64,000 nucleotides of DNA, from positions 3,181,501-3,245,500 of the forward strand of contig NZ_JAUSVK010000001.1 of assembly GCF_030814655.1 (NCBI RefSeq), written 5' to 3'. The DNA comes from Labrys monachus (GTDB taxonomy: Bacteria; Pseudomonadota; Alphaproteobacteria; Rhizobiales; Labraceae). Positions 1 to 64,000 of the stretch are shown here, piece after piece (position 1 is the stretch's first letter; each line of letters opens with the position of its first letter). The translations under genes were made by a program, and so were the position numbers. The notes under the pieces are model-generated. The model made no database searches. It was not told the origin of the DNA and saw only the letters and a list, made by a program, of their open reading frames with translations.

Positions 1-917
1 AGATCAGCCAGTCGAGATAGTTACGCACCACGGTGGCTTCGGCGGACATCGGAGACATCTGGCGCAGCTTCTTCATCTCGGCCTGCGCCTTGTCGCGGGC
101 CTCCTTGGTCAGCTTGGTCGCCTTGATCTTCTGTTCGAGCTCACCGAGCTCGTCCTTGCCTTCCTCGTCGCCCAGCTCCTTCTGGATCGCCTTCATCTGC
201 TCGTTGAGATAGTATTCGCGCTGGGTCTTCTCCATCTGGCGCTTGACCCGCGTGCGAATGCGCTTCTCCACCTGCAGTACGGAGATCTCGCTCTCCATCA
301 GTGAGAGCACCTTTTCCAGGCGCGCCGGAATCGGCAGGATCTCGAGAACGTCCTGCTTGTCCGCGATCTTCACCGCCAGATGCGAGGCGATGGTATCGGC
401 GAGCTTGGAATAGTCCTCGATCTGGGTGACCGCGGCGACGACCTCGGGCGAGACCTTCTTGTTCAGCTTGACGTAGCTCTCGAATTCGGAAACCACCGAA
501 CGCGCCAGCGCCTCGGCCTCGATGCGTTCGCCGGTGCCATTGCCGAGAACCTCGGCCTCAGCCTCGTAGAAATCCTCGCGGCTCGAATAGGACAGCACCT
601 TGGCGCGGTCCACGCCCTCGACCAGCACCTTCACCGTGCCGTCGGGCAGCTTCAGCAGCTGAAGGACCGTGGCCAGCGTTCCGAGCTTGTAGATCGAGTC
701 CGTCGCCGGATCGTCCTCCGCCGCGTTGAGCTGGGTCGCCAGGAGGATATGACGGTCCGTGCGCATCACTTCTTCCAGCGCGCGGATCGACTTCTCGCGG
801 CCGACGAAGAGCGGGACGATCATATGCGGAAACACGACGATGTCGCGCAGCGGCAGCACCGGGAAAGTATCGACGGTACCCGGGGGCACCGCGGGACGCT
901 GTTTATTCGTTGTCATT
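1..917 (-). CDS. lon: ATP-dependent protease Lon, N-terminal part (cut by window edge)
   Basis: Lon is a cytoplasmic AAA+ serine protease that degrades misfolded and regulatory proteins. The frame starts at the ATG at 917-915 behind AGGAAAGG and encodes a typical Lon N-terminus: a proline-rich lead, then LPLRDIVVFPHMIVPLFVGR, a hallmark of the substrate-binding domain. About 305 residues lie in the window. The last ones read MSPMSAEATVVRNYLDWL, which in Lon sits just before the ATPase domain, so the AAA+ and protease domains are beyond position 1. It is downstream of clpX on the same strand with a 447-nt gap, which suggests its own promoter. Confidence 0.95.
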
Positions 918-1008
918 GCATATCCTTTCCTGCGCCGCACCACGCTGCAATAGCCGTGCCACAAGCGCTATCCCCTTCGACCAACGAGGTGGGCCTCGGG
1001 GGTATTCC

Positions 1009-1031
1009 AATCGCCCCGAATGGGCGCGATT
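1009..1031 (-). other. Hairpin at the predicted 5' end of lon mRNA
   Basis: The inverted repeat AATCGC-CCC / GGG-c-GCGATT has one bulged C and a GAAT loop. It lies 11 to 33 nt past the candidate -10 box and about 90 nt before the lon start codon. It could stabilise the transcript or act as a structured leader. Confidence 0.35.
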
Positions 1032-1042
1032 GCTTCACAATG

Positions 1043-1072
1043 AATAGGTGGGGGGGAGGAGCGCCGTGTCAA
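1043..1072 (-). promoter_or_regulatory. Candidate lon promoter
   Basis: On the minus strand TTGACA (1072-1067) is followed after 18 nt by CCTATT (1048-1043), about 125 nt upstream of the lon ATG. The -35 lies in CTTGACA and a run of Cs precedes the -10, which resembles heat-shock (RpoH) promoters, but the spacing is longer than usual for that class. The assignment to sigma70 or RpoH is open. Confidence 0.35.
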
Positions 1073-1276
1073 GCCAAGCCGCTATGCCAATTTGTGCCAG
1101 CTGACATCGCCTTGCAGGAGAACGTCGATGCCGTCAGTCATTCCCGATGGCACATAGCGGCCCGGCTGCTCCATTCCGTCACCCGGGCGCTCGATCAAAG
1201 ATCGATGACGGGACATGGGAAGGCAGCGCGGCGTGGAAATGCCGCAACCGCGCCGGATCACGTTCCGCCGTGCCGC

Positions 1277-1298
1277 CCCGCCGCCAGAATGCGGCGGG
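1277..1298 (-). terminator. Hairpin downstream of clpX, weak terminator candidate
   Basis: CCCGCCGC and GCGGCGGG form an 8-bp stem with a CAGAAT loop, about 70 nt past the clpX stop codon. There is no U-run on the minus strand, so intrinsic termination would be weak. Confidence 0.35.
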
Positions 1299-1364
1299 AT
1301 TCTTCTGGGGGGAATGACAGCCGGAGCCGCATTCCTGGCCCACCCCGGCCGGATACAGGCCTCG

Positions 1365-2624
<1,260 letters not shown>

Positions 2625-2826
2625 GGCGTCCCCCTTTCGGGCTCTCTTTGGGCGAACCTCCTGGCCCGCCCTAGTCGCAACTCCCAGCAAGGACCGTGCC
2701 AGAACACCGATCCCCGCCGCTTCTCAACATCGCCTCATCCACCATCTTAAGCAATGGTGGAATCTAGGCTTTACCCCGTCAACAGAGCATTAACGATCAC
2801 CATCGCAATGAACTGTGTCGAAACTC

Positions 2827-3459
2827 TTACGCTTTTGCGGCACCGTCGTCCGGGCGTTTTTCGATCACCTGGTCGACGAGCCCGAATTCCCTGGCGCCCT
2901 CGGCATCCATGAAATTGTCGCGCTCGAGCGCTTCCTGGATGGCCTTGATATCCTGCCCGGTATGCTTGACGTAGATCTCATTGAGGCGCTGCTTGACCCG
3001 CTTGGTCTCTTCAGCGTGGATGAGGATGTCGGTCGCCTGCCCCTGAAAGCCGCCGGAAGGCTGATGCACCATGATGCGGGCGTTCGGCAAGGCAAAACGC
3101 ATATTCTTGGCCCCGCCAGCCAGGAGAAGCGAGCCCATCGAAGCCGCCTGCCCGATGCACAGCGTCGAGACGGGACAGCGGATGAACTGCATGGTGTCGT
3201 AGATCGACATGCCCGACGTCACGACGCCGCCCGGCGAGTTGATGTAGAGCGCGATTTCCTTCTTGGGGTTCTCCGCCTCGAGGAACAGGAGCTGGGCCAC
3301 CACGCTCGAGGCCATGTTGTCCTCGACCGGCCCGGTCACGAAGATGATGCGCTCGCGCAGCATGCGCGAATAGATGTCCCAAGCCCGATCACCCCGGTTG
3401 GTGCTCTCGACCACGCTGGGAACGATGTAGTTGGTGAAGGTATCGACGGGGTCTCTCAT
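2827..3459 (-). CDS. clpP: ATP-dependent Clp protease proteolytic subunit ClpP
   Basis: ClpP is the serine peptidase that forms the barrel-shaped proteolytic core used by ClpX (and ClpA). The 210-aa sequence has the catalytic serine in GQAASMGS (S107), the histidine in MVHQPSGG (H132), and the conserved YINSPGG turn at about residues 72-78. The start ATG at 3459 has TGGAGA upstream. It lies between tig and clpX, the classic gene order, and all are read leftwards. The gap to tig is 318 nt, so clpP may have its own promoter. Confidence 0.97.
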
Positions 3460-3777
3460 CGGTCATTCTCCAGAGGGCGAATCTCGGCAACAATGTCTCT
3501 GGCAGGGCAGAGATTGCCAGCAATTTTGTCAAGTGCACCGGCTGCCAAAAGCCGCAGAGCTGAAGGCCATACGACTGAAACAAGGGTGACTGGGATCGTT
3601 CCGCGCCGGCGTCGAGAGGATGCCTGCGGAACCACCCATCGCAAATGTGTCGTCGAGGGCACTTCTGCAAGATGCGCCGGCCACGAACCGGGCCGAAGCG
3701 CTCCGCCGCCCGCCTCAACGAGAATGGCCGGGAACCAGCCCGGCCATCCAATGTCGTTCGGGGACGATGAGGAAGCC
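3460..3777. other. Intergenic region between tig and clpP
   Basis: This 318-nt stretch has no plausible gene. It contains a strong inverted repeat at 3724-3747 that probably ends the tig transcript, and a TTGACA on the minus strand (3532-3527) about 70 nt upstream of clpP without a convincing -10 partner. Confidence 0.55.
3724..3747 (-). terminator. Perfect hairpin downstream of tig
   Basis: ATGGCCGGG and CCCGGCCAT form a perfect 9-bp stem with an AACCAG loop, 31 nt past the tig stop codon. No clear U-run follows on the minus strand, so this is a candidate terminator or mRNA 3'-end stabiliser. Confidence 0.45.
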
Positions 3778-5151
3778 TTACGCCTCGGACTTCTCCTCGG
3801 TCGTTTCCTCGTCCTCTTCCTTGAACAACTCCTCCTTGCTCACCGGCTTGTCGGTGACCTCGGCGAGGCTGAGGATGTGGTCGACGACCTTGTCCTCGAA
3901 GATCGGCGCGCGCAGCTCGGCGATCGCGCCCTGGTTCTTGGTGTAGAACTCCCAGACCTGGCGTTCCTGGCCCGGGAATTGCCGGGCGCGCTCGACCATC
4001 GCGCGGGTCGTCTCGTCGTCGGAGACGACGATCTTGTTGCTTTCGCCGATCTCGGCGAGCACCAGGCCGAGACGGACCCGGCGCGCCGCGATCTTGCGGT
4101 ACTCTTCCCGGGCCTCTTCCTCGGTGGTCTTCTCGTCCTCGAAGGTGCGGCCGGTCTGCTGCATCTCGCGCTCGACCTGCTGCCAGACATTGTCGAACTC
4201 CTGCTGGAACAGGGTCGGCGGAAGGTCGAAGGTGTATTTGGCGTCGAGCGCGTCCAGAAGCTGGCGCTTCACCTTGCTGCGGGCGACGTTCGCATATTCG
4301 CGCTCGACCGTGCCCTTGATGACTTCCTTGAGCTTGTCGAGCGATTCGAGCCCGACGGACTTGGCGAGTTCGTCGTCGGCCACCAGCTCGGACGGCGCCT
4401 GCACCGCCTTGACGCTCACGTCGAAGACCGCGTCCTTGCCGGCCAGCGTCTCGGACAGGTAGTTGACCGGGAACTTGACCTCGACGGTCTTCTCCTCGCC
4501 CGCGGCGACGCCGATCAGCTGGTCCTCGAAGCCGGGAATGAAGGTGTTGGAGCCGATATCGACCGAGATATCCGTGCCCGTGCCGCCCTCGAACGGCTCG
4601 CCGTCGATCTTGCCGGTGAAGTCGACGATCACGCGGTCGAACTTCTCCGCCTTGGCGCCGGCCTCCTTGTCGGTGTAGCTGACATTGCGGCGCGCCAGGT
4701 TCTCCAGGCGCTCCTGGATGTCGGCATCGGTCACCTCGACCACCGGCCGTTCGATCTTGATGCCGGAGACGTCGCCGACCTCGAAGGTCGGCAGCACTTC
4801 CACCGCCACGGTCCAGGCGAGATCGGCCTTGCCTTCGAGAACCTGGGCAACGCCCTCCTCGCCGGCGCCAAAATCGAGCTTGGGCTCCATGGCCAGCTTG
4901 ATCTGGTTCTCGTCGACGATCTTGCGGTTGGCCTCGCCGACATAGTCGTTGACGACGTCGGCCACGACCGAGCGGCCATACAGGCGGCGCAGGTGAGCCA
5001 CCGGCACCTTGCCCGGACGGAAGCCGTTCACACGGACCTTGCCCCTCATATCTTCGAGCTGGGCGTCGGCACGCGAGGCGATTTCCGCCGCCGGTACCAC
5101 CACTTTGAATTCCCGCTTCAGGCCGTCGGCCAGGGTTTGGGTCACCTGCAT
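3778..5151 (-). CDS. tig: Trigger factor (ribosome-bound chaperone and PPIase)
   Basis: Trigger factor binds the ribosome exit tunnel and shields nascent chains. The 457-aa product has the ribosome-docking signature GFRPGKVP at residues 43-50. An FKBP-type peptidyl-prolyl isomerase domain lies in the middle (VDFTGKIDGEPFEGG at about 165-180, then FIPGFEDQLIG). A helical C-terminal chaperone domain ends in an acidic tail rich in Glu. The length is normal, with the extended acidic tail common in alphaproteobacteria. There is no strong Shine-Dalgarno before the ATG at 5151. It is upstream of clpP, as in most proteobacteria, and just downstream of a tRNA-Leu on the same strand. Confidence 0.96.
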   Translation of the reverse strand: MQVTQTLADGLKREFKVVVPAAEIASRADAQLEDMRGKVRVNGFRPGKVPVAHLRRLYGRSVVADVVNDYVGEANRKIVDENQIKLAMEPKLDFGAGEEGVAQVLEGKADLAWTVAVEVLPTFEVGDVSGIKIERPVVEVTDADIQERLENLARRNVSYTDKEAGAKAEKFDRVIVDFTGKIDGEPFEGGTGTDISVDIGSNTFIPGFEDQLIGVAAGEEKTVEVKFPVNYLSETLAGKDAVFDVSVKAVQAPSELVADDELAKSVGLESLDKLKEVIKGTVEREYANVARSKVKRQLLDALDAKYTFDLPPTLFQQEFDNVWQQVEREMQQTGRTFEDEKTTEEEAREEYRKIAARRVRLGLVLAEIGESNKIVVSDDETTRAMVERARQFPGQERQVWEFYTKNQGAIAELRAPIFEDKVVDHILSLAEVTDKPVSKEELFKEEDEETTEEKSEA

Positions 5152-5216
5152 ATTATTGTCCCGAATCCGTGAGTTCGTTTCGCCGCCCGTCAGAGCTTGA
5201 TCTTATCGACCGGTCG

Positions 5217-5301
5217 TGGTGCGGGCGGAGGGGCTCGAACCCCCACGACTTTCATCACTGGAACCTAAATCCAGCGCGTCTACCAGTTCCGCCACGCCCG
5301 C
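5217..5301 (-). tRNA. tRNA-Leu (anticodon TAG)
   Basis: The 85-nt minus-strand gene starts GCGGGCG (5301-5295), pairs with CGCCCGC near the 3' end, and has an A discriminator and an encoded CCA (5219-5217). The anticodon stem CTGGA/TCCAG encloses TTTAGGT, which gives anticodon TAG. A long variable arm, as in class II tRNAs, and the T-arm GGTTCGAGCC support leucine identity. It lies 65 nt upstream of tig. Confidence 0.95.
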
Positions 5302-5521
5302 AAAGGGCTCTCTTTCGCGGAACCCGCGCCCCGCAAATGAGTGGCGCCATATAGCATGTCATGAAAACGATGCAGCAAAAAAGTTTGTCTATTTCGGCCT
5401 TGTTTGGCCGTCGGCGGCGGCAGACCGCACGGATGCCGGTGCCGCGGGTGCGCGGAGCATGGATCCGCACCCGCCATCTGCAGAGAAAACGCCATCCCTC
5501 GCATGCCGCGGACAGGCGCCG

Positions 5522-7012
5522 TCAGGCGGCGCCCCCCTCCTCCGTGAGCGCCACCAGCGCGCCGCACAGCGCGCCGGGCAGGTCGTCGGCGGTGAGGCCG
5601 GGGCCGAACCGGCCTGCCGCCTCGCCATGCAGCCAGACGCCGGCGCAGGCGGCCTCGAAGGCCGGCATCGATTGCGCCAGCAGACCGCCGACGAGGCCGG
5701 AGAGCACGTCCCCCGACCCCGCTGTCGCCAGGGTCGGAGGGGCGTTGGTGTTGATGGCCGCCCGGCCGTCCGCTGCCGCGACGACCGTATCGGCCCCCTT
5801 CAGCACCACGATGGCGCCCGTCGTCTCGCTCGCGGCGCGGGCCCTGTCGAGCTTGGAGGCGCCGCTGCCGGCGATGTCGGCGAACAGGCGGGCGAACTCC
5901 CCCTCATGCGGCGTCAGCACGACGGGGCCGGCCGCCGCACGCAAGGCGGCGATGAGGCGGAAGCGGTCCGCCGCGAAAGCCGTCAGGGCGCCGGCGTCGA
6001 GCAAGACCGCGCGGGAAGCGGCCAGCGCCATCTCGACGCGGGCCCGCGTCTCCTCGCCCGGTTCGAGCGCCGGACCGATCACGACGGCATTGCGACGGCT
6101 GTCCTCCAGGATGCGGGAAAATCCCTCCAGGCCGTCGCAGCGGCGCACCATCACCGCATCGAGGGCCGCGGCGTGGACGGCGAGCGCGTCGGACGGGCTG
6201 GCGACGGTCACCAGCCCCGCCCCCGCCCGCAGCCCGGCTTTGGCCGCCAGCCGCGCGGCCCCCGTGCCCTCGATGCCGGCCGAAAGCACCACGAGGTGCC
6301 CCCGCCCGTATTTCTGCCCCTCGGCGGCGGGATGGGGAAAGCGCGCGAGCCAGAGGTCCGGCTGGTTGGCATGGGTACGCGGCGCGATGGTGCGCAGGAC
6401 GTCGTCGGGAATGCCGATGTCAGCGAGGCGCAACGCCCCGCAATAGAGCCGGCCGGGCAGCAGGAGATGGCCCGGCTTGCGCCGGAAGAAGGCGACGGTC
6501 TCCTGCGCCTTGACGGCGACGCCGCGGACCTGCCCGCCGGCGCCTTCTATGCCCGAGGGAAGATCGACGGCGACGACGCCGAGGCCGGCGGCATTGATGC
6601 GCTCGATCAGGCGGGCGAGTCGGCCGTCGACGTCGCGGGAGAGGCCCGCCCCGAGCATCGCGTCGACGAGGAGCCCGCCCTTGGGCAGCGTCGCGGCGAA
6701 GGCATCCTCGATCGGCCCGCCCCATTGCTCGGCGGCATAGGCCACCTCCCCGCCGAGAGAGGAGGACGCGGCGGTCATCGCCAGCCGCACGCGATAGCCC
6801 CGCTCCCGCAGCACCCGCGCCGCGACGAAACCGGTGCCGCCATTGTTGCCCGTGCCGCACAAGACCAGGATCGGCGTGTTGAAGGGGCGCCGCGCCACGA
6901 CGTCGGCGACCGCCCGCCCGGCCCGCTCCAGCAGCGCGTCGGCCGTCATGCCCGCGGCGATCGCCAGCCGGTCGGCGTCCGCCATCTCGGATGGACTGAG
7001 CAGTTCGTTCAA
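5522..7012 (-). CDS. nnr: Bifunctional NAD(P)H-hydrate epimerase / ADP-dependent NAD(P)H-hydrate dehydratase
   Basis: This enzyme repairs hydrated, inactive NAD(P)H. The N-terminal half (about residues 1-215, YjeF_N type) epimerises S- and R-NAD(P)HX and shows CGTGNNGGTGFVAAR. The C-terminal half (about 225-496, ribokinase-like) dehydrates S-NAD(P)HX using ADP and shows PTLATAGSGDVLSG with the catalytic Asp in GSGD. The chosen start is a TTG at 7012 with GGAGAG 4 nt upstream, which gives MNELLSPSEM, the usual family beginning. An ATG at 7123 would add 37 unlike residues. The length of 496 aa is normal. It is divergent from glnB. Confidence 0.92.
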   Translation of the reverse strand: MNELLSPSEMADADRLAIAAGMTADALLERAGRAVADVVARRPFNTPILVLCGTGNNGGTGFVAARVLRERGYRVRLAMTAASSSLGGEVAYAAEQWGGPIEDAFAATLPKGGLLVDAMLGAGLSRDVDGRLARLIERINAAGLGVVAVDLPSGIEGAGGQVRGVAVKAQETVAFFRRKPGHLLLPGRLYCGALRLADIGIPDDVLRTIAPRTHANQPDLWLARFPHPAAEGQKYGRGHLVVLSAGIEGTGAARLAAKAGLRAGAGLVTVASPSDALAVHAAALDAVMVRRCDGLEGFSRILEDSRRNAVVIGPALEPGEETRARVEMALAASRAVLLDAGALTAFAADRFRLIAALRAAAGPVVLTPHEGEFARLFADIAGSGASKLDRARAASETTGAIVVLKGADTVVAAADGRAAINTNAPPTLATAGSGDVLSGLVGGLLAQSMPAFEAACAGVWLHGEAAGRFGPGLTADDLPGALCGALVALTEEGGAA

Positions 7013-7147
7013 GATTCTCTCCAACGCCTCTTTTCCGCCGCTGCATGCGCCACCTCGTCGCATCGGGCGGGAAAAGTCCAGGGGAACGCCCTCCTCCGGC
7101 AATCTCCTGCCGTCGTGGCGCATATTTTATTGGCTAGTTGCAAATAA

Positions 7148-7234
7148 ATTGGGCAATCTTTCGGTACCATATGCCCAAATTTCAGCACGCATCGCCATAA
7201 CGCATTGAAAATGCCCAATATTTTTCCTATTGGC
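7148..7234. promoter_or_regulatory. Repeated TGCCCAA / TATTGGC motifs upstream of glnB
   Basis: The heptamer TGCCCAA occurs at 7172-7178 and 7212-7218, and in inverted form (TTGGGCA) at 7149-7155. The 7149/7172 pair makes an inverted repeat with a 16-nt spacer. CCAATA (7215-7220) and TATTGG (7228-7233) make a second, tighter palindrome. The position, 20-90 bp upstream of a sigma54 promoter, suits an enhancer or activator site. The motif is not a clear match to the enteric NtrC site. Confidence 0.45.
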
Positions 7235-7237
7235 GGT

Positions 7238-7254
7238 TTGGCATGCGAACTGCT
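7238..7254 (+). promoter_or_regulatory. Sigma54 (RpoN) promoter of glnB-glnA
   Basis: TTGGCATGCGAACTGCT matches the -24/-12 consensus, with GG and GC dinucleotides separated by exactly 10 bp (GG 7240-7241, GC 7252-7253). Transcription would start near 7265, giving a leader of about 40 nt before the glnB ATG at 7305. This fits nitrogen-responsive control of PII and glutamine synthetase. Confidence 0.8.
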
Positions 7255-7289
7255 ACCAGCGACAAGGTTTCTGCGCGAGAATGCGCTGA

Positions 7290-7643
<354 letters not shown>

Positions 7644-7706
7644 TGCCGGACGGTCCGCCGTCCGTGCCAGAATACTGTGCTAAAACGAAGGAAAGGTTTG
7701 CACAAC

Positions 7707-9116
7707 ATGAAGACCGCCAGTGACGTCCTGAAGGCGATCAAGGATAATGATGTCAAATATGTCGACTTCCGTTTCACCGACCCGCGCGGCAAGTGGCAGC
7801 ATGTGACTTTCGACGTCTCGATGGTGGATGAGGAAATCTTCACCGAAGGCACGATGTTCGACGGTTCCTCGATCTCCGGCTGGAAGGCGATCAACGAATC
7901 CGACATGTGCCTGATGCCGGACCCGACCACCGCGACGATGGACCCTTTCTTCTCGGCCGCCACGATGTCGATCACCTGCGACGTCATCGAGCCCTCGACG
8001 GGCGAAGGCTACAGCCGCGATCCCCGCGGCATCGCCAAGCGCGCCGAGGCCTATCTGAAGTCGACCGGTATCGGCGATGCCGCATTCTTCGGTCCGGAAG
8101 CCGAGTTCTTCGTGTTCGACGACGTCCGCTTCAAGGCCGATCCCTACAACACGGGCTTCAAGCTCGATTCGCTCGAACTGCCGAGCAACTTCGACACTGA
8201 ATATGAAGGCGGCAACCTCGGCCACCGCATCGCCAAGAAGGGCGGCTATTTCCCGGTTCCGCCGATGGATTCGGCGCAGGACATGCGTTCCGAGATGCTG
8301 GCTGCCATGCAGCAGATGGGCGTCGTCGTCGAAAAGCACCATCACGAAGTGGCTTCCGCCCAGCATGAACTCGGCATGAAGTTCGGCACGCTCGTGACGA
8401 TGGCCGACCATCTGCAGATCTACAAATATGCGATCCACAACGTCGCCCACACCTACGGCAAGACGGCGACCTTCATGCCGAAGCCGATCTTCGGCGACAA
8501 CGGCTCGGGCATGCATGTGCACCAGTCGATCTGGAAGGACGGCAAGCCGGTTTTCGCCGGCAACAAATATGCCGACCTCTCGGAGACCTGCCTTCACTAC
8601 ATCGGCGGCATCATCAAGCATGCCAAGGCCCTGAACGCCTTCACCAACCCGTCGACCAACTCCTACAAGCGTCTGGTCCCGGGCTTCGAGGCGCCCGTCC
8701 TGCTCGCCTATTCGGCGCGCAACCGCTCGGCCTCCTGCCGCATCCCCTACACGACCAACCCGAAGGCCAAGCGCGTCGAGGTTCGCTTCCCCGATCCGGC
8801 GGCGAACCCCTATCTCGCCTTCGCCGCCCTGTTCATGGCCGGCATGGACGGCATCCTGAACAAGATCGACCCCGGCGCCGCCATGGACAAGGATCTCTAC
8901 GACCTGCCGCCGCAGGAGCTGAAGCAGATCCCGACCGTCTGCGGTTCGCTGCGTGAGGCGCTCTCCTCGCTCGATGCCGACCGCGAGTTCCTCAAGAAGG
9001 GCGGCGTCTTCACGGACGACTTCATCGACAGCTTCATCGAGCTGAAGATCGGCGAGGTCCATCGTTTCGAACAGACGCCGCATCCGGTCGAGTTCGAAAT
9101 GTACTATTCGGTCTAA
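7707..9116 (+). CDS. glnA: Glutamine synthetase type I
   Basis: GlnA makes glutamine from glutamate, ammonia and ATP as a cytoplasmic dodecamer. The ATG at 7707 (AAGGAAAGG upstream) gives 469 aa, the standard type I length. Visible motifs are FDGSSISGW near residue 50, the ATP-binding [16 protein letters not shown], and [28 protein letters not shown] near the C-terminus carries the adenylylation tyrosine (about Y398), so the enzyme should be controlled by GlnE under PII. A strong terminator follows directly. Confidence 0.98.
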
Positions 9117-9146
9117 AAAGCCTATTCCAGAGGGGCAAGATCGAGG

Positions 9147-9172
9147 AGCCGGGGCGCAAGCCCCGGCTTTTT
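9147..9172 (+). terminator. Intrinsic terminator of glnB-glnA
   Basis: AGCCGGGGC and GCCCCGGCT form a 9-bp stem closed by a GCAA tetraloop, followed by a T-run (9168-9172). It lies 30 nt past the glnA stop codon, a textbook rho-independent terminator. Confidence 0.85.
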
Positions 9173-9271
9173 ACATTGCCGGGGCCTGAACAAAACCGTG
9201 CCTGCTTCATTGCTGCGGGGAGAGCCGGTAGCGGGCATTCCGGCCGCCCCGGGGTCGAGCGGGGCAGGACC

Positions 9272-10423
9272 ATGGGTGGGGATTACACCTTCGGCATCGA
9301 AGAGGAATATTTCGTTTTCGAGCGACGGAGCGGCAAGGCAGGCGAATCGGTGCCGCCAGGCTTCTTCGAAGCTGCCCGGCAGGCGTTGGGCAAGAGCGTC
9401 AGCCACGAATTGCTGCAATCGCAGATCGAGGTGGCGACCTCTCCCTCCAGCGCCGTGGCGGATGCGCGCGGACAATTGCTGCATTTCCGCCGCACCCTGC
9501 AGGCGCTTGCCGGCGAGCACGGCCTCGGCATCCTCGCCGCCGGCACCCATCCCTCGGCCGAATGGTCGGAACAGCGCCCGACCGAACTGCCGCGCTACGA
9601 CAAGGTGGCCCAGGACCTGCAGATCCTCGCCCGCCGCCAGATGATCTGCGGCATGCATGTCCATGTCGAGATCCCCTCCGGCCTCTCGCGCGTGGCGCTG
9701 ATGAACCGCACGCTGCCCTATCTGCCGCTGTTCCTTGCCCTTTCGGCCTCCTCGCCGTTCTGGCAGTCGCGGCGGACAGGCCTGATGGCCTACCGGCAGG
9801 CCGTCTACGCCGCCTTGCCGCGTTCCGGCCTGCCGGATCTCTTCGCCGACGAGCAGGACTACGCGTCCTATGTCGCCGCGCTCGTCGGTAACCGGATCAT
9901 CGCCGATGCCAGCTTCCTGTGGTGGGACCTTCGCCCCTCCCTGCGATTTCCCACCATGGAACTGCGGATCGCCGATGCATGCACCCGGGTCGAGGATGCC
10001 CTCGCCATCGCCATGCTCTACCGCTGCCTCGTGCGGCACCTGTGCCGCCATCCCGAACTCAATCGGGACATGACGGCCGCCGGCCGCGCCATCGTCGAGG
10101 AGAACAAGTGGCGTGCCGAGCGCTACGGCATCCACGGATCGCTGATCGACCTGGCTTCCGGAGAGGCGCAGCCGGTGCCGGAGCTCGTGGGGGCGCTACG
10201 CGCCCTCGTCCGGGAGGACAGCCGGGTGCTGGAATGCGAAGCGGCCCTCGCCGGGATCGACGTGATCCTCCAGCGGGGCACCAGCGCCGACTGCCAGCTC
10301 GCCGTCTACGGGGAGCAGCTCTCGCAGGGCAAACCGCCCGCGACCGCGATCGCCGCGCTGGTGGAGTGGCTCGCCGGCGCGACCGTCGAGGCGATCGGCC
10401 CGGCGTCCACCGCGCCCGCCTGA
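9272..10423 (+). CDS. YbdK-type carboxylate-amine ligase (glutamate-cysteine ligase 2 family)
   Basis: The 383-aa protein belongs to the GCS2 branch of carboxylate-amine ligases, some of which show weak glutamate-cysteine ligase activity; the true substrate is usually unknown. It starts with the family signature FGIEEEYFVF at about residues 6-15. Other signs are CGMHVHVEIP (the metal/ATP-binding region) and FPTMELRIADACT. The ATG at 9272 is preferred because the signature begins six residues later. An in-frame ATG at 9176 would run through the glnA terminator region. The gene is transcribed away from that terminator and needs its own promoter. Confidence 0.88.
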   Translation: MGGDYTFGIEEEYFVFERRSGKAGESVPPGFFEAARQALGKSVSHELLQSQIEVATSPSSAVADARGQLLHFRRTLQALAGEHGLGILAAGTHPSAEWSEQRPTELPRYDKVAQDLQILARRQMICGMHVHVEIPSGLSRVALMNRTLPYLPLFLALSASSPFWQSRRTGLMAYRQAVYAALPRSGLPDLFADEQDYASYVAALVGNRIIADASFLWWDLRPSLRFPTMELRIADACTRVEDALAIAMLYRCLVRHLCRHPELNRDMTAAGRAIVEENKWRAERYGIHGSLIDLASGEAQPVPELVGALRALVREDSRVLECEAALAGIDVILQRGTSADCQLAVYGEQLSQGKPPATAIAALVEWLAGATVEAIGPASTAPA

Positions 10424-10587
10424 CGAGGGCAACGAAGGCCCTGGCGCCCGCCTTCAGCTCTGTTGCGTTTCGATCCGCTTCTGCTACGTCAGATCCGCAG
10501 TCGCCGGCACCATCGTCAGGCGAAACAACCGGTTCCGGCCTCCAGCCGCGGACCCGTCGGCGGCAAAGCCCTGGAGTGAAGAAACCC

Positions 10588-11517
10588 ATGATCCTCGTGT
10601 GCGGAGAGGCCCTGATCGACTTCCTGCCGGTGAAGAGCGCGGATGGGCGCGAGGCCTATCGGCCGGTCGTCGGCGGCAGTCCGTTCAATACCGCCGTCGG
10701 GATAGGACGGCTCGGCGGCGATGTCGGCTTCTGTGCAGCACTGTCGACGGACTTCTTCGGCGACAGGCTCGCCGAGGCGCTGGAGCGCTCCAAGGTCTCG
10801 CTGAACTATGTCGTGCGGGCGCCGCGCTCCTCCATGCTCGCCTTCGTCTCCATGGGCGACGGCGAGCCGGAATACGCCTTTATCGACGATGCCTCGGCCG
10901 GCCGGCTCTTCTCGCCCGAGCGCGACGCGCCGCCCATCGGCGAGGAAGTCTCGATGATCTGGACGGGTTCGGTCGCGCTGATCAACGATCCCATCGCGTC
11001 CGCCTATGAGAAGCTCTATTTCGACAACAAGGGCCGGCGCGTGCTCGGCATGGACCCGAATGTCCGCCCGACGGTCGTCACCGACGCCGCCGCCTATCGC
11101 GCCCGCATGAAGCGCATGACCGAGGCCGCCGAGATCGTCAAGGTCTCCAAGGCGGACCTGCTGTGGCTATATCCCGGCATCGATCCGGCCGCCTGGGCCA
11201 GGGATCTCGTCGGCGGCGGCGCCAGCCTTGTCGTGCTCACGGATGGTGCCAACGGCGCCGAAGGATATGGCCGCGGCTTCGAGGCGAAGAGCCCCGTCGT
11301 GCCCGTCGATACCGTGGTCGACACGGTCGGTGCCGGCGACAGCTATTCGAGCGGCCTGCTGACGGTTCTCCAGCGGCGCGGCGTGGTGTCCATCGACAGG
11401 GTCGGGCAGATCGACCAGGCAATCGCGCAGGAAGCCATGGACTACGCGGCACGCACGGCGGCCATCACCGTATCGCGCGAAGGCGCCGACCCGCCCTGGA
11501 ACTTCGAGATGGCGTAA
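10588..11517 (+). CDS. PfkB-family carbohydrate kinase (fructokinase-like)
   Basis: The 309-aa product is a ribokinase/PfkB-fold sugar kinase. It begins ILVCGEALIDFLP, followed by VGGSPFNTAVGIGRLGG, the sugar-binding N-terminal signature. The C-terminal signature VDTVGAGDSYSSGLL carries the catalytic Asp and anion hole. This pattern is closest to fructokinases, but the sugar cannot be fixed from motifs. The start is an ATG at 10588 after GTGAAG. It is 164 nt downstream of the ligase gene, with no shared role evident, and convergent with the next gene. Confidence 0.88.
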   Translation: MILVCGEALIDFLPVKSADGREAYRPVVGGSPFNTAVGIGRLGGDVGFCAALSTDFFGDRLAEALERSKVSLNYVVRAPRSSMLAFVSMGDGEPEYAFIDDASAGRLFSPERDAPPIGEEVSMIWTGSVALINDPIASAYEKLYFDNKGRRVLGMDPNVRPTVVTDAAAYRARMKRMTEAAEIVKVSKADLLWLYPGIDPAAWARDLVGGGASLVVLTDGANGAEGYGRGFEAKSPVVPVDTVVDTVGAGDSYSSGLLTVLQRRGVVSIDRVGQIDQAIAQEAMDYAARTAAITVSREGADPPWNFEMA

Positions 11518-11546
11518 GCCTCCCCCGCCAGCCGCGAGCCCTGCTG

Positions 11547-11975
11547 TTATTCGTCGAGTTCGGCCAGTTTCTCGTCGAAGCAGCCGCTCTCGATGAAGAG
11601 CAATGCCAGCAGCGGCAAGGCGAGGAGAATCACATGCACGAAGTCGCCGTGCAGGAAGAACAATTGGAAGATCAGCGCGCCGGCGTCGATGACGAGCAAA
11701 ACGACGGCGCTGAGGAGGCTCGCGGCCGGCACCAGCACGAGGAGCGCGGCGGCGATCTGGAGGCAGGCGGTGGCGATGCGCAGTCCCTGTCCGAACGGGA
11801 CGGCATCGAACTCCCTGACCACCATCGTCTGGCCGCTCAGCGCGATGACCGCCGGCACGAAGAACACGAGCCCCACGACGATCCGAAGGCCCCATGTCAC
11901 CAGGACCTTGGTCCGCTGATCCTGGAGAGCGAGAAGTGCGGTGGGTTCGAGCGGGATGCGCATGGCGTGCCACAT
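11547..11975 (-). CDS. Four-helix membrane protein, DoxX-like
   Basis: The protein of up to 142 aa has four hydrophobic segments (about residues 27-46, 67-83, 87-103 and 112-128) separated by short loops, and the GLRIVVGLVFFVPAVIAL helix start typical of DoxX-like small membrane proteins. The function is unknown; relatives are linked to redox or thiol stress. An internal ATG at 11963 (MRIPLEPT) is an alternative start and may be the better one. It is convergent with the sugar kinase, whose stop lies 29 nt away. Confidence 0.6.
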   Translation of the reverse strand: MWHAMRIPLEPTALLALQDQRTKVLVTWGLRIVVGLVFFVPAVIALSGQTMVVREFDAVPFGQGLRIATACLQIAAALLVLVPAASLLSAVVLLVIDAGALIFQLFFLHGDFVHVILLALPLLALLFIESGCFDEKLAELDE

Positions 11976-12157
11976 GGTGTAAGGGGAAGAGACGGACTGA
12001 AACGCCTCGTGGATGAGTGTTGTTTCGATATAGGTACTCGAAGATCGCTACGCTATGCCGATTGGCACAGCGCGACGGCCGCCGGACGCCCCGGGTTGTA
12101 TATCGATCACCGTGAACCCATCGTATGCCGGCCGCGGCCGGCCGGAAGCCGAAGGGA

Positions 12158-12913
12158 TCAGAAGGCGCGGCAGGAATGATCCAGCAGCGCCTCGGCGGTC
12201 CGGCTGCCGTCATGGGCCAGCAGGAGGAAGCCGTCTCTTCCGTCCCTCATGGTCATACCGACGACGGCGACGCTCATGCGGTCCATCGTCCCGCGTCCCG
12301 CAGGCAAGCCCTTGAACAGGAGCGCCGCCACGTTGACGCCCTTCAGATCGGCGCTCGCGATCGACCGCGCCCAGTAGCCGGCGCCGCCGAGCGGCAGGGG
12401 AAACCGGCGCCACGTGTCGCCGATCCTGGCTTTGCCGGCGATGACCGCCCGCTGCACGGCGCCGTCCAGGCAATCGACGTGGATATGGAACTGGTCCTGG
12501 CTTCTCGCGGCCACGGAGTTGACCGCGAGGCCGACGGCATTGCGCGGCAGGTCGCGCCCGAGGGCATCCGCGACGAAATGGCGGGCGGCCCAGGCCGCCT
12601 CCCACAGATGGGCGGAGGACGTCGTCAGGAGGGCCGGATCCTCGATACCGGCGATCGCATCGACGGGAACGACCAGCACCTCCGTCCTGAACTGCGGCGC
12701 GCGGATGACGGCATAGTCTTCGGCTCCCGGCTTGCCGGTCTTCACGTCGAGGCAGGGAAAGGAAACGCCGACGGTCCGCTTGGTGAGGGCGCAGGCGGAA
12801 ACGACGTGCTTGAGCGCATCGCGCTCGAAGCCGCCCGATCGGGCCATTCCCGGCAGGACGAGCAGACCGACCAGACAGGCGAGGCATCGCAGATACGCAC
12901 CGGGCAGATTCAT
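12158..12913 (-). CDS. cdh: CDP-diacylglycerol diphosphatase, exported
   Basis: The 251-aa protein has a cleavable-looking signal peptide (hydrophobic residues 9-21 ending near ARS) and the Cdh family core: SQDQFHIHVDC, an HxH motif typical of this HIT-like hydrolase, and NSVAARSQDQ just before it. Cdh splits CDP-diacylglycerol into phosphatidate and CMP in the periplasm or inner membrane. Cys residues at the mature N-terminus (SACAL, FPCLDV) are common in the family. The neighbours do not suggest a pathway. It is isolated, with gaps of about 180 and 245 nt on either side. Confidence 0.82.
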   Translation of the reverse strand: MNLPGAYLRCLACLVGLLVLPGMARSGGFERDALKHVVSACALTKRTVGVSFPCLDVKTGKPGAEDYAVIRAPQFRTEVLVVPVDAIAGIEDPALLTTSSAHLWEAAWAARHFVADALGRDLPRNAVGLAVNSVAARSQDQFHIHVDCLDGAVQRAVIAGKARIGDTWRRFPLPLGGAGYWARSIASADLKGVNVAALLFKGLPAGRGTMDRMSVAVVGMTMRDGRDGFLLLAHDGSRTAEALLDHSCRAF

Positions 12914-13159
12914 CGAGACCCATCACCAAAACCGACATGGACGGCAGCCGATCGAAGCCGGCGGCACGGCGCCGGCAGTTCGCCCGGCGTCGCCGATGAG
13001 ACCATCCAACAATGGCGATCGAAAGCGGATCCGCGACGTTTTCAGTGTTTTTTCGCGACATGGAGAAAATGTAATGGGGGCGCCGGCGGTACCCTCCTGC
13101 GATCGCCGGGGAAATCGCGCGAATGCGATCCGAGCGACCGCTGCGAACCGGCCGGCTGA

Positions 13160-14209
13160 TCAGAGTTCGGCCGCCGATCTGCCGACATGGTCGGCCATAT
13201 TGGCCCCGCGGGCGCCGAGCGGCTTTGGCGGTCCGAGCGTGCTGTCACGGGCGGTCTGGTGCTCGGTCTCGGCGTCGAGGGCGCCACCGAGCAGCATGAT
13301 GAAGATGGACAGCCAGGTCCATGTCATGAAGGCGATGATGGCGCCGAGCGATCCGTAGAGACGGTTGTAGCTGTCGAACTCCGCCACATACCAGGAGAAC
13401 AGCATGGAGGCGCCGATCCACAGGAGCGCGGCGGAGGCGCTCCCCAAGGTGAGCCAGCGCCATCTCGCCTCGCGCCGGCTCGGCCCGACCCGGTAGAGGA
13501 TGGAAAGGATCACCATCACGACCAGGAACAGCACCGGCCAGCGCAGAAAGGGGATCAGCGTCTCCGTCGGCGAGTCGACGCCGAAGAAGCGCGCCATCGA
13601 CGGCAGGACGACGATGCAGAACAGGCTGAAGACGACGAACAGGATCGAGCCGAGCGTGACCGCCAGCGTGGTCGCGTAGAGCCGGACGAGGCTGCGCTTC
13701 TCGCGCTCGCCATTGATCACGTTGAGGGCGTCGAAGAGAGCGCTCGTCCCTGAATTCGCGCTCCAGAGCGCAACGGCGAGGCTGATGCCGAAGGCCAGGC
13801 CGAGCGTTCCGTTGCCCTTGGCGGCGACGCTCAGGATCTGCTGGCGGATGAGGTCGAGAATGGCGGAGGGAAGAAGGCCCACGAGGAGGTTGAGATGGTC
13901 GGTAATCGTCACCGTGTCGGCGGCGAAGCCGTAGAGCGACACCGCCGTGGCGATGGCGGGAAAGATCGACAGCAACGCGAAGAAGGCGACGCCGCCCGAC
14001 AGCGTCATCAGGCGGTTCTGCGGCACGGAGAGCAGCAAACGGAGAAGGATGTCCTTCCACCCTTCGGCCGGGATCTGCGCAGGGTTTTCGGCATGTCGCC
14101 CGCGCCCCGTTTCCCGCGCCCTCGCATAGTCGGGAGCGAGGGCAGGTTCGGTCGTCCCGCCCAGGATCGCCTGCGGGTCGTTGCCGTCCTTGATCGTCGT
14201 GGCCATCAT
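13160..14209 (-). CDS. YihY/UPF0761-family inner-membrane protein
   Basis: The 349-aa protein belongs to the YihY family, once mislabelled ribonuclease BN. It shows MTLSGGVAFFALLSIFPAI, the family hallmark, then about six transmembrane helices and YRLYGSLGAIIAFMTWTW-like residues near the end. The cytosolic N-terminal 60 residues are hydrophilic. The start is one of two adjacent ATGs (14209 or 14206) right after AGGGGCGG. The substrate or role is unknown. Confidence 0.85.
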   Translation of the reverse strand: MMATTIKDGNDPQAILGGTTEPALAPDYARARETGRGRHAENPAQIPAEGWKDILLRLLLSVPQNRLMTLSGGVAFFALLSIFPAIATAVSLYGFAADTVTITDHLNLLVGLLPSAILDLIRQQILSVAAKGNGTLGLAFGISLAVALWSANSGTSALFDALNVINGEREKRSLVRLYATTLAVTLGSILFVVFSLFCIVVLPSMARFFGVDSPTETLIPFLRWPVLFLVVMVILSILYRVGPSRREARWRWLTLGSASAALLWIGASMLFSWYVAEFDSYNRLYGSLGAIIAFMTWTWLSIFIMLLGGALDAETEHQTARDSTLGPPKPLGARGANMADHVGRSAAEL

Positions 14210-14463
14210 GCCGCCCCTGCTGCCGAGAGCGTTGCGAGATGCAAACTGCGGCAGGCCGAAGATTGTTCCTGGTCCGTTTTCGGAAGGGTTCCGGCGCCGT
14301 CTCGCCCCGACGCCGCCCGGGATTGGCCAAGGAGGCGCCGAAGGTACATAAGGGGCGGCGGATATCTTCGACGCCTGCCCTTCCGCGATGCTTGCCACCA
14401 GAAAATAAAGGCGGACATCCTGCGATGCGGCCTGATTCCCCTTCACAGACAACGGAGTGCACC

Positions 14464-14682
14464 ATGTTGCCCATCGAAGCATTCGACGCCTTTGCAGGTG
14501 ACGGCAAGGACCGATGGCCATGCCGGGTCGTGGGCATCGTCCACGGCGGGGCCGAAGCCCCCCGCTTCGTCGTCCTGAAGGAAGGCCAGGACGGCGGGGA
14601 GATCTATCCGCTGCTGGTCGGCTCGGTGACCCGGCGCCGGCAATCCATCCAATCCTCGACCTCCGCTGGCCCGTCTTCCTGA
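14464..14682 (+). CDS. Small hypothetical protein
   Basis: The 72-aa frame opens with an ATG preceded by CGGAG and reads sensibly for about 55 residues (charged, with FVVLKEGQDGGEIYPLLVG). The last 15 residues are Ser/Arg-rich and look like noise, so the gene could be truncated or frameshifted at its end. I recognise no domain. The coding evidence is only the ribosome site and the composition. Confidence 0.35.
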   Translation: MLPIEAFDAFAGDGKDRWPCRVVGIVHGGAEAPRFVVLKEGQDGGEIYPLLVGSVTRRRQSIQSSTSAGPSS

Positions 14683-14924
14683 CATGGCCTCTCCGCACGG
14701 TGCGCGAAGCTCGCCCGGCCGGCACCGCCTGGTCGGCCACCTCGGCGGGCGAGGGTCCTTGCCTTGCGGGCCGGACAGGAAATTCGCCGCGAGCTGCCAA
14801 TCGATGCCGACATCGATTGAAGTCCGCGCCGGTTCGGGACAGTCTGCGCGGGATGGGGGCACGAGGCTCCAGGGGCATGCGGCACGAGCCTGGCCTGGGT
14901 TCGCGGCCGATCCGAGGGGGGACC

Positions 14925-15431
14925 ATGATCGCAGTTCGGCTCAGCAAGACCGCCCTGGTGGCGGCGATCGCCTTCTTCTTCACGCTGGTCGCGTTCGGAA
15001 ACATCACCGACTACGACAGCAACTGGCTGTTCGTGCAGCATGTCCTGTCGATGGACACGACCTTCCCGACCTCGGCCCTGCACTGGCGCGCGATCACCGA
15101 TCCGGTGCTGCAGACCGCCTTCTATTGGCTGATCATCGCCGGTGAAATCGCGGCGGCGGCGCTGCTGTGGATCGCGGCGGCGGCGATGCTCTTCTCTGCC
15201 GGCTCCACCGGCTTTCGCCGCGCAGTCGGCCTGGCGGCGGCGGGCCTGACCCTCGGCATCCTCCTTTACGCCGTCGGCTTCGTCGCGGTGGGCGGCGAAT
15301 GGTTCGCCATGTGGCAGTCGCAGATCTGGAACGGCCAGCAGAAGGCCTTCGATTTTATCGGCATGATCGGCATCGTGCTGATCGTGGTGCTCCTGCCGGA
15401 CGAGGAGCTCGGCGCCCTTCCGGGCGACTGA
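14925..15431 (+). CDS. DUF2165-type small integral membrane protein
   Basis: The 168-aa protein matches the DUF2165 pattern: an N-terminal helix (LVAAIAFFFTLVAFGNITDY), then DYDSNWLFVQHVLSMDTTF, a signature between helices 1 and 2, and three further helices at about 67-88, 98-120 and 142-158. EWFAMWQSQIWNGQQ between the last two helices is also typical. The function is unknown. GAGGGGGG precedes the ATG at 14925. Confidence 0.85.
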   Translation: MIAVRLSKTALVAAIAFFFTLVAFGNITDYDSNWLFVQHVLSMDTTFPTSALHWRAITDPVLQTAFYWLIIAGEIAAAALLWIAAAAMLFSAGSTGFRRAVGLAAAGLTLGILLYAVGFVAVGGEWFAMWQSQIWNGQQKAFDFIGMIGIVLIVVLLPDEELGALPGD

Positions 15432-15732
15432 CGAGGTCATCGTCCGGGCGCGAAGGCCGGTATCGCACGCTCGATCCCGTCGATCGCCGGTGTCGGAGGG
15501 AGCGACCAGCGCCGTGTCTTTTCCCTGAACTGCCGAGGACGGCGGACCCGGCTTCCGGAGAGGATGGAGCCGTGACGCCAATCCCGCAGAGTCACGACAT
15601 TCAAGGGGGACGAGCGCGGCAAGCCTGTTCGCACGATGATCGGCGACGACATCGTCAAGGTCGTCGCGCAACTCGAAAGGCGCTTTGGGAAACGTCACGA
15701 CAAGCCCGGCTTCCGCAGGCGGGGCGCAAGAA
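15432..15732. other. Intergenic region before tRNA-Gln
   Basis: About 300 nt lie between the DUF2165 gene and the tRNA-Gln 3' end. Open frames exist on both strands but none has a recognisable protein, a good ribosome site or a conserved-looking motif. I see no clear terminator. Confidence 0.5.
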
Positions 15733-15806
15733 TGGCTCGGGGACCTGGATTCGAACCAAGATTGACGGAGTCAGAGTCCGCTGTTCTACCGTTGAACTAT
15801 CCCCGA
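15733..15806 (-). tRNA. tRNA-Gln (anticodon CTG)
   Basis: The 74-nt minus-strand gene starts TCGGGGA (15806-15800), pairs with TCCCCGA, and has a G discriminator and an encoded CCA (15735-15733). The anticodon loop CTCTGAC gives CTG, and GGTTCGAATCC forms the T-arm. The body AGTTCAACGGTAGAACA is the usual glutamine D-arm in alphaproteobacteria. Confidence 0.95.
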
Positions 15807-15978
15807 ACAAGTGCCAGATCGGTCGATCACCCTGACAGTGACATCAACCAACCCCGTCGACATCGTCGGCGTGGAGGCCTCGTTGCGTTTCGCTTCATAT
15901 GCAAATCGATTTGCCAATGCAAGGGCCGGCGGGCCGTTTTCCTGAAAACTTCGTCGCCGCGCTCTCCCCCTCCGCCCC

Positions 15979-16785
15979 TCAGCCCGTTCCGCCGCCGACG
16001 AGGGCCCAGGCATGCCCGGAGGCGATCTCCTCCATGCGCCATTGCTTCCAGGCGAGCGCGGTCGCCCATGCCGCGCGATCGGGCGTCGGCGGCGTTTCCG
16101 GCCGGTGGCCGGCCACCGGCCAGGCCATGGCGCCCCCGTCGAGCGTGACCGTCGGCACGCCCGCGACCGCCGCGTCGACGCCGGCGTTGGAATTGATCGT
16201 CACCACCAGGGCGGCGCCGGCCAAGGCCTCGGCGAGGGACAGCGAGGCCGGCAGCGTGCCTATGCCGGGCAGGCCGGCGCCGTTGGAGAGCGGGTGCGGG
16301 CGGAAGCGCACGTCGAAGCCGCCCGCCTTCAGGGCGCGTGCCGCATCGTTCCACATCGTCAGGGGCTTCAGGCCGCGCAGGCTCATGTCGGTGAGCACCT
16401 GGCCCATGATGAGGGCATAGCCGTCCCGGCGCCGCCAGGGCCGCATGAGAGGCGCGAAATGCGTTTGCCATCGGCTGGAATCGTCCAGCGGGCCGCGAAA
16501 GGTGGCCCGGCCGTTGAGGCCGCCGCCGAAGGACACCGACGTCCAGGCGAAGCGGTCGCCGACATAGCCGCGCTCGAGGATGCAGACCTCGCCGTGCCGG
16601 CGCTGGAGCGCGATGGCGCCCTGCCGGCGCACGCCCCACAGCACGAGCATGTCGGCGGGCGCCGGATGGCGCGACAGCACGGCCGTCCAGCCGTGGCGGC
16701 GCAGGCCGGCCGCGAAGGCCGCGCCCCAGCCGTCCTGCCGCCGATAGGCGCGATCGCCCGCGATGATGATCGCCGTCCTCGTCAT
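15979..16785 (-). CDS. Hypothetical protein, possible surface-polysaccharide transferase fold
   Basis: The 268-aa protein starts at an ATG (16785) with MTRTAIIIAGDRAYRRQDGW. The C-terminal half carries VVTINSNAGVDAAVAGVPTV followed by LDGGAMAWPVAGH. That run resembles the nucleotide-sugar/acceptor region of capsule and Kdo transferases, where a conserved Ser/Asn-rich loop is followed by a helix ending in G-x-P. LIMGQV and FRPHP fit a GT-B-like fold. I do not recognise a specific enzyme. No other polysaccharide genes are nearby. Confidence 0.55.
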   Translation of the reverse strand: MTRTAIIIAGDRAYRRQDGWGAAFAAGLRRHGWTAVLSRHPAPADMLVLWGVRRQGAIALQRRHGEVCILERGYVGDRFAWTSVSFGGGLNGRATFRGPLDDSSRWQTHFAPLMRPWRRRDGYALIMGQVLTDMSLRGLKPLTMWNDAARALKAGGFDVRFRPHPLSNGAGLPGIGTLPASLSLAEALAGAALVVTINSNAGVDAAVAGVPTVTLDGGAMAWPVAGHRPETPPTPDRAAWATALAWKQWRMEEIASGHAWALVGGGTG

Positions 16786-16956
16786 GCCCCTGCCCCGGCT
16801 TTCCGGCTTCCCCTGCACCGTTCCGGCCGGGTGACCGGCAGCGCGGAACGCGGTTGCGGCGCAGCATGGCATGGCCGCATCAATCGACGATGACACCGCC
16901 CTATTGCCCGCCCTGCCCTTCCGTAGGAAGCTGCGGCATGTTCCGGGGAAGCAGCA

Positions 16957-17682
16957 ATGGTCGACGGGCCGCCTTCATACCCTTTCCGTGTCGACATCCT
17001 GCTGGCAGGGAGCATCCGCGCGTTCCTGCGCGACGCCGGTCCGATCCTGGCGGTCAATGCGGTGCCGAGCCTGCCCGCCCTCGCGATCCTCGCGGCAACC
17101 GGGCGCCCGTCCGCGGCGGCGCCGCTGCTCGACCTCGTTCCGACGCTGCTCTGCCCGATTCTTTCCCTGCTCGCGGCGGGCCTCACCGCCGACGGCGCCT
17201 ATCGGCGCCTGCATGGCGGGCGCTTCTTCACCGGCGCAGGCGTGCGGCGGGCGGTGAGGCGCTTCCTGCCGCTGCTCGGCGCCAGCATCCTGAGCTGGCT
17301 CTTGATCATGGTCGGCCTGGCCGCTTTCGTGGTTCCCGGCCTGATGGCGGTCTGCGCGCTCTATGTCGTGCTGCCGGTCTGCGTCATCGAGGAGCGGGGA
17401 AGCGTCGACAGCATGGAGCGCGCCGCCGCCCTCACCAGGGGCCGCCGCTGGACGATCTTCGCCCTGTTCGCGATATCGACGCTGCCGATGCTGGCGGCTT
17501 CGGCCGTGCTGGGCGATTTCAGCCCGCGCGTGCCGATGTCCGCCTTCCAGGCCATCGGCGACGAGGCGGTCTCGCTCGTCTACCTCGCCTTCAGCGGCGT
17601 GACGCTCGCGGTGAGCTATGACGCCCTGCGCAGGCTCCACGAGGAAGCCGACAGCGACGGCGACGTCGCCTCCGTCGCGTAG
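16957..17682 (+). CDS. Multi-pass membrane protein, YciC / GPDPase-membrane-domain-like
   Basis: The 241-aa protein has about six hydrophobic helices and the motif SVDSMERAAALTRGRRWTIF, which is characteristic of YciC-like proteins and of the membrane domain of glycerophosphodiester phosphodiesterases. The preceding LYVVLPVCVIEERG also fits. No catalytic domain is present. It is divergent from the putative transferase and 150 nt upstream of the helicase gene. The C-terminus is acidic and cytosolic. Confidence 0.65.
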   Translation: MVDGPPSYPFRVDILLAGSIRAFLRDAGPILAVNAVPSLPALAILAATGRPSAAAPLLDLVPTLLCPILSLLAAGLTADGAYRRLHGGRFFTGAGVRRAVRRFLPLLGASILSWLLIMVGLAAFVVPGLMAVCALYVVLPVCVIEERGSVDSMERAAALTRGRRWTIFALFAISTLPMLAASAVLGDFSPRVPMSAFQAIGDEAVSLVYLAFSGVTLAVSYDALRRLHEEADSDGDVASVA

Positions 17683-17738
17683 CCCCCCTCTCGGTTCTCT
17701 TCGTCCCACCGTGGCCGAGGGAGCGAACGCGCGACTTT

Positions 17739-17753
17739 GTTCTATATTCGTTC
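17739..17753. promoter_or_regulatory. LexA-binding site (SOS box, alphaproteobacterial type)
   Basis: GTTCTATATTCGTTC is a perfect GTTC-N7-GTTC, the LexA operator form of alphaproteobacteria. It lies 80 bp upstream of the UvrD-like helicase start at 17833 and downstream of the preceding membrane-protein gene, so it should repress the helicase until DNA damage. Confidence 0.75.
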
Positions 17754-17832
17754 AGTTTTAGCCGCTAGGGTCGACCATCACGAACCGAATCGGCCGGCCT
17801 GCGCCGCCCTGCTCGCTCCACGAGGCCGGACC

Positions 17833-19905
17833 ATGAACATGCACGCTGCCGCCGCCCCGGCCGAGCCCGTCGACTACCTCGCCACCCTGAACGAGGGGCA
17901 GCGCCGGGCGGTCGAGCATGGCGTCGGCGCCGGCTGCGGCCCCCTGCTGGTGATCGCGGGGGCCGGATCGGGCAAGACCAATACGCTCGCCCATCGCGTC
18001 GTGCATCTCATCGCCTCCGGCGCCGATCCGCGGCGCATCCTGCTCCTCACCTTTTCGCGCCGGGCCGCGTCGGAGATGATCCGGCGCGTCGAGCGGCTCG
18101 CCGCCCGCGTCATGGGGCCGAACGGCGCCGTGCTCGGCGAGGGGCTTTCATGGGCCGGCACGTTCCACGCCGTCGGCGCCCGGCTGCTGCGCGAGCACGC
18201 ATTCCAGATCGGGCTTGATCCCACCTTCACCATCCATGACCGCGAGGACGCCGCCGACCTCATGAACCTCGTGCGTCACGAGCTCGGCCTGTCGAAGAAG
18301 GAGACGCGCTTTCCGACCAAGAATACCTGCCTCGACATCTATTCGCGGGTGGTGAACGCGCAGGACGAGCTGGAGGCGGTGCTGAAATCGGCCTTTCCCT
18401 GGTGTCTCGGCGCGGCCGAGGACCTGCGTTCGCTGTTCTCGGCCTATGTCGAGGCCAAGCTCGGCAACAATGTGCTCGACTATGACGACCTCCTGCTGTG
18501 GTGGTCCCATATGGTGGCCGAGCCAATGATCGCCGCCGACATCGGCGCGCGCTTCGACCATGTCCTCGTCGACGAATACCAGGACACCAACCGCCTGCAG
18601 GCCTCGATCCTGCTCGCGCTGAAACCCGATGGCCGCGGATTGACCGTCGTCGGGGACGATGCCCAGTCGATCTATTCGTTCCGGGCCGCCACCATCCGCA
18701 ACATCCTGGATTTCCCGGGCCATTTTTCGCCGCCGGCGGAGATCGTCACCCTCGACCGCAACTACCGCTCCACCCAGCCGATCCTGAACGCGGCGAACGC
18801 CGTGATCGGCCTGGCGAGCGAGCGCTTCACCAAGAACCTGTGGACCGACCGGCAATCGTCGGAGCTGCCGCAACTGGTGACCGTGAAGGACGAGGCGGGC
18901 CAGGCCGATTTCGTGGCGACGCGCATCCTCGAAAATCGCGAGGCCGGCATGACGCTGAAGGCGCAGGCCGTGCTGTTCCGGACCTCGCATCACAGCGGCC
19001 CGCTCGAGGTCGAGCTCGTCCGGCGCAACATCCCCTTCGTCAAGTTCGGCGGGTTGAAATTCCTCGATGCCGCCCATGTCAAGGACATGCTGGCCATCCT
19101 GCGCTGGGCCCAGAACCCGCGCGACCGCGTGGCCGGCTTCCGCGTCCTGCAATTGCTGCCGGGCGTCGGCCCGACGAGCGCCGCGCGCGTGCTCGATGCG
19201 GCCGGGACAGGCGATATCGCGGAGTTGCCGGCGCCGCCGCGGGCGGGCGCGGACTGGCCGGCCTTCGCCGAGCTCACCGGCCATTTGCGCTCGGCCCTGA
19301 GCCCCTGGCCTGCCGAGATCGGCCATGTCCGCCAATGGTACGAGCCGCATCTGGAGCGCATGCACGAGGATGCCGTCACCCGCCGGGCGGACCTGCTGCA
19401 GCTCGAGCAGATCGCCGCGGGCTACGCCTCGCGCGAGCGCTTCCTCACCGAACTGACGCTCGACCCGCCCAGCGCCACCAGCGACGAGGCCGGCGCACCG
19501 ACGCGCGACGAGGATTACCTCATCCTCTCGACCATCCATTCCTCGAAGGGCCAGGAGTGGAAATCGGTCTTCGTCCTCAATGCGGTCGACGGTTGCATGC
19601 CGGCCGACGTCGCCGCCGGTTCGCCGGCGGAGCTGGAGGAGGAACGCCGCCTCCTCTATGTCGCGATGACCCGCGCCAAGGACAGCCTGCACCTCATGAT
19701 GCCGCAGCGCTTCTTCACCCATGGCCAGCACGCCCAGGGCGACCGCCACGTCTATGCCAACCGCACCCGCTTCATTCCCGCGAGAATTCTCGGCTTCTTC
19801 GAGCAGACGATGTGGCCGATGGCGACGGCGTCCGCGCCCGGCCCGGCATGGAGAGGCACCGCGGCCATCGACCTCAAGGACAGGATGCGCGGCATGTGGC
19901 GGTGA
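17833..19905 (+). CDS. UvrD/PcrA-like superfamily 1A DNA helicase, probably SOS-regulated
   Basis: The 690-aa protein is a 3'-5' DNA helicase of the UvrD/Rep family, acting in repair and replication restart. Motifs seen are Walker A AGAGSGKT (residues 42-49), DEYQDTN (motif II), VVGDDAQSIYSFRAA (III), LDRNYRST (IV), STIHSSKGQEWKSVFV (V) and YVAMTRAKDSL (VI). The length is near UvrD (about 720), but the order and spacing suggest a second paralogue rather than canonical UvrD. The ATG at 17833 gives MNMHAAAAP, with the Q-motif TLNEGQRRAV at about residues 18-27. A perfect LexA box is 80 bp upstream. Confidence 0.9.
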   Translation: MNMHAAAAPAEPVDYLATLNEGQRRAVEHGVGAGCGPLLVIAGAGSGKTNTLAHRVVHLIASGADPRRILLLTFSRRAASEMIRRVERLAARVMGPNGAVLGEGLSWAGTFHAVGARLLREHAFQIGLDPTFTIHDREDAADLMNLVRHELGLSKKETRFPTKNTCLDIYSRVVNAQDELEAVLKSAFPWCLGAAEDLRSLFSAYVEAKLGNNVLDYDDLLLWWSHMVAEPMIAADIGARFDHVLVDEYQDTNRLQASILLALKPDGRGLTVVGDDAQSIYSFRAATIRNILDFPGHFSPPAEIVTLDRNYRSTQPILNAANAVIGLASERFTKNLWTDRQSSELPQLVTVKDEAGQADFVATRILENREAGMTLKAQAVLFRTSHHSGPLEVELVRRNIPFVKFGGLKFLDAAHVKDMLAILRWAQNPRDRVAGFRVLQLLPGVGPTSAARVLDAAGTGDIAELPAPPRAGADWPAFAELTGHLRSALSPWPAEIGHVRQWYEPHLERMHEDAVTRRADLLQLEQIAAGYASRERFLTELTLDPPSATSDEAGAPTRDEDYLILSTIHSSKGQEWKSVFVLNAVDGCMPADVAAGSPAELEEERRLLYVAMTRAKDSLHLMMPQRFFTHGQHAQGDRHVYANRTRFIPARILGFFEQTMWPMATASAPGPAWRGTAAIDLKDRMRGMWR

Positions 19906-20011
19906 GGGGCCGGGTGCGACCTGCCACCGGCTTGTCGCCCGGCGGCGGCTCTTTCATGGCGCGCATCGAACGCATCGCCTTCTCCAAGCATAGAGACGGC
20001 TCGCAAAATCG

Positions 20012-20176
20012 TCAGATGGTGAACGACCACACCAGGGCGACGACCCAGCCGATGAAGGTCCATCCAAGGAAGAGGTTCAGGACGAATATAGCCGTCGAAT
20101 TCCGGTGGCCGCGGAGCAACGCGATGACCCACGGGAGGAAGTAGAAGAGCAGGATGATAGCAAGCAGCGTTGTCAT
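20012..20176 (-). CDS. Superinfection-immunity-like small membrane protein
   Basis: This 54-aa gene begins with the ATG at 20176 and ends with TGA at 20014-20012. The protein has two membrane helices, with FYFLPWVIALLRGHRN in the first half and FVLNLFLGWTFIGWVVALVW in the second. The core LRGHRN-xx-AIFxLNxFLGWTxIGWxxALVW is the signature of the T4 Imm-related superinfection-immunity family (PF14373). Chromosomal copies are common in bacteria, with no proven role in most. It lies beside a small lipoprotein on the same strand. Confidence 0.88.
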   Translation of the reverse strand: MTTLLAIILLFYFLPWVIALLRGHRNSTAIFVLNLFLGWTFIGWVVALVWSFTI

Positions 20177-20343
20177 CGTGAAGCGGGCTCGGTTGGCGGC
20201 AGTAAGGCGATGGCGTCGAAAGTGTGGGAGCGGCGCGTCACTGCCCCATCATGGCCAGCAACGCGTTGCTCGACTCGCACAAGCTGTCCGCGCCAAATCG
20301 GACGAATACCGCAAGCAAATGGCACGACGAGACGCGATCCCTT

Positions 20344-20505
20344 CTACTGCTGCGACGTCCCCGTATCCTCCGGCGGCGGAACGGGAGGGGGCGGTCCGCT
20401 CGGCGCGGACATATTCGGCGGCGGCGGCAGATGATCCGGCGTCTGGTGCTGCCAACCGCATGCCGTCAAGACGATTGCGGCGCCGAATACAATGATCAGC
20501 TTCAT
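20344..20505 (-). CDS. Small proline-rich lipoprotein
   Basis: This 53-aa gene starts at the ATG at 20505 behind GAGGAATAACC. The N-terminus is a short lipoprotein signal with lipobox LTAC (Cys16), followed by a proline-rich mature part of 37 residues (PPPP, GPPPPVPPPE). It would be lipid-anchored in the periplasm. Such small Pro-rich lipoproteins are common in Hyphomicrobiales, with no known function. It is 167 nt upstream of the Imm-like gene and downstream of tRNA-Lys. Confidence 0.75.
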   Translation of the reverse strand: MKLIIVFGAAIVLTACGWQHQTPDHLPPPPNMSAPSGPPPPVPPPEDTGTSQQ

Positions 20506-20623
20506 GGTTATTCCTCGCATGGGTGGCTTGGGAGCATGTCGTCATCCCGCAAAATGCACAGGCTGGGACGCCATTGATCCGGGTTCTACAAGCTGGCCCC
20601 GGCCTGAGTTTGCTTGGGAAATA

Positions 20624-20699
20624 TGGTGAGCTCGATGGGATTCGAACCCATGACCCCATGATTAAAAGTCACGTGCTCTACCGACTGAGCTACGAGCTC
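20624..20699 (-). tRNA. tRNA-Lys (anticodon TTT)
   Basis: The 76-nt minus-strand gene begins GAGCTCG (20699-20693), pairs with CGAGCTC, and has an A discriminator and an encoded CCA (20626-20624). The loop CTTTTAA gives anticodon TTT, and the T-arm GGTTCGAATCC is standard. Confidence 0.95.
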
Positions 20700-20828
20700 C
20701 CACCAGACGGGCATTCCGCCCGCGATGGCGGTGTGTCTAAGCGTCAAGCGCCGACGGGTCAAGGCTTCATTGCCCTCGCCTGGGGCACAGCGCTCGGGTT
20801 GTGCCCGAGAAGCGCCTGAGGGGCTCGC

Positions 20829-21803
20829 TCAATGGGCCGATCGCGCATCGCGCGGCGTCGTTCCGAACATCGTCTTGAACGCCCGGCTGAAGGCCGCCTC
20901 GGATTCGTAGCCGATGGAATGGGCGATCTCTCCCACCGGCAGGGTCGATCGGCGCAGGAGATCCGAGGCCATGGCGAGACGCCAGCGATGCAGATAGCGC
21001 AGCGGAGGCTCGCCCACGGCCTCCAGGAAGAGTTCGGCGAAGCGGGAGCGGGACATGCCGGCCACGGAGGCCAGGTCCTCGACCGTCCAGCTCCGCGTAG
21101 GGTCACGGTGAAGCGCCGCCACGGCCCGGCTGACGCGTGCGTCGGCGAGCGCGCCGATCCAGCCCTGGCGGGTTCCCAGCGATCTGGCCCATGTCCGCAG
21201 GGAGCGGATGATCAGGATGTCGATGACGCGGGAGATCATCAAGGCCGCGCCGGGCTCCTGCTCCGTCGTCTCCAGGACGAGGAACTGCGCCACGTCCCGG
21301 ATCAGGACCGCGGATTGATCGGCGTCCCTCGCGATGTGGATGATGTCCGGCAGCAGCTTGAGCAGGGGCGACACCCCGCCTTTGTTTTCGAACTGGAATG
21401 TGGCGCTGATCGTGCGGGCCACCGGGCTGCCGCTGCCGTGCCTGAGAACGGCGGCCTGCACGCCGGCGGGGCCGACCTCGAGCGTCGTCCTCTCGTTCGG
21501 CCCGCGGCGTGGGCCGTCGGACAGGGTGTATTGCACCGCATGCGGCAACACCGCGATATCGCCCGCCGAAAGCCTCAGCGGCGATCCCCCTTCGGCTTCG
21601 ATGTCGATCGAGCCCTGCTGGATCACATGGATGCAGGCGGCGCCGGGCTGGAACAGCACGTCGAAACCTGGTCCGAGCTCGGCGGTGAAAACACGCTCCC
21701 CGCTCAGCTGCACGAAGCGGAGGACGTCCGACAGCAGGTCGTTCGACGGTCGAAAATCGGACGCCGGAGCAAGAACTCCGTGGTCGCTGTCATGGGGTTT
21801 CAA
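20829..21803 (-). CDS. AraC-family regulator with cupin-type sensor domain
   Basis: The protein of about 324 aa has an N-terminal cupin-like effector domain (cupin_6 type; GPGFDVLFQPGAACIHVIQQG and LSAGDIAVLPHAVQYTL) and a C-terminal double HTH (VEDLASVAGMSRSRFAELF and IGYESEAAFSRAFKTMFG). The start is uncertain: a TTG at 21803 behind AGGGGATG fits the usual start of this type, while earlier in-frame ATGs would overlap the region upstream of the divergent hydrolase. It probably controls that hydrolase gene. Confidence 0.85.
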   Translation of the reverse strand: MKPHDSDHGVLAPASDFRPSNDLLSDVLRFVQLSGERVFTAELGPGFDVLFQPGAACIHVIQQGSIDIEAEGGSPLRLSAGDIAVLPHAVQYTLSDGPRRGPNERTTLEVGPAGVQAAVLRHGSGSPVARTISATFQFENKGGVSPLLKLLPDIIHIARDADQSAVLIRDVAQFLVLETTEQEPGAALMISRVIDILIIRSLRTWARSLGTRQGWIGALADARVSRAVAALHRDPTRSWTVEDLASVAGMSRSRFAELFLEAVGEPPLRYLHRWRLAMASDLLRRSTLPVGEIAHSIGYESEAAFSRAFKTMFGTTPRDARSAH

Positions 21804-21989
21804 AGCGGCATCCCCTAGTTTCCGGCTCAAGCAATTGCGGTGTCCCGCCGCTCCGAGCCCACCTCGGAGCTGGGATGCACCAGCCCGGACCATAGCGCAA
21901 AACGGCCGCCGGGGAATTGCGACTTTGCAGGAACGCCAGACCGACTCCGGGACGGCAATGAACCCTTCGATCGACAGGAGAATGACACC

Positions 21990-22757
21990 ATGCGAAATCT
22001 CATGCTCTCGGCCGCCGCCCTTCTCGCCGCCGCCGCCCTTTCCGCCACCGCCCAGGCCGGCGAACTGCCCCGCGGAACGGCCCACAACATCGTGCTGGTG
22101 CACGGCGCCTTCGTCGACCAGACCAGCTGGAAGCCGGTGGCCGATATCCTCACGAAGAGGGGCTACCACGTCACTCTCGTCGAAAACCCGCTGACGTCGC
22201 TCGCCGCGGACGTCGATGCCACCAGGAAGGCACTCGCCGCCCAGACGGGGCGGACCGTGCTCGTCGGCCATTCATGGGGCGGCGTGGTGATCACCGAGGC
22301 CGGAAACGACCCGAAGGTCTCGGCTCTCGTCTATGTCTCCGCCTTCGCCCCCGACGTCGGCGAATCCCTTGCCTCGCTCTCGAAGGGCGGCCCGGGCACC
22401 GAGGGCACGAACGCCATCCGCCCGGACGACAAGGGCTATCTCTCTATTGACCCCAAGGTCTTCCCGTCCGCGGTCGCCGCCGATCTGCCGCCCAAGGTCG
22501 CCGAGGCCCTGGCGAATTCGCAGCTTCCGCTGAACCACACGGCCTTCGAGGCCCCGGTCGACGTGGCGGCCTGGCACGACAAGCCGACATTCTATGTCGT
22601 GAGCACCAAGGACAGGTTGCTCGCGCCGGACGCCCAGAAGATGTTTGCCGCCCGCATCAAGGCCAAGGTCACGGAAGTGAACGGCAGCCACGCCTCGCTC
22701 GTCGTCCACGCGCAGCAGGTCGCCGCGGTGATCGAGAAGGCCGCACAGGCCAGGTGA
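21990..22757 (+). CDS. Secreted alpha/beta hydrolase
   Basis: The 255-aa product has a signal peptide (MRNLMLSAAALLAAAALSAT, cleaved near AQA-GE) and the alpha/beta-hydrolase fold: IVLVHGAFVDQTSW (oxyanion region), VLVGHSWGG (nucleophile elbow, GHSWG with Ser), STKDRLLAPD (acid), and GSHASLVVH (His). It is similar to salicylate-esterase-like and haloperoxidase-like hydrolases, which act on small esters, but the substrate is unknown. AGGAG lies 10 nt before the ATG at 21990. It is divergent from the AraC regulator. Confidence 0.88.
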   Translation: MRNLMLSAAALLAAAALSATAQAGELPRGTAHNIVLVHGAFVDQTSWKPVADILTKRGYHVTLVENPLTSLAADVDATRKALAAQTGRTVLVGHSWGGVVITEAGNDPKVSALVYVSAFAPDVGESLASLSKGGPGTEGTNAIRPDDKGYLSIDPKVFPSAVAADLPPKVAEALANSQLPLNHTAFEAPVDVAAWHDKPTFYVVSTKDRLLAPDAQKMFAARIKAKVTEVNGSHASLVVHAQQVAAVIEKAAQAR

Positions 22758-22786
22758 ACGGCGGAGGCGGCCTCGCCGGTCGCGCT

Positions 22787-22825
22787 CGACGCCCGGGCAT
22801 CTGCGCGCCAGAGCCCCGGGCGTCG
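22787..22825 (+). terminator. Hairpin after the hydrolase gene
   Basis: CGACGCCCGGG and CCCGGGCGTCG form an 11-bp perfect stem with a 17-nt loop, starting 30 nt past the hydrolase stop codon. There is no U-run, so this is a terminator candidate or 3'-end element. Confidence 0.45.
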
Positions 22826-23022
22826 GGGCAGACGATCCCCTGCCCGATTCCCATGCGTCATCCCGCCACTCTTTCGCACCAATCCCGGGCGTAAAAGCGG
22901 TCCGTCATCGCCCTGTCGCGTTCACGCGGTGTTGAACGCCGAAGCTTGCGGGCGCCGAAAACGGTGTTAAGCACATAGCGGATATTACGCCGCGCTGGCG
23001 CGTGGCGACAAAGGAGATCAAC

Positions 23023-24015
23023 ATGCAATTGGGAATGATCGGCCTTGGCCGGATGGGCGGCAACATCGTGCGCCGGCTCATGTTGAACGGCCACAGCACC
23101 GTTGTGTATGACCGCAACGCGCAGGCCGTGGAGGCGCTCGTTGCAGAAGGCTCCGTAGGCAGTTCCGATCTCGCCGATCTCGTCAGCAAATTGACCCCGC
23201 CCCGCGCCGTCTGGGTGATGCTTCCGGCCGGCGCCATCACGCAGGCCACCATCGACACGCTCGCGGGCCTGCTCTCCCCCGGCGACGTCATCATCGACGG
23301 CGGCAACACCAATTGGAAGGACGATGTGCGGCGCGGCAAGGACCTCGCGGCCAAGGGCCTGGACTATGTCGACGTCGGCACCAGCGGCGGCGTGTGGGGG
23401 CTGCAGCGCGGCTATTGCATGATGATCGGCGGCAAGGCGGAGACGGTCACCCGCCTCGACCCGATCTTCTCCACGCTCGCGCCCGGCATCGGCGAGGTCC
23501 CGCGCACGCCCAATCGCGGCGGCCATGATCCGCGCGCCGAGCAGGGCTACATCCATGCCGGGCCCTGCGGCGCCGGCCATTTCGTCAAGATGGTGCATAA
23601 CGGCATCGAATACGGCCTGATGCAGGCCTATGCAGAGGGCTTCGATATCCTGCGCTCCGCCGGAAACGAAGGCCGGCCCGAAGGCGAGAGCTTCGACTTC
23701 GACATGGCCGACATCGCCGAGGTCTGGCGCCGCGGCTCCGTCGTCACCTCCTGGCTGCTCGACCTCACGGCCTCGGCCCTCGCCGAGGACAAGGACCTCC
23801 GCGAATATTCCGGCTATGTCGAGGATTCCGGCGAAGGCCGCTGGACCATCGAAGCGGCCATCGACCAGGCCGTGCCGGCCGAGGTGCTGACGGCGGCGCT
23901 CTACACCCGCTTCCGCTCCCGGCAGGAGCACACTTTCGCGGAAAAGATCCTCTCGGCCATGCGCAAGGGCTTCGGCGGACATATCGAACCGAAGACGACG
24001 GAACCGAAGGCCTGA
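23023..24015 (+). CDS. gnd: 6-phosphogluconate dehydrogenase, decarboxylating (short GndA/GntZ type)
   Basis: The 330-aa enzyme oxidises 6-phosphogluconate to ribulose 5-phosphate plus CO2. It starts at an ATG (23023) after AAAGGAG with [14 protein letters not shown], the dinucleotide-binding GLGRMG at residues 7-12. It also shows [29 protein letters not shown] and [15 protein letters not shown]. The short length (330 against about 470) marks the GntZ-like class, which often prefers NAD+. It opens a three-gene operon gnd-zwf-pgl, with 4 nt to zwf. Confidence 0.95.
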
Positions 24016-24019
24016 ACCC

Positions 24020-25540
24020 ATGAACGCCTACAAGATCAACAAGGGCGGCCCTGCCGGGCCGTGCTGCTTCGTCGTCTTCGGCGCGAACGGCGATCTGACG
24101 AAGCGCCTGCTCGTGCCGGCGCTCTACAATCTCGCGGCCACCGGCCTGCTTCCGGAGAACTTCGCCATCGTCGGCGTCATGCGCCGGCCGACGGAGGACG
24201 GCGAGTTCAGGCAGATGCTCGTCGACGGCCTCAAGCAGTTCGCCACGCGCCCGGTCGAACAGGCCGTGGCCGACAAGCTCTTCAGCTGCGTCAGCAGCGT
24301 GGTGGCTCAGCCGGACAAGCCGGAAAGCTTCCGGGACCTGGCCGATCACCTGGCGAAGATAGAAGAGGCGCGCAACACCGGCGGCAACCGCCTGTTCTAC
24401 CTGGCGACGCCCCCCACCGGCTTTGCGCCGATCACCCATCAGCTTGCCGAGGTCGGGCTCACCCAGGAAGAGCCGGGCGGGCCGTGGCGGCGGGTCATCG
24501 TCGAAAAGCCGTTCGGCACCGATCTGGCTTCCGCGCAGGCGCTCAACCGGCAGCTGCTGAGCGTGCTCTCCGAAGACCAGATCTATCGCATGGATCATTA
24601 TCTGGGCAAGGAGACGGTCCAGAACATCATGATCCTGCGTTTCGCCAACGGCCTGTTCGAGCCGATCTGGAACAGAGACCATATCGAGCACGTGCAGATC
24701 AGCGTGGCGGAGACGGTGAATGTCGAACGCCGCGGCGCCTTCTACGACAACACCGGCGCCTTGCGCGACATGGTGCCGAATCATCTGTGCCAGCTGCTGT
24801 CGCTGATCGCGATGGAACCGCCGGCCAAATATTCCGCCAATTCAGTGCGCTCCGAAAAGGCCGAGGCGCTCGCCGCCATCACGCACTACACGCCCGAGGA
24901 GGCGATCGCCAATTCCGTGCGCGCCCAATATGGCGCTGGCACGATCAAGGGCGAGGGCGTCATCCCTTATCGCGAGGCGCAGGACGTCAAGCCGGACAGC
25001 ACCACGCCCACCTATGTCGCGCTGAAATTCGGCATCGACAATTGGCGCTGGGCGGGCGTGCCCTTCTATCTGCGCACCGGCAAGGCGCTCGCCAAGCGCA
25101 AGACCGAGGTCGCCATCAAGTTCAAGGATGCGCCGATCTCGATGTTCCGCGACACCGCGCTCTCAGGCATGGCGCAGAACGTGCTGGTGCTCGACATCCA
25201 GCCCGACGAAGGCATCACCCTGCACTTCAACGCCAAGGTTCCCGGCCCTTCGGTCGACCTCGCCCCGGTCGGCATGGCCTTCAAGTACAAGGACTATTTC
25301 GAGGCTGCCGCCAGCACGGGCTATGAAACGCTGATCTATGACTGCATGATCGGCGATGCCATGCTGTTCCAGCGTGCCGACGGCGTGGAAGCCGGCTGGA
25401 GCGCGGTTCAGCCCTTCCTCGACGCCTGGGCCGCGGCCGGCCAGGCCGGTCTGGCGACCTATGAGGCGGGCTCGGAAGGCCCGGCCGCTGCCGACGAATT
25501 GCTGGAGCGCGACGGCCGGGCCTGGCGATCGATCTCGTGA
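24020..25540 (+). CDS. zwf: Glucose-6-phosphate 1-dehydrogenase
   Basis: Zwf catalyses the first, NADP-linked step of the oxidative pentose phosphate and Entner-Doudoroff routes. The 506-aa product has normal length. GANGDLTKR (residues 21-29) is the cofactor fingerprint, YRMDHYLGKE holds the substrate-binding Asp-His-Tyr-Lys, and the usual long C-terminal half follows (PFYLRTGKALAKRKTEV). It begins 4 nt after gnd, and its stop lies 11 nt before the pgl ATG. Confidence 0.97.
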   Translation: MNAYKINKGGPAGPCCFVVFGANGDLTKRLLVPALYNLAATGLLPENFAIVGVMRRPTEDGEFRQMLVDGLKQFATRPVEQAVADKLFSCVSSVVAQPDKPESFRDLADHLAKIEEARNTGGNRLFYLATPPTGFAPITHQLAEVGLTQEEPGGPWRRVIVEKPFGTDLASAQALNRQLLSVLSEDQIYRMDHYLGKETVQNIMILRFANGLFEPIWNRDHIEHVQISVAETVNVERRGAFYDNTGALRDMVPNHLCQLLSLIAMEPPAKYSANSVRSEKAEALAAITHYTPEEAIANSVRAQYGAGTIKGEGVIPYREAQDVKPDSTTPTYVALKFGIDNWRWAGVPFYLRTGKALAKRKTEVAIKFKDAPISMFRDTALSGMAQNVLVLDIQPDEGITLHFNAKVPGPSVDLAPVGMAFKYKDYFEAAASTGYETLIYDCMIGDAMLFQRADGVEAGWSAVQPFLDAWAAAGQAGLATYEAGSEGPAAADELLERDGRAWRSIS

Positions 25541-25551
25541 CGGGGGCGTCG

Positions 25552-26277
25552 ATGGATCAGGAACGAATCCTGGATGTTGCGGCCGACGCGGAAACGCTGG
25601 CCGACCGTGCGGCGGACTGGTTCGTCGCCGAGATCGCCGCCCGGCCCGGGCCGATCGCCGTCGCCCTGTCGGGCGGCTCGACGCCGAAGCGCCTGTATGA
25701 AAGGCTGGCGCGCGACCCCTGGCGCTCTGCCCTGCCCTTCGACCGCATCCACTGGTTCTGGGGCGACGAGCGCATCGTCCCGGAAGGCGACGACCGGCGC
25801 AACGCCCTCATGGCCCGGCACGCTTTGCTCGACCATGTGCCGGTGCCGCCGGCGAACATCCACGCCATCGCCGCCGATCCGATGGCGCCGGAGGACGCCG
25901 CTCTCGCCTATGAGGCGGAACTCAAGCGCTTCTACCGCGCCGATCTGCCCGATCCGGCCCGCCCGCTGTTCGACGTCATGCTGCTCGGCATCGGCTCGGA
26001 CGGGCATACGGCGTCGCTCTTTCCCGGCAAGCCCTCGCTCGAGGTGACCGACCGGTGGGCGGTGGCGTCGGAGCCGGGCCTGGAGCCCTTCGTCCCGCGC
26101 GTGACGCTGACCTTCTCCGCCATCGCATCGAGCCGCGCCGTCGCCTTTCTCGCCAGCGGCGCCGACAAGCGCCTGATCCTGGAGCGCGTCTTCGCCGGAG
26201 CCGATCTGCCCTCGGGCCGGGTGGCGTGCGCGGGGCCTGTCCACTGGTTCCTCGACGAGGCGGCGATGCCGCGCTGA
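25552..26277 (+). CDS. pgl: 6-phosphogluconolactonase
   Basis: Pgl hydrolyses 6-phosphogluconolactone made by Zwf. The 241-aa protein has the family's PIAVALSGGSTPKRLYERLA start, the HWFWGDERIVP motif and LGIGSDGHTASLFPG. The ATG at 25552 has GGGGG 5 nt upstream and is preferred. A GTG at 25537, overlapping the zwf stop in GTGA, would add five residues. With gnd and zwf it completes the oxidative pentose phosphate branch in one operon. No edd/eda genes are in the window. Confidence 0.94.
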   Translation: MDQERILDVAADAETLADRAADWFVAEIAARPGPIAVALSGGSTPKRLYERLARDPWRSALPFDRIHWFWGDERIVPEGDDRRNALMARHALLDHVPVPPANIHAIAADPMAPEDAALAYEAELKRFYRADLPDPARPLFDVMLLGIGSDGHTASLFPGKPSLEVTDRWAVASEPGLEPFVPRVTLTFSAIASSRAVAFLASGADKRLILERVFAGADLPSGRVACAGPVHWFLDEAAMPR

Positions 26278-26310
26278 CGGGGAACCGGGCGCCCGCATAC
26301 GAATCGGCGC

Positions 26311-26341
26311 ATCGGCGGCAGCCCCCGGCAGGGCCGCCGAT
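26311..26341 (+). terminator. Hairpin after pgl
   Basis: ATCGGCGGC and GCCGCCGAT form a perfect 9-bp stem with a 13-nt loop, 33 nt past the pgl stop codon. There is no U-run. It probably ends or protects the gnd-zwf-pgl transcript. Confidence 0.45.
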
Positions 26342-26413
26342 CACGCAGGCGTGATGGGGGCGCGAGATCCGGGTGGGGGCGACGTGCGTTGCTCGGGCGA
26401 AGGAGATTTCGCC

Positions 26414-26839
26414 ATGCGCATTCCCGCAAGCCCCTGTATCCTCGCGTGCCTGGCCTTCACCTCCCCCCTCTGCGCCCATGCGCAGAGCGACGAGGACCAG
26501 ACGCAGGTCCGCACCATCATCAGCCGGCAGATCGCAGCCTTCGAGCATGACGACAGCACCGCCGCCTATTCCTTCGCCGCGCCGGTGCTCAGACAGGCCT
26601 TCCCGACGCCGGAAGACTTCATGGCGAGCGTGCGCAGCGGCTACTCGCCGATCTATCGGCCGAAGAGCTACAGCTTCGACGGCTTCAGGACGGCGGAGGG
26701 CAAATTCATCCAGGGCGTCGAGATCCTGGGCCAGGACGGCACCTATTGGGAGGCGCTCTACACGCTGGTGCGCCAGGACGACGGCACCTGGAAGATCGCG
26801 GGCTGCCTCCTGGTCAAGACCGCCGCGATCTCGGCCTGA
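26414..26839 (+). CDS. Exported DUF4864-type protein
   Basis: The 141-aa protein has a signal peptide (residues 1-22, ending near AHAQS) and a compact SnoaL/NTF2-like domain typical of DUF4864: IISRQIAAFEHDDSTAAYSF, PTPEDFMASVRSGYSPIY and GQDGTYWEALYTLVRQDDGT. Function unknown; such folds often bind small ligands. AAGGAG precedes the ATG at 26414. It follows the pentose phosphate operon after a hairpin, so co-transcription is unlikely. Confidence 0.8.
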   Translation: MRIPASPCILACLAFTSPLCAHAQSDEDQTQVRTIISRQIAAFEHDDSTAAYSFAAPVLRQAFPTPEDFMASVRSGYSPIYRPKSYSFDGFRTAEGKFIQGVEILGQDGTYWEALYTLVRQDDGTWKIAGCLLVKTAAISA

Positions 26840-26914
26840 TCCCTCGTCGAAGCTGGCGCCACATATGCCGGATGGCTACATTCGGGTGGGCGTCTCTCAC
26901 TGGATGGATATGAC

Positions 26915-27760
26915 ATGGCATCGTCGCGCTTTCTCGTTTCGACCGAATGGCTGGCCGCGCGGCTGGGCGACCCCGGCCTCGCGGTCGTCGACGGGTCCTG
27001 GCACCTGCCCGCCGCCGGGCGCGACGGCTATCGGGAATATCTGGCCGCCCATATCCCAGGCGCTGTGTTCTTCGACATCGACGCCATCGCGGACCGCAGC
27101 AGCGGCCTTCCGCATATGCTGCCCGATGCGGAGACGTTCGGCCGCGTCGTAGGTGCCATGGGAATCAGCGATGCCCAGGACATCGTGGTCTATGACGGTA
27201 CGGGCCTTTTCTCGGCGCCGCGCGTCTGGTGGACCTTCAGGGTCTTCGGCGCCCGAAACGTCTATATCCTCGACGGCGGCTTTCCGGCCTGGCGCGCGGA
27301 AGGGCGGCCGGTCGAAAGCGGACCGCCGGCCGCAAAGACTGCCGTGTTTCACGCCGCGCTCGACGCCGCGCAGGTCAAGACCGCCGCCGACATCCAGTCG
27401 CTCCTCGCGAAGGGTTCCGCCGAGATCGTCGATGCCCGTGCCGCCGACCGCTTCCGCGGCGAAGCGCCCGAACCCCGGCCCGGGGTGCGTGCCGGGCATA
27501 TGCCGGGGTCCAAGAACCTGCCTTTCACCGAGATCGTCGAGGATGGCCGCCTCGCCTCTGCGGCAAGGATCCTCGAAGCCATGGATGCCGCGGGTATCGA
27601 TCGCACCAAACCCCTGATCACCAGTTGCGGCTCCGGTGTCTCCGCCGCCATCCTGGCGCTGGCCTTCGACGCCGCGGGGCAGCCGGTCGAGGGACTCTAC
27701 GACGGATCATGGACCGAATGGGGCTCTCGCCACGACCTTCCGGTGGCCACGGGAGAGTGA
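26915..27760 (+). CDS. sseA: 3-mercaptopyruvate sulfurtransferase
   Basis: The 281-aa protein has two rhodanese domains. The first (about 1-140) is non-catalytic. The second carries the active-site loop CGSGVSA with Cys238, the CG[ST]GV type that marks mercaptopyruvate sulfurtransferases rather than thiosulfate enzymes. It transfers sulfur from 3-mercaptopyruvate to thiols or cyanide in the cytoplasm. The length and Cys position match SseA. It is convergent with rlpA, with a perfect hairpin between them. Confidence 0.92.
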   Translation: MASSRFLVSTEWLAARLGDPGLAVVDGSWHLPAAGRDGYREYLAAHIPGAVFFDIDAIADRSSGLPHMLPDAETFGRVVGAMGISDAQDIVVYDGTGLFSAPRVWWTFRVFGARNVYILDGGFPAWRAEGRPVESGPPAAKTAVFHAALDAAQVKTAADIQSLLAKGSAEIVDARAADRFRGEAPEPRPGVRAGHMPGSKNLPFTEIVEDGRLASAARILEAMDAAGIDRTKPLITSCGSGVSAAILALAFDAAGQPVEGLYDGSWTEWGSRHDLPVATGE

Positions 27761-27880
27761 ACCCGAGCAGGCGGACCTCAGGCGCTCGAGGCGTCCTGCG
27801 AATCAACGCTATCGGCAGGCCGCCCAAGGATGTCTGGAAACAGGGAAAAACCGTGCCGATCTACCCGCCAGGCATGAGAG

Positions 27881-27901
27881 AGGGCGATCACCGATCGCCC
27901 T
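27881..27901. terminator. Bidirectional terminator candidate between sseA and rlpA
   Basis: AGGGCGATC and GATCGCCCT form a perfect 9-bp stem with a 3-nt loop. It lies between two convergent genes, 42 nt from the rlpA stop. It is CTCTC-rich on the minus side, but a true U-run is missing. Confidence 0.5.
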
Positions 27902-27942
27902 TCCTGCAGGGGTAGAGCTGCGCGTTTCGCAGTTCCGCGAGG

Positions 27943-29094
27943 CTATTGGCCGGGCACCATCGAGGCGTTGATCGCGGGCGTCGGCGCCAGTGTCGGCAGG
28001 GCGCCGGTGGATGCCGGATCGAACGACCCGTTCGTGCCGTCAACCACGGTCGCGACTTGGGCGGGTCCGTCCGGCAAGGCCTGCTTGGAGGCGGGAAGCC
28101 GGTGGAGATGGGCCTGGCCCACGGAACCGGCGCGGGCGGTCTCCCCGAGAATACCGTCCGAACTCGTCGGGCGCTCCGGCGGCAAGGGCAGGCTCGCCAG
28201 ATTGAAGGCGACGACCTGGCGGGCCGGGGTTTCCGGCTTGGCGGCGACCCTCTTGGCCTCGGCGACAAGCTGAGAGCCATCGGCGGAGGCAAGCTGCGGT
28301 ACCGCCACGGGGGCAGCCTGCGGCGCGGGCGCCTCCTGCGCCACCACATCGTCACCCTGCACCGGGACCGGCTGGGGCGGCGTCGGCGGCGTTGCATCGG
28401 CGAACATGGTACCGGGCGCGCCCGAGGGCGTCGGCGCCGGCGTGCCGTCGGTGCGCAAGGTTGCCAGCAGCATCCTGGTATCGGTCGCTTCTTCCGGCGC
28501 ACGGCCGACATATTCGACCTTCACCTTGCCGACGCCATTGTCCTTGAACTGGAGCAGGTCGGCGGCCCGGCGGGAGACGTCGATCAGCCGGCCATGCACA
28601 TAGGGGCCGCGATCGTTGACGCGAACCACGATCGACATGCCGTTGTCCATATTGGTGACGCGGGCATAGCTCGGCAGCGGCATCGTCTTGTGGGCCGCCG
28701 TCAGTCCCATCATGTCGAAACGCTCGCCATCCGCGGTCATGCGGCCGTGAAACCCTCCGCCATACCAGGAGGCGAGGCCGACAGCGGCATAGGAGGGATC
28801 GGCGCGGGGCTCGTAACGCTTTCCGCCGACGACATAGGGCTTGTTGGTGCCGTTCCGGCTCCTGACCGGCGGCATCGCCACGGCGGGGCCCGATGCCTGC
28901 TCGGCGGTGGCCCGGATCGGCGGCTGAAGAAAGGAGACCGGACTACTGGCACAGCTTGCCAGCGCCGCACAGCCCATGGCGGTCACGGCCAATCGGGCGA
29001 GAACAACAATACGGCCATCGGCCCACGAGACAGGGGAGGTACCGGAAATACGCAACTCGACACTATTTTGAACAGCCGAGAGGTTTTCCGCCAT
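27943..29094 (-). CDS. rlpA: RlpA-like septal lytic transglycosylase, lipoprotein
   Basis: RlpA-type proteins cleave naked glycan strands at the division site. The protein, 383 aa from the ATG at 29094 (GGAAGGAATC upstream), has a lipobox ALASC, then a double-psi beta-barrel at about residues 105-190 with GLASWYGGGFHGRMTADGE, YARVTNM and VVRVNDRGPYVHGRLIDVS, including the conserved Asp. The long tail is Ala/Pro-rich and low in complexity; I see no clear SPOR domain, which many RlpAs have. An ATG at 29142 would add 16 residues. Confidence 0.87.
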   Translation of the reverse strand: MAENLSAVQNSVELRISGTSPVSWADGRIVVLARLAVTAMGCAALASCASSPVSFLQPPIRATAEQASGPAVAMPPVRSRNGTNKPYVVGGKRYEPRADPSYAAVGLASWYGGGFHGRMTADGERFDMMGLTAAHKTMPLPSYARVTNMDNGMSIVVRVNDRGPYVHGRLIDVSRRAADLLQFKDNGVGKVKVEYVGRAPEEATDTRMLLATLRTDGTPAPTPSGAPGTMFADATPPTPPQPVPVQGDDVVAQEAPAPQAAPVAVPQLASADGSQLVAEAKRVAAKPETPARQVVAFNLASLPLPPERPTSSDGILGETARAGSVGQAHLHRLPASKQALPDGPAQVATVVDGTNGSFDPASTGALPTLAPTPAINASMVPGQ

Positions 29095-29661
29095 CTCAGA
29101 TTCCTTCCAGTAAAGCCGAGAGGCGGATGCCTGGGTCGCCATGGCGTCGAACCGACGTCGCGGCGGGCCCGTGCAAGCACTTCCCCGCTTGTTACATTCC
29201 GATGGAACGGCCGTCCTTCACCGTTCCACCAAGTTTAGAAACCATCAAACTTAGGCCGCAAGAACGCCCAAATATTGTGACCGAATTGCGGCAAGGTTTC
29301 CAAACCGTAAATAGCGGATAGACCAGGACGGCGAGAAAGGAAACCCCCAGGGCGCCCGATTGCGGCATCCGGCCACGGGGCGAGGGGCCGAAAGCCCCTG
29401 CCGGATCGGAATTTATGTTGAAATATCAAAGAGAAGAGCATCATTAACGAAAGATGACGATCAGCCTGCCGCCAACAGCCGAAACCGCTGTTCACAAATC
29501 TTTACCTACCGACACATGGGGCGGAAACACGGGCATGACATGATTCACTTCGGGCTCGGGCGTTGCCCGCATGCTCCATTTCGTAGATGATTTGCCTCCG
29601 GCCAACACATGCTTGCCACAAGCCTGATGGATATGGCGTTCGATTGATTCAGGATGTGACA
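29095..29661. other. Intergenic region between rlpA and the efflux operon
   Basis: The 567-nt divergent gap has no recognisable gene. It must contain the promoters of rlpA (minus) and of the efflux operon (plus). It also holds a compound hairpin at 29367-29406 and an AT-rich stretch at about 29410-29470. No known regulator box is evident. Confidence 0.55.
29367..29406. other. Compound stem-loop upstream of the efflux operon
   Basis: An outer stem ATCCGGC/GCCGGAT (29367-29373 and 29400-29406) encloses an inner hairpin AGGGGC-CGAAA-GCCCCT (29383-29399), with a one-sided 9-nt bulge between them. It sits about 255 nt upstream of the first efflux gene and could be a leader element or the 3' end of an unseen transcript. 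Confidence 0.4.
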
Positions 29662-31089
29662 GTGCAACTCCCTTCCGATAGACGGCGGCATCATCGGCTT
29701 TGGGGCGGTCCTGCAATCCTGCTGCTGCTCGCCGGATGCGCCGACGTGCGCCCGCTGGTCACCGCCGTGAGCGTGCCGGCGGGCTATCGCGAAGGCGGCA
29801 GCACCAAGCCGGCCGAGCCGCTGCGCCAGGATTGGTGGCGCAGCTTCCGTTCGCCGGAATTGAGCGCCCTTATCGAGCAGGCGCGGATCGGCAATCTCGA
29901 CATCGCCACCGCCATCGCCAATATCGAGCAGGCGCGGGCGAACATTGTCTCGGCCGGCGCGGCGCTCTACCCGCAGATCAATGGCGACGCCTCGGCGCAG
30001 CGATCCCGGCAGGCCGGCAGCGACGGGCATGTCGGCCGCGGGCAGAATCTCTTCTCGCTCTCGGCGAGCGCGAGTTACGAGCTCGATTTCTGGGGCAAGA
30101 ACAGCCAGGCCCTGGCAAGCGCCAGATCGGCGGCCGCCGCCACCCAGTTCGACCGCGACACGGTGGAACTGACGACGATCGCCAGCGTGGCCAACGCCTA
30201 TTTCGCCATCCTGGCGGCACAGGATCGCCTGGCGATCGCCCGCGACAACGTCGCCAGCGCCAGCCATATCATGACGCTGATCGACAACCAGTTCAAAGCA
30301 GGCACGGCCAGCGGGTTGGACGTCGCCCAGCAGCAGAGCCTTCTCGCCCAGCAGAAGGCCAGCATTCCGCCGCTGGAATTGAGTATCGAGGAGAACAAGT
30401 CCTCCATCGCGCTGCTGGTCGGGCGGCCGCCCGCTCTGGTGAAGATCGGCGGCGGCGGCATGGCGCGCATCCATCCGCCGAGGATTTCCGCGGGGCTGCC
30501 CTCGCAGTTGCTGACGCGGCGTCCGGACATCGCCGAGGCCCGGGCGACGCTGATCTCCTCCCATCAGAGCGCCCTCTCCGCCTACGCCGCGCAGTTTCCC
30601 TCGATCTCGCTCACCGGACAGGGCGGCGTCGAGAGCACGGCCCTCAAGAGCCTGTTCGATCCGGCCGCCGGCTTCTATTCGGCCGCCGCAGGCCTGACCC
30701 AGCCGATCTTCGACGGCGGCACGCTGCGCAGCGCGGTGGAACATGCGAACGGGGTGCAGGACGCCTCGCTCGCGGCCTATCGCAAAGCCGTCGTGCAGGC
30801 CTTCGTGGATGTCGAGAACGCCTTGGCGGGGGTGCGTTTGCTCACCCGGCAGCAGGCGCTGCAGCAGGACGTCGTCGACAGTTCGCGCAAGGCCTACGAC
30901 ATTTCCGAGCAGCAATTGCGCGGCGGGACGGTCGACCTCGTGACGGTGCTGCAGACGGAGCAGACGCTCTTCAGCGCCCAGGATTCGCTGGCGCAGATCA
31001 AGCTCTCCCGCCTTCAGGCGCTGATCAGCCTGCATCAGGCGCTCGGCGGCGGCTGGACCGCCCCCGCCCCGCTCACGCCGCCGGACTGA
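29662..31089 (+). CDS. Outer-membrane efflux lipoprotein (NodT family)
   Basis: This TolC-like channel subunit serves RND pumps. From a GTG at 29662 (AGGA 7 nt upstream) the product is 475 aa, with a lipoprotein signal ending in LLLLAGC. The mature protein has two OEP repeats (QDWWRSFRSPELSALIEQA and LLTRRPDIAEARATLISSHQ, a family hallmark) and long coiled helices. In-frame GTG/ATG starts further upstream are possible but lack a lipobox at the usual distance. It leads the operon with mdtA, mdtB and mdtC-like genes and should supply their exit duct. Confidence 0.9.
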   Translation: MQLPSDRRRHHRLWGGPAILLLLAGCADVRPLVTAVSVPAGYREGGSTKPAEPLRQDWWRSFRSPELSALIEQARIGNLDIATAIANIEQARANIVSAGAALYPQINGDASAQRSRQAGSDGHVGRGQNLFSLSASASYELDFWGKNSQALASARSAAAATQFDRDTVELTTIASVANAYFAILAAQDRLAIARDNVASASHIMTLIDNQFKAGTASGLDVAQQQSLLAQQKASIPPLELSIEENKSSIALLVGRPPALVKIGGGGMARIHPPRISAGLPSQLLTRRPDIAEARATLISSHQSALSAYAAQFPSISLTGQGGVESTALKSLFDPAAGFYSAAAGLTQPIFDGGTLRSAVEHANGVQDASLAAYRKAVVQAFVDVENALAGVRLLTRQQALQQDVVDSSRKAYDISEQQLRGGTVDLVTVLQTEQTLFSAQDSLAQIKLSRLQALISLHQALGGGWTAPAPLTPPD

Positions 31090-31153
31090 ACGCCGTCATG
31101 CGTAGCGCGTTGGGCGGTATTGAAGCTTTTTCGATGAATCGACTGGATTGCTG

Positions 31154-32599
31154 ATGGCGAAATTCTCGCGAAGCCTCACCGCCCTGGCGGTGCTGCTGGT
31201 TGCCGGCGGTGCGGCCTATCTGACGCGGGACAAATGGCAGAGCTACGCGCCGCAATGGCTGAATGCCTATCTGCCGCCCGCCGACGGCGCTCCTGCCGCC
31301 GGCGGTGCGCCAGGCCAGCAGGGCAATGCCCAGGGCGGCAGCGGCGGCGCACGTCAGCGCGGCGGCCGGCGGGGCAGTTTCGATGCGGGACCGATCCCGG
31401 TGCTGACCGCCGATGCGAAGACGGCGGACGTGCCCGTCACCATGGATGGGGTCGGGACGGTCAAGGCCCTCAACACCGTGACGATCACGCCGCAGGTCGG
31501 CGGCCAGCTCATCGATCTGCCCTTCCGGGAAGGCCAGGACGTCAAGAAGGGCGACGTGATCGCCCGTATCGACGATTCGACCTATCGTGCCACGCTCGAC
31601 CAGGCGATCGCGAAGCGGGCGCAGGACCAGGCCCTGCTCGACAACGCGAAACTCGACCTCCAGCGCTATATCGGCCTCGTCGCCAATAATTCGGTGACCA
31701 AGCAGACCGCGGACACCCAGCGCGCCACCGTCGCCCAGAACGAGGCGCAGGTGAAGTCGGACGATGCCGCGATCGCCAGCGCGAAGGCGACCCTCGCCTA
31801 TACCACCATCACCGCCCCGATCGACGGGCGCACCGGCATCCGCAATGTCGATGTCGGCAATGTCGTGCAGGCTTCCAGCACCACCGGCATCGTCACCATC
31901 ACGCAGGTCCAGCCGATCGCCGTCGTGTTCAACCTGCCGCAGCAGGCCCTGCAGCAGATCTCGAAAGCGGCGGGCGCCGGGCAGTTGCCGGTCTCCGCGC
32001 TCGGCGGCAACGGCCACAAGGTCATCGACACGGGCCAGCTCGACGTGATCGACAATCAGGTCGATTCCACCACCGGCACGATTCGCCTGAAGGCGATCTT
32101 TCCCAACGAGGCCGAAAAGCTGTGGCCGGGTGCCTTCGTCAATGCGCGCCTGCTGCTGCGCACGCTCAAGGATGTGATCGTGATACCCACGGCCGCCGTT
32201 CAGCGGGGGCCGAACGGCACGTTCGTCTATGTGATGTCGGATGAGGGCAAGGCGCAGATGCGCCCCGTCACCATCCAGCAGCAGGACGACCAGCAGGCGG
32301 TCGTCGCCACCGGCCTCAAGGTCGGCGAGCATGTCATCACCACGGGCTTTGCCCGTCTCTCCGACGGCGCCAGCGTGCAGATCGCCGCACCGGGAGCGGC
32401 CGTCCCCGGCGGTGCGGGGGCCGGCGTCGATGCCGGCGTCGGCGGCACGACCTCCGACACCGCTCCGCAGACGGCGCCCGCCGCCAATCCGCCGGCGAAT
32501 GGGGCCGACCGGAAAGGCGGCCACAAGGGCCATCGCCGCAACGATGCGGACGCCCCGTCGGACGGCGCCGCGCCGGCCAACCCGCCGCCGGCACCATGA
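31154..32599 (+). CDS. mdtA: MdtA-like periplasmic adaptor of an RND pump
   Basis: The 481-aa membrane-fusion protein has an N-terminal anchor/signal (residues 6-21), then lipoyl/barrel-sandwich halves (LNTVTITPQVGGQLIDLPFREGQ; IRNVDVGNVVQASSTTGIVTI), a coiled hairpin (about 140-200) and a beta-barrel (TVQ-type positions near VIPTAAVQRGPNGTFVYV). The Gly/Ala/Pro-rich N-terminal linker and the C-terminal 75 residues are low-complexity extensions not usual in MdtA. Its stop overlaps the start of the next gene by 4 nt (ATGA). Confidence 0.92.
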   Translation: MAKFSRSLTALAVLLVAGGAAYLTRDKWQSYAPQWLNAYLPPADGAPAAGGAPGQQGNAQGGSGGARQRGGRRGSFDAGPIPVLTADAKTADVPVTMDGVGTVKALNTVTITPQVGGQLIDLPFREGQDVKKGDVIARIDDSTYRATLDQAIAKRAQDQALLDNAKLDLQRYIGLVANNSVTKQTADTQRATVAQNEAQVKSDDAAIASAKATLAYTTITAPIDGRTGIRNVDVGNVVQASSTTGIVTITQVQPIAVVFNLPQQALQQISKAAGAGQLPVSALGGNGHKVIDTGQLDVIDNQVDSTTGTIRLKAIFPNEAEKLWPGAFVNARLLLRTLKDVIVIPTAAVQRGPNGTFVYVMSDEGKAQMRPVTIQQQDDQQAVVATGLKVGEHVITTGFARLSDGASVQIAAPGAAVPGGAGAGVDAGVGGTTSDTAPQTAPAANPPANGADRKGGHKGHRRNDADAPSDGAAPANPPPAP

Positions 32600-35500
32600 A
32601 CGGCATTTCCGCCCCCTTCATCCTGCGGCCGATCGCCACCGCGCTCCTCGGCGTGGCCGTGCTGCTCGGCGGCCTGATCGGCTATTTCTCGCTGCCTGTG
32701 GCGCCTCTGCCGCAGGTGGACTTTCCCACCATCCAGATCACCACGCAGCTTCCCGGCGCCGAGCCGGAGACGATGGCGTCGCTGGTGACGGCGCCCTTGG
32801 AGCGCAATCTCGGCCAGATCCCCTCCATCGCCACCATGGTCTCGTCGTCGGCGTTCGGCATCAGCCAGATCACCCTGCAGTTCAACCTCGGCCGGGACAT
32901 CGACGGCGCCGCGCAGGACGTGCAGGCGGCGATCAACGCTTCGGCGGCGACGCTGCCCTCGGGGCTGCCCTACCCGCCCACTTATGCCAAGGTGAATCCG
33001 GCCGACACGCCCATCGTGACGCTGGCGCTGCGTTCGAAGACCCAGACCATCCGCAACCTCAGCGACATGGCCGACACGCTGCTCGCCCAGCGCTTCGCCG
33101 AAGTAAGCGGCGTCGGCCATGTCGACGTGCAGGGCGGCGTGCGGCCGGCCCTGCGCGTGCAGGCGAACCTCGCCCGCGTGGCGGCCTACGGCCTGGGCCT
33201 GGAGGATATCCGCACCGCCATCACCTCCTCCACCGTCGCGGGCGCCAAGGGATCTCTCGACGGCGCGGCGCAGTCCTACACCATCTCCGCCAACGACCAG
33301 ATCAGCGAGGCGGATGCCTTCGCCAATGTCGTCGTCGCCTATAAGAACGGCGCCCCCGTCCGGCTGAAGGACCTCGCCAGCGTCGTCGAGGGCCTGGAGA
33401 ACTCCCGCGTCGGCGCCTATTACAACGGCCAGCCGGCGGTGGTCATCGACATCATGCGCCAGCCCGGCGCCAACGTGATCTCGACCGTGCGCAGCGTGCT
33501 CGCCGCCCTGCCGGAACTGCGCCGCAGCCTGCCCGCCGACGTCACGCTCGAGGTCGTCAACGACCGGACCCAGACCATCCAGGCCTCGATCGACGACGTC
33601 GAGATGACGCTGGCACTGAGCGTCGGCCTCGTCATCCTCGTCGTGTTCGTCTTCCTGCGCACCGTGCGGGCGACCATCATCGCAGCGGTGGCGCTGCCCC
33701 TGTCGCTGATCGCCGCTTTCGGCGTGATGTGGTTCTGCGGCTTCAGCCTCGACAACCTCTCGCTGATGGCGCTCACGATCGGCGCCGGCTTCGTCGTCGA
33801 CGATGCCATCGTGATGATCGAGAATATCGTCCGCCATATCGAGGAAGGCCAGAATCCGTTCGAGGCGGCCTTGAAGGGCGCCCAGGAAATCGGCTTCACC
33901 ATCGTCTCGCTGACCGTGTCGCTGGTCGCGGTGTTCATCCCTCTCCTGTTCATGACCGGCATCGTCGGCCGCATGTTCCGCGAATTCGCGCTGACGCTCA
34001 CCATCGCCGTCGTGGTCTCGGCCGTGATCTCGCTGACGCTCACCCCGATGATGTGCGCGCGCCTCCTCACCGCGAATCATGGCGAGCGCAAGGGCCTGCT
34101 CGACTGGGTCGACACCGGTTTCGATCGCGTGATCCACGGCTACCGGACCAGCCTCGTATGGGTGCTGCGGCACGGCTTCCTGATGATGCTGCTGACGCTG
34201 GGCACGCTCGCCACCACGATCTGGCTCTACATCGCCATACCCAAGGGCTTCCTGCCGCAGCAGGACACCGGCCTGATCACGGCGGTGACGCAGACCGAGC
34301 CGACGACCTCCTTCGACGCCATGAAGAGGGCGCAGGCCCGCGTCGCCGACATCGCCCGCAAGGACCCCGATGTCGCCTCCGTGGTCTCCACCGTCGGCGT
34401 CTCCCCCACCAACCTGACCTCCAACACCGGCTCGCTGACGCTGGTGCTGCGCCCGCGCAACCAGCGCGCCGCCGCCGCCACCGACATCATCGCGCGGCTG
34501 CAGGCCCGGACCGCGGACCTGCCCGGCGTGAGCGTGACCTATCAGAGCGTGCAGGACATCCGCATCACCGCCCGGGCGGGACGCGCGCCCTATCAATACA
34601 CGCTCACCGGCACCGACGCCGCCGAGGTCGACCATTGGGCCGACACGCTCGCCGAGGAATTGCAGCATACCCGCCTGATGCGCGACGTCGCCTCGGAGGT
34701 TCAGAACGGCGGCGCCCGCCTGTTCGTGCAGGTCGATCGCGACACCGCCTCGCGGCTCGGCGTTTCCATGCAGGACATCTCGAACACGCTCAACGACGCC
34801 TTCGGCCAGCGCCAGATCGCCACCATCTACGCACAGGCGAACCAGTACCGCGTCATCCTGGAGGCCAGGCCCGAAGACCAGATCGGCCCCAGCGTGCTCA
34901 ACCGGGTCTATGTCTCCAGTTCGACCAATGCCTCGGGGGTCGCGACGACGAGCAACCCGCAGGCCGGCACGGTCGGCGCGAGCGGGGCCACCAACAATCC
35001 CGTGCTCGACACCGGGGCCACCGACAACCAGGTGCCGCTCAGCGCCTTCACCACCGTCAGCTACCAGACCGCGCCGCTGGTGGTGGAGCACGACGACCAG
35101 TTTCCCTCGGCCACGGTCAGCTTCGACGTCGCCCCGGGCGCGTCGCTCAGCGACGCGGTGACGGCGATCGACCGGGCCCAGCGCGCCATCGGCATGCCCT
35201 CCTCGATCACCACCCGCTTCACCGGCGACGCGGCCGAATTCTCCAGCTCGCTCGCCAACCAGCCCTGGCTGATCCTGGCGGCGGTGGTGACGATCTACAT
35301 CGTGCTCGGCGTCCTCTACGAAAGCGCGATCCATCCCATCACCATCCTCTCCACGCTGCCCTCGGCAGGCGTCGGCGCCTTGCTGGCGCTGGAATTCACC
35401 GGCCAGGAACTCTCGCTGATCGCGCTCATCGGCATCGTGCTGCTGATGGGCATCGTGAAGAAGAACGCCATCATGATGATCGACTTCGCCATCGAGGCGC

Positions 35501-35787
35501 AGCGCGAGCACGGCATGGACCCGCACGAGGCGATCGTCACCGCCAGCGCGCTCCGCTTCCGCCCGATCATGATGACGACGCTCGCCGCCCTGTTCGGCGC
35601 GCTGCCGCTGGCGCTCGGCCACGGCATGGGCTCGGAGCTGCGCATCCCGCTCGGCATCACCATCATCGGCGGGCTGCTGCTCAGCCAGTTGCTGACGCTC
35701 TACACGACGCCGGTGATCTATCTCGGCTTCGAGCGCCTGCGTGAACGCCTCACGCGCCATCGGCCGCAGGCGGCCCCCCAGGGATGA
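32596..35787 (+). CDS. mdtB: MdtB-like RND multidrug efflux transporter
   Basis: The 1063-aa proton-driven inner-membrane pump subunit has the HAE1 layout: helix 1 in FILRPIATALLGVAVLLGGL, two large periplasmic loops, and the conserved helix-4 signature IGAGFVVDDAIVMIEN with paired Asp for proton relay. A second half starts with GFLMMLLTLGTLA and shows GIVKKNAIMMIDFAIEAQR. Overlaps of 4 nt with both neighbours imply translational coupling. MdtB and MdtC normally form a B2C heterotrimer, which fits the adjacent second pump gene. Confidence 0.93.
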   Translation: MNGISAPFILRPIATALLGVAVLLGGLIGYFSLPVAPLPQVDFPTIQITTQLPGAEPETMASLVTAPLERNLGQIPSIATMVSSSAFGISQITLQFNLGRDIDGAAQDVQAAINASAATLPSGLPYPPTYAKVNPADTPIVTLALRSKTQTIRNLSDMADTLLAQRFAEVSGVGHVDVQGGVRPALRVQANLARVAAYGLGLEDIRTAITSSTVAGAKGSLDGAAQSYTISANDQISEADAFANVVVAYKNGAPVRLKDLASVVEGLENSRVGAYYNGQPAVVIDIMRQPGANVISTVRSVLAALPELRRSLPADVTLEVVNDRTQTIQASIDDVEMTLALSVGLVILVVFVFLRTVRATIIAAVALPLSLIAAFGVMWFCGFSLDNLSLMALTIGAGFVVDDAIVMIENIVRHIEEGQNPFEAALKGAQEIGFTIVSLTVSLVAVFIPLLFMTGIVGRMFREFALTLTIAVVVSAVISLTLTPMMCARLLTANHGERKGLLDWVDTGFDRVIHGYRTSLVWVLRHGFLMMLLTLGTLATTIWLYIAIPKGFLPQQDTGLITAVTQTEPTTSFDAMKRAQARVADIARKDPDVASVVSTVGVSPTNLTSNTGSLTLVLRPRNQRAAAATDIIARLQARTADLPGVSVTYQSVQDIRITARAGRAPYQYTLTGTDAAEVDHWADTLAEELQHTRLMRDVASEVQNGGARLFVQVDRDTASRLGVSMQDISNTLNDAFGQRQIATIYAQANQYRVILEARPEDQIGPSVLNRVYVSSSTNASGVATTSNPQAGTVGASGATNNPVLDTGATDNQVPLSAFTTVSYQTAPLVVEHDDQFPSATVSFDVAPGASLSDAVTAIDRAQRAIGMPSSITTRFTGDAAEFSSSLANQPWLILAAVVTIYIVLGVLYESAIHPITILSTLPSAGVGALLALEFTGQELSLIALIGIVLLMGIVKKNAIMMIDFAIEAQREHGMDPHEAIVTASALRFRPIMMTTLAALFGALPLALGHGMGSELRIPLGITIIGGLLLSQLLTLYTTPVIYLGFERLRERLTRHRPQAAPQG

Positions 35788-38700
35788 CGATCTCCGAGCC
35801 CTTCATCCGCCGGCCCATCGGCACCATCCTGCTGTCGATGGGGCTCCTGCTGATCGGCCTCGTCGCCTATCGCCTGCTGCCGGTCGCCAGCCTGCCGGCG
35901 ATCGACCTGCCGACCATCCGCGTCACGGCCAGCCGGCCGGGAGCGGATCCCTCGACGATGGCGGTCAGCGTCGCGGCTCCGCTGGAGCGTCAGCTCGGCT
36001 CGATCGCGGGCGTGACGGAGCTCACCTCGACCTCCTCGCTCGGCACCACCAACATCACCATCCAGTTCGACCTCTCGCGCAACGTCGACAGCGCCGCCCA
36101 GGACGTGCAGGCGGCGATCAACGCCTCGGCCGCGGACCTGCCTTCCGACCTCGCCTCGACGCCGAGCCTGCGCAAGTTCAACCCCAACGCCATACCGATC
36201 CTCATCCTGGCGATGACCTCCGATACCGTCAGCGCCAGCGACCTGTTCGACGCCGCCGACACGGTGATCGTGCAGCGCATCTCGCAGGTGGACGGCGTCG
36301 GCGAAGTCACGGTCAGCGGCGCCGACCAGCCGGCGATCCGCGTCACTCTCGATCCCGTCCGCATCGCCGCGATGGGCCTGTCCATGGACGCGGTGCGCCA
36401 GTCGATCATCGCCGCCAATGCGATCGGCCCGCTCGGCTCCTTCAACGGCCCCGACACCTTCCTGATGCTCGATACGGGCGGCCAGATGACGAGGCCGGAG
36501 GACTATGCGAGAATCGTCATCAAGGCCGGCAACGGAACGGCCGTACGCCTCGGCGACATCGCCAGGGTGGAAGAAGGCGTGCGCAATTCCAATTCGAGCG
36601 CCAGCTACAACGGCAAGCCCGCCGTGCTGCTCACCATCACCAAGGACGTCAACGGCAATGTGATCGACACGGTCGACGCCATCAAGGCCCTGCTGCCGAC
36701 CTTCAAGGGCCGCATTCCGCAGGGCATCGACATCGCCGTCCTCACCGACCGCACCAATACGATCCGGGCCAGCGTCGACGACATGCAGTGGACGCTGATG
36801 GCTTCGATCATCCTCGTCATCCTCGTGGTGTTCGTCTTCCTGCGCCGCTCGACGCCCGTGCTCGCCGCCGGCGTCACGGTGCCCCTCTCCCTCGCCGCCA
36901 CCTTCGGCGCGATGTGGATCGCGGGCTTCTCCATCGACAACCTCTCGCTGATGGCGCTGGTGGTCTCGGTCGGCTTCGTGGTCGACGATGCCATCGTGAT
37001 GGTGGAGAACGTCTACGCCAAGCGCGAGGCCGGCATGGCGCCGATGCAGGCGGCGATCGAGGGGGCGCGGCAGATCGGCTTCACCGTCATCTCGATCAGC
37101 CTGTCGCTGCTCGCCGTGTTCATGCCGCTCTTCTTCATCGGCGGCATCCCCGGCATGTTCCTGTTCGAATTCTCGATGACGATGTCGTTCGCGGTCATCG
37201 CCTCGACCGTCATAGCCCTGACGCTGACGCCGATGATCCTCGCCCATCGCGGCCATGCCGAGAAGCGCGACCGCCAGACCCTCTTCGACCGCATGGTGGA
37301 GGGTGCGCTCAGCGCGGTCGTGCGCCTCTACGGCCGTTCGCTGCGCGGCGTGCTCCATCATCGCCTCCTCACGCTGATCGTGATGGCGGGCACCATCTGG
37401 CTGACCGTCCATCTGATCTACTCCCTGCCTAAGGCGCTGGTGCCGCAGGATGACGGCGGTTTCATCCAGGGCTTCAGCCAGGCCTCGAGCGACGCCTCCT
37501 ACGACGCCGTCGTCGCCTGGCAGGCGCAGGCCGCCGCCGCGATCAAGCAGAACCCTTACGTCACCGGCGTCGGCTCCTCGATCGGCCAGAACAACTTCGG
37601 CGGCGCCAACAGCGGCCAGTTCAGCATTTCCCTGGTTCCTCCCGACCAGCGGCCTTCGACGGACGCGGTGATCGCCGACCTGCGCCGCCGCGTCCGCCCG
37701 ATCGCCGGGCTCAACATCTTCATGTTCTCGCCGCAGGACGTGCGCGCCGGCGGACGTCAGTCGCAGTCGCAATACCAGTTCACGCTGTGGAGCCCCGACC
37801 TCGACACGCTGGTGGAGTGGGCGCCCAAGGTGATGGACCGGATGAAGGCCATACCCGGGCTCACCGACGTCAATTCGGACCGCCAGCGCAACGGCCTGCA
37901 GGCCAATCTCGTGATCGACCGCGACATCGCCGCCCGCCTCGGCGTCGCCATCACCGATATCGACAGCGCCCTCAACAACGCCTTCTCGCAACGCCAGATC
38001 TCCACGATCTATACGCAGCGCAACCAGTATCGCGTCGTGATGGTGACGCCGCCGGACCGCAGCCGCGATCCCGAGGACATGACGGATCTCTATGTTCCCG
38101 GCCGCTCCGGCCTGGTGCCGATGTCGTCCATCGCCCATGTCGAGCGCGGCCTCGCTCCCCTCACCGTCAACCATCAGGGGCAATATCCGGCGATCACGCT
38201 GTCCTACAACCTGACGCCGGGGACCAAGATCCAGGACGCGTCGGATGCGATCCTGAAAGCCGTCGACGACATGCATCTGCCGGCCTCGGTCCACGCGGAA
38301 TTCGCCGGCGACGCGCGGCAGGCGGCGCAGATCGGCGGCAGCCTGCCGCTCATCATCCTGGCGGCGATCCTGGCGGTCTACATCGTTCTGGGCGTCCTCT
38401 ACGAAAGCCTCGCCCATCCGCTGACGATCCTCTCCACCCTCCCCTCCGCCATCCTCGGCGGCCTGATCGCCCTCCAGCTCGCCAATATGGAGCTGACGCT
38501 CGTCGCCTTCATCGGCCTGATCCTGCTGATCGGCATCGTGAAGAAAAACGGCATCATGCTCGTCGACTTCGCGCTGGAGGCCGAACGCGACCATGGCCTC
38601 TCCTCGCGCGATGCGATCTTCGAAGCCTGCCTGAAGCGCTTCCGCCCGATCATGATGACGACGCTCGCCGCCATCCTCGGCGCCCTGCCGCTCATCCTGG

Positions 38701-38894
38701 CGACCGGCCCCGGCACCGAACTGCGCCGCCCGCTCGGGGTGACGATCGTCGGCGGCCTCATCGTCAGCCAGATCCTGACCCTGTATACGACGCCCGTGAT
38801 CTATCTCATGCTCTCCGGCCTGCACCGGTTCCTGAGCGTGAAGCCGCATCGGGCGGGATCCGCCGGGACGCCGCCGGCGGCCGAGCCCTCCTGA
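35784..38894 (+). CDS. mdtC: MdtC-like RND multidrug efflux transporter
   Basis: The 1036-aa RND subunit is paralogous to the upstream gene. It has FIRRPIGTILLSMGLLLIGL at the N-terminus, VSVGFVVDDAIVMVENVYA with the proton-relay Asp pair, and GIVKKNGIMLVDFALEAER in the second half. It begins within ATGA of the preceding gene. In the MdtABC system this subunit binds substrates (bile salts, novobiocin and others in enterics), while MdtB mainly conducts protons. No two-component regulator gene is nearby. Confidence 0.93.
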   Translation: MTISEPFIRRPIGTILLSMGLLLIGLVAYRLLPVASLPAIDLPTIRVTASRPGADPSTMAVSVAAPLERQLGSIAGVTELTSTSSLGTTNITIQFDLSRNVDSAAQDVQAAINASAADLPSDLASTPSLRKFNPNAIPILILAMTSDTVSASDLFDAADTVIVQRISQVDGVGEVTVSGADQPAIRVTLDPVRIAAMGLSMDAVRQSIIAANAIGPLGSFNGPDTFLMLDTGGQMTRPEDYARIVIKAGNGTAVRLGDIARVEEGVRNSNSSASYNGKPAVLLTITKDVNGNVIDTVDAIKALLPTFKGRIPQGIDIAVLTDRTNTIRASVDDMQWTLMASIILVILVVFVFLRRSTPVLAAGVTVPLSLAATFGAMWIAGFSIDNLSLMALVVSVGFVVDDAIVMVENVYAKREAGMAPMQAAIEGARQIGFTVISISLSLLAVFMPLFFIGGIPGMFLFEFSMTMSFAVIASTVIALTLTPMILAHRGHAEKRDRQTLFDRMVEGALSAVVRLYGRSLRGVLHHRLLTLIVMAGTIWLTVHLIYSLPKALVPQDDGGFIQGFSQASSDASYDAVVAWQAQAAAAIKQNPYVTGVGSSIGQNNFGGANSGQFSISLVPPDQRPSTDAVIADLRRRVRPIAGLNIFMFSPQDVRAGGRQSQSQYQFTLWSPDLDTLVEWAPKVMDRMKAIPGLTDVNSDRQRNGLQANLVIDRDIAARLGVAITDIDSALNNAFSQRQISTIYTQRNQYRVVMVTPPDRSRDPEDMTDLYVPGRSGLVPMSSIAHVERGLAPLTVNHQGQYPAITLSYNLTPGTKIQDASDAILKAVDDMHLPASVHAEFAGDARQAAQIGGSLPLIILAAILAVYIVLGVLYESLAHPLTILSTLPSAILGGLIALQLANMELTLVAFIGLILLIGIVKKNGIMLVDFALEAERDHGLSSRDAIFEACLKRFRPIMMTTLAAILGALPLILATGPGTELRRPLGVTIVGGLIVSQILTLYTTPVIYLMLSGLHRFLSVKPHRAGSAGTPPAAEPS

Positions 38895-38950
38895 TCGGCC
38901 CTTTCGCCGCCGCCCCGCGTCGCTCCTCGTGCCGGGCGCCTGTCCGCGTC

Positions 38951-38982
38951 GAAGAAACCAAGGCTGGAAGAAACCAAGGCTG
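38951..38982. repeat. Tandem 16-bp duplication
   Basis: GAAGAAACCAAGGCTG occurs twice head to tail without mismatch (38951-38966, 38967-38982), 56 nt after the mdtC stop codon. It probably arose by slippage. Confidence 0.85.
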
Positions 38983-39174
38983 GCGGCTGGAAACGATTCG
39001 TGGCCGCCGAATCACGGCGGCTGCCGGCGAACGATACCTTCCGATTTCAAGAAATCATTCCCGGAAACCTGGCCCGTCGCTTGGGTTCAAGCCTGCGGCG
39101 TTCCGCATTTCACTCGATTGACCATCTGGTCGCATTAATTCCAGGTTAGAATCGCTCTGTTTACAAGGATCAAC

Positions 39175-39202
39175 TTGCGTGAATAACCAACCTTACTATA
39201 TA
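39175..39202 (+). promoter_or_regulatory. Promoter of mucR-like gene 1
   Basis: TTGCGT (39175-39180), a 16-nt spacer and TATATA (39197-39202) lie 45 nt before the ATG at 39247 in an AT-rich segment. The arrangement is mirrored upstream of the second mucR-like gene. MucR proteins bind AT-rich DNA and often repress themselves. Confidence 0.6.
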
Positions 39203-39246
39203 AGTAGCCCACAATAAATATCACAGAAAAAACAGGGATATTCATA

Positions 39247-39678
39247 ATGGACAACGAGCACATCAGCATTGTGGCAGATATCGTTTCGGCTTACGTGTCC
39301 AACAACAGCGTAGCGCAAGCGGATTTGCCTAGCCTGATCGCGGAGGTTCACCGGGCGTTTACGCGGCTGGCTCAGGGCGGTTCGGTAGAAGAACCCGCTC
39401 CGGTGAAGTTGATGCCCGCCGTCCCGATCAAAAAGTCGGTCACGCCGGACTACATCATCAGCCTCGAGGACGGGAAGAAGTTCAAATCGCTGAAGCGCCA
39501 TCTGGCGACCGCCTTCAACATGACCCCGGACGAGTACCGTGCCAAATGGGGCCTGCCTGCGGATTATCCGATGGTGGCGCCGAATTATGCGAAATCCCGG
39601 TCGGAACTGGCCAGGCAGATGGGCCTTGGCCAGGGACGCGGAAGGATGGCGCCCAAGAAGGTCGCCAGCGCGCGATAA
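39247..39678 (+). CDS. mucR: MucR/Ros-family transcriptional regulator lacking zinc ligands (copy 1)
   Basis: The 143-aa protein matches MucR over its whole length: an N-terminal oligomerisation region (IVADIVSAYVSNNSV), the DNA-binding core VTPDYIISLEDGKKFKSLKRH and TPDEYRAKWGL, then YPMVAPNYAKSRSELARQMGLG. MucR is a global H-NS-like regulator of surface polysaccharide, motility and cell cycle. In the usual Cys/Asp/His/His zinc site, Cys is Ser (IISLEDG) and the second His is missing (LATAFN where LMTHYN is common). Only the KRH histidine and the Asp remain, so zinc binding is unlikely. It is convergent with copy 2. Confidence 0.9.
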   Translation: MDNEHISIVADIVSAYVSNNSVAQADLPSLIAEVHRAFTRLAQGGSVEEPAPVKLMPAVPIKKSVTPDYIISLEDGKKFKSLKRHLATAFNMTPDEYRAKWGLPADYPMVAPNYAKSRSELARQMGLGQGRGRMAPKKVASAR

Positions 39679-39983
39679 CGCCCTGAACGATGGCGCGCGG
39701 CGCGGGCCGGCCCTGCGCCGATCAGGCTCGCATGCGGCTTCGCCGGGGGCGGCCGGATATCTTTCGTGCGCTCCCGCGAGGGAGACAGGACGATCGCCCA
39801 TCGGCGATCTCCGCCCGGCCCGCCTGAGGCGCCGACAGGAGACCTCGTCCCTTCGGACCCGCCCGTTGCCACGAGGCCGCCGGGCAGCGGCCCTTCGCGC
39901 CGTGACCGAGAGTCGCGATCAATTCACACAGCATTCACCTTCCGGGGCGCTACTTATGCGCGTAGGTCAACCCGGAGGCGGCA
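39679..39983. other. Intergenic region after mucR copy 1
   Basis: The 305-nt GC-rich stretch has no credible gene. A perfect 7-bp hairpin GATCGCC-CATC-GGCGATC (39792-39809) is the only structure; it could end the mucR transcript. The promoter of the next small gene must lie near its right end (AATTCACACAGCATTCACC region). Confidence 0.5.
39792..39809 (+). terminator. Small hairpin after mucR copy 1
   Basis: GATCGCC and GGCGATC pair perfectly around a CATC loop. It is 113 nt past the mucR stop and has no U-run, so it is a weak candidate. Confidence 0.3.
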
Positions 39984-40322
39984 ATGTCACGTACGATGCT
40001 TCTCAGTCTTGCGGCGATGATCGGATGCGCCGGCGCACCAGGCGCCTCGGCAGCACCGGCGGCGGCGGTTGCAGCGCTCGACGCGATGTCGGCGTCACCG
40101 ATCCAGTACAGTCCCTGCCCGCCCGGGTATAAGATCACGAGCCATGGCGGCTGCAAGCTGAGTCATTATTTGCGTCATCATCCGGAGCAGAATCCCAACA
40201 ACGATTACAGTCCGCCGCGGCCGAGATATCCCGACCGTTATGACGGGCCGCGCTACCGCGATTATGACGATGGCGACGGCGGGGACGGCGGTTACGACAA
40301 CGGGGACTATGGCGGCGACTGA
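39984..40322 (+). CDS. Small exported protein with Asp/Tyr/Gly-rich tail
   Basis: The 112-aa protein starts at an ATG 5 nt after GGAGG. It has a signal peptide (residues 1-23, cleaved near ASA-AP), a short conserved-looking middle with two Cys (YSPCPPGYKITSHGGCKL), and a repetitive C-terminal third of Pro, Tyr, Asp and Gly (RPRYPDRYDGPRYRDYDDGD). The two cysteines may form a disulfide. The function is unknown; similar small proteins are frequent in Hyphomicrobiales genomes. It sits between the two mucR copies. Confidence 0.7.
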   Translation: MSRTMLLSLAAMIGCAGAPGASAAPAAAVAALDAMSASPIQYSPCPPGYKITSHGGCKLSHYLRHHPEQNPNNDYSPPRPRYPDRYDGPRYRDYDDGDGGDGGYDNGDYGGD

Positions 40323-40474
40323 ACGCCGTGCCGACATCCGTCGCGGCCCGCGGCCTCTTGCGCCGCCGGCATCGGACGTGACGAATTCCCCCAACCCCCA
40401 TGCCGGCCGCGCCGACGTCATGGAAAGCGCGCCCGCGACGACAGCGAGCAGAGCCGATGCGGACCGGAAAGCGA

Positions 40475-40906
40475 TCAGCGCACTCCGGCGGCCTTTCTGG
40501 GGCGGGGCACCTTTCGGGCGTGGCCGAGCCCCATCTGTTTGGCCAGGTCTGACCGGGCCTTGGCATAGTTCGGCGCCACCATCGGATAATCGTCCGCCAG
40601 GCCCCATTTCGCCCGGTACTCGTCGGGCGTCATGTTGAAGGACGTCGCCAGATGGCGCTTCAGCGACTTGAATTTCTTGCCGTCTTCAAGACTGATGATG
40701 TAGTCCGGCGTGACCGATTTTTTGATCGGAACCGCAGGTGTCAACTTCACGACCTCAGGCTCTTCGAGCACGCCGCCCTGAGACAGCTTTGTCAAACTCA
40801 TATGCACTTGGGCTATGAGCTTGGGAAGATCGGCGTGCGACACGCTGTTGTTCGATACATAGGCGGAAACGACATCCGCCACAATGCTGATGATTTTGTC
40901 ATCCAT
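40475..40906 (-). CDS. mucR: MucR/Ros-family transcriptional regulator lacking zinc ligands (copy 2)
   Basis: This second 143-aa MucR-like protein is strongly similar to copy 1: it shares YVSNNSV, the whole VTPDYIISLEDGKKFKSLKRH core, MTPDEYRAKWGL and YPMVAPNYAKAR. The same zinc ligands are missing (Ser for Cys, LATSFN for the segment that usually carries the second His). The ATG at 40906 with AGAGGAAATT upstream is preferred over a start at 40975, which would add 23 residues from the promoter. Differences cluster in the N-terminal 60 residues and the basic C-terminus. It faces copy 1. Confidence 0.9.
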   Translation of the reverse strand: MDDKIISIVADVVSAYVSNNSVSHADLPKLIAQVHMSLTKLSQGGVLEEPEVVKLTPAVPIKKSVTPDYIISLEDGKKFKSLKRHLATSFNMTPDEYRAKWGLADDYPMVAPNYAKARSDLAKQMGLGHARKVPRPRKAAGVR

Positions 40907-40949
40907 ATGAATTTCCTCTGTCAAAGACCTCAGTATTACTCCTGATAAC

Positions 40950-40977
40950 CATATATAAAACTGGAATGCTTGCACAA
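40950..40977 (-). promoter_or_regulatory. Promoter of mucR-like gene 2
   Basis: On the minus strand TTGTGC (40977-40972), a 16-nt spacer and TATATG (40955-40950) lie 44 nt upstream of the ATG at 40906. Spacing and distance are nearly the same as for copy 1, consistent with duplication of gene and promoter together. Confidence 0.6.
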
Positions 40978-41103
40978 GTCTAAGTCCCGGCGAACAGCAT
41001 ATTTTTCACCGAAAACAAGTCTTCGCCGGACAGTGATACCTAAAACGATCCTCCGATCGGTCCAAATGGAATATGCCGGGCTGAAGAGAGAGCGGCGGCT
41101 CGC

Positions 41104-42669
41104 TCAGATCCTGCCGGGCAACGGCCCCGGATTCGCCGGGCCGACGGCGATCGCGGCCGCGCCGGGGGCTGCGGCGGCCTCATCCCCCTTCCGCCGATCG
41201 CTGCGCGGGGAGGCTTCAGCCACGATCCGCCCCTGCTCCATCACGACGATACGGTCGGCAACCCGGCGGGCGAAGCCGAGTTCATGCGTCACCACGATCA
41301 TCGTCGTGCCCGTCCGCGCCAGGTCTTCCATCGCATCGAGGACTTCCTTGACGGTCTCCGGGTCGAGCGCGGAGGTGGGCTCGTCGAAGAGCAGCGCAAT
41401 GGGGTCCATCGCAAGGGCGCGGGCGATCGCCACGCGTTGGCGCTGGCCGCCCGAAAGCTCGTGCGGGAAAGCGGCGGCTTTGTCCTGCAGGCCGAACCGC
41501 GCCAGCAAGTCGAGAGCCCTGGCCCGTGCCGCCTGCATTTTCGTGCCGCGAAGGCGGCGCAGGCCGACGGCCACGTTGTCGCAGGCCGTCATATGCGGAA
41601 ACAGGTTGAAGCGCTGGAACACCATGCCGATGCGCTGACGCTGGCGGTCGATCTCCGCCGCCCGTCTCGGCACCGGCCGGCCGGACCGGCTTGAACGGAA
41701 CGCGATGTCGCGGCCCTCGATCTCGACCCGCCCGCTGTCGGGCGGATCCAACCAGTTGAGGGCGCGCAGCAGCGTGCTCTTGCCCGAGCCGGACGGACCG
41801 ACGATCACGACCACTTCTCCCCGCCGGACGACGAGATCGATCCCGTCCAGCACCGGCATCCCGCCCATGCGCTTCGACAGCCCGCGCGCGGCGATGACGG
41901 CATCGCGTGCCGGGCCGCCCGGTTCCTCGCGCGGGAGAAGCCGCCCGGCGGCGAGCTGCGAATGCTCGGTGCCGCGCCGCGCTGTCGGCGCGGCCCGCCC
42001 GCCGGCGTCCGCCCGTGCCAGACGCCGCTCCATCATGTGCTGGATCGTGGTCCAGGCCGAGATCAGCACCAGATACCAGGCGGCGGCCGCGCAATAGACT
42101 TCGAGGGGCCGCGACAGCGACTGCGCGAGCTGCTGCGAAGTTCGCAGCAATTCCGCGAAGGCGATCACCGACAGGAGCGACGTCGCCTTGATCATGTAGC
42201 TGAAATTATTGCCGACCGCCGGCAATGCGGCCCGGAGCGCCTGCGGCACCACGATCAACACGAAGCCCTGCCAGCGATGCAGGCCGAGGGCGGCGGCGGC
42301 CTCGCGCTGCTCTCCCGGCACCGACATCAGCCCGGCGCGCACGATCTCGCCCATCCGCGCGCCTTCGTTGAGGCCCATGGCGAGCAATCCCGTCGCCACG
42401 ATGTCGAGGTGGACATCGAGCTGGGGCAGCACGGCATAGAAGAACAAGATCTGCGCCAGCAACGGCGTTCCGCGGAAGAGCCAGGAATAGGTCCAGGCGA
42501 CGGCGCGCGGCAGGCGATGCCCGGCCAGCAGCATCGCACCTGCGCCGAGCCCGATCGCTATGCCGATCGCCTGCGATGCCGCCGCCACCCATAGCGTCAC
42601 CCAGGCAGCACGGACGAGCAGCGGCGAGAGGACCAGCGCCAGGAACAGGTGCGGGTCGAAGGCGCCCAC
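41104..42669 (-). CDS. Fused amino-acid ABC transporter permease-ATPase
   Basis: The 521-aa protein joins two parts that are usually separate. Residues 1-215 are a HisM/GlnP-type permease ([20 protein letters not shown] and the EAA-like loop [17 protein letters not shown]). Residues about 260-490 are a GlnQ-type ATPase with [24 protein letters not shown] and [13 protein letters not shown]. The linker is Arg/Ala-rich and the last 35 residues are low-complexity. The start is a GTG at 42669. It is the last gene of a four-gene operon with its own binding protein and a second permease, 3 nt after the dehydrogenase gene. Confidence 0.92.
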
Positions 42670-42672
42670 CGT

Positions 42673-43821
42673 TCACGCCCGGCCGCTGGGCTGCCGGGCG
42701 ATCCAGACCTTGCCGGGCCGGCCGGATTTGGCGGGGTCGAGGATGGCCTGCCAGCCTGCCCGCCGGGCTCCGGCGACCGGCAGGTCGAGCACGTTCACCA
42801 GGCCGGGAGCCGCATCGACCACATTCTGCACCGCGCTGACGATGACGTTGGCCGCGCCGAAGAGGGACGCCAGCGCGGGCTTGATCGTCATGTGGATCGG
42901 CAGGGACCCGTCGATGACGATCTCATCCGCCTCGACCAGCCCGAATCGCTCCGGCTGGTAATACATCTGCAGGCGTGTCGAGATGATCTCGCGGCTGCCG
43001 GCAAAGCCGCGGCAATATTGGGTGATGCCGATGACGCGGCCGGGCTCGATCATGCCGAGCGCCTCGGAGCCGGACTCCACCGGGAAATCGGCGGCCTCCG
43101 TATCCCAATGTTCCTCGATGCGGTCCAAGGGCATGTCGAGCCGCTCGGCCAGCATGGCCACGGATTCGGGTGCTCCCATGTGGCCGACGATCCGGCCTGC
43201 CGCGATCCCGGCTTCGAACTCGGCCAAGGTCAGGCCATAGCCGACATGCTCGATATCGCCCGGTCCGGTACCGGTCACGTCGATGGTGCGGGTGATCCTT
43301 ATCGAGCGCACGGCGCCCGTGGCGCGCGACAGCAGCAGCGGCAGGCTGTCATAGACGAAGCCCGGATTGATGCCGCAGCCCGTGATGGTGACGCCGCCGG
43401 CCTTCGCCGCCGCATCCAGGCGTTGCGATATCTGGGGAAAGCGCAGCAGCGGATGCCACATGGCTTCCGAGGCCGAAACGACGTTGATGCCGCGACGCAG
43501 CGGCGCCATGAGCTGCTCCTCGATGACGTCCAGGCCCGATTCCGTCATGTGCAGGAGAAGATCGGGGATCTCGGGCAGCGCTGCCAGGCATTCGTCGAGT
43601 GTCCGCGCCACCGCGACGTCCGCGCCGTTGTCGAGCCCCGCATAGAGATCGCCGAGGCGGCGGCCGACCTTCTCGGGCGCGTGATCGACGGCGCCGACGA
43701 CGCGCAGCCGGGGATGGTCGAGCATCAGGCAGCGGATCACGAGGGAGCCCATCGCCCCCAATCCGAACAGCACGATGGTGGTGGCACGGGAGGATGGTTC
43801 AGGCTGGATGATCACAGGCAA
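42673..43821 (-). CDS. DapB-like NAD(P)-dependent dehydrogenase
   Basis: The 382-aa protein has a Rossmann start (TTIVLFGLGAMGSLVIRCLM) and the layout of dihydrodipicolinate-reductase-like enzymes related to 2,4-diaminopentanoate dehydrogenase: NVVSASEAMWHPL, then GVTITGCGINPGFVYDSLPL. It is longer than DapB (about 270), so lysine synthesis is not its likely job. Sitting inside an amino-acid ABC operon, it probably acts on the imported compound. The start is weakly marked: TTG at 43821 or GTG at 43815. Confidence 0.75.
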   Translation of the reverse strand: MPVIIQPEPSSRATTIVLFGLGAMGSLVIRCLMLDHPRLRVVGAVDHAPEKVGRRLGDLYAGLDNGADVAVARTLDECLAALPEIPDLLLHMTESGLDVIEEQLMAPLRRGINVVSASEAMWHPLLRFPQISQRLDAAAKAGGVTITGCGINPGFVYDSLPLLLSRATGAVRSIRITRTIDVTGTGPGDIEHVGYGLTLAEFEAGIAAGRIVGHMGAPESVAMLAERLDMPLDRIEEHWDTEAADFPVESGSEALGMIEPGRVIGITQYCRGFAGSREIISTRLQMYYQPERFGLVEADEIVIDGSLPIHMTIKPALASLFGAANVIVSAVQNVVDAAPGLVNVLDLPVAGARRAGWQAILDPAKSGRPGKVWIARQPSGRA

Positions 43822-43833
43822 TCTCGCGTCGGT

Positions 43834-44538
43834 TCAGGCGGGGTCGGGGATGATCGAGAGGCTTTGGGGCCGGCGCACCGCACCGAAAGCGGCGGCACCC
43901 TCGAGGCGCTGCTGGATCAGGGTCCAGCTCGTGTAGAGCAGCAGGTAATAACAGGCGGCGACGGAATAGAGTTCGATCGGCCGGAACGTATCGTTGATGG
44001 CGAGTGTCGTGACGCGCAGCAATTCCTCGAACGAGATCACCGAAAGCAGCGACGTGGAGCGCATCATGCTGGCGAATTCATTGCCGAAGGGGGGCAGGAT
44101 GACGCGGACCGCCTGCGGGAGGATGATCCACCGCAGGGTGCCCAGCCGGCTGAAGCCGATGGAGCGGGCGGCTGCCGTCTGCCCCGCGTCGATCGACTGG
44201 ACCCCCGCCCGGATGATTTCGGCGATATAGGAGGCCGAATAGCAGCCGAGCCCGATCAGACCCGCCTCGAGAACGCCGAGCCGGATGCCGAGCTGCGGCA
44301 GGCCGAAATAGAGCAGCACGAGCTGGATCAGCGGAGGGGTCCCGCGCCAGAGCCAGATATAGGCGGCCGCGAGCCAGCGCAGGACCGCAAGATGCGACAG
44401 GCTGAACAGGGCCAGCACGAGGCCGATCGCCACGCCGATCGCCTGGGCCACGGCGGCGATCGCCAGCGTGACGAGCGCCGCCCGCGCGAAAGTCGGGTCG
44501 AGCAGATAGGTGAAGAAGATGTGCCAGGACCAGGCCAT
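43834..44538 (-). CDS. Amino-acid ABC transporter permease
   Basis: The 234-aa inner-membrane subunit is of the HisM/GlnP type, with five or so helices, WRGTPPLIQLVLLYFGLPQL and the EAA loop GQTAAARSIGFSRLGTLRWI that contacts the ATPase. It should pair with the permease half of the fused protein encoded two genes downstream. Gaps of 12 nt on both sides mark tight co-transcription. Confidence 0.92.
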   Translation of the reverse strand: MAWSWHIFFTYLLDPTFARAALVTLAIAAVAQAIGVAIGLVLALFSLSHLAVLRWLAAAYIWLWRGTPPLIQLVLLYFGLPQLGIRLGVLEAGLIGLGCYSASYIAEIIRAGVQSIDAGQTAAARSIGFSRLGTLRWIILPQAVRVILPPFGNEFASMMRSTSLLSVISFEELLRVTTLAINDTFRPIELYSVAACYYLLLYTSWTLIQQRLEGAAAFGAVRRPQSLSIIPDPA

Positions 44539-44550
44539 CGCCCCGGGCCG

Positions 44551-45420
44551 TTACGGTGCGGCCGCGAGTGAAAAGTCGCTCACTTCCGCCAGCCCCCATT
44601 TGCGGATGATCGCCTGGTAGGAACCGTCCGCCTTCATGGCGTCCAGCGCCGCCTTGATGGCGACGGCAAGGGGCAGATCATCCTTGAGGGTGGCGATCGC
44701 GAGCCTGTTGGCCTTGTTGTTCTCGAAGGCCATGCGATACTTGCCGGGATGGGCCGTCATATAGAAGTGAGCCTGCGGATCATTCAGATAGGCGGCGTCC
44801 GCCTGCCCGCTCTCCAGGGCCTGGATCGCATCCGAATTGGTGTCGAACGCCCGGATATCGATCGAGGCGAGGCCCTTGGCCGCCATGCGGTCGCTCTGCG
44901 CCTTCAGGTTCTTGTTGGTCGTCCCGGCCGCCGCCACCGCGACGGTCCTGCCGGCGAGCTTGTCGAAGCAGGCGCTGTAGGAGCCGTCATCGCCCAGCTT
45001 GAACGGACAGGCAATGCCGAGGGGGGTGCCGGCCGGCACCATCAGCCCCTCGCCCCATTGCACATAGGGGATCATGTTCATGACCTCGAGCCGCTGCGGC
45101 GTGATGAAGATAGCGGTGCACAGCGCATCATAGCGCTTGCCCTGCAGGCCCGGGACCAGGCCGGGGAAAGACAGGTTCGTCCAGTCGATATCGAGCTTCA
45201 TCTTGGCGGCGACGCCGCCGCACATGTCGACATCGAGGCCGTCCTTGCTTCCGTCCGGCTTGAGAAACTGATTGGGCGCGGCCGCGAAATCGGCGGCGAA
45301 CTGGATCTTGCCCGGCGTGATCAGCGCATCGGCCGGCAATTTTCCGTCCTGCGCGCAGGCGAGGACAGCGCTCGAACACACAAGAAGAGCCGCGATCACG
45401 CCGCGCATCGAACTCGACAT
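44551..45420 (-). CDS. Amino-acid ABC transporter substrate-binding protein
   Basis: The 289-aa periplasmic receptor (SBP family 3) has a signal peptide ending near ACAQD, KPDGSKDGLDVDMCGGVAAKM with the DVDM ligand-site region, YDALCTAIFITPQRLEVMNM and QALESGQADAAYLNDPQAHF. The ATG at 45420 with GAGG at normal distance is preferred over one three codons earlier. It is the first gene of the operon SBP-permease-dehydrogenase-permease/ATPase. The ligand is unknown. An 18-bp palindrome lies 46 bp upstream. Confidence 0.9.
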   Translation of the reverse strand: MSSSMRGVIAALLVCSSAVLACAQDGKLPADALITPGKIQFAADFAAAPNQFLKPDGSKDGLDVDMCGGVAAKMKLDIDWTNLSFPGLVPGLQGKRYDALCTAIFITPQRLEVMNMIPYVQWGEGLMVPAGTPLGIACPFKLGDDGSYSACFDKLAGRTVAVAAAGTTNKNLKAQSDRMAAKGLASIDIRAFDTNSDAIQALESGQADAAYLNDPQAHFYMTAHPGKYRMAFENNKANRLAIATLKDDLPLAVAIKAALDAMKADGSYQAIIRKWGLAEVSDFSLAAAP

Positions 45421-45466
45421 TAAGGGCATCCTCTATCTCCCGCCAGATCCGCCGCAAATCAGATGC

Positions 45467-45484
45467 ATTGTGAAATATCACAAT
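45467..45484. promoter_or_regulatory. Palindromic operator candidate upstream of the ABC operon
   Basis: ATTGTGA-AATA-TCACAAT is a palindrome with 7-bp arms, 47 bp upstream of the binding-protein start. The form is typical of dimeric HTH regulators such as GntR-family or Crp-like proteins. No regulator gene is adjacent. Confidence 0.6.
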
Positions 45485-45552
45485 TTATCTTTCTAGATAT
45501 TGCATTGCTCTCCGCGGCTGCGTCAAGCGCGGAAGATCCCGCCCGCCGCCGT

Positions 45553-45587
45553 CTGATATTTTAAATGGACGCCCCGTAAAATATCAG
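45553..45587. promoter_or_regulatory. Perfect 11-bp inverted repeat upstream of the SDR gene
   Basis: CTGATATTTTA (45553-45563) and TAAAATATCAG (45577-45587) are perfectly complementary, separated by 13 nt. This AT-rich element in GC-rich DNA is 41 bp upstream of the SDR start. It may be an operator bound by a dimer across about two helical turns, or a hairpin in the mRNA leader. Confidence 0.65.
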
Positions 45588-45628
45588 GAAAAGTCCCGAC
45601 CCCACCCGTGACGGAAGGAGCGGCCGCA

Positions 45629-46435
45629 GTGAGGTGCCACGACGATGCCGGATCTCCATCGGGGCGCAAGCCTCTGTCGGGCCAGGTCGCCCTGGTCTCG
45701 GGGGGCGCCAAGGGAATCGGGAACGCCATCTGCCGGCAATTGGCTGAGCTCGGCGCCTCGATCGCCCTCACCGGCGCGCAGGATGTCCGCAGCGCCGAAC
45801 GGACGGCGGCGGAACTGGCGGATTCGGGTTCGAAGGCTCTGGCTTTCGCGATGGATCTGACCGACAGGGATTCGGTGGACGCCACGGTCGGGGCGGTTGT
45901 CGAACGGCTGGGCCGCCTCGACATCGTCGTCAACAACGCCGGAGCTTCGCGCCGCGGCAGGCTCCTCGATCTCGCCTCTGAGGATTGGAACCACGTGTTT
46001 GCCGTCCAGACCCTGGGCTTCCTTCATCTCGCCGTCGCGGGAGCCCGGCAGATGATCGCGCAAGGCGGCGGCGGCTCGATCATCGCGATCGCAGGCGCCT
46101 CGGCGCTGCGATGCTATCCGGGCAACGGCGCCTATGGCCCGTCCAAGGCCGCAGTCCTCGCGACGGTACGGCAGATGGCGGTGGAATGGGCCGGGCACGA
46201 GATCCGAGTGAACGCGGTTCTTCCGGGTCCGATCCGGGAGGTCGACGAGGATTGGCGAACGGCCGAGCCCCGCCTGGCCGCCGAGGTCCAGCGCATTCCG
46301 CTGAAGCGCGTGGGCACGCCGCAGGATGTCGCGCAGGCCGTGGCCTATCTCAGCACGGCCGGATATGTGACGGGCCAGAACATCGTCGTCGACGGCGGCA
46401 GTACGACCACCTGGTATATCGACGGACGAGCCTGA
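45629..46435 (+). CDS. Short-chain dehydrogenase/reductase
   Basis: The 268-aa classical SDR has the cofactor motif SGGAKGIGNAI, the NNAG motif (VVNNAGASRR), catalytic Ser (AIAGASAL) and YGPSKAA carrying Tyr and Lys, and ends with GYVTGQNIVVDGGS. A GTG at 45629 is the preferred start because AAGGAG lies 8 nt upstream; a GTG at 45608 would add seven residues. It is divergent from the ABC operon, so it may act on the same imported compound as the DapB-like enzyme, although this is inference. Confidence 0.88.
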   Translation: MRCHDDAGSPSGRKPLSGQVALVSGGAKGIGNAICRQLAELGASIALTGAQDVRSAERTAAELADSGSKALAFAMDLTDRDSVDATVGAVVERLGRLDIVVNNAGASRRGRLLDLASEDWNHVFAVQTLGFLHLAVAGARQMIAQGGGGSIIAIAGASALRCYPGNGAYGPSKAAVLATVRQMAVEWAGHEIRVNAVLPGPIREVDEDWRTAEPRLAAEVQRIPLKRVGTPQDVAQAVAYLSTAGYVTGQNIVVDGGSTTTWYIDGRA

Positions 46436-46838
46436 TAGCGCCAAGCTCCGCGGGCGCCGCAATCCGCAAGCCGGGAGAAGTGCGCAGGCGGTCGGGACCG
46501 AGAAGGCCCGCCCCGATATCAGACCGGCAGCCGGCCCGTTTGCGCCGGAACCGCCTCGGTTTTGCTTGGCAGGCGGCTCGATGCTTCGGACGCGAACGCC
46601 AGGAAGGATCTTTCGAAATCGCCTGGAACCGGCGGCGGGCAGCCGCGTTTCCCGTCGCAAGGCTGCGTCCTTTATACGTTCCTTAGAGTTATGACTGTCG
46701 TGTCACGAAACTTCGTCCCGCTCACGCTGGGATTTGAGTCGGCCACGAGACTTGTCCTGTCCGGTTGAGTGTTAATTTCTTGCCCTCCCCTGCGGGACGT
46801 AGATTGCGCTCCCGTTTCAAACAAGGAAAGTCCGAGAT
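46436..46838. other. Intergenic region before the glycine-rich protein gene
   Basis: The 403-nt stretch has open frames on both strands but none with a recognisable product or a good ribosome site. The right end must hold the promoter of the next gene. I see no clear repeats. Confidence 0.5.
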
Positions 46839-47324
46839 ATGACGAATGCCATTCGGGGTCATTATCGGAACAGGGCGATCCTCGGCGGCCTGGCCATCGC
46901 GTTCATCACGGCTGGCCCCGCGCTGGCGCAGCAGCATGGCATCGGTGGTGCCGTCGGCGGCGCGGTGGGTGGTGCCGTCGGGGGCCTCGGCGGCGCCGTC
47001 GGCGGTGTCGGCAGCACCGTCGGCGGTGCGGTTGGCGGACTGGGAGGAGCCGTCGGCGGCCTGGGCGGCACGGCGGGCGGTGCGGTCGGGGGCGCGGCGG
47101 GCAGCGGGGTCGGCGGCGTCGGTAGCAGCGGATCGAGTTCAGGGGCCGGCGGCCAGGGCTCGACCACCAATGCCGGGGACGCGGCCAGCGCGGTCGGCCG
47201 GTTTACCGGCGTCAATGGCGCCGACCGATCGGCGGTGAAGAAGCGATGCGCTTCTGTCCTGGCTTCGGCGGCCTATTACGACGCCCAGCTCGTCTCCCTT
47301 TGCAGGATGCTGGCCAAGACTTAA
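46839..47324 (+). CDS. Exported glycine-rich repeat protein
   Basis: The 161-aa protein has a signal peptide (to about ALA-QQ, residue 31) followed by some 75 residues of near-tandem GGAVGG/GGLGG repeats, then a Ser/Gly linker and a folded-looking C-terminal 45 residues with two Cys (KKRCASVLASAAYYDAQLVSLC). The repeat suggests a flexible or amyloid-like surface element; the Cys-containing tail may be the conserved unit. Function unknown. It is convergent with the MFS gene, 8 nt between stops. Confidence 0.7.
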   Translation: MTNAIRGHYRNRAILGGLAIAFITAGPALAQQHGIGGAVGGAVGGAVGGLGGAVGGVGSTVGGAVGGLGGAVGGLGGTAGGAVGGAAGSGVGGVGSSGSSSGAGGQGSTTNAGDAASAVGRFTGVNGADRSAVKKRCASVLASAAYYDAQLVSLCRMLAKT

Positions 47325-47332
47325 GCAGAACT

Positions 47333-48511
47333 TTACACGGCCGGCGCGCGGGTACCCAGAAAAATCAGAGGAATCGCGACCGTGTTCAGGGCGGCCACCG
47401 AAAGCCAGATGGCGCCGGGCCAATGCAGGTGGACGGCCAGATAGAAGGTCGAAAAGCCAAGCGGAGCGATGATGGAGGCGAGGCTCACCGTCGATGCCAG
47501 CACGCCCTGGAGCTGGCCCTGCCGCGTCGGGTCGACGTGCCGGGTGGCGAGCGCCTGAAAAGCCGGCATGCCGATGCTGCCGAGCGCAAAGACCGGCATG
47601 ATGGCGAAGACGATCCAGCCCTGAGTGACGAAGGCCATGCCCACAAGCGCGATACAGGCGCAGGCGATCCCGACAAGGATCGCCCCGCGTTCGCCGAGCC
47701 GCCTGGTCGCCGGGCCGGGCAGGAGCGCCTGGGCCATCGTCTGGCAGACACCGAATGCGCCGAGCGACAGGCCGATCCACAAGCCGTTCCACTGAAAGGC
47801 GTCCGCGCCCCACAGGGCCCAGCAGACACCATAGGCTTCTCCGCCGCCGGCCAGAATGAAATAGACGAGGACGATCGGCAAAAGCCCTTTCATCGAGGCG
47901 AGCCAGCGCAACGGGCCGAGCGGGTTCAGTGCGGCGAGATCGATCTTCCGGCGGGCCGCCCTATGCGATTCCGGCAAGGCGAACAGCGCGAGCAGGAGAT
48001 TGGCCGCGTTCAGCGCGGCTGCGGCGATGAACGGCAGCCTGATCCAGGTATCGCCGAGCATTCCGCCGAGAACAGGCCCGACGATGAAGCCTGCGCCGAA
48101 CATGGCATTGAGGAGGCCGAAGCGGCGAGCCCGCTGGTCCTCGCGCGAAACGTCGGTGAGATAGGCGGTCGCCACCGACACGTTGGCGCTCGTCAGCCCC
48201 GCGATGGCCCGGCCGAGCAGCAGCAGCCACAATTGCGGGGCAAAGGCCATGACACCATAGTTGATCGCCGCGCCCGCCAGGGAAACGAGAAGGATGGGCC
48301 GCCTGCCGAGTCTGTCGCTCAAGGCGCCGAGCACGGGCGCGAAGAGGAACTGCATCGCCGCATAGAGCGTGGCCATGATGCCGACAAGGGGCGCGACATC
48401 AGAAGCATGCGTCACCTCCGCGAGCAGGCGCGGCAGGATGGGGAAGATCAGGCCGATTCCCACTGCGTCGAGGCAGATTGCGGCATAGATGACGACCAGG
48501 GATCGCTTCAT
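47333..48511 (-). CDS. TetA-like MFS efflux transporter
   Basis: The 392-aa inner-membrane antiporter has 12 helices and the signature of the TCR/Tet family: DAVGIGLIFPILPRLL in helix 1, motif A in loop 2-3 (GALSDRLGRRPILL), and motif C (GFIVGPVLGGMLGD). Such proteins export tetracyclines or other drugs; specificity is unknown. It is divergent from a TetR gene, with two palindromic operators between. Its ATG overlaps the stop codon of a short leader frame (ATGA). Confidence 0.88.
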   Translation of the reverse strand: MKRSLVVIYAAICLDAVGIGLIFPILPRLLAEVTHASDVAPLVGIMATLYAAMQFLFAPVLGALSDRLGRRPILLVSLAGAAINYGVMAFAPQLWLLLLGRAIAGLTSANVSVATAYLTDVSREDQRARRFGLLNAMFGAGFIVGPVLGGMLGDTWIRLPFIAAAALNAANLLLALFALPESHRAARRKIDLAALNPLGPLRWLASMKGLLPIVLVYFILAGGGEAYGVCWALWGADAFQWNGLWIGLSLGAFGVCQTMAQALLPGPATRRLGERGAILVGIACACIALVGMAFVTQGWIVFAIMPVFALGSIGMPAFQALATRHVDPTRQGQLQGVLASTVSLASIIAPLGFSTFYLAVHLHWPGAIWLSVAALNTVAIPLIFLGTRAPAV

Positions 48512-48642
48512 GGCAGGTCGGGCGTCAGGCAGTGGAAAGGACGAGCCTGTCGGCGGCGCACCCTCCGGCGCCGACCGCCTGGGCCGCAGCCGGCACGCAG
48601 GACCTGCGTCCCACCATACCGGCTGAACTCAACGGCTTTCAT
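48508..48642 (-). pseudogene. Remnant of an MDR-type oxidoreductase, now a leader frame of the MFS gene
   Basis: A 44-codon frame starts at an ATG (48642) with AGGAG upstream and encodes MKAVEFSRYGGTQVLRA, which matches the N-terminus of zinc-free quinone-oxidoreductase-like MDR enzymes (they begin MKAVxFxxYGGPEVL). After about 17 codons the protein becomes Arg-rich noise. In another frame the last part reads GGCAADRLVLSTA then stop, like an MDR C-terminus. This looks like a gene reduced to its two ends. Its stop overlaps the MFS start in ATGA, so translation may be coupled. Confidence 0.55.
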
Positions 48643-48700
48643 GGGTTTCTCCTGCCCGGCGTATCGCGCGATCGGCATGCATGATCATACTCATCATTTT

Positions 48701-48715
48701 ATGTACTCGGTACAT
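48701..48715. promoter_or_regulatory. TetR operator candidate 1
   Basis: ATGTACTCGGTACAT is a perfect palindrome (ATGTAC-3-GTACAT) in the gap between the MFS and TetR genes. A related site begins exactly 54 bp to the right. Confidence 0.7.
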
Positions 48716-48754
48716 ATTGGGCTACCTCGCCGGCAGCGATAGGTCAATACAAAT

Positions 48755-48769
48755 ATGTACCCAGTATAT
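48755..48769. promoter_or_regulatory. TetR operator candidate 2
   Basis: ATGTAC-CCA-GTATAT repeats the first site with one arm mismatch. It lies 21 bp upstream of the TetR start and so would give autorepression. Confidence 0.65.
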
Positions 48770-48790
48770 GAATTATGCTATCGAGGCCGC

Positions 48791-49429
48791 ATGTCAGAGC
48801 CGATCGACCGCCGAACCCGCAAGCGCCTCGCCACCCGGCAGGCGATTTCCGACACCGCCACGCGCCTCTTCTGGCAGCGGGGCTTCGACGCGGTGACGGT
48901 GGACGAGATCGCGCAGGCCGCCGACGTCGGACGGATGACGGTGTTCAATCATTTCCCCCGCAAGGAGGACATGTTCTTCGATCGCGACGAGGAAGGCCGG
49001 ACGATGCTGCGCAACGCCCTGCGGCAGCGCGATCACGACGTCGCGCCCATCGAGACGTTGCGTCTGCTCGCGCATCGGCTCGTCGCGGAGCGCACGCCCT
49101 ATGTCGATTTTTCGGCCGAAAGCCAAAGCTTCGTCGGGACGATCGAGGGCAGCGAGACGCTGAAGGCGCGGGCACGGGCCATCCGCGACGAACTCGCGGC
49201 GGTCGTGGAGGTGGCACTCGCCGAATCCGCGGGTCGCGATCCCGGCGATCCCGACGCGCGCCTGGCGGCCGCCCTGCTGCTGGCGACCTGGGCGACGGCT
49301 TTTCTCGAGGCGCACCGGATCTTTCGGCGGACGGAGAATTCAGAGCGCGCGCAAGCGGCTTTCCTCGCCATCGTCGATCGGGGCACCCTCGGCCTGAAGG
49401 CTGCAATGGCGGGCACCCCTTACGCCTGA
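48791..49429 (+). CDS. TetR-family regulator
   Basis: The 212-aa repressor has an N-terminal HTH (RQAISDTATRLFWQRGFDAV, then VDEIAQAADVGRMTVFNHFP) and an all-helical ligand domain. The start is the ATG at 48791; an in-frame ATG at 48755 lies inside the second operator. It is divergent from the MFS gene and its degenerate MDR leader, and is expected to repress both directions through the two ATGTAC palindromes. Confidence 0.88.
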   Translation: MSEPIDRRTRKRLATRQAISDTATRLFWQRGFDAVTVDEIAQAADVGRMTVFNHFPRKEDMFFDRDEEGRTMLRNALRQRDHDVAPIETLRLLAHRLVAERTPYVDFSAESQSFVGTIEGSETLKARARAIRDELAAVVEVALAESAGRDPGDPDARLAAALLLATWATAFLEAHRIFRRTENSERAQAAFLAIVDRGTLGLKAAMAGTPYA

Positions 49430-49599
49430 GCAACGATCGATGTTTATCCGGGTAGCGACCGGCCGGGGCCGGCGGCCGCCGCCATCGGAATCCCTGAACT
49501 CGATCATCGCCCCTGCCCCTTGGCTCGGAAAGGCGGACCATGCGGTGCTCGCCCCTTGCGAGGAAAGAACGTCATCTTTGAGCGCCACATCGGCCGGAC

Positions 49600-49716
49600 C
49601 CGCAGGGCGATCTTCTCGCGGCCCGTCGCGGCAGTGCCATCAATATCGGTTCGACCGCCGGCATCACGGGCGCAGCGCACGCCGCAACCAAGGGTGCCCG
49701 CCTTCTCCGGGGCTTT
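49600..49716 (+). pseudogene. Decayed SDR fragment
   Basis: The frame from 49630 encodes GSAINIGSTAGITGAA followed by HAATKGARLLRG. This is the catalytic centre of a short-chain dehydrogenase (GSIINISSTAG and YAATKGAV in intact members) with the catalytic Tyr replaced by His. No start codon, cofactor motif or C-terminus is present, and the frame runs into the 3' end of the neighbouring VOC gene on the other strand. Confidence 0.5.
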
Positions 49717-50077
49717 ACGACCGTGCCTCGAAATATTCGATGATCAGGCCGTCGGGATGCCTGGCCGTGAAGTTGCGGCCGCTGGTGACGGTGCGCGGCT
49801 CGTGCAGCAGCGTGCCGCCCTGTTCCCGGACCCAGCCGGCATAGGCGTCGAGATCGTCGACGTAGAAGATGCCGTGCACCTGCCGCGCGGCCGTCATGGC
49901 CTCGCCGTCGCCGGCCAGGATCAGGACGTTGCCGACGCGGGCAGCGACGACGTTCGTTTCCGTGATCGTCACCCGGCGCGCGCAGGGGACGCCCTGAAGC
50001 TGCTCGTAAAAGGCGATCGTCGGTTCAAGCGCCTCGGCTGCCGCATAGACGCGGAAGCTTTGATCGAGGATCTTCAT
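49715..50077 (-). CDS. VOC-superfamily (glyoxalase-like) protein
   Basis: The 120-aa protein has the beta-alpha-beta-beta-beta pattern of vicinal-oxygen-chelate folds: SFRVYAAAEALEPTIAFYEQ, VHGIFYVDDLDAYAGWVREQ and NFTARHPDGLIIEYFEA, with a conserved Glu near the end as metal ligand. The function cannot be set; members include lyases, dioxygenases and resistance proteins. It is 15 nt downstream of the SDR-type reductase gene on the same strand and probably in one transcript. Confidence 0.8.
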   Translation of the reverse strand: MKILDQSFRVYAAAEALEPTIAFYEQLQGVPCARRVTITETNVVAARVGNVLILAGDGEAMTAARQVHGIFYVDDLDAYAGWVREQGGTLLHEPRTVTSGRNFTARHPDGLIIEYFEARS

Positions 50078-50092
50078 GACCGTCTCCCAACT

Positions 50093-51127
50093 CTATTTCG
50101 GAGTGTTGACCAGGCCGAGGCGGATGAGGCTCTCGGCGGTCGCCATGATGGCCTCCTCGCGCGAGCGCGGCTTCCAGCCGAGCAGGCGTTTGGCCTTCTC
50201 GCCGCTGGCGTTCATGTCGACGCCCAGGAGCGGCACGATGCCCTTCATCGCCGGGTTCGCCAGCGCCATGAGGCGGATGAACCAGTTGGGCAGGACACGC
50301 GTCGAAACCTTGGCCGCGCCCGGCCCCAGACGCTGCTTCAGCAGTTTCGCGATCTCGACCATCCACAGGCTCCCGCCCGACGCGGCGAGGAAGCGCTCGC
50401 CCTTGGCGGCCGGGTCGGTCATCGCACGCAGGTGCAGGTCGGCGACGTCGCGTACGTCGACGACGCAGGTGTTGATCCTGGGGCAGCCCGGCTGGCCGTC
50501 CAGCAGGTTCTTGATGAGCCGGATCGAGTGCGAATAATCAGGTCCGAGCGCGGGCCCGAGCACGGTGGTGGGGTTGACGGCCGCAAGTTCCAGCCCGCCG
50601 CCCTCGCGGGCGATGAAGTCCCACGATGCCCGCTCGGCCAGCGTCTTCGACCGCTGATAGGGCGCGACACGGCCGTTCAGGTCGCTCCAGTCGGTCTCGT
50701 CGAAGGGGCGGCTTCGCGGGGCGTGGCCGACGCCGATGGCCCCGAAGGCCGAGGTGAGCACCACGCGCTTCGCGCGCGCATCCCGTGCCGCGCGGAGCAC
50801 GCGCAGATTGCCGTCGACCGCGGGCCGGACCCAGTCTTCCTCGCGCACCTGATCGCCGGATGGCGTCGGCGAGGCGCCGTGGATCACATAGGCGCAGCCG
50901 GCGGCCGCCGCCGCCCATCCATCGTCGGCGGTGAGATCGGCGGCGATAAACGACAGCCGGTCGCCCGGCTCGGCGCCGCCGGTCCTGAGATTGCTCAGAA
51001 CCTCCGCCTCGCGCGACAATGATCGAAGCGTCGTCCGCACGCGATAGCCGGCCTGCAGCAGCGCCAGGATGCAATGCTGCGCGATGAAGCCGCTTCCGCC
51101 GGTCACGAGCACCCGTTCGTCAGCCAT
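50093..51127 (-). CDS. NAD-dependent epimerase/dehydratase-type reductase (extended SDR)
   Basis: The 344-aa protein is an extended SDR of the dihydroflavonol-reductase/aldehyde-reductase type: VLVTGGSGFIAQHC (TGxxGxxG), AYVIHGASPT, catalytic YQRSKTLAE, and AAVNPTTVLGPALGPDYSHS. GGAGATCACC precedes the ATG at 51127. It lies between the VOC gene (15 nt) and the aldo-keto reductase gene (28 nt), all minus, forming a likely three-gene operon of carbonyl metabolism. Confidence 0.87.
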   Translation of the reverse strand: MADERVLVTGGSGFIAQHCILALLQAGYRVRTTLRSLSREAEVLSNLRTGGAEPGDRLSFIAADLTADDGWAAAAAGCAYVIHGASPTPSGDQVREEDWVRPAVDGNLRVLRAARDARAKRVVLTSAFGAIGVGHAPRSRPFDETDWSDLNGRVAPYQRSKTLAERASWDFIAREGGGLELAAVNPTTVLGPALGPDYSHSIRLIKNLLDGQPGCPRINTCVVDVRDVADLHLRAMTDPAAKGERFLAASGGSLWMVEIAKLLKQRLGPGAAKVSTRVLPNWFIRLMALANPAMKGIVPLLGVDMNASGEKAKRLLGWKPRSREEAIMATAESLIRLGLVNTPK

Positions 51128-51155
51128 GGTGATCTCCAAAGTTGCCGCCTGCGGA

Positions 51156-52151
<996 letters not shown>

Positions 52152-52203
52152 CGAACCCTGCCCTTCCGGCGCCCGCATGGCCCTCAAGATAGGCAAAGCG
52201 CTT

Positions 52204-52249
52204 CGTACTTAGAATGCTTGTGCGTCCGCCATGCTTGTTCGATAGTACG
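52204..52249. promoter_or_regulatory. Repeats in the AraC/aldo-keto reductase intergenic space
   Basis: ATGCTTGT occurs twice in direct orientation (52214-52221 and 52231-52238, 17 bp apart). The pair is framed by the inverted repeat CGTACT (52204-52209) and AGTACG (52244-52249). It lies in the 100-bp gap between the divergent starts and fits an AraC-type binding region. Confidence 0.5.
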
Positions 52250-52251
52250 GA

Positions 52252-53184
52252 ATGAGCGTGGATCCCTTCTCCGATATTCTCCGACTTGCGCGGGCCGAAA
52301 CGCTGGTCACCGGCGGATTCACGGCGGGCGGTCCCTGGGCGATTCGCTTTCCCGTCCCAAAGACGATCAAGTTCTTTGCGGTGGTGAAGGGTGATTGCTG
52401 GGTGACCCTCGACGGGGAGCCGCCCATCCGATTTGAAACCGGGGATGTGGGTCTGCTGTCGGCGCCACGGGCCTTCGTGCTGGGGAGCGAGCCGGGGGTC
52501 CCTCCCGTCGACGGAATGGCGCTGTTCTCCAGCGCCGGCAAGGCGACTGTCCAGCTCGGCGACGGCAGCGACTTCACTCATATAGGCGGCCACGTCCTGC
52601 TCGATCCCACAAGCGGACGGCTGCTGGCCGACGTTCTGCCGCCTTGGATCCATGTGCGGGCGGCTTCACCGCAGGCCGTGACCTTCCGGTGGCTGCTTGA
52701 CCGCCTTGCAGAGGAGCGGACGTCCGATCTCCCCGGCACCGAGCTCGCGTCCGCCCAACTCGCGCAGTTGCTCTTCATCCAGATCTTGCGCGCTCACCTC
52801 GCCGGGGCCGACGTCATGGGCGCCAGCTGGCTTCGAGCGTTGGGCGACCCGCGCATCGCCCCGGCCATTCGCCTGATGCATGACGATCCCGCGCGCGCAT
52901 GGCACCTTGAAGATCTCGCGGCGGCTTGTGCCATGTCGCGGACGACGTTCGCCGGGCGCTTCCGCACCGTCGCCGGCGTCGCGCCCCTCGCTTATCTAAC
53001 TCAATGGCGCATGCGACTGGCCGAGCAGGCCCTGCGGGACGAGACGGGAAGACCGGTGGCATCGATCGCGCGCTCGGTGGGCTATACGTCCGAAAGCGCT
53101 TTCAGCCATGCGTTCAAGCGGTGGAACCGCAGGTCACCCAAGTCTTACCGAGACGGCCATATGCCGCCACCCGCTTTGACATAG
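52252..53184 (+). CDS. AraC-family regulator with cupin sensor
   Basis: The 310-aa protein has an N-terminal cupin_6-type domain (about 1-180; KFFAVVKGDCWVTLDGEPPI) and a C-terminal AraC HTH pair (LEDLAAACAMSRTTFAGRF and SVGYTSESAFSHAFKRWN). It belongs to the same subgroup as the regulators at 20.8 and 55.5 kb. Being divergent from the aldo-keto reductase gene with 100 bp between, it is the obvious regulator of that operon. Confidence 0.9.
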   Translation: MSVDPFSDILRLARAETLVTGGFTAGGPWAIRFPVPKTIKFFAVVKGDCWVTLDGEPPIRFETGDVGLLSAPRAFVLGSEPGVPPVDGMALFSSAGKATVQLGDGSDFTHIGGHVLLDPTSGRLLADVLPPWIHVRAASPQAVTFRWLLDRLAEERTSDLPGTELASAQLAQLLFIQILRAHLAGADVMGASWLRALGDPRIAPAIRLMHDDPARAWHLEDLAAACAMSRTTFAGRFRTVAGVAPLAYLTQWRMRLAEQALRDETGRPVASIARSVGYTSESAFSHAFKRWNRRSPKSYRDGHMPPPALT

Positions 53185-53259
53185 CGAATGCGCGCCCCAA
53201 ATAGAGTTCGCCCTGCAGTGAGCGAGTGTCGACGCGACTCTTTGGCGACGTTCTGCCCG

Positions 53260-53823
53260 TCATCCCGGCAGGAGCCCCATATCGCGATAGCTGCCGATCA
53301 GGCTGTCGAAGAGACCGACATCCGCCCGGCTCCGCGCCAGGAGTTGGGCGCCGGACACGGCGGCAAAAATGGCGAGAGCGCGGGCTTTGCTCGCCGATAC
53401 GTCCCCCCCGTCCGCGGCGATCAGCACCTTGCCCAGCCACGCGACGTTGATGTCGGCGAAAGTCCGCACTTCCACCTTCACCGGTTCCGGCAGGTCGTCA
53501 TATTCGGCGGACATGAAGCTGCATAGACAGATCCGATTGCCGTTTTCAAGCGCTCGGCGGAATATCGCGGGATAGCGATGCAGGCAGGCGAGCGGATCCG
53601 GCGTCTCGGCCAGCATCTTCTCCAACTCGGCCGCGGTGTCTTCCCAATAGCGCCTGGCCACGGCCGCGCCGAGGTCGGCCTTGCTCGGGAAGTAATAATG
53701 GATGCTGGCGGCTTTGATTCCGACCCCAGCCGCCAGATCGCGGAAATTCAGGCCGCCATACCCATGCGCCTGCGCGGCATTGCGGGCCGCCGACAGGATC
53801 GCTTCCTTCGCATTCGAACTCAT
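53260..53823 (-). CDS. TetR-family regulator
   Basis: The 187-aa repressor has an HTH at about residues 7-52 (GGLNFRDLAAGVGIKAASIHYY, FPSKADLGAAV) and a C-terminal domain with two adjacent Cys residues (RICLCSFMSAEY), which may sense electrophiles as in some AcuR/NemR-like members. It is divergent from the GST gene with 112 bp between, where two near-identical 18-bp sites lie. Confidence 0.88.
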   Translation of the reverse strand: MSSNAKEAILSAARNAAQAHGYGGLNFRDLAAGVGIKAASIHYYFPSKADLGAAVARRYWEDTAAELEKMLAETPDPLACLHRYPAIFRRALENGNRICLCSFMSAEYDDLPEPVKVEVRTFADINVAWLGKVLIAADGGDVSASKARALAIFAAVSGAQLLARSRADVGLFDSLIGSYRDMGLLPG

Positions 53824-53844
53824 CTGCCAAATCCCCGCTCGCCC

Positions 53845-53862
53845 CTACCAAGTGACAGATAG
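53845..53862. promoter_or_regulatory. TetR operator candidate 1 (CTACC-N8-GATAG)
   Basis: CTACCAAGTGACAGATAG has partly symmetric ends (CTAyC/GrTAG). A second copy with two differences begins 54 bp to the right, in the same orientation. Confidence 0.7.
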
Positions 53863-53898
53863 AGGTTGTGCCGGCCGAATGGAAGGCCTATACAACGC

Positions 53899-53916
53899 CT
53901 ATCAAGTGGCAGGTAG
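53899..53916. promoter_or_regulatory. TetR operator candidate 2 (CTATC-N8-GGTAG)
   Basis: CTATCAAGTGGCAGGTAG repeats the first site, and both copies are followed by AGG. It ends 19 bp before the GST start codon, so occupancy should block GST expression. Confidence 0.7.
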
Positions 53917-53935
53917 AGGATCTGGAAAAGTGCTG

Positions 53936-54592
53936 ATGACGATCTATGACTGGCATACCGGGCCTTATCCGGCTCGCGTCCGTATCGCTCTCGGAGAGCT
54001 GAGGCTGCAATCGCAGGTCCGTTTCGTTTCGATCGACTTGTGGAAGGGCGAACACAAGACGCCTGCGTTTCTCGCCAAGAACTACTCCGGCACGCTGCCG
54101 GTGCTGGAGCTCGACGATGGGACGCTGATCGCCGAATGCACCGCGATCACCCAATATCTCGACGCGCTGAACGGCGACCACCTCCTTACCGGCATGACGC
54201 CTCTCGAACAGGGCGTGATCCACATGATGAGCAAGCGCGCCGAGATCGAGCTGCTCGATGCCATCAGCGTCTATTTCCATCATGCCACGCCGGGTCTGGG
54301 CCCCGATGTCGAGATCTACCAGAACGCCGAATGGGGGCTTCGCCAGCGCGACAAGGCGGTGCGCGGCATGCGCTACTTCGACAGCGTGCTCCGGCAGCGG
54401 CCCTTCATTGCCGGCCACGCCTTCTCGATGGCCGATATCGCCGTCATCGGCGGCCTTATCTTCGCGGAACTCGTCGGCCTCCCCGTGCCGGCCGAATGCG
54501 AGGCGCTGCGTGCCTGGTACGCCCGGATGCAGCAGCGTCCCAGCGTCCGGAACCGGATCACGATGTCCCCCCCCTCCAAGGCGGCGACCTGA
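53936..54592 (+). CDS. Glutathione S-transferase family protein
   Basis: The 218-aa protein has an N-terminal thioredoxin-like domain (YDWHTGPYPARVRIALGEL; GTLPVLELDDG and ECTAITQYLD for glutathione binding) and a helical C-terminal domain (GHAFSMADIAVIGGLIFAE, the usual N-capping/hydrophobic staple region). It should conjugate glutathione to electrophiles. The start is an ATG at 53936. It is divergent from a TetR gene and controlled, by inference, by the two CTAyC sites. Confidence 0.87.
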   Translation: MTIYDWHTGPYPARVRIALGELRLQSQVRFVSIDLWKGEHKTPAFLAKNYSGTLPVLELDDGTLIAECTAITQYLDALNGDHLLTGMTPLEQGVIHMMSKRAEIELLDAISVYFHHATPGLGPDVEIYQNAEWGLRQRDKAVRGMRYFDSVLRQRPFIAGHAFSMADIAVIGGLIFAELVGLPVPAECEALRAWYARMQQRPSVRNRITMSPPSKAAT

Positions 54593-54699
54593 CATCCCGA
54601 CGCCGCCCGGTCGAACAAGAGCAGCGGCGGGGCTTCGGCGGTTTCCTGTTCCGCCTGCTGGCGTGCGGCAATCGGCGGGTGTCACCCGAGATCGGACGT

Positions 54700-55440
54700 T
54701 CAATCTTGGGCTGTCGGCCGTATGACGATGCTGCCGACGTCGACATCGGCAGGCTGCTCGATCGCGTAGGCGACGCCACGGGCGATCGAAGACGGCGGGA
54801 TTCCGATATCGGCAACGCGTTCTCCGATCGCCTCCTTCACGGCGCGATCGGTTATCGAGCTTGCAAAGTTGGTCGAGGTCATCCCCGGCGAAACCTCGGT
54901 GACCCGCAGATGTGGTCCCGCTTCCTGTCTCAACGCTTCGCTGATGGTCCGCACGGCGTTCTTGGTCGCCGCATAGACACCCATGGTCGGGAGGATCTTG
55001 ATCCCCGCGGTCGAGACGATGTTGATGACGTGGCCCGACTGCTGACGCTTGAAGACGGGCAATGCGGCAGCGATGCCGTAAAGCGTGCCCCGCAGATTGA
55101 CGTCGATCATGGCGTCCCAGTCCTCGACGCGCAACGCATCGAAACGGGATATCGGCCCGATCCCCGCATTGTTCACGATGACGTCCAGCCGGCCACCTCG
55201 CTCGATCGCCACTGCGACGAGAGCTTCAAGATGGCTCCGGTGGCGGACATCGGTCACCCTATAGGCGGCCTTGCCGCCTGCGGCGGTAATGTCGTCCACG
55301 GTCGCCGCGAGCGCTTCCTCGCCCCGGGCCCCGAGCACGACAAAAGCCCCGCGCTCTGCAAGCAGCTTCGCCGTCGCCTGGCCGATCCCGCTGCTTGCGC
55401 CGGTGATGGCGACAACCTTGCCCTCAATGCCCAATGCCAT
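54700..55440 (-). CDS. Short-chain dehydrogenase/reductase
   Basis: The 246-aa classical SDR begins with KVVAITGASSGIGQATAKLL, has VIVNNAGIGPIS, catalytic Ser in NIVSTAG, and YAATKNAVRTIS with the Tyr-Lys pair. PGMTSTNFASS and a C-terminus resembling the YdfG/NADP-dependent SDR subgroup follow. It is divergent from an AraC regulator with 93 bp between. The substrate is unknown. Confidence 0.9.
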   Translation of the reverse strand: MALGIEGKVVAITGASSGIGQATAKLLAERGAFVVLGARGEEALAATVDDITAAGGKAAYRVTDVRHRSHLEALVAVAIERGGRLDVIVNNAGIGPISRFDALRVEDWDAMIDVNLRGTLYGIAAALPVFKRQQSGHVINIVSTAGIKILPTMGVYAATKNAVRTISEALRQEAGPHLRVTEVSPGMTSTNFASSITDRAVKEAIGERVADIGIPPSSIARGVAYAIEQPADVDVGSIVIRPTAQD

Positions 55441-55463
55441 TCTCCTTCATCGAACTGAGCCAA

Positions 55464-55498
55464 GAGCATATCAACCCGGTCCAAGATGAACTATGCTC
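55464..55498. promoter_or_regulatory. Inverted repeat in the SDR/AraC intergenic space
   Basis: GAGCATA (55464-55470) and TATGCTC (55492-55498) are inverted with a 21-bp spacer, between two divergent genes. The spacing places the half-sites on the same face of the helix, suitable for an AraC-type dimer. Confidence 0.5.
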
Positions 55499-55533
55499 AG
55501 ACGCCCATGGATTTGTCGTGAACGTCCAAAGTG

Positions 55534-56433
55534 ATGACTGATCCGCTGTCGGATGTTCTCAACGTTCTCGGCGCAAGGGTGACCCGCCGCACCCGGCTGG
55601 AAGCCGCGGGACGATGGGCCCTCGCATTTCCCGCTCTCGAGCGCCTCAAATTCGTGGCGCTCGTGCGGGGAGCCGGCTGGATGATGCTGCCGGGGCGGCC
55701 GCCGCAACTGTTGAGCGCAGGCGATGTCTGCCTGCTCGGATGCACGGCCTATACGATAGCCAGCGACCCGGCGCTGCCGCCCCTCGATGGCCAGCCTTTC
55801 TACGGCGCTGGCTGCGATACGGCACGTCTCGGAGGCGACGAGACGGTTTCGATCGGGGGAACCGTCACCTTCGCCCCGGGGCATGCGGATTTCCTGCTCG
55901 GCATGCTGCCGGATTTCCTGTTCGTTCCGCGATCCTCGGCTGCGTCCGGCGCGATTTCGACGATCCTCGGGTTGATGGATGACGAGGCCAAGCGGGACAT
56001 CATCGGCAGCGGGATCGTAAGTGCCCGGCTCGCCGATGTGTTGCTGGTGGAGGCGATCCGCGCCTATGCGGGGAGTGTCGGGCAGGTCGAGATCGGATGG
56101 CTTGGCGCTCTCTCGGATCCTCGGCTGGGCCGGGTGCTTCGCGTCATTCACGGGGATATCGCGCAGCCTTGGACGGTGGCCCGGCTCGCCGGCGTGGCCG
56201 GCATGTCGCGTGCTGCCTTCTCCGCGGCGTTCACGCGCCGGGTGGGACAGCCGCCGCTCGCCTATGTGCGCGCGTGGCGTCTCACCATCGCTCGGGTGGC
56301 GGTGGCGCGTGGAGACGACACGGTCGCCAGCATCGCCGGCCAGGTCGGCTACACGTCGCAGAGCGCATTCGGCCACGCTTTCAAGCGCGCTTTCGGCCGG
56401 CCTCCGAAGGCTCATGCCTTTCGCTCGTCTTGA
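55534..56433 (+). CDS. AraC-family regulator with cupin sensor
   Basis: The protein of about 299 aa has a cupin_6-type N-terminal domain (DPLSDVLNVLGARVTRRTRL, LSAGDVCLLG) and an HTH pair (VARLAGVAGMSRAAFSAAF and QVGYTSQSAFGHAFKRAFG). It is the third regulator of this type in the window and the second within 4 kb. The start is a GTG at 55531 or the following ATG at 55534. It most likely controls the divergent SDR gene. Confidence 0.88.
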   Translation: MTDPLSDVLNVLGARVTRRTRLEAAGRWALAFPALERLKFVALVRGAGWMMLPGRPPQLLSAGDVCLLGCTAYTIASDPALPPLDGQPFYGAGCDTARLGGDETVSIGGTVTFAPGHADFLLGMLPDFLFVPRSSAASGAISTILGLMDDEAKRDIIGSGIVSARLADVLLVEAIRAYAGSVGQVEIGWLGALSDPRLGRVLRVIHGDIAQPWTVARLAGVAGMSRAAFSAAFTRRVGQPPLAYVRAWRLTIARVAVARGDDTVASIAGQVGYTSQSAFGHAFKRAFGRPPKAHAFRSS

Positions 56434-56537
56434 AGTGCGGAGGCGAACGTGAACAAACGCCGTGATCCCCGAGACGCCACCAATCTCGGTGTGACAGCGC
56501 GGGTCTACGAGACGGGTAAATTCTCGGCTGGCATGGC

Positions 56538-57536
56538 CTAAGTCGAAAGTTTTCCAGAGTCGATCGTCAGCGTCACAATGATTCCGTCACTGGACCAGTC
56601 CGTTTTGATGACACCGCCAAGCTGGCCGGTCACGATGCGGTTAAGCAGCTTGCTGCCATAGCCTTCGCCGGCCGGAGGCTCGACCGACGGGCCGCCGCGC
56701 TCTGTCCACACGATGCACAAGTGACCGTCGCTGTTCGTCCCCGAAACATCGAGCATACCCGCACCAATCGAGAGGGCGCCATATTTCAGCGAATTCGTTG
56801 CAAGCTCATGCATGACGAGCGCAAGGGTCGTGGCGGCACGTTCGCCCACCCCCATCCGGGGAACCGCAACGCGGACGCGCCCGCTGAAAGCAGCGGAATC
56901 GTCGTAGGGAGCCAGGACCAACGAGATGATATCACCCAGCAAGGCGGCCCGGCCCTGATGGCCCGGCAGCGGGCGGACAGCGTCATGCGCTCTGCCGAGC
57001 GCGGCCAGGCGTTCCGTCAGCTCCTTCGCCATTTCATGGACGGTCGTGGTCGAGCGCGAGGTTATCGTCGTAAGACCGGTCGCGATGGCCAGGAGATTCT
57101 TGACCCTGTGACTCATCTCACCGGCAAGAAGCTCGTGCCCCTCTTCTGCCTGCTTGCGTCCTGTCACGTCGAGGAAAACACCCGACATCTGCCCCTTGTG
57201 CAGCCCTTCGTCATTGCCGAGGCCGCGAGATGAAATCCATCGAATTTCTTCATCCAGGAGGATGCGAAAGTCGATCTCATACGCGCCCACCATGGCCCGC
57301 GTGGCGGCGAACGCGGCGCGCACCCTGTCCCGGTCCGCGGGATGAATGCGAGAAGAAAGGTCCTCGAACGTCACATTTTTTGTTTGCGGCAGGCCCCAAA
57401 GAGCAAAACCTCGCTCGTCCATTGCAAAAGCGTCGGTTTCAACCGTCCACGACCACAGCGCCACGCCCGCGGCATTCAGGGCACGCTTGAGATTTTGCGC
57501 TTCCCGCAGGGGATGGTTTTCGTCGCTGAATGGCAT
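56538..57536 (-). CDS. PAS-containing HWE-family sensor histidine kinase
   Basis: The 332-aa cytosolic kinase has a PAS domain (about 12-130, ending DVTGRKQAEEG) and an HWE kinase core: phospho-acceptor H143 in EMSHRVKNLLAIA, N-box MHELATNSLKYGAL, and the diagnostic WTE in IVWTERGGP. There is no membrane segment, so it senses a cytosolic signal such as light, oxygen or a ligand. HWE kinases are abundant in Hyphomicrobiales and often work in the general stress response through PhyR-like proteins. No response regulator is adjacent. Confidence 0.9.
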   Translation of the reverse strand: MPFSDENHPLREAQNLKRALNAAGVALWSWTVETDAFAMDERGFALWGLPQTKNVTFEDLSSRIHPADRDRVRAAFAATRAMVGAYEIDFRILLDEEIRWISSRGLGNDEGLHKGQMSGVFLDVTGRKQAEEGHELLAGEMSHRVKNLLAIATGLTTITSRSTTTVHEMAKELTERLAALGRAHDAVRPLPGHQGRAALLGDIISLVLAPYDDSAAFSGRVRVAVPRMGVGERAATTLALVMHELATNSLKYGALSIGAGMLDVSGTNSDGHLCIVWTERGGPSVEPPAGEGYGSKLLNRIVTGQLGGVIKTDWSSDGIIVTLTIDSGKLST

Positions 57537-57676
57537 GGCCTTCTCCCGTCTTCAACGAAGTGAGCAGATCGTGCCCCCCGTTGCGCTAGCGGCGAGACCT
57601 TGGTGAGGTAATTGTCAGGACCGTCAATGCCTAGGCTGAAATAGCTACGCCTTATCAAGAGTCTCGATGAACTGAC

Positions 57677-57766
57677 TGGCGGAAGGGGTGAGATTCGAAC
57701 TCACGGTGGGCTTGCACCCACGGCGGTTTTCAAGACCGCTGCCTTAAACCACTCGGCCACCCTTCC
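57677..57766 (-). tRNA. tRNA-Ser (anticodon TGA)
   Basis: The 90-nt class II tRNA starts GGAAGGG (57766-57760), has a G discriminator and an encoded CCA (57679-57677), the loop CTTGAAA with anticodon TGA, and a long variable arm built on GTGGGTGCAAGCCCAC. The T-arm GTTCGAATC is standard. Confidence 0.95.
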
Positions 57767-57911
57767 GGCACCGGACGGGCGAGACAGGGTCGGCACCGTG
57801 GCGCAAGAAGGCCTGTCTAGCAGGGAAGACGGAAGAGTCAAAGGGTCAAACGCGGCGTCCGGCGGCCGCGTTCGATCGTCTCGGGACGGTACCCGGTCTG
57901 GCCGAGGCGCT

Positions 57912-60900
57912 TCAGAACAGGCTGAACTGCTGGGGCCTGCGCCTTGCCGGCGGCGCGGCGCGGACCACGGTCAATTCGGCGCCGATGTCGCGCAGAAAGG
58001 GCGAAGCCGGCAGCGCTCGCCTCGCGCCGCGCCAGAACCGGTCGGCGGCGCGGGTGAGGAACAGCCTGTCCCGCGCCCGCGTCATGGCGACATAGAACAG
58101 CCGCCGCTCTTCGGCACCGGCCTCCCCGCTTTCCTCCGCCGGCCCCCAGGAGAACGGCATGAGGCCCTCCTCCATGCCGACGACGAAGACCACCGGGAAT
58201 TCCAGTCCCTTGGCGGCATGCATGGTGGCGAGCAGCACCCGGTCGGCACGCGGATCGTAGAAATCGGCCTCGGTCGAAAGCGCGACCTGCTCCCTCAGGC
58301 GTGCCTCGTCGCCCGCGACGGCCGCCGAAGCCGCGAGCGACGCGAGCCATGCCCTGGCCTCGGCAACCGCAGGGCCGGCTTCCTCCCGCGAGCGCGCCGC
58401 CTGCGCGGTGGCGGCGATGCGTGCCGGCAGATCCGGCCCCTCGGCCTCCCCGCCCTGCTCGGCGAGCAGATGGAGGATCGCCTCCACCCCCGCATGGTCG
58501 GCCAGGCGCGCCGGCGAGCTCTTCCGGTAGGGAATGCCGGCGCGGTCGAAGGCGTCCCGCAGCGCCGCCGCCTGCATGTCCGTGCGGTAGAGGACGGCGA
58601 AATCGGCAAAGCCGAGAGAGGCTTGGTCGAGAGAGGCATGCTCGAGAGAGGCTTGGCCGCCCCGGCCGCGATGCTTCCCCTTGCCGGCCTCCAGCAGGTC
58701 GTGGCCGCCGAGGATCTCCTCGATCGTCCTCGCCACGAAGTCGGCCTCCGCCTGCTCCGAGACGGCGGCATGGAGCACGATCGGCTCATCCATGGGGCGC
58801 GTGATGCCGTCCGGCGCCATGCCGACGAGTTGCGAAGCCGCGGTGACGATGGTGCCGCTCGAGCGGTAGTTGCGCGCCAGGCGCACCGTCGGCGCGGCGG
58901 GGAAGTCGCGGGCGAAGCGTTCGAAGCAGGTCGCGTCCGCCCCGCGGAAGCCGTAGATCGCCTGGTTGGGATCGCCGATGACGCAGAGCCTGCCCGCCGG
59001 ACCGGCGATGAGGCGCAGCAGGCGATATTGCTGCTCGTCGACGTCCTGGAACTCGTCGGCGAGGATATGGGCGAAGCGCGCGCGCCACAGCGCCGCGATC
59101 CCGGCATGCTCTTCCAGGAGTTTCACCGGCAGCGCGACCAGATCGTCGAAATCGAGCCAGCCCTGCTCCCGGCCGAGCCGGTCGAGCGTGGCGAGGGCCT
59201 GCATTTCCTCCGGCTCCCCTCCCGCGCCCGTGCGCTTGAGCACCGATACGGCGCGGACGAGGCGGGCGGCACGGGTGTCGCCGAGGCCCAGCGCCGTCGC
59301 CAGGGCCGCCTTGCGCTCGGCCTCGTCGGCGATGCGGAAGCCGGGATCGAGGCCGAGGGCCGCACCATGGGCACGCAGGATCGAAAGCCCGAGGGAATGG
59401 AAGCTGTGCACCGCCACCGCCGCGGCCTCGCCGGGCAGCAGCAGGGCGAGCCGGGCCCGCAATTCCTCCGTCGCCCGGCGCGTGAAGGTGATGGCGAGGC
59501 AGGAGGCGGCAGCCACGCCGCATTCGGCGACCAGATGCGCGATGCGGTGGGTGAGCATGCGCGTCTTGCCCGAACCGGGACCGGCGACGACGGCCAGCGC
59601 CGTGTCGACCATCGCGGCCGCGCGGGCCTGGTCGTCGTCGAGCGCGGCGAGGAGCCCGGACCGTCCGGAGGGCCGCGGCGGCGCAAGGGGCTCCGCCGGC
59701 AGGGCTGCCTCCACCCGGGCCGGTTCGCCGGACGGCGCCTTCGGCGCGCGCACCCGGCGGTGCACCGGCGCCTCGAACAGGCGCTCGCCGCGCGTGAAGC
59801 GGCTGAGCTCGCCCTCCTCGAACAGGCGGATCACGCCATATTCGCCGTCATAGCCGGCCTGCCGGATCACCGTGCCGGCGCGCAGCCGCGAGACGGCTTC
59901 CCCGAGCAGCGGATCGGCGCGTTCGATCTCCTCCACCGGCACCGTGCCGAGGATGCCAAGCTCCGGGCCGAGCGCGGCGCTGGTCCGCGCATAGGCCTGG
60001 TCGACCGCCTTGGAGGCGACGCCGCTGCCGAGAATCTCCGAGAGGATCTCCGGCAGGGGCACGAGGCTCGACACCTCGCCCGCAGTCGCCGGCGGCGCGG
60101 CATCCGCCTCGCTGCGGTCGGCGAGCATCTCGACGCGGTGGGCCACCCCCACGGTGACGCGGGAGCCGCAGACCGGGCAGCGGCCGTCGAGCGCCAGGGT
60201 CTGCCGGGGATCGAGCCGCACGCCGCAGGCGCGGTGGCCATCCATGTGGTACTTGCCCTCCTCGGGAAAGAACTCGACGGTGCCGTCATAGCCCTCCCCC
60301 GTCTCCAGGGCCCTGCGGATGGCGAAATAGTCCGGCTCGCAGGAGAAGCGCGTCGCTTCGCGGCCGAGCTTGCCGGGCGAATGGGCATCGGAATTGGACG
60401 TCAGCCGGTAGCGGTCGAGCGAGGACACCCGCCAGTTCATCGCCGGATCGGAGGAAAGTCCGGTCTCCACCGCGAAGATGTGCTCGGCGAGGTCGCCATA
60501 GCAGTCTCCGATCGAATCGAAGCCCGACTGCGAGCCGAGGGCGGCGAACCACGGCGTCCAGATATGGGCCGGCACGAGATAGGAATGCGGCCCCGATTCC
60601 AGCGCGACCTCGAGCAGGTCGCGCGAATCGAGTCCGAGGATCGGCCGTCCGTCGGAGGCGATGTTGCCGATCCGCCCCAGGCTCGCCGCCAGCCGGTCGG
60701 CGGAGGCGAAATCGGGCGCGTAGATCAAATGATGGATCTTCCGGGTCTTCTCGCCCTTCTTGTAGATGGTCGAGATTTCCGTGGAGAGCATGAAACGGAC
60801 GGGCATGCGGCAGGAGGGCGGCAATGTCCGGAAGACATCCGCCTCGATATCGGGCCTGAGGCGGAACAGGCCGCCGCCATCCGCAACGAGCTTATCCTTG

Positions 60901-61055
60901 ATTTCCGCCAGCCAGGCCGGATGCACGCAGTCGCCGGTGCCGACGACACCGATGCCCTTGCGCGCCGCCCACCAGGCGAGATGCTCGAGATCGAGGTCCC
61001 GGCTGGTGGCGCGGGAGTATTTCGAATGGACGTGCAGGTCGGCGTGAAAGGCCAT
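57912..61055 (-). CDS. Fusion of endonuclease-Q-like PHP nuclease and UvrD/PcrA-like helicase
   Basis: The 1047-aa protein has two full modules. Residues 1-430 match the EndoQ family, which nicks 5' of deoxyuracil, hypoxanthine, xanthine and abasic sites: DLHVHSKYSRATSRD (metal ligands H8, H10), GTGDCVHP (D42, H45), VETGLSSDPAMNWR, TSNSDAHSPGKLGRE (D223, H225), and a zinc-finger-like CPVCGSRVTVGVAHRVE (C293, C296, with C277). Residues 465-1047 are a UvrD helicase: AGPGSGKT 491-498, DEFQD 667-671, VIGDPNQAIYGFRGA, HAAKGLEF, YVAMTRARDRL. The ATG at 61055 gives MAFHADLHVH; one at 61142 adds 29 residues. A 15-bp DNA repeat lies in the helicase at 58614-58658. Confidence 0.9.
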   Translation of the reverse strand: MAFHADLHVHSKYSRATSRDLDLEHLAWWAARKGIGVVGTGDCVHPAWLAEIKDKLVADGGGLFRLRPDIEADVFRTLPPSCRMPVRFMLSTEISTIYKKGEKTRKIHHLIYAPDFASADRLAASLGRIGNIASDGRPILGLDSRDLLEVALESGPHSYLVPAHIWTPWFAALGSQSGFDSIGDCYGDLAEHIFAVETGLSSDPAMNWRVSSLDRYRLTSNSDAHSPGKLGREATRFSCEPDYFAIRRALETGEGYDGTVEFFPEEGKYHMDGHRACGVRLDPRQTLALDGRCPVCGSRVTVGVAHRVEMLADRSEADAAPPATAGEVSSLVPLPEILSEILGSGVASKAVDQAYARTSAALGPELGILGTVPVEEIERADPLLGEAVSRLRAGTVIRQAGYDGEYGVIRLFEEGELSRFTRGERLFEAPVHRRVRAPKAPSGEPARVEAALPAEPLAPPRPSGRSGLLAALDDDQARAAAMVDTALAVVAGPGSGKTRMLTHRIAHLVAECGVAAASCLAITFTRRATEELRARLALLLPGEAAAVAVHSFHSLGLSILRAHGAALGLDPGFRIADEAERKAALATALGLGDTRAARLVRAVSVLKRTGAGGEPEEMQALATLDRLGREQGWLDFDDLVALPVKLLEEHAGIAALWRARFAHILADEFQDVDEQQYRLLRLIAGPAGRLCVIGDPNQAIYGFRGADATCFERFARDFPAAPTVRLARNYRSSGTIVTAASQLVGMAPDGITRPMDEPIVLHAAVSEQAEADFVARTIEEILGGHDLLEAGKGKHRGRGGQASLEHASLDQASLGFADFAVLYRTDMQAAALRDAFDRAGIPYRKSSPARLADHAGVEAILHLLAEQGGEAEGPDLPARIAATAQAARSREEAGPAVAEARAWLASLAASAAVAGDEARLREQVALSTEADFYDPRADRVLLATMHAAKGLEFPVVFVVGMEEGLMPFSWGPAEESGEAGAEERRLFYVAMTRARDRLFLTRAADRFWRGARRALPASPFLRDIGAELTVVRAAPPARRRPQQFSLF
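58614..58658. repeat. Three tandem 15-bp repeats inside the helicase module
   Basis: Units GAGAGAGGCTTGGTC, GAGAGAGGCATGCTC and GAGAGAGGCTTGGCC lie head to tail. On the coding strand they give the pentapeptides QASLE, HASLD and QASLG, between helicase motifs III and V. The period keeps the frame, so copy number could change without breaking the gene. Confidence 0.85.
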
Positions 61056-61321
61056 GGCAGCTTCGGCGCAGGTGAGGAAGCGCCGATCGGGGCGGCGCGC
61101 CTCTGCATATAGGCCTCGTCCCCGGAGGATGCATCCCCGCACGCCATCGCGAACGGCCTCCGGCGCGGCCTTGCCACGTCACCGCGGGCCGCGCGGCATC
61201 GACGATCTGCCGCTGACGGAATCGGCGCGGCCGTGTCATATCTCCTCCCGGGTTCAATTCGCGTGCCGCCGGGTTCGTCGAGGGCTTCGATTGCCGCCGG
61301 CCTCATGGAGGGAGTTGTCGC
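61056..61321. promoter_or_regulatory. Divergent promoter region between the nuclease-helicase and the oxygenase genes
   Basis: The 266-bp gap must contain both promoters. GTTC-AATTCGC-GTGC (61252-61266) differs by one base from the LexA form GTTC-N7-GTTC, and a GGATGCATCC palindrome sits at about 61125. The ribosome site GGAGGGAG precedes the GTG at 61322. No strong -35/-10 pair stands out. Confidence 0.4.
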
Positions 61322-63709
61322 GTGTCATCAATTGCCGCCGACTTGGCGAAGTTGCTGGCCGGGGTCCAGCGCCCCGGCGATTTCTGCACCACCGGCGTCG
61401 CCACCATCTTCGCGCCCGGTCTGGAAATCGAAGGGGTGGGGCCGATCTCGCTGCCGTTTCCCAGGATCCAACTCGAGGCTCTGATCGCCGCGGCCGAGCA
61501 GGCTCCTTACGGCCGAGGCAACCAGACCCTGGTCGACACCGATATACGCCGGAGCTGGCAGATCGATGCCGGCAAGGTCCACATTCACGGCAAGGCATGG
61601 GCGAGGAGCCTGCAGGAGATCGTCGACCGGGTCGCTGCGGGCCTCGGCGTGAGCGACCCGATCAAGCCGGAACTCTACAAGCTCCTGGCCTATGATGAAG
61701 GCGGCTTTTTCGTAAGCCACCGCGACACCGAGAAAGCGCCCGGCATGTTCGCGACGCTCATCATCGTGCTCCCCTCGGCCTATACGGGCGGCGAACTTGT
61801 CGTTCGCCATCGCGACCGCGAAATCCGCTTCGACCCGCACGGCCAGGACCCGTCCGAAGTGGCCTTCGCCGCCTTCTATGCCGATTGCCTGCATGAATTG
61901 CTGCCGGTGACCTCGGGCTGCCGGCTCGCCCTCGTCTATAACCTGCTGCGCCAGGGTACCGGCGATGCGCCCAGGCCGCCGAGCCACGAGGCCGAACGGG
62001 ACAGCCTGGCCGATCTGCTGCGCCGATGGAGCGAGGACGAAAGCCCGGTCCGCCGGCGCGACGACGAGCCGTCGGACGAAGACGCCTATGGTGACGAGGA
62101 CGACGAGGGCGAGGATGATGAGGGCGAGGGCGATGAGGAAGACGGTCCGCCAGCAAAGCTGATCTACCCGCTCGAACACGTCTATACCACGGCCAGCCTG
62201 TCCTTCGATGCCCTGAAGGGAGCCGATGCTGCGAGAGCGGCGACGCTTCTGGCGGCGGCCCGCGCCGCTCACTGCGATCTGCATCTCGCCGTGCTGTCCA
62301 TCGAGGAGAGCGGCAGCGCCGAATATACCGGCTACGGCATCCGCAGCCGAGGACGACATTACGACGACGAAACGGAAGAGGACGAATTCGACGTCATCGA
62401 GGTCATGGAGAGCCACGAGACCCTGTCGGAGTGGCGTCGGCCTGACGGCAGCGCTCCGGCGCTCGGCGTCCTTCCCGTCAATCCCGAGGAAGTATCGCCG
62501 CCCGACGCCCTCGACGACCTCGTGCCGGACAAGCAGAGCTTCTTCGAGGCCACCGGCAACGAAGGCGCTTCGTTCGAACGCAGCTACCGCAAGGCCGCGC
62601 TGGTGGTCTGGCCGAACAGCCGGCGGCTCGCGATCGTCAACCAGGGAAGCCTGGGGGACACCCTGCACTATCTCGCCGATCTCACCGAGCAGTGGGCAGC
62701 CGGCGGCGGCGATCCTCAATCGCCTTCATGGGCGCTCGCACATGAATTGTCCGGGCACATGCTGGCGACCTGGCCGAAGCGGAGTTGGAGCACGGCCAAG
62801 GGGCCGAGCGACGCCACCACGATGCTGAACCTGCTCGGCAGGCTCGACGACGTCGCGCATATCGATCGCTTTCTCGCCGAGGTCTCCGTCGGCGCGCTCT
62901 CGCGGGGCGACAACGAAGCCGTGCTGCAGGCCGTTCGCCGGCTGCCGCGCAGCCGCAGGATCGAGTTGCTGACGCGCATCGTCACGGAAAGCGCGCCGTC
63001 CGCACTCGATATCGCGGCCAACCTGCTGGTACAGGCCGCCCGGGCGGCGGAAGATGGAAGCCTTGACCTGCCACCTGCGGATCTTCTGCCGGCAGCGGCC
63101 GGTCTGCTCGCGGCCTTGCCCGGCGATCCCGCGGAGGAGCCGCCAATACCGTCCTGGCAATGGCCCGCTCCGATCGAACCGGACGTCGTCGTGGATGCGG
63201 TGACGGCGCTTGCGCAAATCGATTCGAAGCTCGCGGGCGCTGCGGTCGATACTCTTCTCGCCTGGCCCAAGACATACGATCTCGACGAGGTGCTGGTTCC
63301 TGTCGTCCTGAAGCTGGACCGGTCGGCAAGCTCGGCGGCGATGATGCGTCTGCGCACGGCCTGTGCCCTTCATCTCGGCGCCCGGATCGCCGAACCTTTG
63401 GCGCCGCCCGCCGACTGGAGGCGTCCCAGCGCGGTAAAATGCTCCTGCGAACGTTGCAGCCTGTTCCGCCGCTTCCTCGCCGATCCCAGGCTCCAGACGT
63501 GGAGCTACAAGGCCGTGCAGGCCGATCGCAGCCATGTGGAGAGCACGATCCGCGAGGGACGTTACGACGTCGACGTCACCACGCTCCGGCAGGGCTCGCC
63601 CCATACGCTGGTCTGCACCAAGAACCAGGCGAGCTATGAGCGCAGGGTCCTGCAGCGCAAGAAGGACCTGGTCGACCTCGCGCAAATCGAGAGTCTCTAT
63701 CCTTCATAG
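61322..63709 (+). CDS. Large protein with N-terminal 2OG-Fe(II) dioxygenase domain
   Basis: The 795-aa protein begins at a GTG after GGAGGGAG. Residues about 80-215 form a prolyl-hydroxylase-like double-stranded beta-helix: YKLLAYDEGGFFVSHRDTEK (H133, D135), LIIVLPSAYTGGELVVRH, CLHELLPVTSGCRLALVYN (H191 and R201 for 2OG). A strongly acidic linker follows (about 220-270, DEDDEGEDDEGEGDEED), then 520 residues of mixed helical sequence with no domain I know, ending with CSCERCSLFRRFL (a possible metal site) and a KNQASYERR tail. Substrate unknown. It is divergent from the EndoQ-UvrD fusion. Confidence 0.8.
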   Translation: MSSIAADLAKLLAGVQRPGDFCTTGVATIFAPGLEIEGVGPISLPFPRIQLEALIAAAEQAPYGRGNQTLVDTDIRRSWQIDAGKVHIHGKAWARSLQEIVDRVAAGLGVSDPIKPELYKLLAYDEGGFFVSHRDTEKAPGMFATLIIVLPSAYTGGELVVRHRDREIRFDPHGQDPSEVAFAAFYADCLHELLPVTSGCRLALVYNLLRQGTGDAPRPPSHEAERDSLADLLRRWSEDESPVRRRDDEPSDEDAYGDEDDEGEDDEGEGDEEDGPPAKLIYPLEHVYTTASLSFDALKGADAARAATLLAAARAAHCDLHLAVLSIEESGSAEYTGYGIRSRGRHYDDETEEDEFDVIEVMESHETLSEWRRPDGSAPALGVLPVNPEEVSPPDALDDLVPDKQSFFEATGNEGASFERSYRKAALVVWPNSRRLAIVNQGSLGDTLHYLADLTEQWAAGGGDPQSPSWALAHELSGHMLATWPKRSWSTAKGPSDATTMLNLLGRLDDVAHIDRFLAEVSVGALSRGDNEAVLQAVRRLPRSRRIELLTRIVTESAPSALDIAANLLVQAARAAEDGSLDLPPADLLPAAAGLLAALPGDPAEEPPIPSWQWPAPIEPDVVVDAVTALAQIDSKLAGAAVDTLLAWPKTYDLDEVLVPVVLKLDRSASSAAMMRLRTACALHLGARIAEPLAPPADWRRPSAVKCSCERCSLFRRFLADPRLQTWSYKAVQADRSHVESTIREGRYDVDVTTLRQGSPHTLVCTKNQASYERRVLQRKKDLVDLAQIESLYPS

Positions 63710-63753
63710 GCCTCGCGCCGCCCCGACATGGCGGCCGGGTCCACAGAAGGCAC

Positions 63754-63782
63754 GAGGCCCCGCAACGATGCCGCGGAGCCTC
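63754..63782. terminator. Hairpin between convergent genes
   Basis: GAGGCCCCGC and GCGGAGCCTC pair with one mismatch around a 9-nt loop, 45 nt past the oxygenase stop. This form, built on a GAGGC/GCCTC base, is common as a terminator in Hyphomicrobiales. It may serve both convergent genes. Confidence 0.45.
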
Positions 63783-63860
63783 TCCTCAAAACGGGAACTG
63801 TCGGAAACCGTCCGTCACAGCGCGGCGGCGAGATATCGCCGCCGATGCCGGCACTCAATC

Positions 63861-64000
63861 TCAGTCGCAGACGCGCATGCGCTCGACATGCCAGCCGGGA
63901 TCGTATTCGTTCGGCACGCTGCGCCGCTCGATATGGCAGCCATAGATCGGGCGCGGCTCGTCGTAATAGACCGGGCCGTCGTCGTAATAGCGGTCATGCG
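63861..64000 (-). CDS. Small Tyr/Asp-rich protein, C-terminal part (cut by window edge)
   Basis: A frame open from the right edge ends at the TGA at 63863-63861. The visible 46 residues include HDRYYDDGPVYYDEPRP followed by IYGCHIERRSVPNEYDPGWH and end MRVCD. Such short exported proteins with YYDD-type runs and one Cys pair (here GCH and VCD) are frequent in Hyphomicrobiales and have no known function. The N-terminus is beyond 64000. Confidence 0.65.
   Translation of the reverse strand, partial: HDRYYDDGPVYYDEPRPIYGCHIERRSVPNEYDPGWHVERMRVCD

Follow-up and report, generated by a model that had tools for sequence, protein, structure and literature searches.

The window, a stretch of 64,000 nucleotides from Labrys monachus, contains on its minus strand a gene (57912..61055) in which an endonuclease Q (EndoQ) domain is fused to a UvrD-type helicase. 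No stop occurs inside the frame 57912..61142 (minus strand), and with the ATG at 61055 as start the gene encodes 1047 amino acids plus a stop codon; M1 and F3 are invariant among 20 aligned EndoQ domains. Thus, both modules lie in one polypeptide, as the original prediction had stated, and neither a stop nor a frameshift separates them. Long frames of the fusion were found intact in further genomes as well, and this recurrence, together with the uninterrupted frame, excludes an assembly accident or a frameshift chimera. Residue conservation was read from an alignment of 80 fusion sequences (A2). An AlphaFold2 model of the fusion reached a pLDDT of 88.0 and a pTM of 0.59, and given the latter value it does not define the arrangement of the domains. 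Between the two halves, residues 424–456 (59688..59786, minus strand) were modelled with a pLDDT below 50 and form a low-confidence, probably flexible linker.

The EndoQ domain comprises residues 1–415 (59811..61055, minus strand) and includes the PHP catalytic, Zn-binding, and C-terminal parts. When residues 1–420 were compared with PDB chain sequences by phmmer, three distinct sequences were matched at E ≤ 0.001, all of them EndoQ (among them 5zb8 and 7k30); the match to 5zb8 (E = 3.4e-47) covered residues 3–414. The modelled fold matched PfuEndoQ with an E value of 1.3e-35 and TM scores of 0.81/0.84, followed by the next PHP fold at E = 5.8e-5 and TM 0.32/0.56. Sequence and fold thus agree on the EndoQ identity that had been proposed for this half, and another PHP family was ruled out. 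In the alignment, D6, H10, E93, H108, H164, E197, G199, S201, D223, and H225 occur in all 80 fusions and H8 in 78, so that the EndoQ active-site residues tested are retained in 78–80 of the 80 sequences. The invariant residues E93, H108, H164, G199, and S201 are the counterparts of the Pfu catalytic residues E76, H84, and H139 and of the pocket residues G169 and S171 (roles as given in excerpts of PMC4357722 and PMC8307549). Judged from its sequence, the EndoQ half probably nicks DNA 5′ of dU, dI, dX, or AP sites. The NCBIfam model TIGR00375 scored 141.1 bits over profile positions 72–374, short of the 326.6 bits set as its curated cut-off, and our claim is therefore that of an EndoQ domain and not of membership in that hypothetical equivalog. 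Above this cut-off, no match was found among sets of 297, 398, 246, and 149 genomes, and 2 of 14 control genomes exceeded it. Pfam gives the EndoQ half no domain name and recognises the helicase half only, so that domain-based annotation would conceal the lesion nuclease.

The putative zinc-binding site of this domain, H274-x2-C277 ... C293-x2-C296 (60168..60236, minus strand), aligns with the CxxC...CxxC of PfuEndoQ. Partial zinc binding had been suspected from the variable residue of a ‘CGVR’ segment, but the wrong position had been compared: this residue (position 280) does not belong to the zinc ligands, and the aligned ligand pair is H274/C277. H274 is present in 79 of the 80 aligned fusions, with Cys in the remaining one, and C277, C293, and C296 are each found in 80. 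Since the first ligand position holds a conserved His, the site is complete in sequence (three Cys, one His), and a broken zinc finger was dismissed. The fusion thus has the same whole domain, catalytic and pocket residues, and four-ligand zinc site as the known enzymes (PfuEndoQ 5zb8/7k30, TkoEndoQ, and Bacillus pumilus EndoQ), whereas it has a His in place of one of their zinc-binding Cys residues.

The C-terminal half is an SF1A helicase of the UvrD/PcrA/Rep type (residues 466 to about 1035; 57951..59660, minus strand), as identified by profile, sequence, and fold matches. It matched PF00580 (2.9e-60) and PF13361 (6e-30), and its best fold matches include 1pjr, 3lfu, 2is1, and 4c2t. The full set of SF1A motifs claimed in the original prediction was borne out, since the 12 motif residues tested (K497, T498, D667, E668, Q670, Q698, R704, R731, H946, K949, E952, and R993) are invariant in the 80 aligned fusions. 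The NCBIfam equivalog cut-offs were missed, with 317.8 of 911.2 bits for pcrA and 275.8 of 1144.45 bits for uvrD. Motif residues and fold are common to the fusion and the UvrD/PcrA/Rep helicases, but the full 2B subdomain and the ordinary C-terminal tail are both missing; the names 2B and Tudor-like are in use for these helicase parts. In the shortened 2B region (about residues 851–936; 58248..58505, minus strand), 46 residues (851–896) lie between two phmmer-aligned blocks, compared to 132 (389–520) in Deinococcus radiodurans UvrD. The segment enclosing 2B has a median length of 121 residues in the fusion family and 199 in ordinary UvrD/PcrA, i.e., about 78 fewer in the fusions (values from the 81 fusions and 14 ordinary helicases that could be parsed, leaving out five of 86 and two of 16, respectively). 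Further differences are an additional conserved stretch between motifs IV and V, a C-terminal part about 100 residues shorter, and the added N-terminal nuclease and C-terminal clamp-type motif. The helicase half is probably able to peel away the damaged strand, and it is conceivable, as a speculation, that the shortened 2B permits monomeric helicase action under EndoQ control.

This end motif and the shortened 2B region, both missed in the original prediction, are new here, as is the shortened tail. The protein ends with the beta-clamp-binding-like sequence QFSLF (residues 1043–1047; 57915..57929, minus strand), of which Q1043 is conserved in 80/80 and L1046 in 79/80 aligned fusions. The published consensus (Q-phi-x-[LM]-[FL] or a six-residue form) was taken from an excerpt of PMC11139829, and QFSLF departs from it at position 2 (F, not aliphatic). 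A Qxx[LM] pattern at the C-terminal end was found in 84 of 86 fusions, and the published consensus occurs within the last 20 amino acids of 61/86 fusions compared to 0/16 ordinary UvrD/PcrA tails and 7/4343 body windows as background. The tail has an AlphaFold2 pLDDT below 50, which fits the expectation for a short linear motif. Among stand-alone EndoQs outside the fusion cluster, the Qxx[LM] end follows directly after the EndoQ domain in 11 of 13, with the published form in 8. The helicase-less stand-alones nested within the fusion cluster have it in 0/9 cases (L096, L107, and L141, which are split or cut, being left out), and C-terminal truncation would also simply explain this joint loss of motif and helicase. 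Archaeal EndoQ is stimulated by PCNA, to which it binds with a C-terminal PIP box, and a clamp motif in the C-terminal region of bacterial homologues has already been remarked (PMC4858679, excerpt). EndoQ and the fusion have in common a clamp-type motif located at the C terminus or close to it, beta-clamp-type here and PIP in the archaeal enzymes, but in the fusion about 570 helicase residues are inserted between the EndoQ domain and the motif, giving the order EndoQ, helicase, clamp-type tag. The tail probably docks the fusion on the beta sliding clamp.

In the literature excerpts considered, EndoQ is portrayed as an archaeal enzyme that also occurs in some bacteria, and the original prediction likewise spoke of a few bacteria. 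This view proved too narrow: one scan returned at least 588 relatives, with archaea and Bacillota absent among the matches listed. Complete fusions, carrying ten phylum labels, make up 67 of the best 80, although the choice of query biases this sample towards fusions. Related EndoQs also exist in single-domain form (L061, L081, L108, L115) or as split genes (L096, L107). Left out of the counts were L150 and L161, whose EndoQ frame was not recovered by the pattern, and L139, L140, and L156, which are cut by the stretch or contig. EndoQ and helicase trees look alike by eye (the latter without L094, whose Walker A was missed by the pattern), and the halves remain joined across phyla. The fusion occurs in 6 of 297 genomes of the order and is patchy within genus and order. 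No biochemical study or published description of an EndoQ-helicase fusion was found in the literature searched.

The surroundings of the gene are not conserved. Among 95 loci compared, the 2OG-oxygenase of the window adjoins no other fusion, and its HK, AraC, and SDR neighbours have only scattered matches at fusion loci (32–38% identity); a conserved operon was therefore rejected. In a set of 14 loci from Alphaproteobacteria, the fusion gene has an FGGY sugar kinase as its neighbour in L042, L043, L067, and L039 (the last more distantly related) and a DUF72 gene in L041 and L061, neither with an apparent link to repair. As no conserved repair neighbour was found in the flanks compared and the distribution is patchy, the fusion is an accessory function. 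A mobile or phage origin was ruled against by searches of the whole protein against plasmids (no match at E 1e-50), of the EndoQ domain against phages (no match at E 1e-5), and of viral contigs (21 pattern matches, 0 confirmed). The suggestion that the fusion might stand in for a missing UDG finds no support, since the L. monachus genome (G000) has five UDG-superfamily matches; UDGs accompany EndoQ in 16 of 18 EndoQ-positive Pseudomonadota examined, including this one. No EndoV was found in G000, which is uninformative because it is equally absent from 15 of 16 EndoQ-negative relatives, and EndoQ as a substitute for either enzyme is thus unsupported.

Our preferred reading, to which we assign a probability of roughly 55%, is that the fusion is a clamp-tethered, glycosylase-independent excision-repair enzyme; the nick-then-unwind action by one protein that had been put forward earlier is kept as its most economical core. 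It builds on what was observed, namely the fused gene and its distribution, the retained active-site residues, the end motif, and the modified helicase; that the protein nicks, moves in the stated direction, displaces a flap, and binds the clamp, and in which order, is inferred from family knowledge. The EndoQ half would flip out an abasic site or a deaminated base and then cut the damaged strand 5′ of it, which would leave a 3′-OH and a 5′-phosphate there. With its expected 3′→5′ polarity, the helicase half would enter at this nick, loading onto the undamaged complementary strand, and push the strand with the lesion aside as a 5′ flap. Held on the beta sliding clamp by its QxxLF-type C-terminal motif, the protein might act on newly replicated DNA and pass the 3′-OH to a polymerase. 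A host flap nuclease and ligase would complete the repair. Counting against this reading are the TIGR00375 score, the misfit of QFSLF at position 2, the low pTM of the model, the patchy distribution with no conserved repair neighbour, the truncation that would equally account for the joint loss of motif and helicase, and the coexistence with UDGs, given which a demand for an additional uracil pathway is not established.

It might also be that the helicase moves along DNA or displaces proteins and delivers EndoQ to lesions, with no strand being excised. UvrD-family proteins also act as translocases, and the shortened 2B region and missing ordinary tail, which suggest that housekeeping UvrD roles were not inherited wholesale, would fit such a damage scanner. 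However, a nick is exactly the entry site used by a 3′→5′ helicase, and all tested helicase motif residues are retained, and we regard this alternative as unlikely. A defence role, directed at incoming viral or plasmid DNA with a high content of uracil, hypoxanthine, or otherwise altered bases, appears rather improbable. It would accord with the patchy distribution, with the possible participation of Bacillus EndoQ in antiviral defence suggested in a review (PMC8307549, excerpt), and with PADLOC GajB models that match the helicase half (best 1e-71). These GajB matches, however, track the UvrD fold, and another helicase of the window scores similarly; scans of neighbouring genes (Pfam for six, PADLOC for three) returned no GajA. 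In the scanned flank 52252–63706 no recognised defence gene occurs, although the oxygenase weakly matched a CRISPR-associated 2OG model, and the clamp-type motif suggests host replication machinery instead.

Such a tag would position the fusion behind the fork, where PCNA-bound archaeal EndoQ has been proposed to act (PMC7690668, PMC7776575, excerpts), and could point to a replication-coupled, strand-specific surveillance that removes fresh dUMP/dIMP or supplies nicks for mismatch repair, with the helicase replacing UvrD. As this is largely a special case of clamp-tethered excision repair, we consider it slightly less probable again as a separate explanation. That the two domains are joined but uncoupled, each acting alone, is very improbable: the single-domain and split relatives would allow for it, but the halves are retained jointly, with a common end motif, in 67 of the best 80 relatives, a sample biased towards fusions by the query.

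An SF1A motor and a nuclease in one polypeptide are also known from RecB/AddA/AdnAB, where a RecB-type nuclease sits at the C terminus and works from DNA ends; in the fusion it is N-terminal and, by its sequence, a PHP-type lesion nickase. Going further, it is possible, at slightly less than even odds, that a widespread unrecognised bacterial repair pathway exists, with one clamp-tethered polypeptide taking the place of glycosylase, AP endonuclease, and helicase; it would nick at a deaminated base and strip the damaged strand from its own nick, with EndoQ assuming the control role that 2B has in ordinary UvrD. The fusion would couple nick, motor, and clamp-type motif across ten phylum labels, which suggests a partner acting after the EndoQ nick and opens the pathway to direct tests in bacteria that can be cultured.

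The fusion gene (window:57912-61055, − strand) is an open frame from ATG to stop encoding 1047 residues, and the existence of such a fused gene is about certain. The original prediction that residues 1-430 constitute an endonuclease Q (EndoQ) was borne out by sequence alignments, in which EndoQ from Pyrococcus furiosus (PfuEndoQ) could be aligned over the whole of residues 3-414, and by a PDB sequence search, in which EndoQ chains were the sole matches at E ≤ 0.001. A structure comparison yielded the same assignment: the AlphaFold2 model of residues 1-415 (pLDDT 86.0, pTM 0.88) matched 5zb8 (PfuEndoQ) in a fold search with E 1.3e-35 (TM 0.81/0.84), compared to E 5.8e-5 (TM 0.32/0.56) for the next-best PHP fold. 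The likewise proposed profile search gave a match to NCBIfam TIGR00375, but with 141.1 bits it stays below the curated cut-off of 326.6, which was reached by no match in the searches of the order, the phylum, Actinomycetota or Acidobacteriota. Residues 466-1035 were assigned as SF1A helicase by profile, sequence and fold matches. The full-length model shows a pLDDT of 88.0 but a pTM of 0.59, so the domain folds are predicted with confidence, but their relative placement is not. A 1104-residue frame (window:57798-61112, + strand) runs antisense to the entire gene, and long frames that overlap each other are common on either strand of the window.

Residue conservation was analyzed in an alignment of 80 fusions, which collapse to 65 clusters at 80% identity. 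The original claim of complete SF1A helicase motifs held, as the 12 tested residues (K497, T498, D667, E668, Q670, Q698, R704, R731, H946, K949, E952, and R993), which we take to be the named motif residues, are each present in 80/80 sequences. In the EndoQ part, there is no variation (80/80) at the positions matching D6, H10, E76, H84, H139, E167, G169, and S171 of PfuEndoQ or at S, D, and H of its SDAH motif, and H8 is kept in 78/80. Residue roles follow PMC4357722 and PMC8307549, whereby the SDAH numbering of the former is off by one from the count on the 5zb8 alignment. The suggestion that zinc binding may be partial due to a replaced Cys had been judged at the wrong position, 280, which varies freely (R in 48, C in 26, others in 6 fusions). 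It is H274-x2-C277 that aligns to the first CxxC pair of PfuEndoQ, with position 274 being His in 79/80 and Cys in 1/80 sequences. EndoQ-type nicking by the fusion is quite likely, and an active 3'→5' helicase is predicted with equally good confidence.

The helicase part is altered compared to ordinary UvrD/PcrA proteins, of which 16 were assigned from length and match, including four from fusion-bearing genomes, the window's own among them. The segment between the LYR strand and motif V has a median length of 121 residues in the fusions (range 108-199) compared to 199, and that between motif V and the C-terminus 103 compared to 207 residues (parsed for 81/86 fusions and 14/16 ordinary copies). 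Thus, about 78 residues of the segment holding 2B and the ordinary C-terminal tail are missing in the fusions. Rep monomers are activated by deletion of 2B. Between motifs IV and V (residues 783-816, window:58608-58709, − strand), the fusion helicases share the consensus GGHSFFSxDSGRxxG, and the segment holding it exceeds its counterpart in ordinary UvrD/PcrA by about 16 residues. The window encodes a second UvrD-like helicase (window:17737-19905, + strand), which is far diverged from that of the fusion and has RTasHel, a DRT-associated helicase, as its top PADLOC match. Another fusion-bearing genome (G004) also has a further UvrD-like frame about 7 kb from its fusion (L041:17054-19159).

The fusion ends in QFSLF, in which Q1043 is invariant and L1046 is present in 79/80 aligned sequences. 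PMC11139829 gives Q-phi-x-[LM]-[FL] or Q-phi-x-[LM]-x-[FL] as beta-clamp-binding consensus. This published form occurs within the last 20 residues of 61/86 fusions, compared to 7 of 4343 equal-sized body windows and none of the tails of the 16 copies assigned to UvrD/PcrA from length and match; Qxx[LM] occurs there in 84/86. The window's copy, with F at position 2, is among the 25/86 fusions missing the published form. A separate earlier count found a loose pattern similar to Qxx[LM] in 76/82 tails and 116/5543 body windows, and a narrow one in 58/82 and 0/5543, whereby tail-motif counts cannot be read as probabilities because the relatives are not independent. Archaeal EndoQ carries a C-terminal PIP box that binds PCNA, which stimulates nicking, and bacterial EndoQ has been noted to contain a clamp motif (PMC4858679); a P. 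abyssi homologue had earlier been reported to partner with PCNA (PMC3820547). In the fusion, the helicase intervenes between the EndoQ domain and the end tag. We consider beta-clamp binding by the fusion likely.

A midpoint-rooted EndoQ tree of 111 rows, built by a quick method, groups 13 stand-alones found in the Acidobacteriota search with one deep fusion on a long branch (L151), and in it the remaining 85 fusions form one cluster with 12 short forms. At least seven changes of label are forced, which fits one origin with several losses but falls short of proof. The helicase tree separates 85 fusion helicases and two split forms from seven other helicases (branch support 97), one of which sits on a very long branch; both trees were compared by eye. 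Stand-alone EndoQs outside the fusion cluster carry Qxx[LM] directly after the EndoQ domain in 11/13 cases (published form in 8/13), whereas terminal Qxx[LM] was found in 0/9 stand-alones nested within it, a count that leaves out the split genes L096 and L107 and the contig-end-cut L141. The separate helicase frames of the two split genes end in QLSLF and QLTLF. We read this as insertion of the helicase ahead of the tag, followed by losses that took helicase and tag together; simple truncation accounts for these losses equally well.

TIGR00375 searches detected EndoQ in 6/297 genomes of the order (all frames 1050-1109 residues) and in 18/398 of the phylum (ten frames of 1018-1095 residues, seven of 426-514, and one truncated at the end of its contig), own genome included. 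In sets centred on genomes picked for carrying the fusion, centres counted, there were 7/246 in Actinomycetota (four fused, one contig-end-cut, two weak short matches) and 21/149 in Acidobacteriota (fifteen stand-alone EndoQs, two fusions, one cut frame, and three short matches that were weak). A scan of genome contigs yielded at least 588 confirmed relatives. The best 80 of these comprise 67 complete fusions, a share that is biased upward because the query consisted mostly of fusions (15/20 rows), as well as six frames running off the contig, the frameshifted L077, the split L096 and L107, and the stand-alone L061, L081, L108, and L115. The phylum labels found among complete fusions are Pseudomonadota, Binatota, Poribacteria, Acidobacteriota, Actinomycetota, Elusimicrobiota, Melainabacteria (Gastranaerophilales), Planctomycetota, Verrucomicrobiota, and Myxococcota, with MAGs accounting for many of the assemblies. 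Searches of plasmids, phages, and viral contigs found no fusion. Within the window's genus, the fusion occurs in 2/5 genomes and is therefore easily gained or lost. At the EndoQ/helicase junction (around codon 412), 11 of 17 loci labelled Gastranaerophilales or plain bacterium (L077, L079, L082, L083, L094, L095, L096, L104, L107, L109, and L114) have a run of nine A, once ten, and no other run this long occurs within the gene's first 2900 bases. The halves lie in different frames in L107 and L096, where EndoQ stops a few codons past the run. Possibly, polymerase slippage here yields the fusion as well as EndoQ by itself; common descent or errors in the MAGs are also possible explanations. No description of an EndoQ-helicase fusion was found in the literature searched, preprints being outside its scope, nor in the available parts of PMC4357722, PMC8307549, PMC6202378, PMC3820547, PMC4858679, PMC7776575, PMC7690668, and PMC11354406.

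A 795-residue frame with a 2OG-Fe(II) oxygenase domain (window:61322-63709, + strand; PF13640, E 3.5e-8) is the divergent neighbour of the fusion and had no counterpart next to any other fusion in the comparison. A DUF72 gene adjoins the fusion in G004 (L041:5647-6498, PF01904) and the stand-alone EndoQ of Devosia nitrariae (L061:4962-5966; 43% identical to the L041 frame). The survey for missing EndoV or UDG that had been raised with the original prediction gave the following counts. EndoV (PF04493) was found in 0/18 EndoQ-positive Pseudomonadota, in 1/16 relatives negative by genus and order searches, and in 3/8 EndoQ-bearing genomes reached via named loci. The UDG superfamily (PF03167) is present in 16/18, 16/16, and 8/8 of these genomes, respectively, with five matches in the window's own genome. 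Thus, the fusion is no stand-in for a missing glycosylase.

Taken as a coupled system, the fusion is predicted to perform clamp-tethered nick-and-unwind repair, to which we assign a probability of roughly 0.55. With the nick made 5' of the lesion, 3'→5' movement along the intact strand would carry the motor toward the lesion. Judging from the established polarity of the family, the lesion would thereby be lifted away as a 5' flap, the geometry required for repair synthesis off the 3'-OH.
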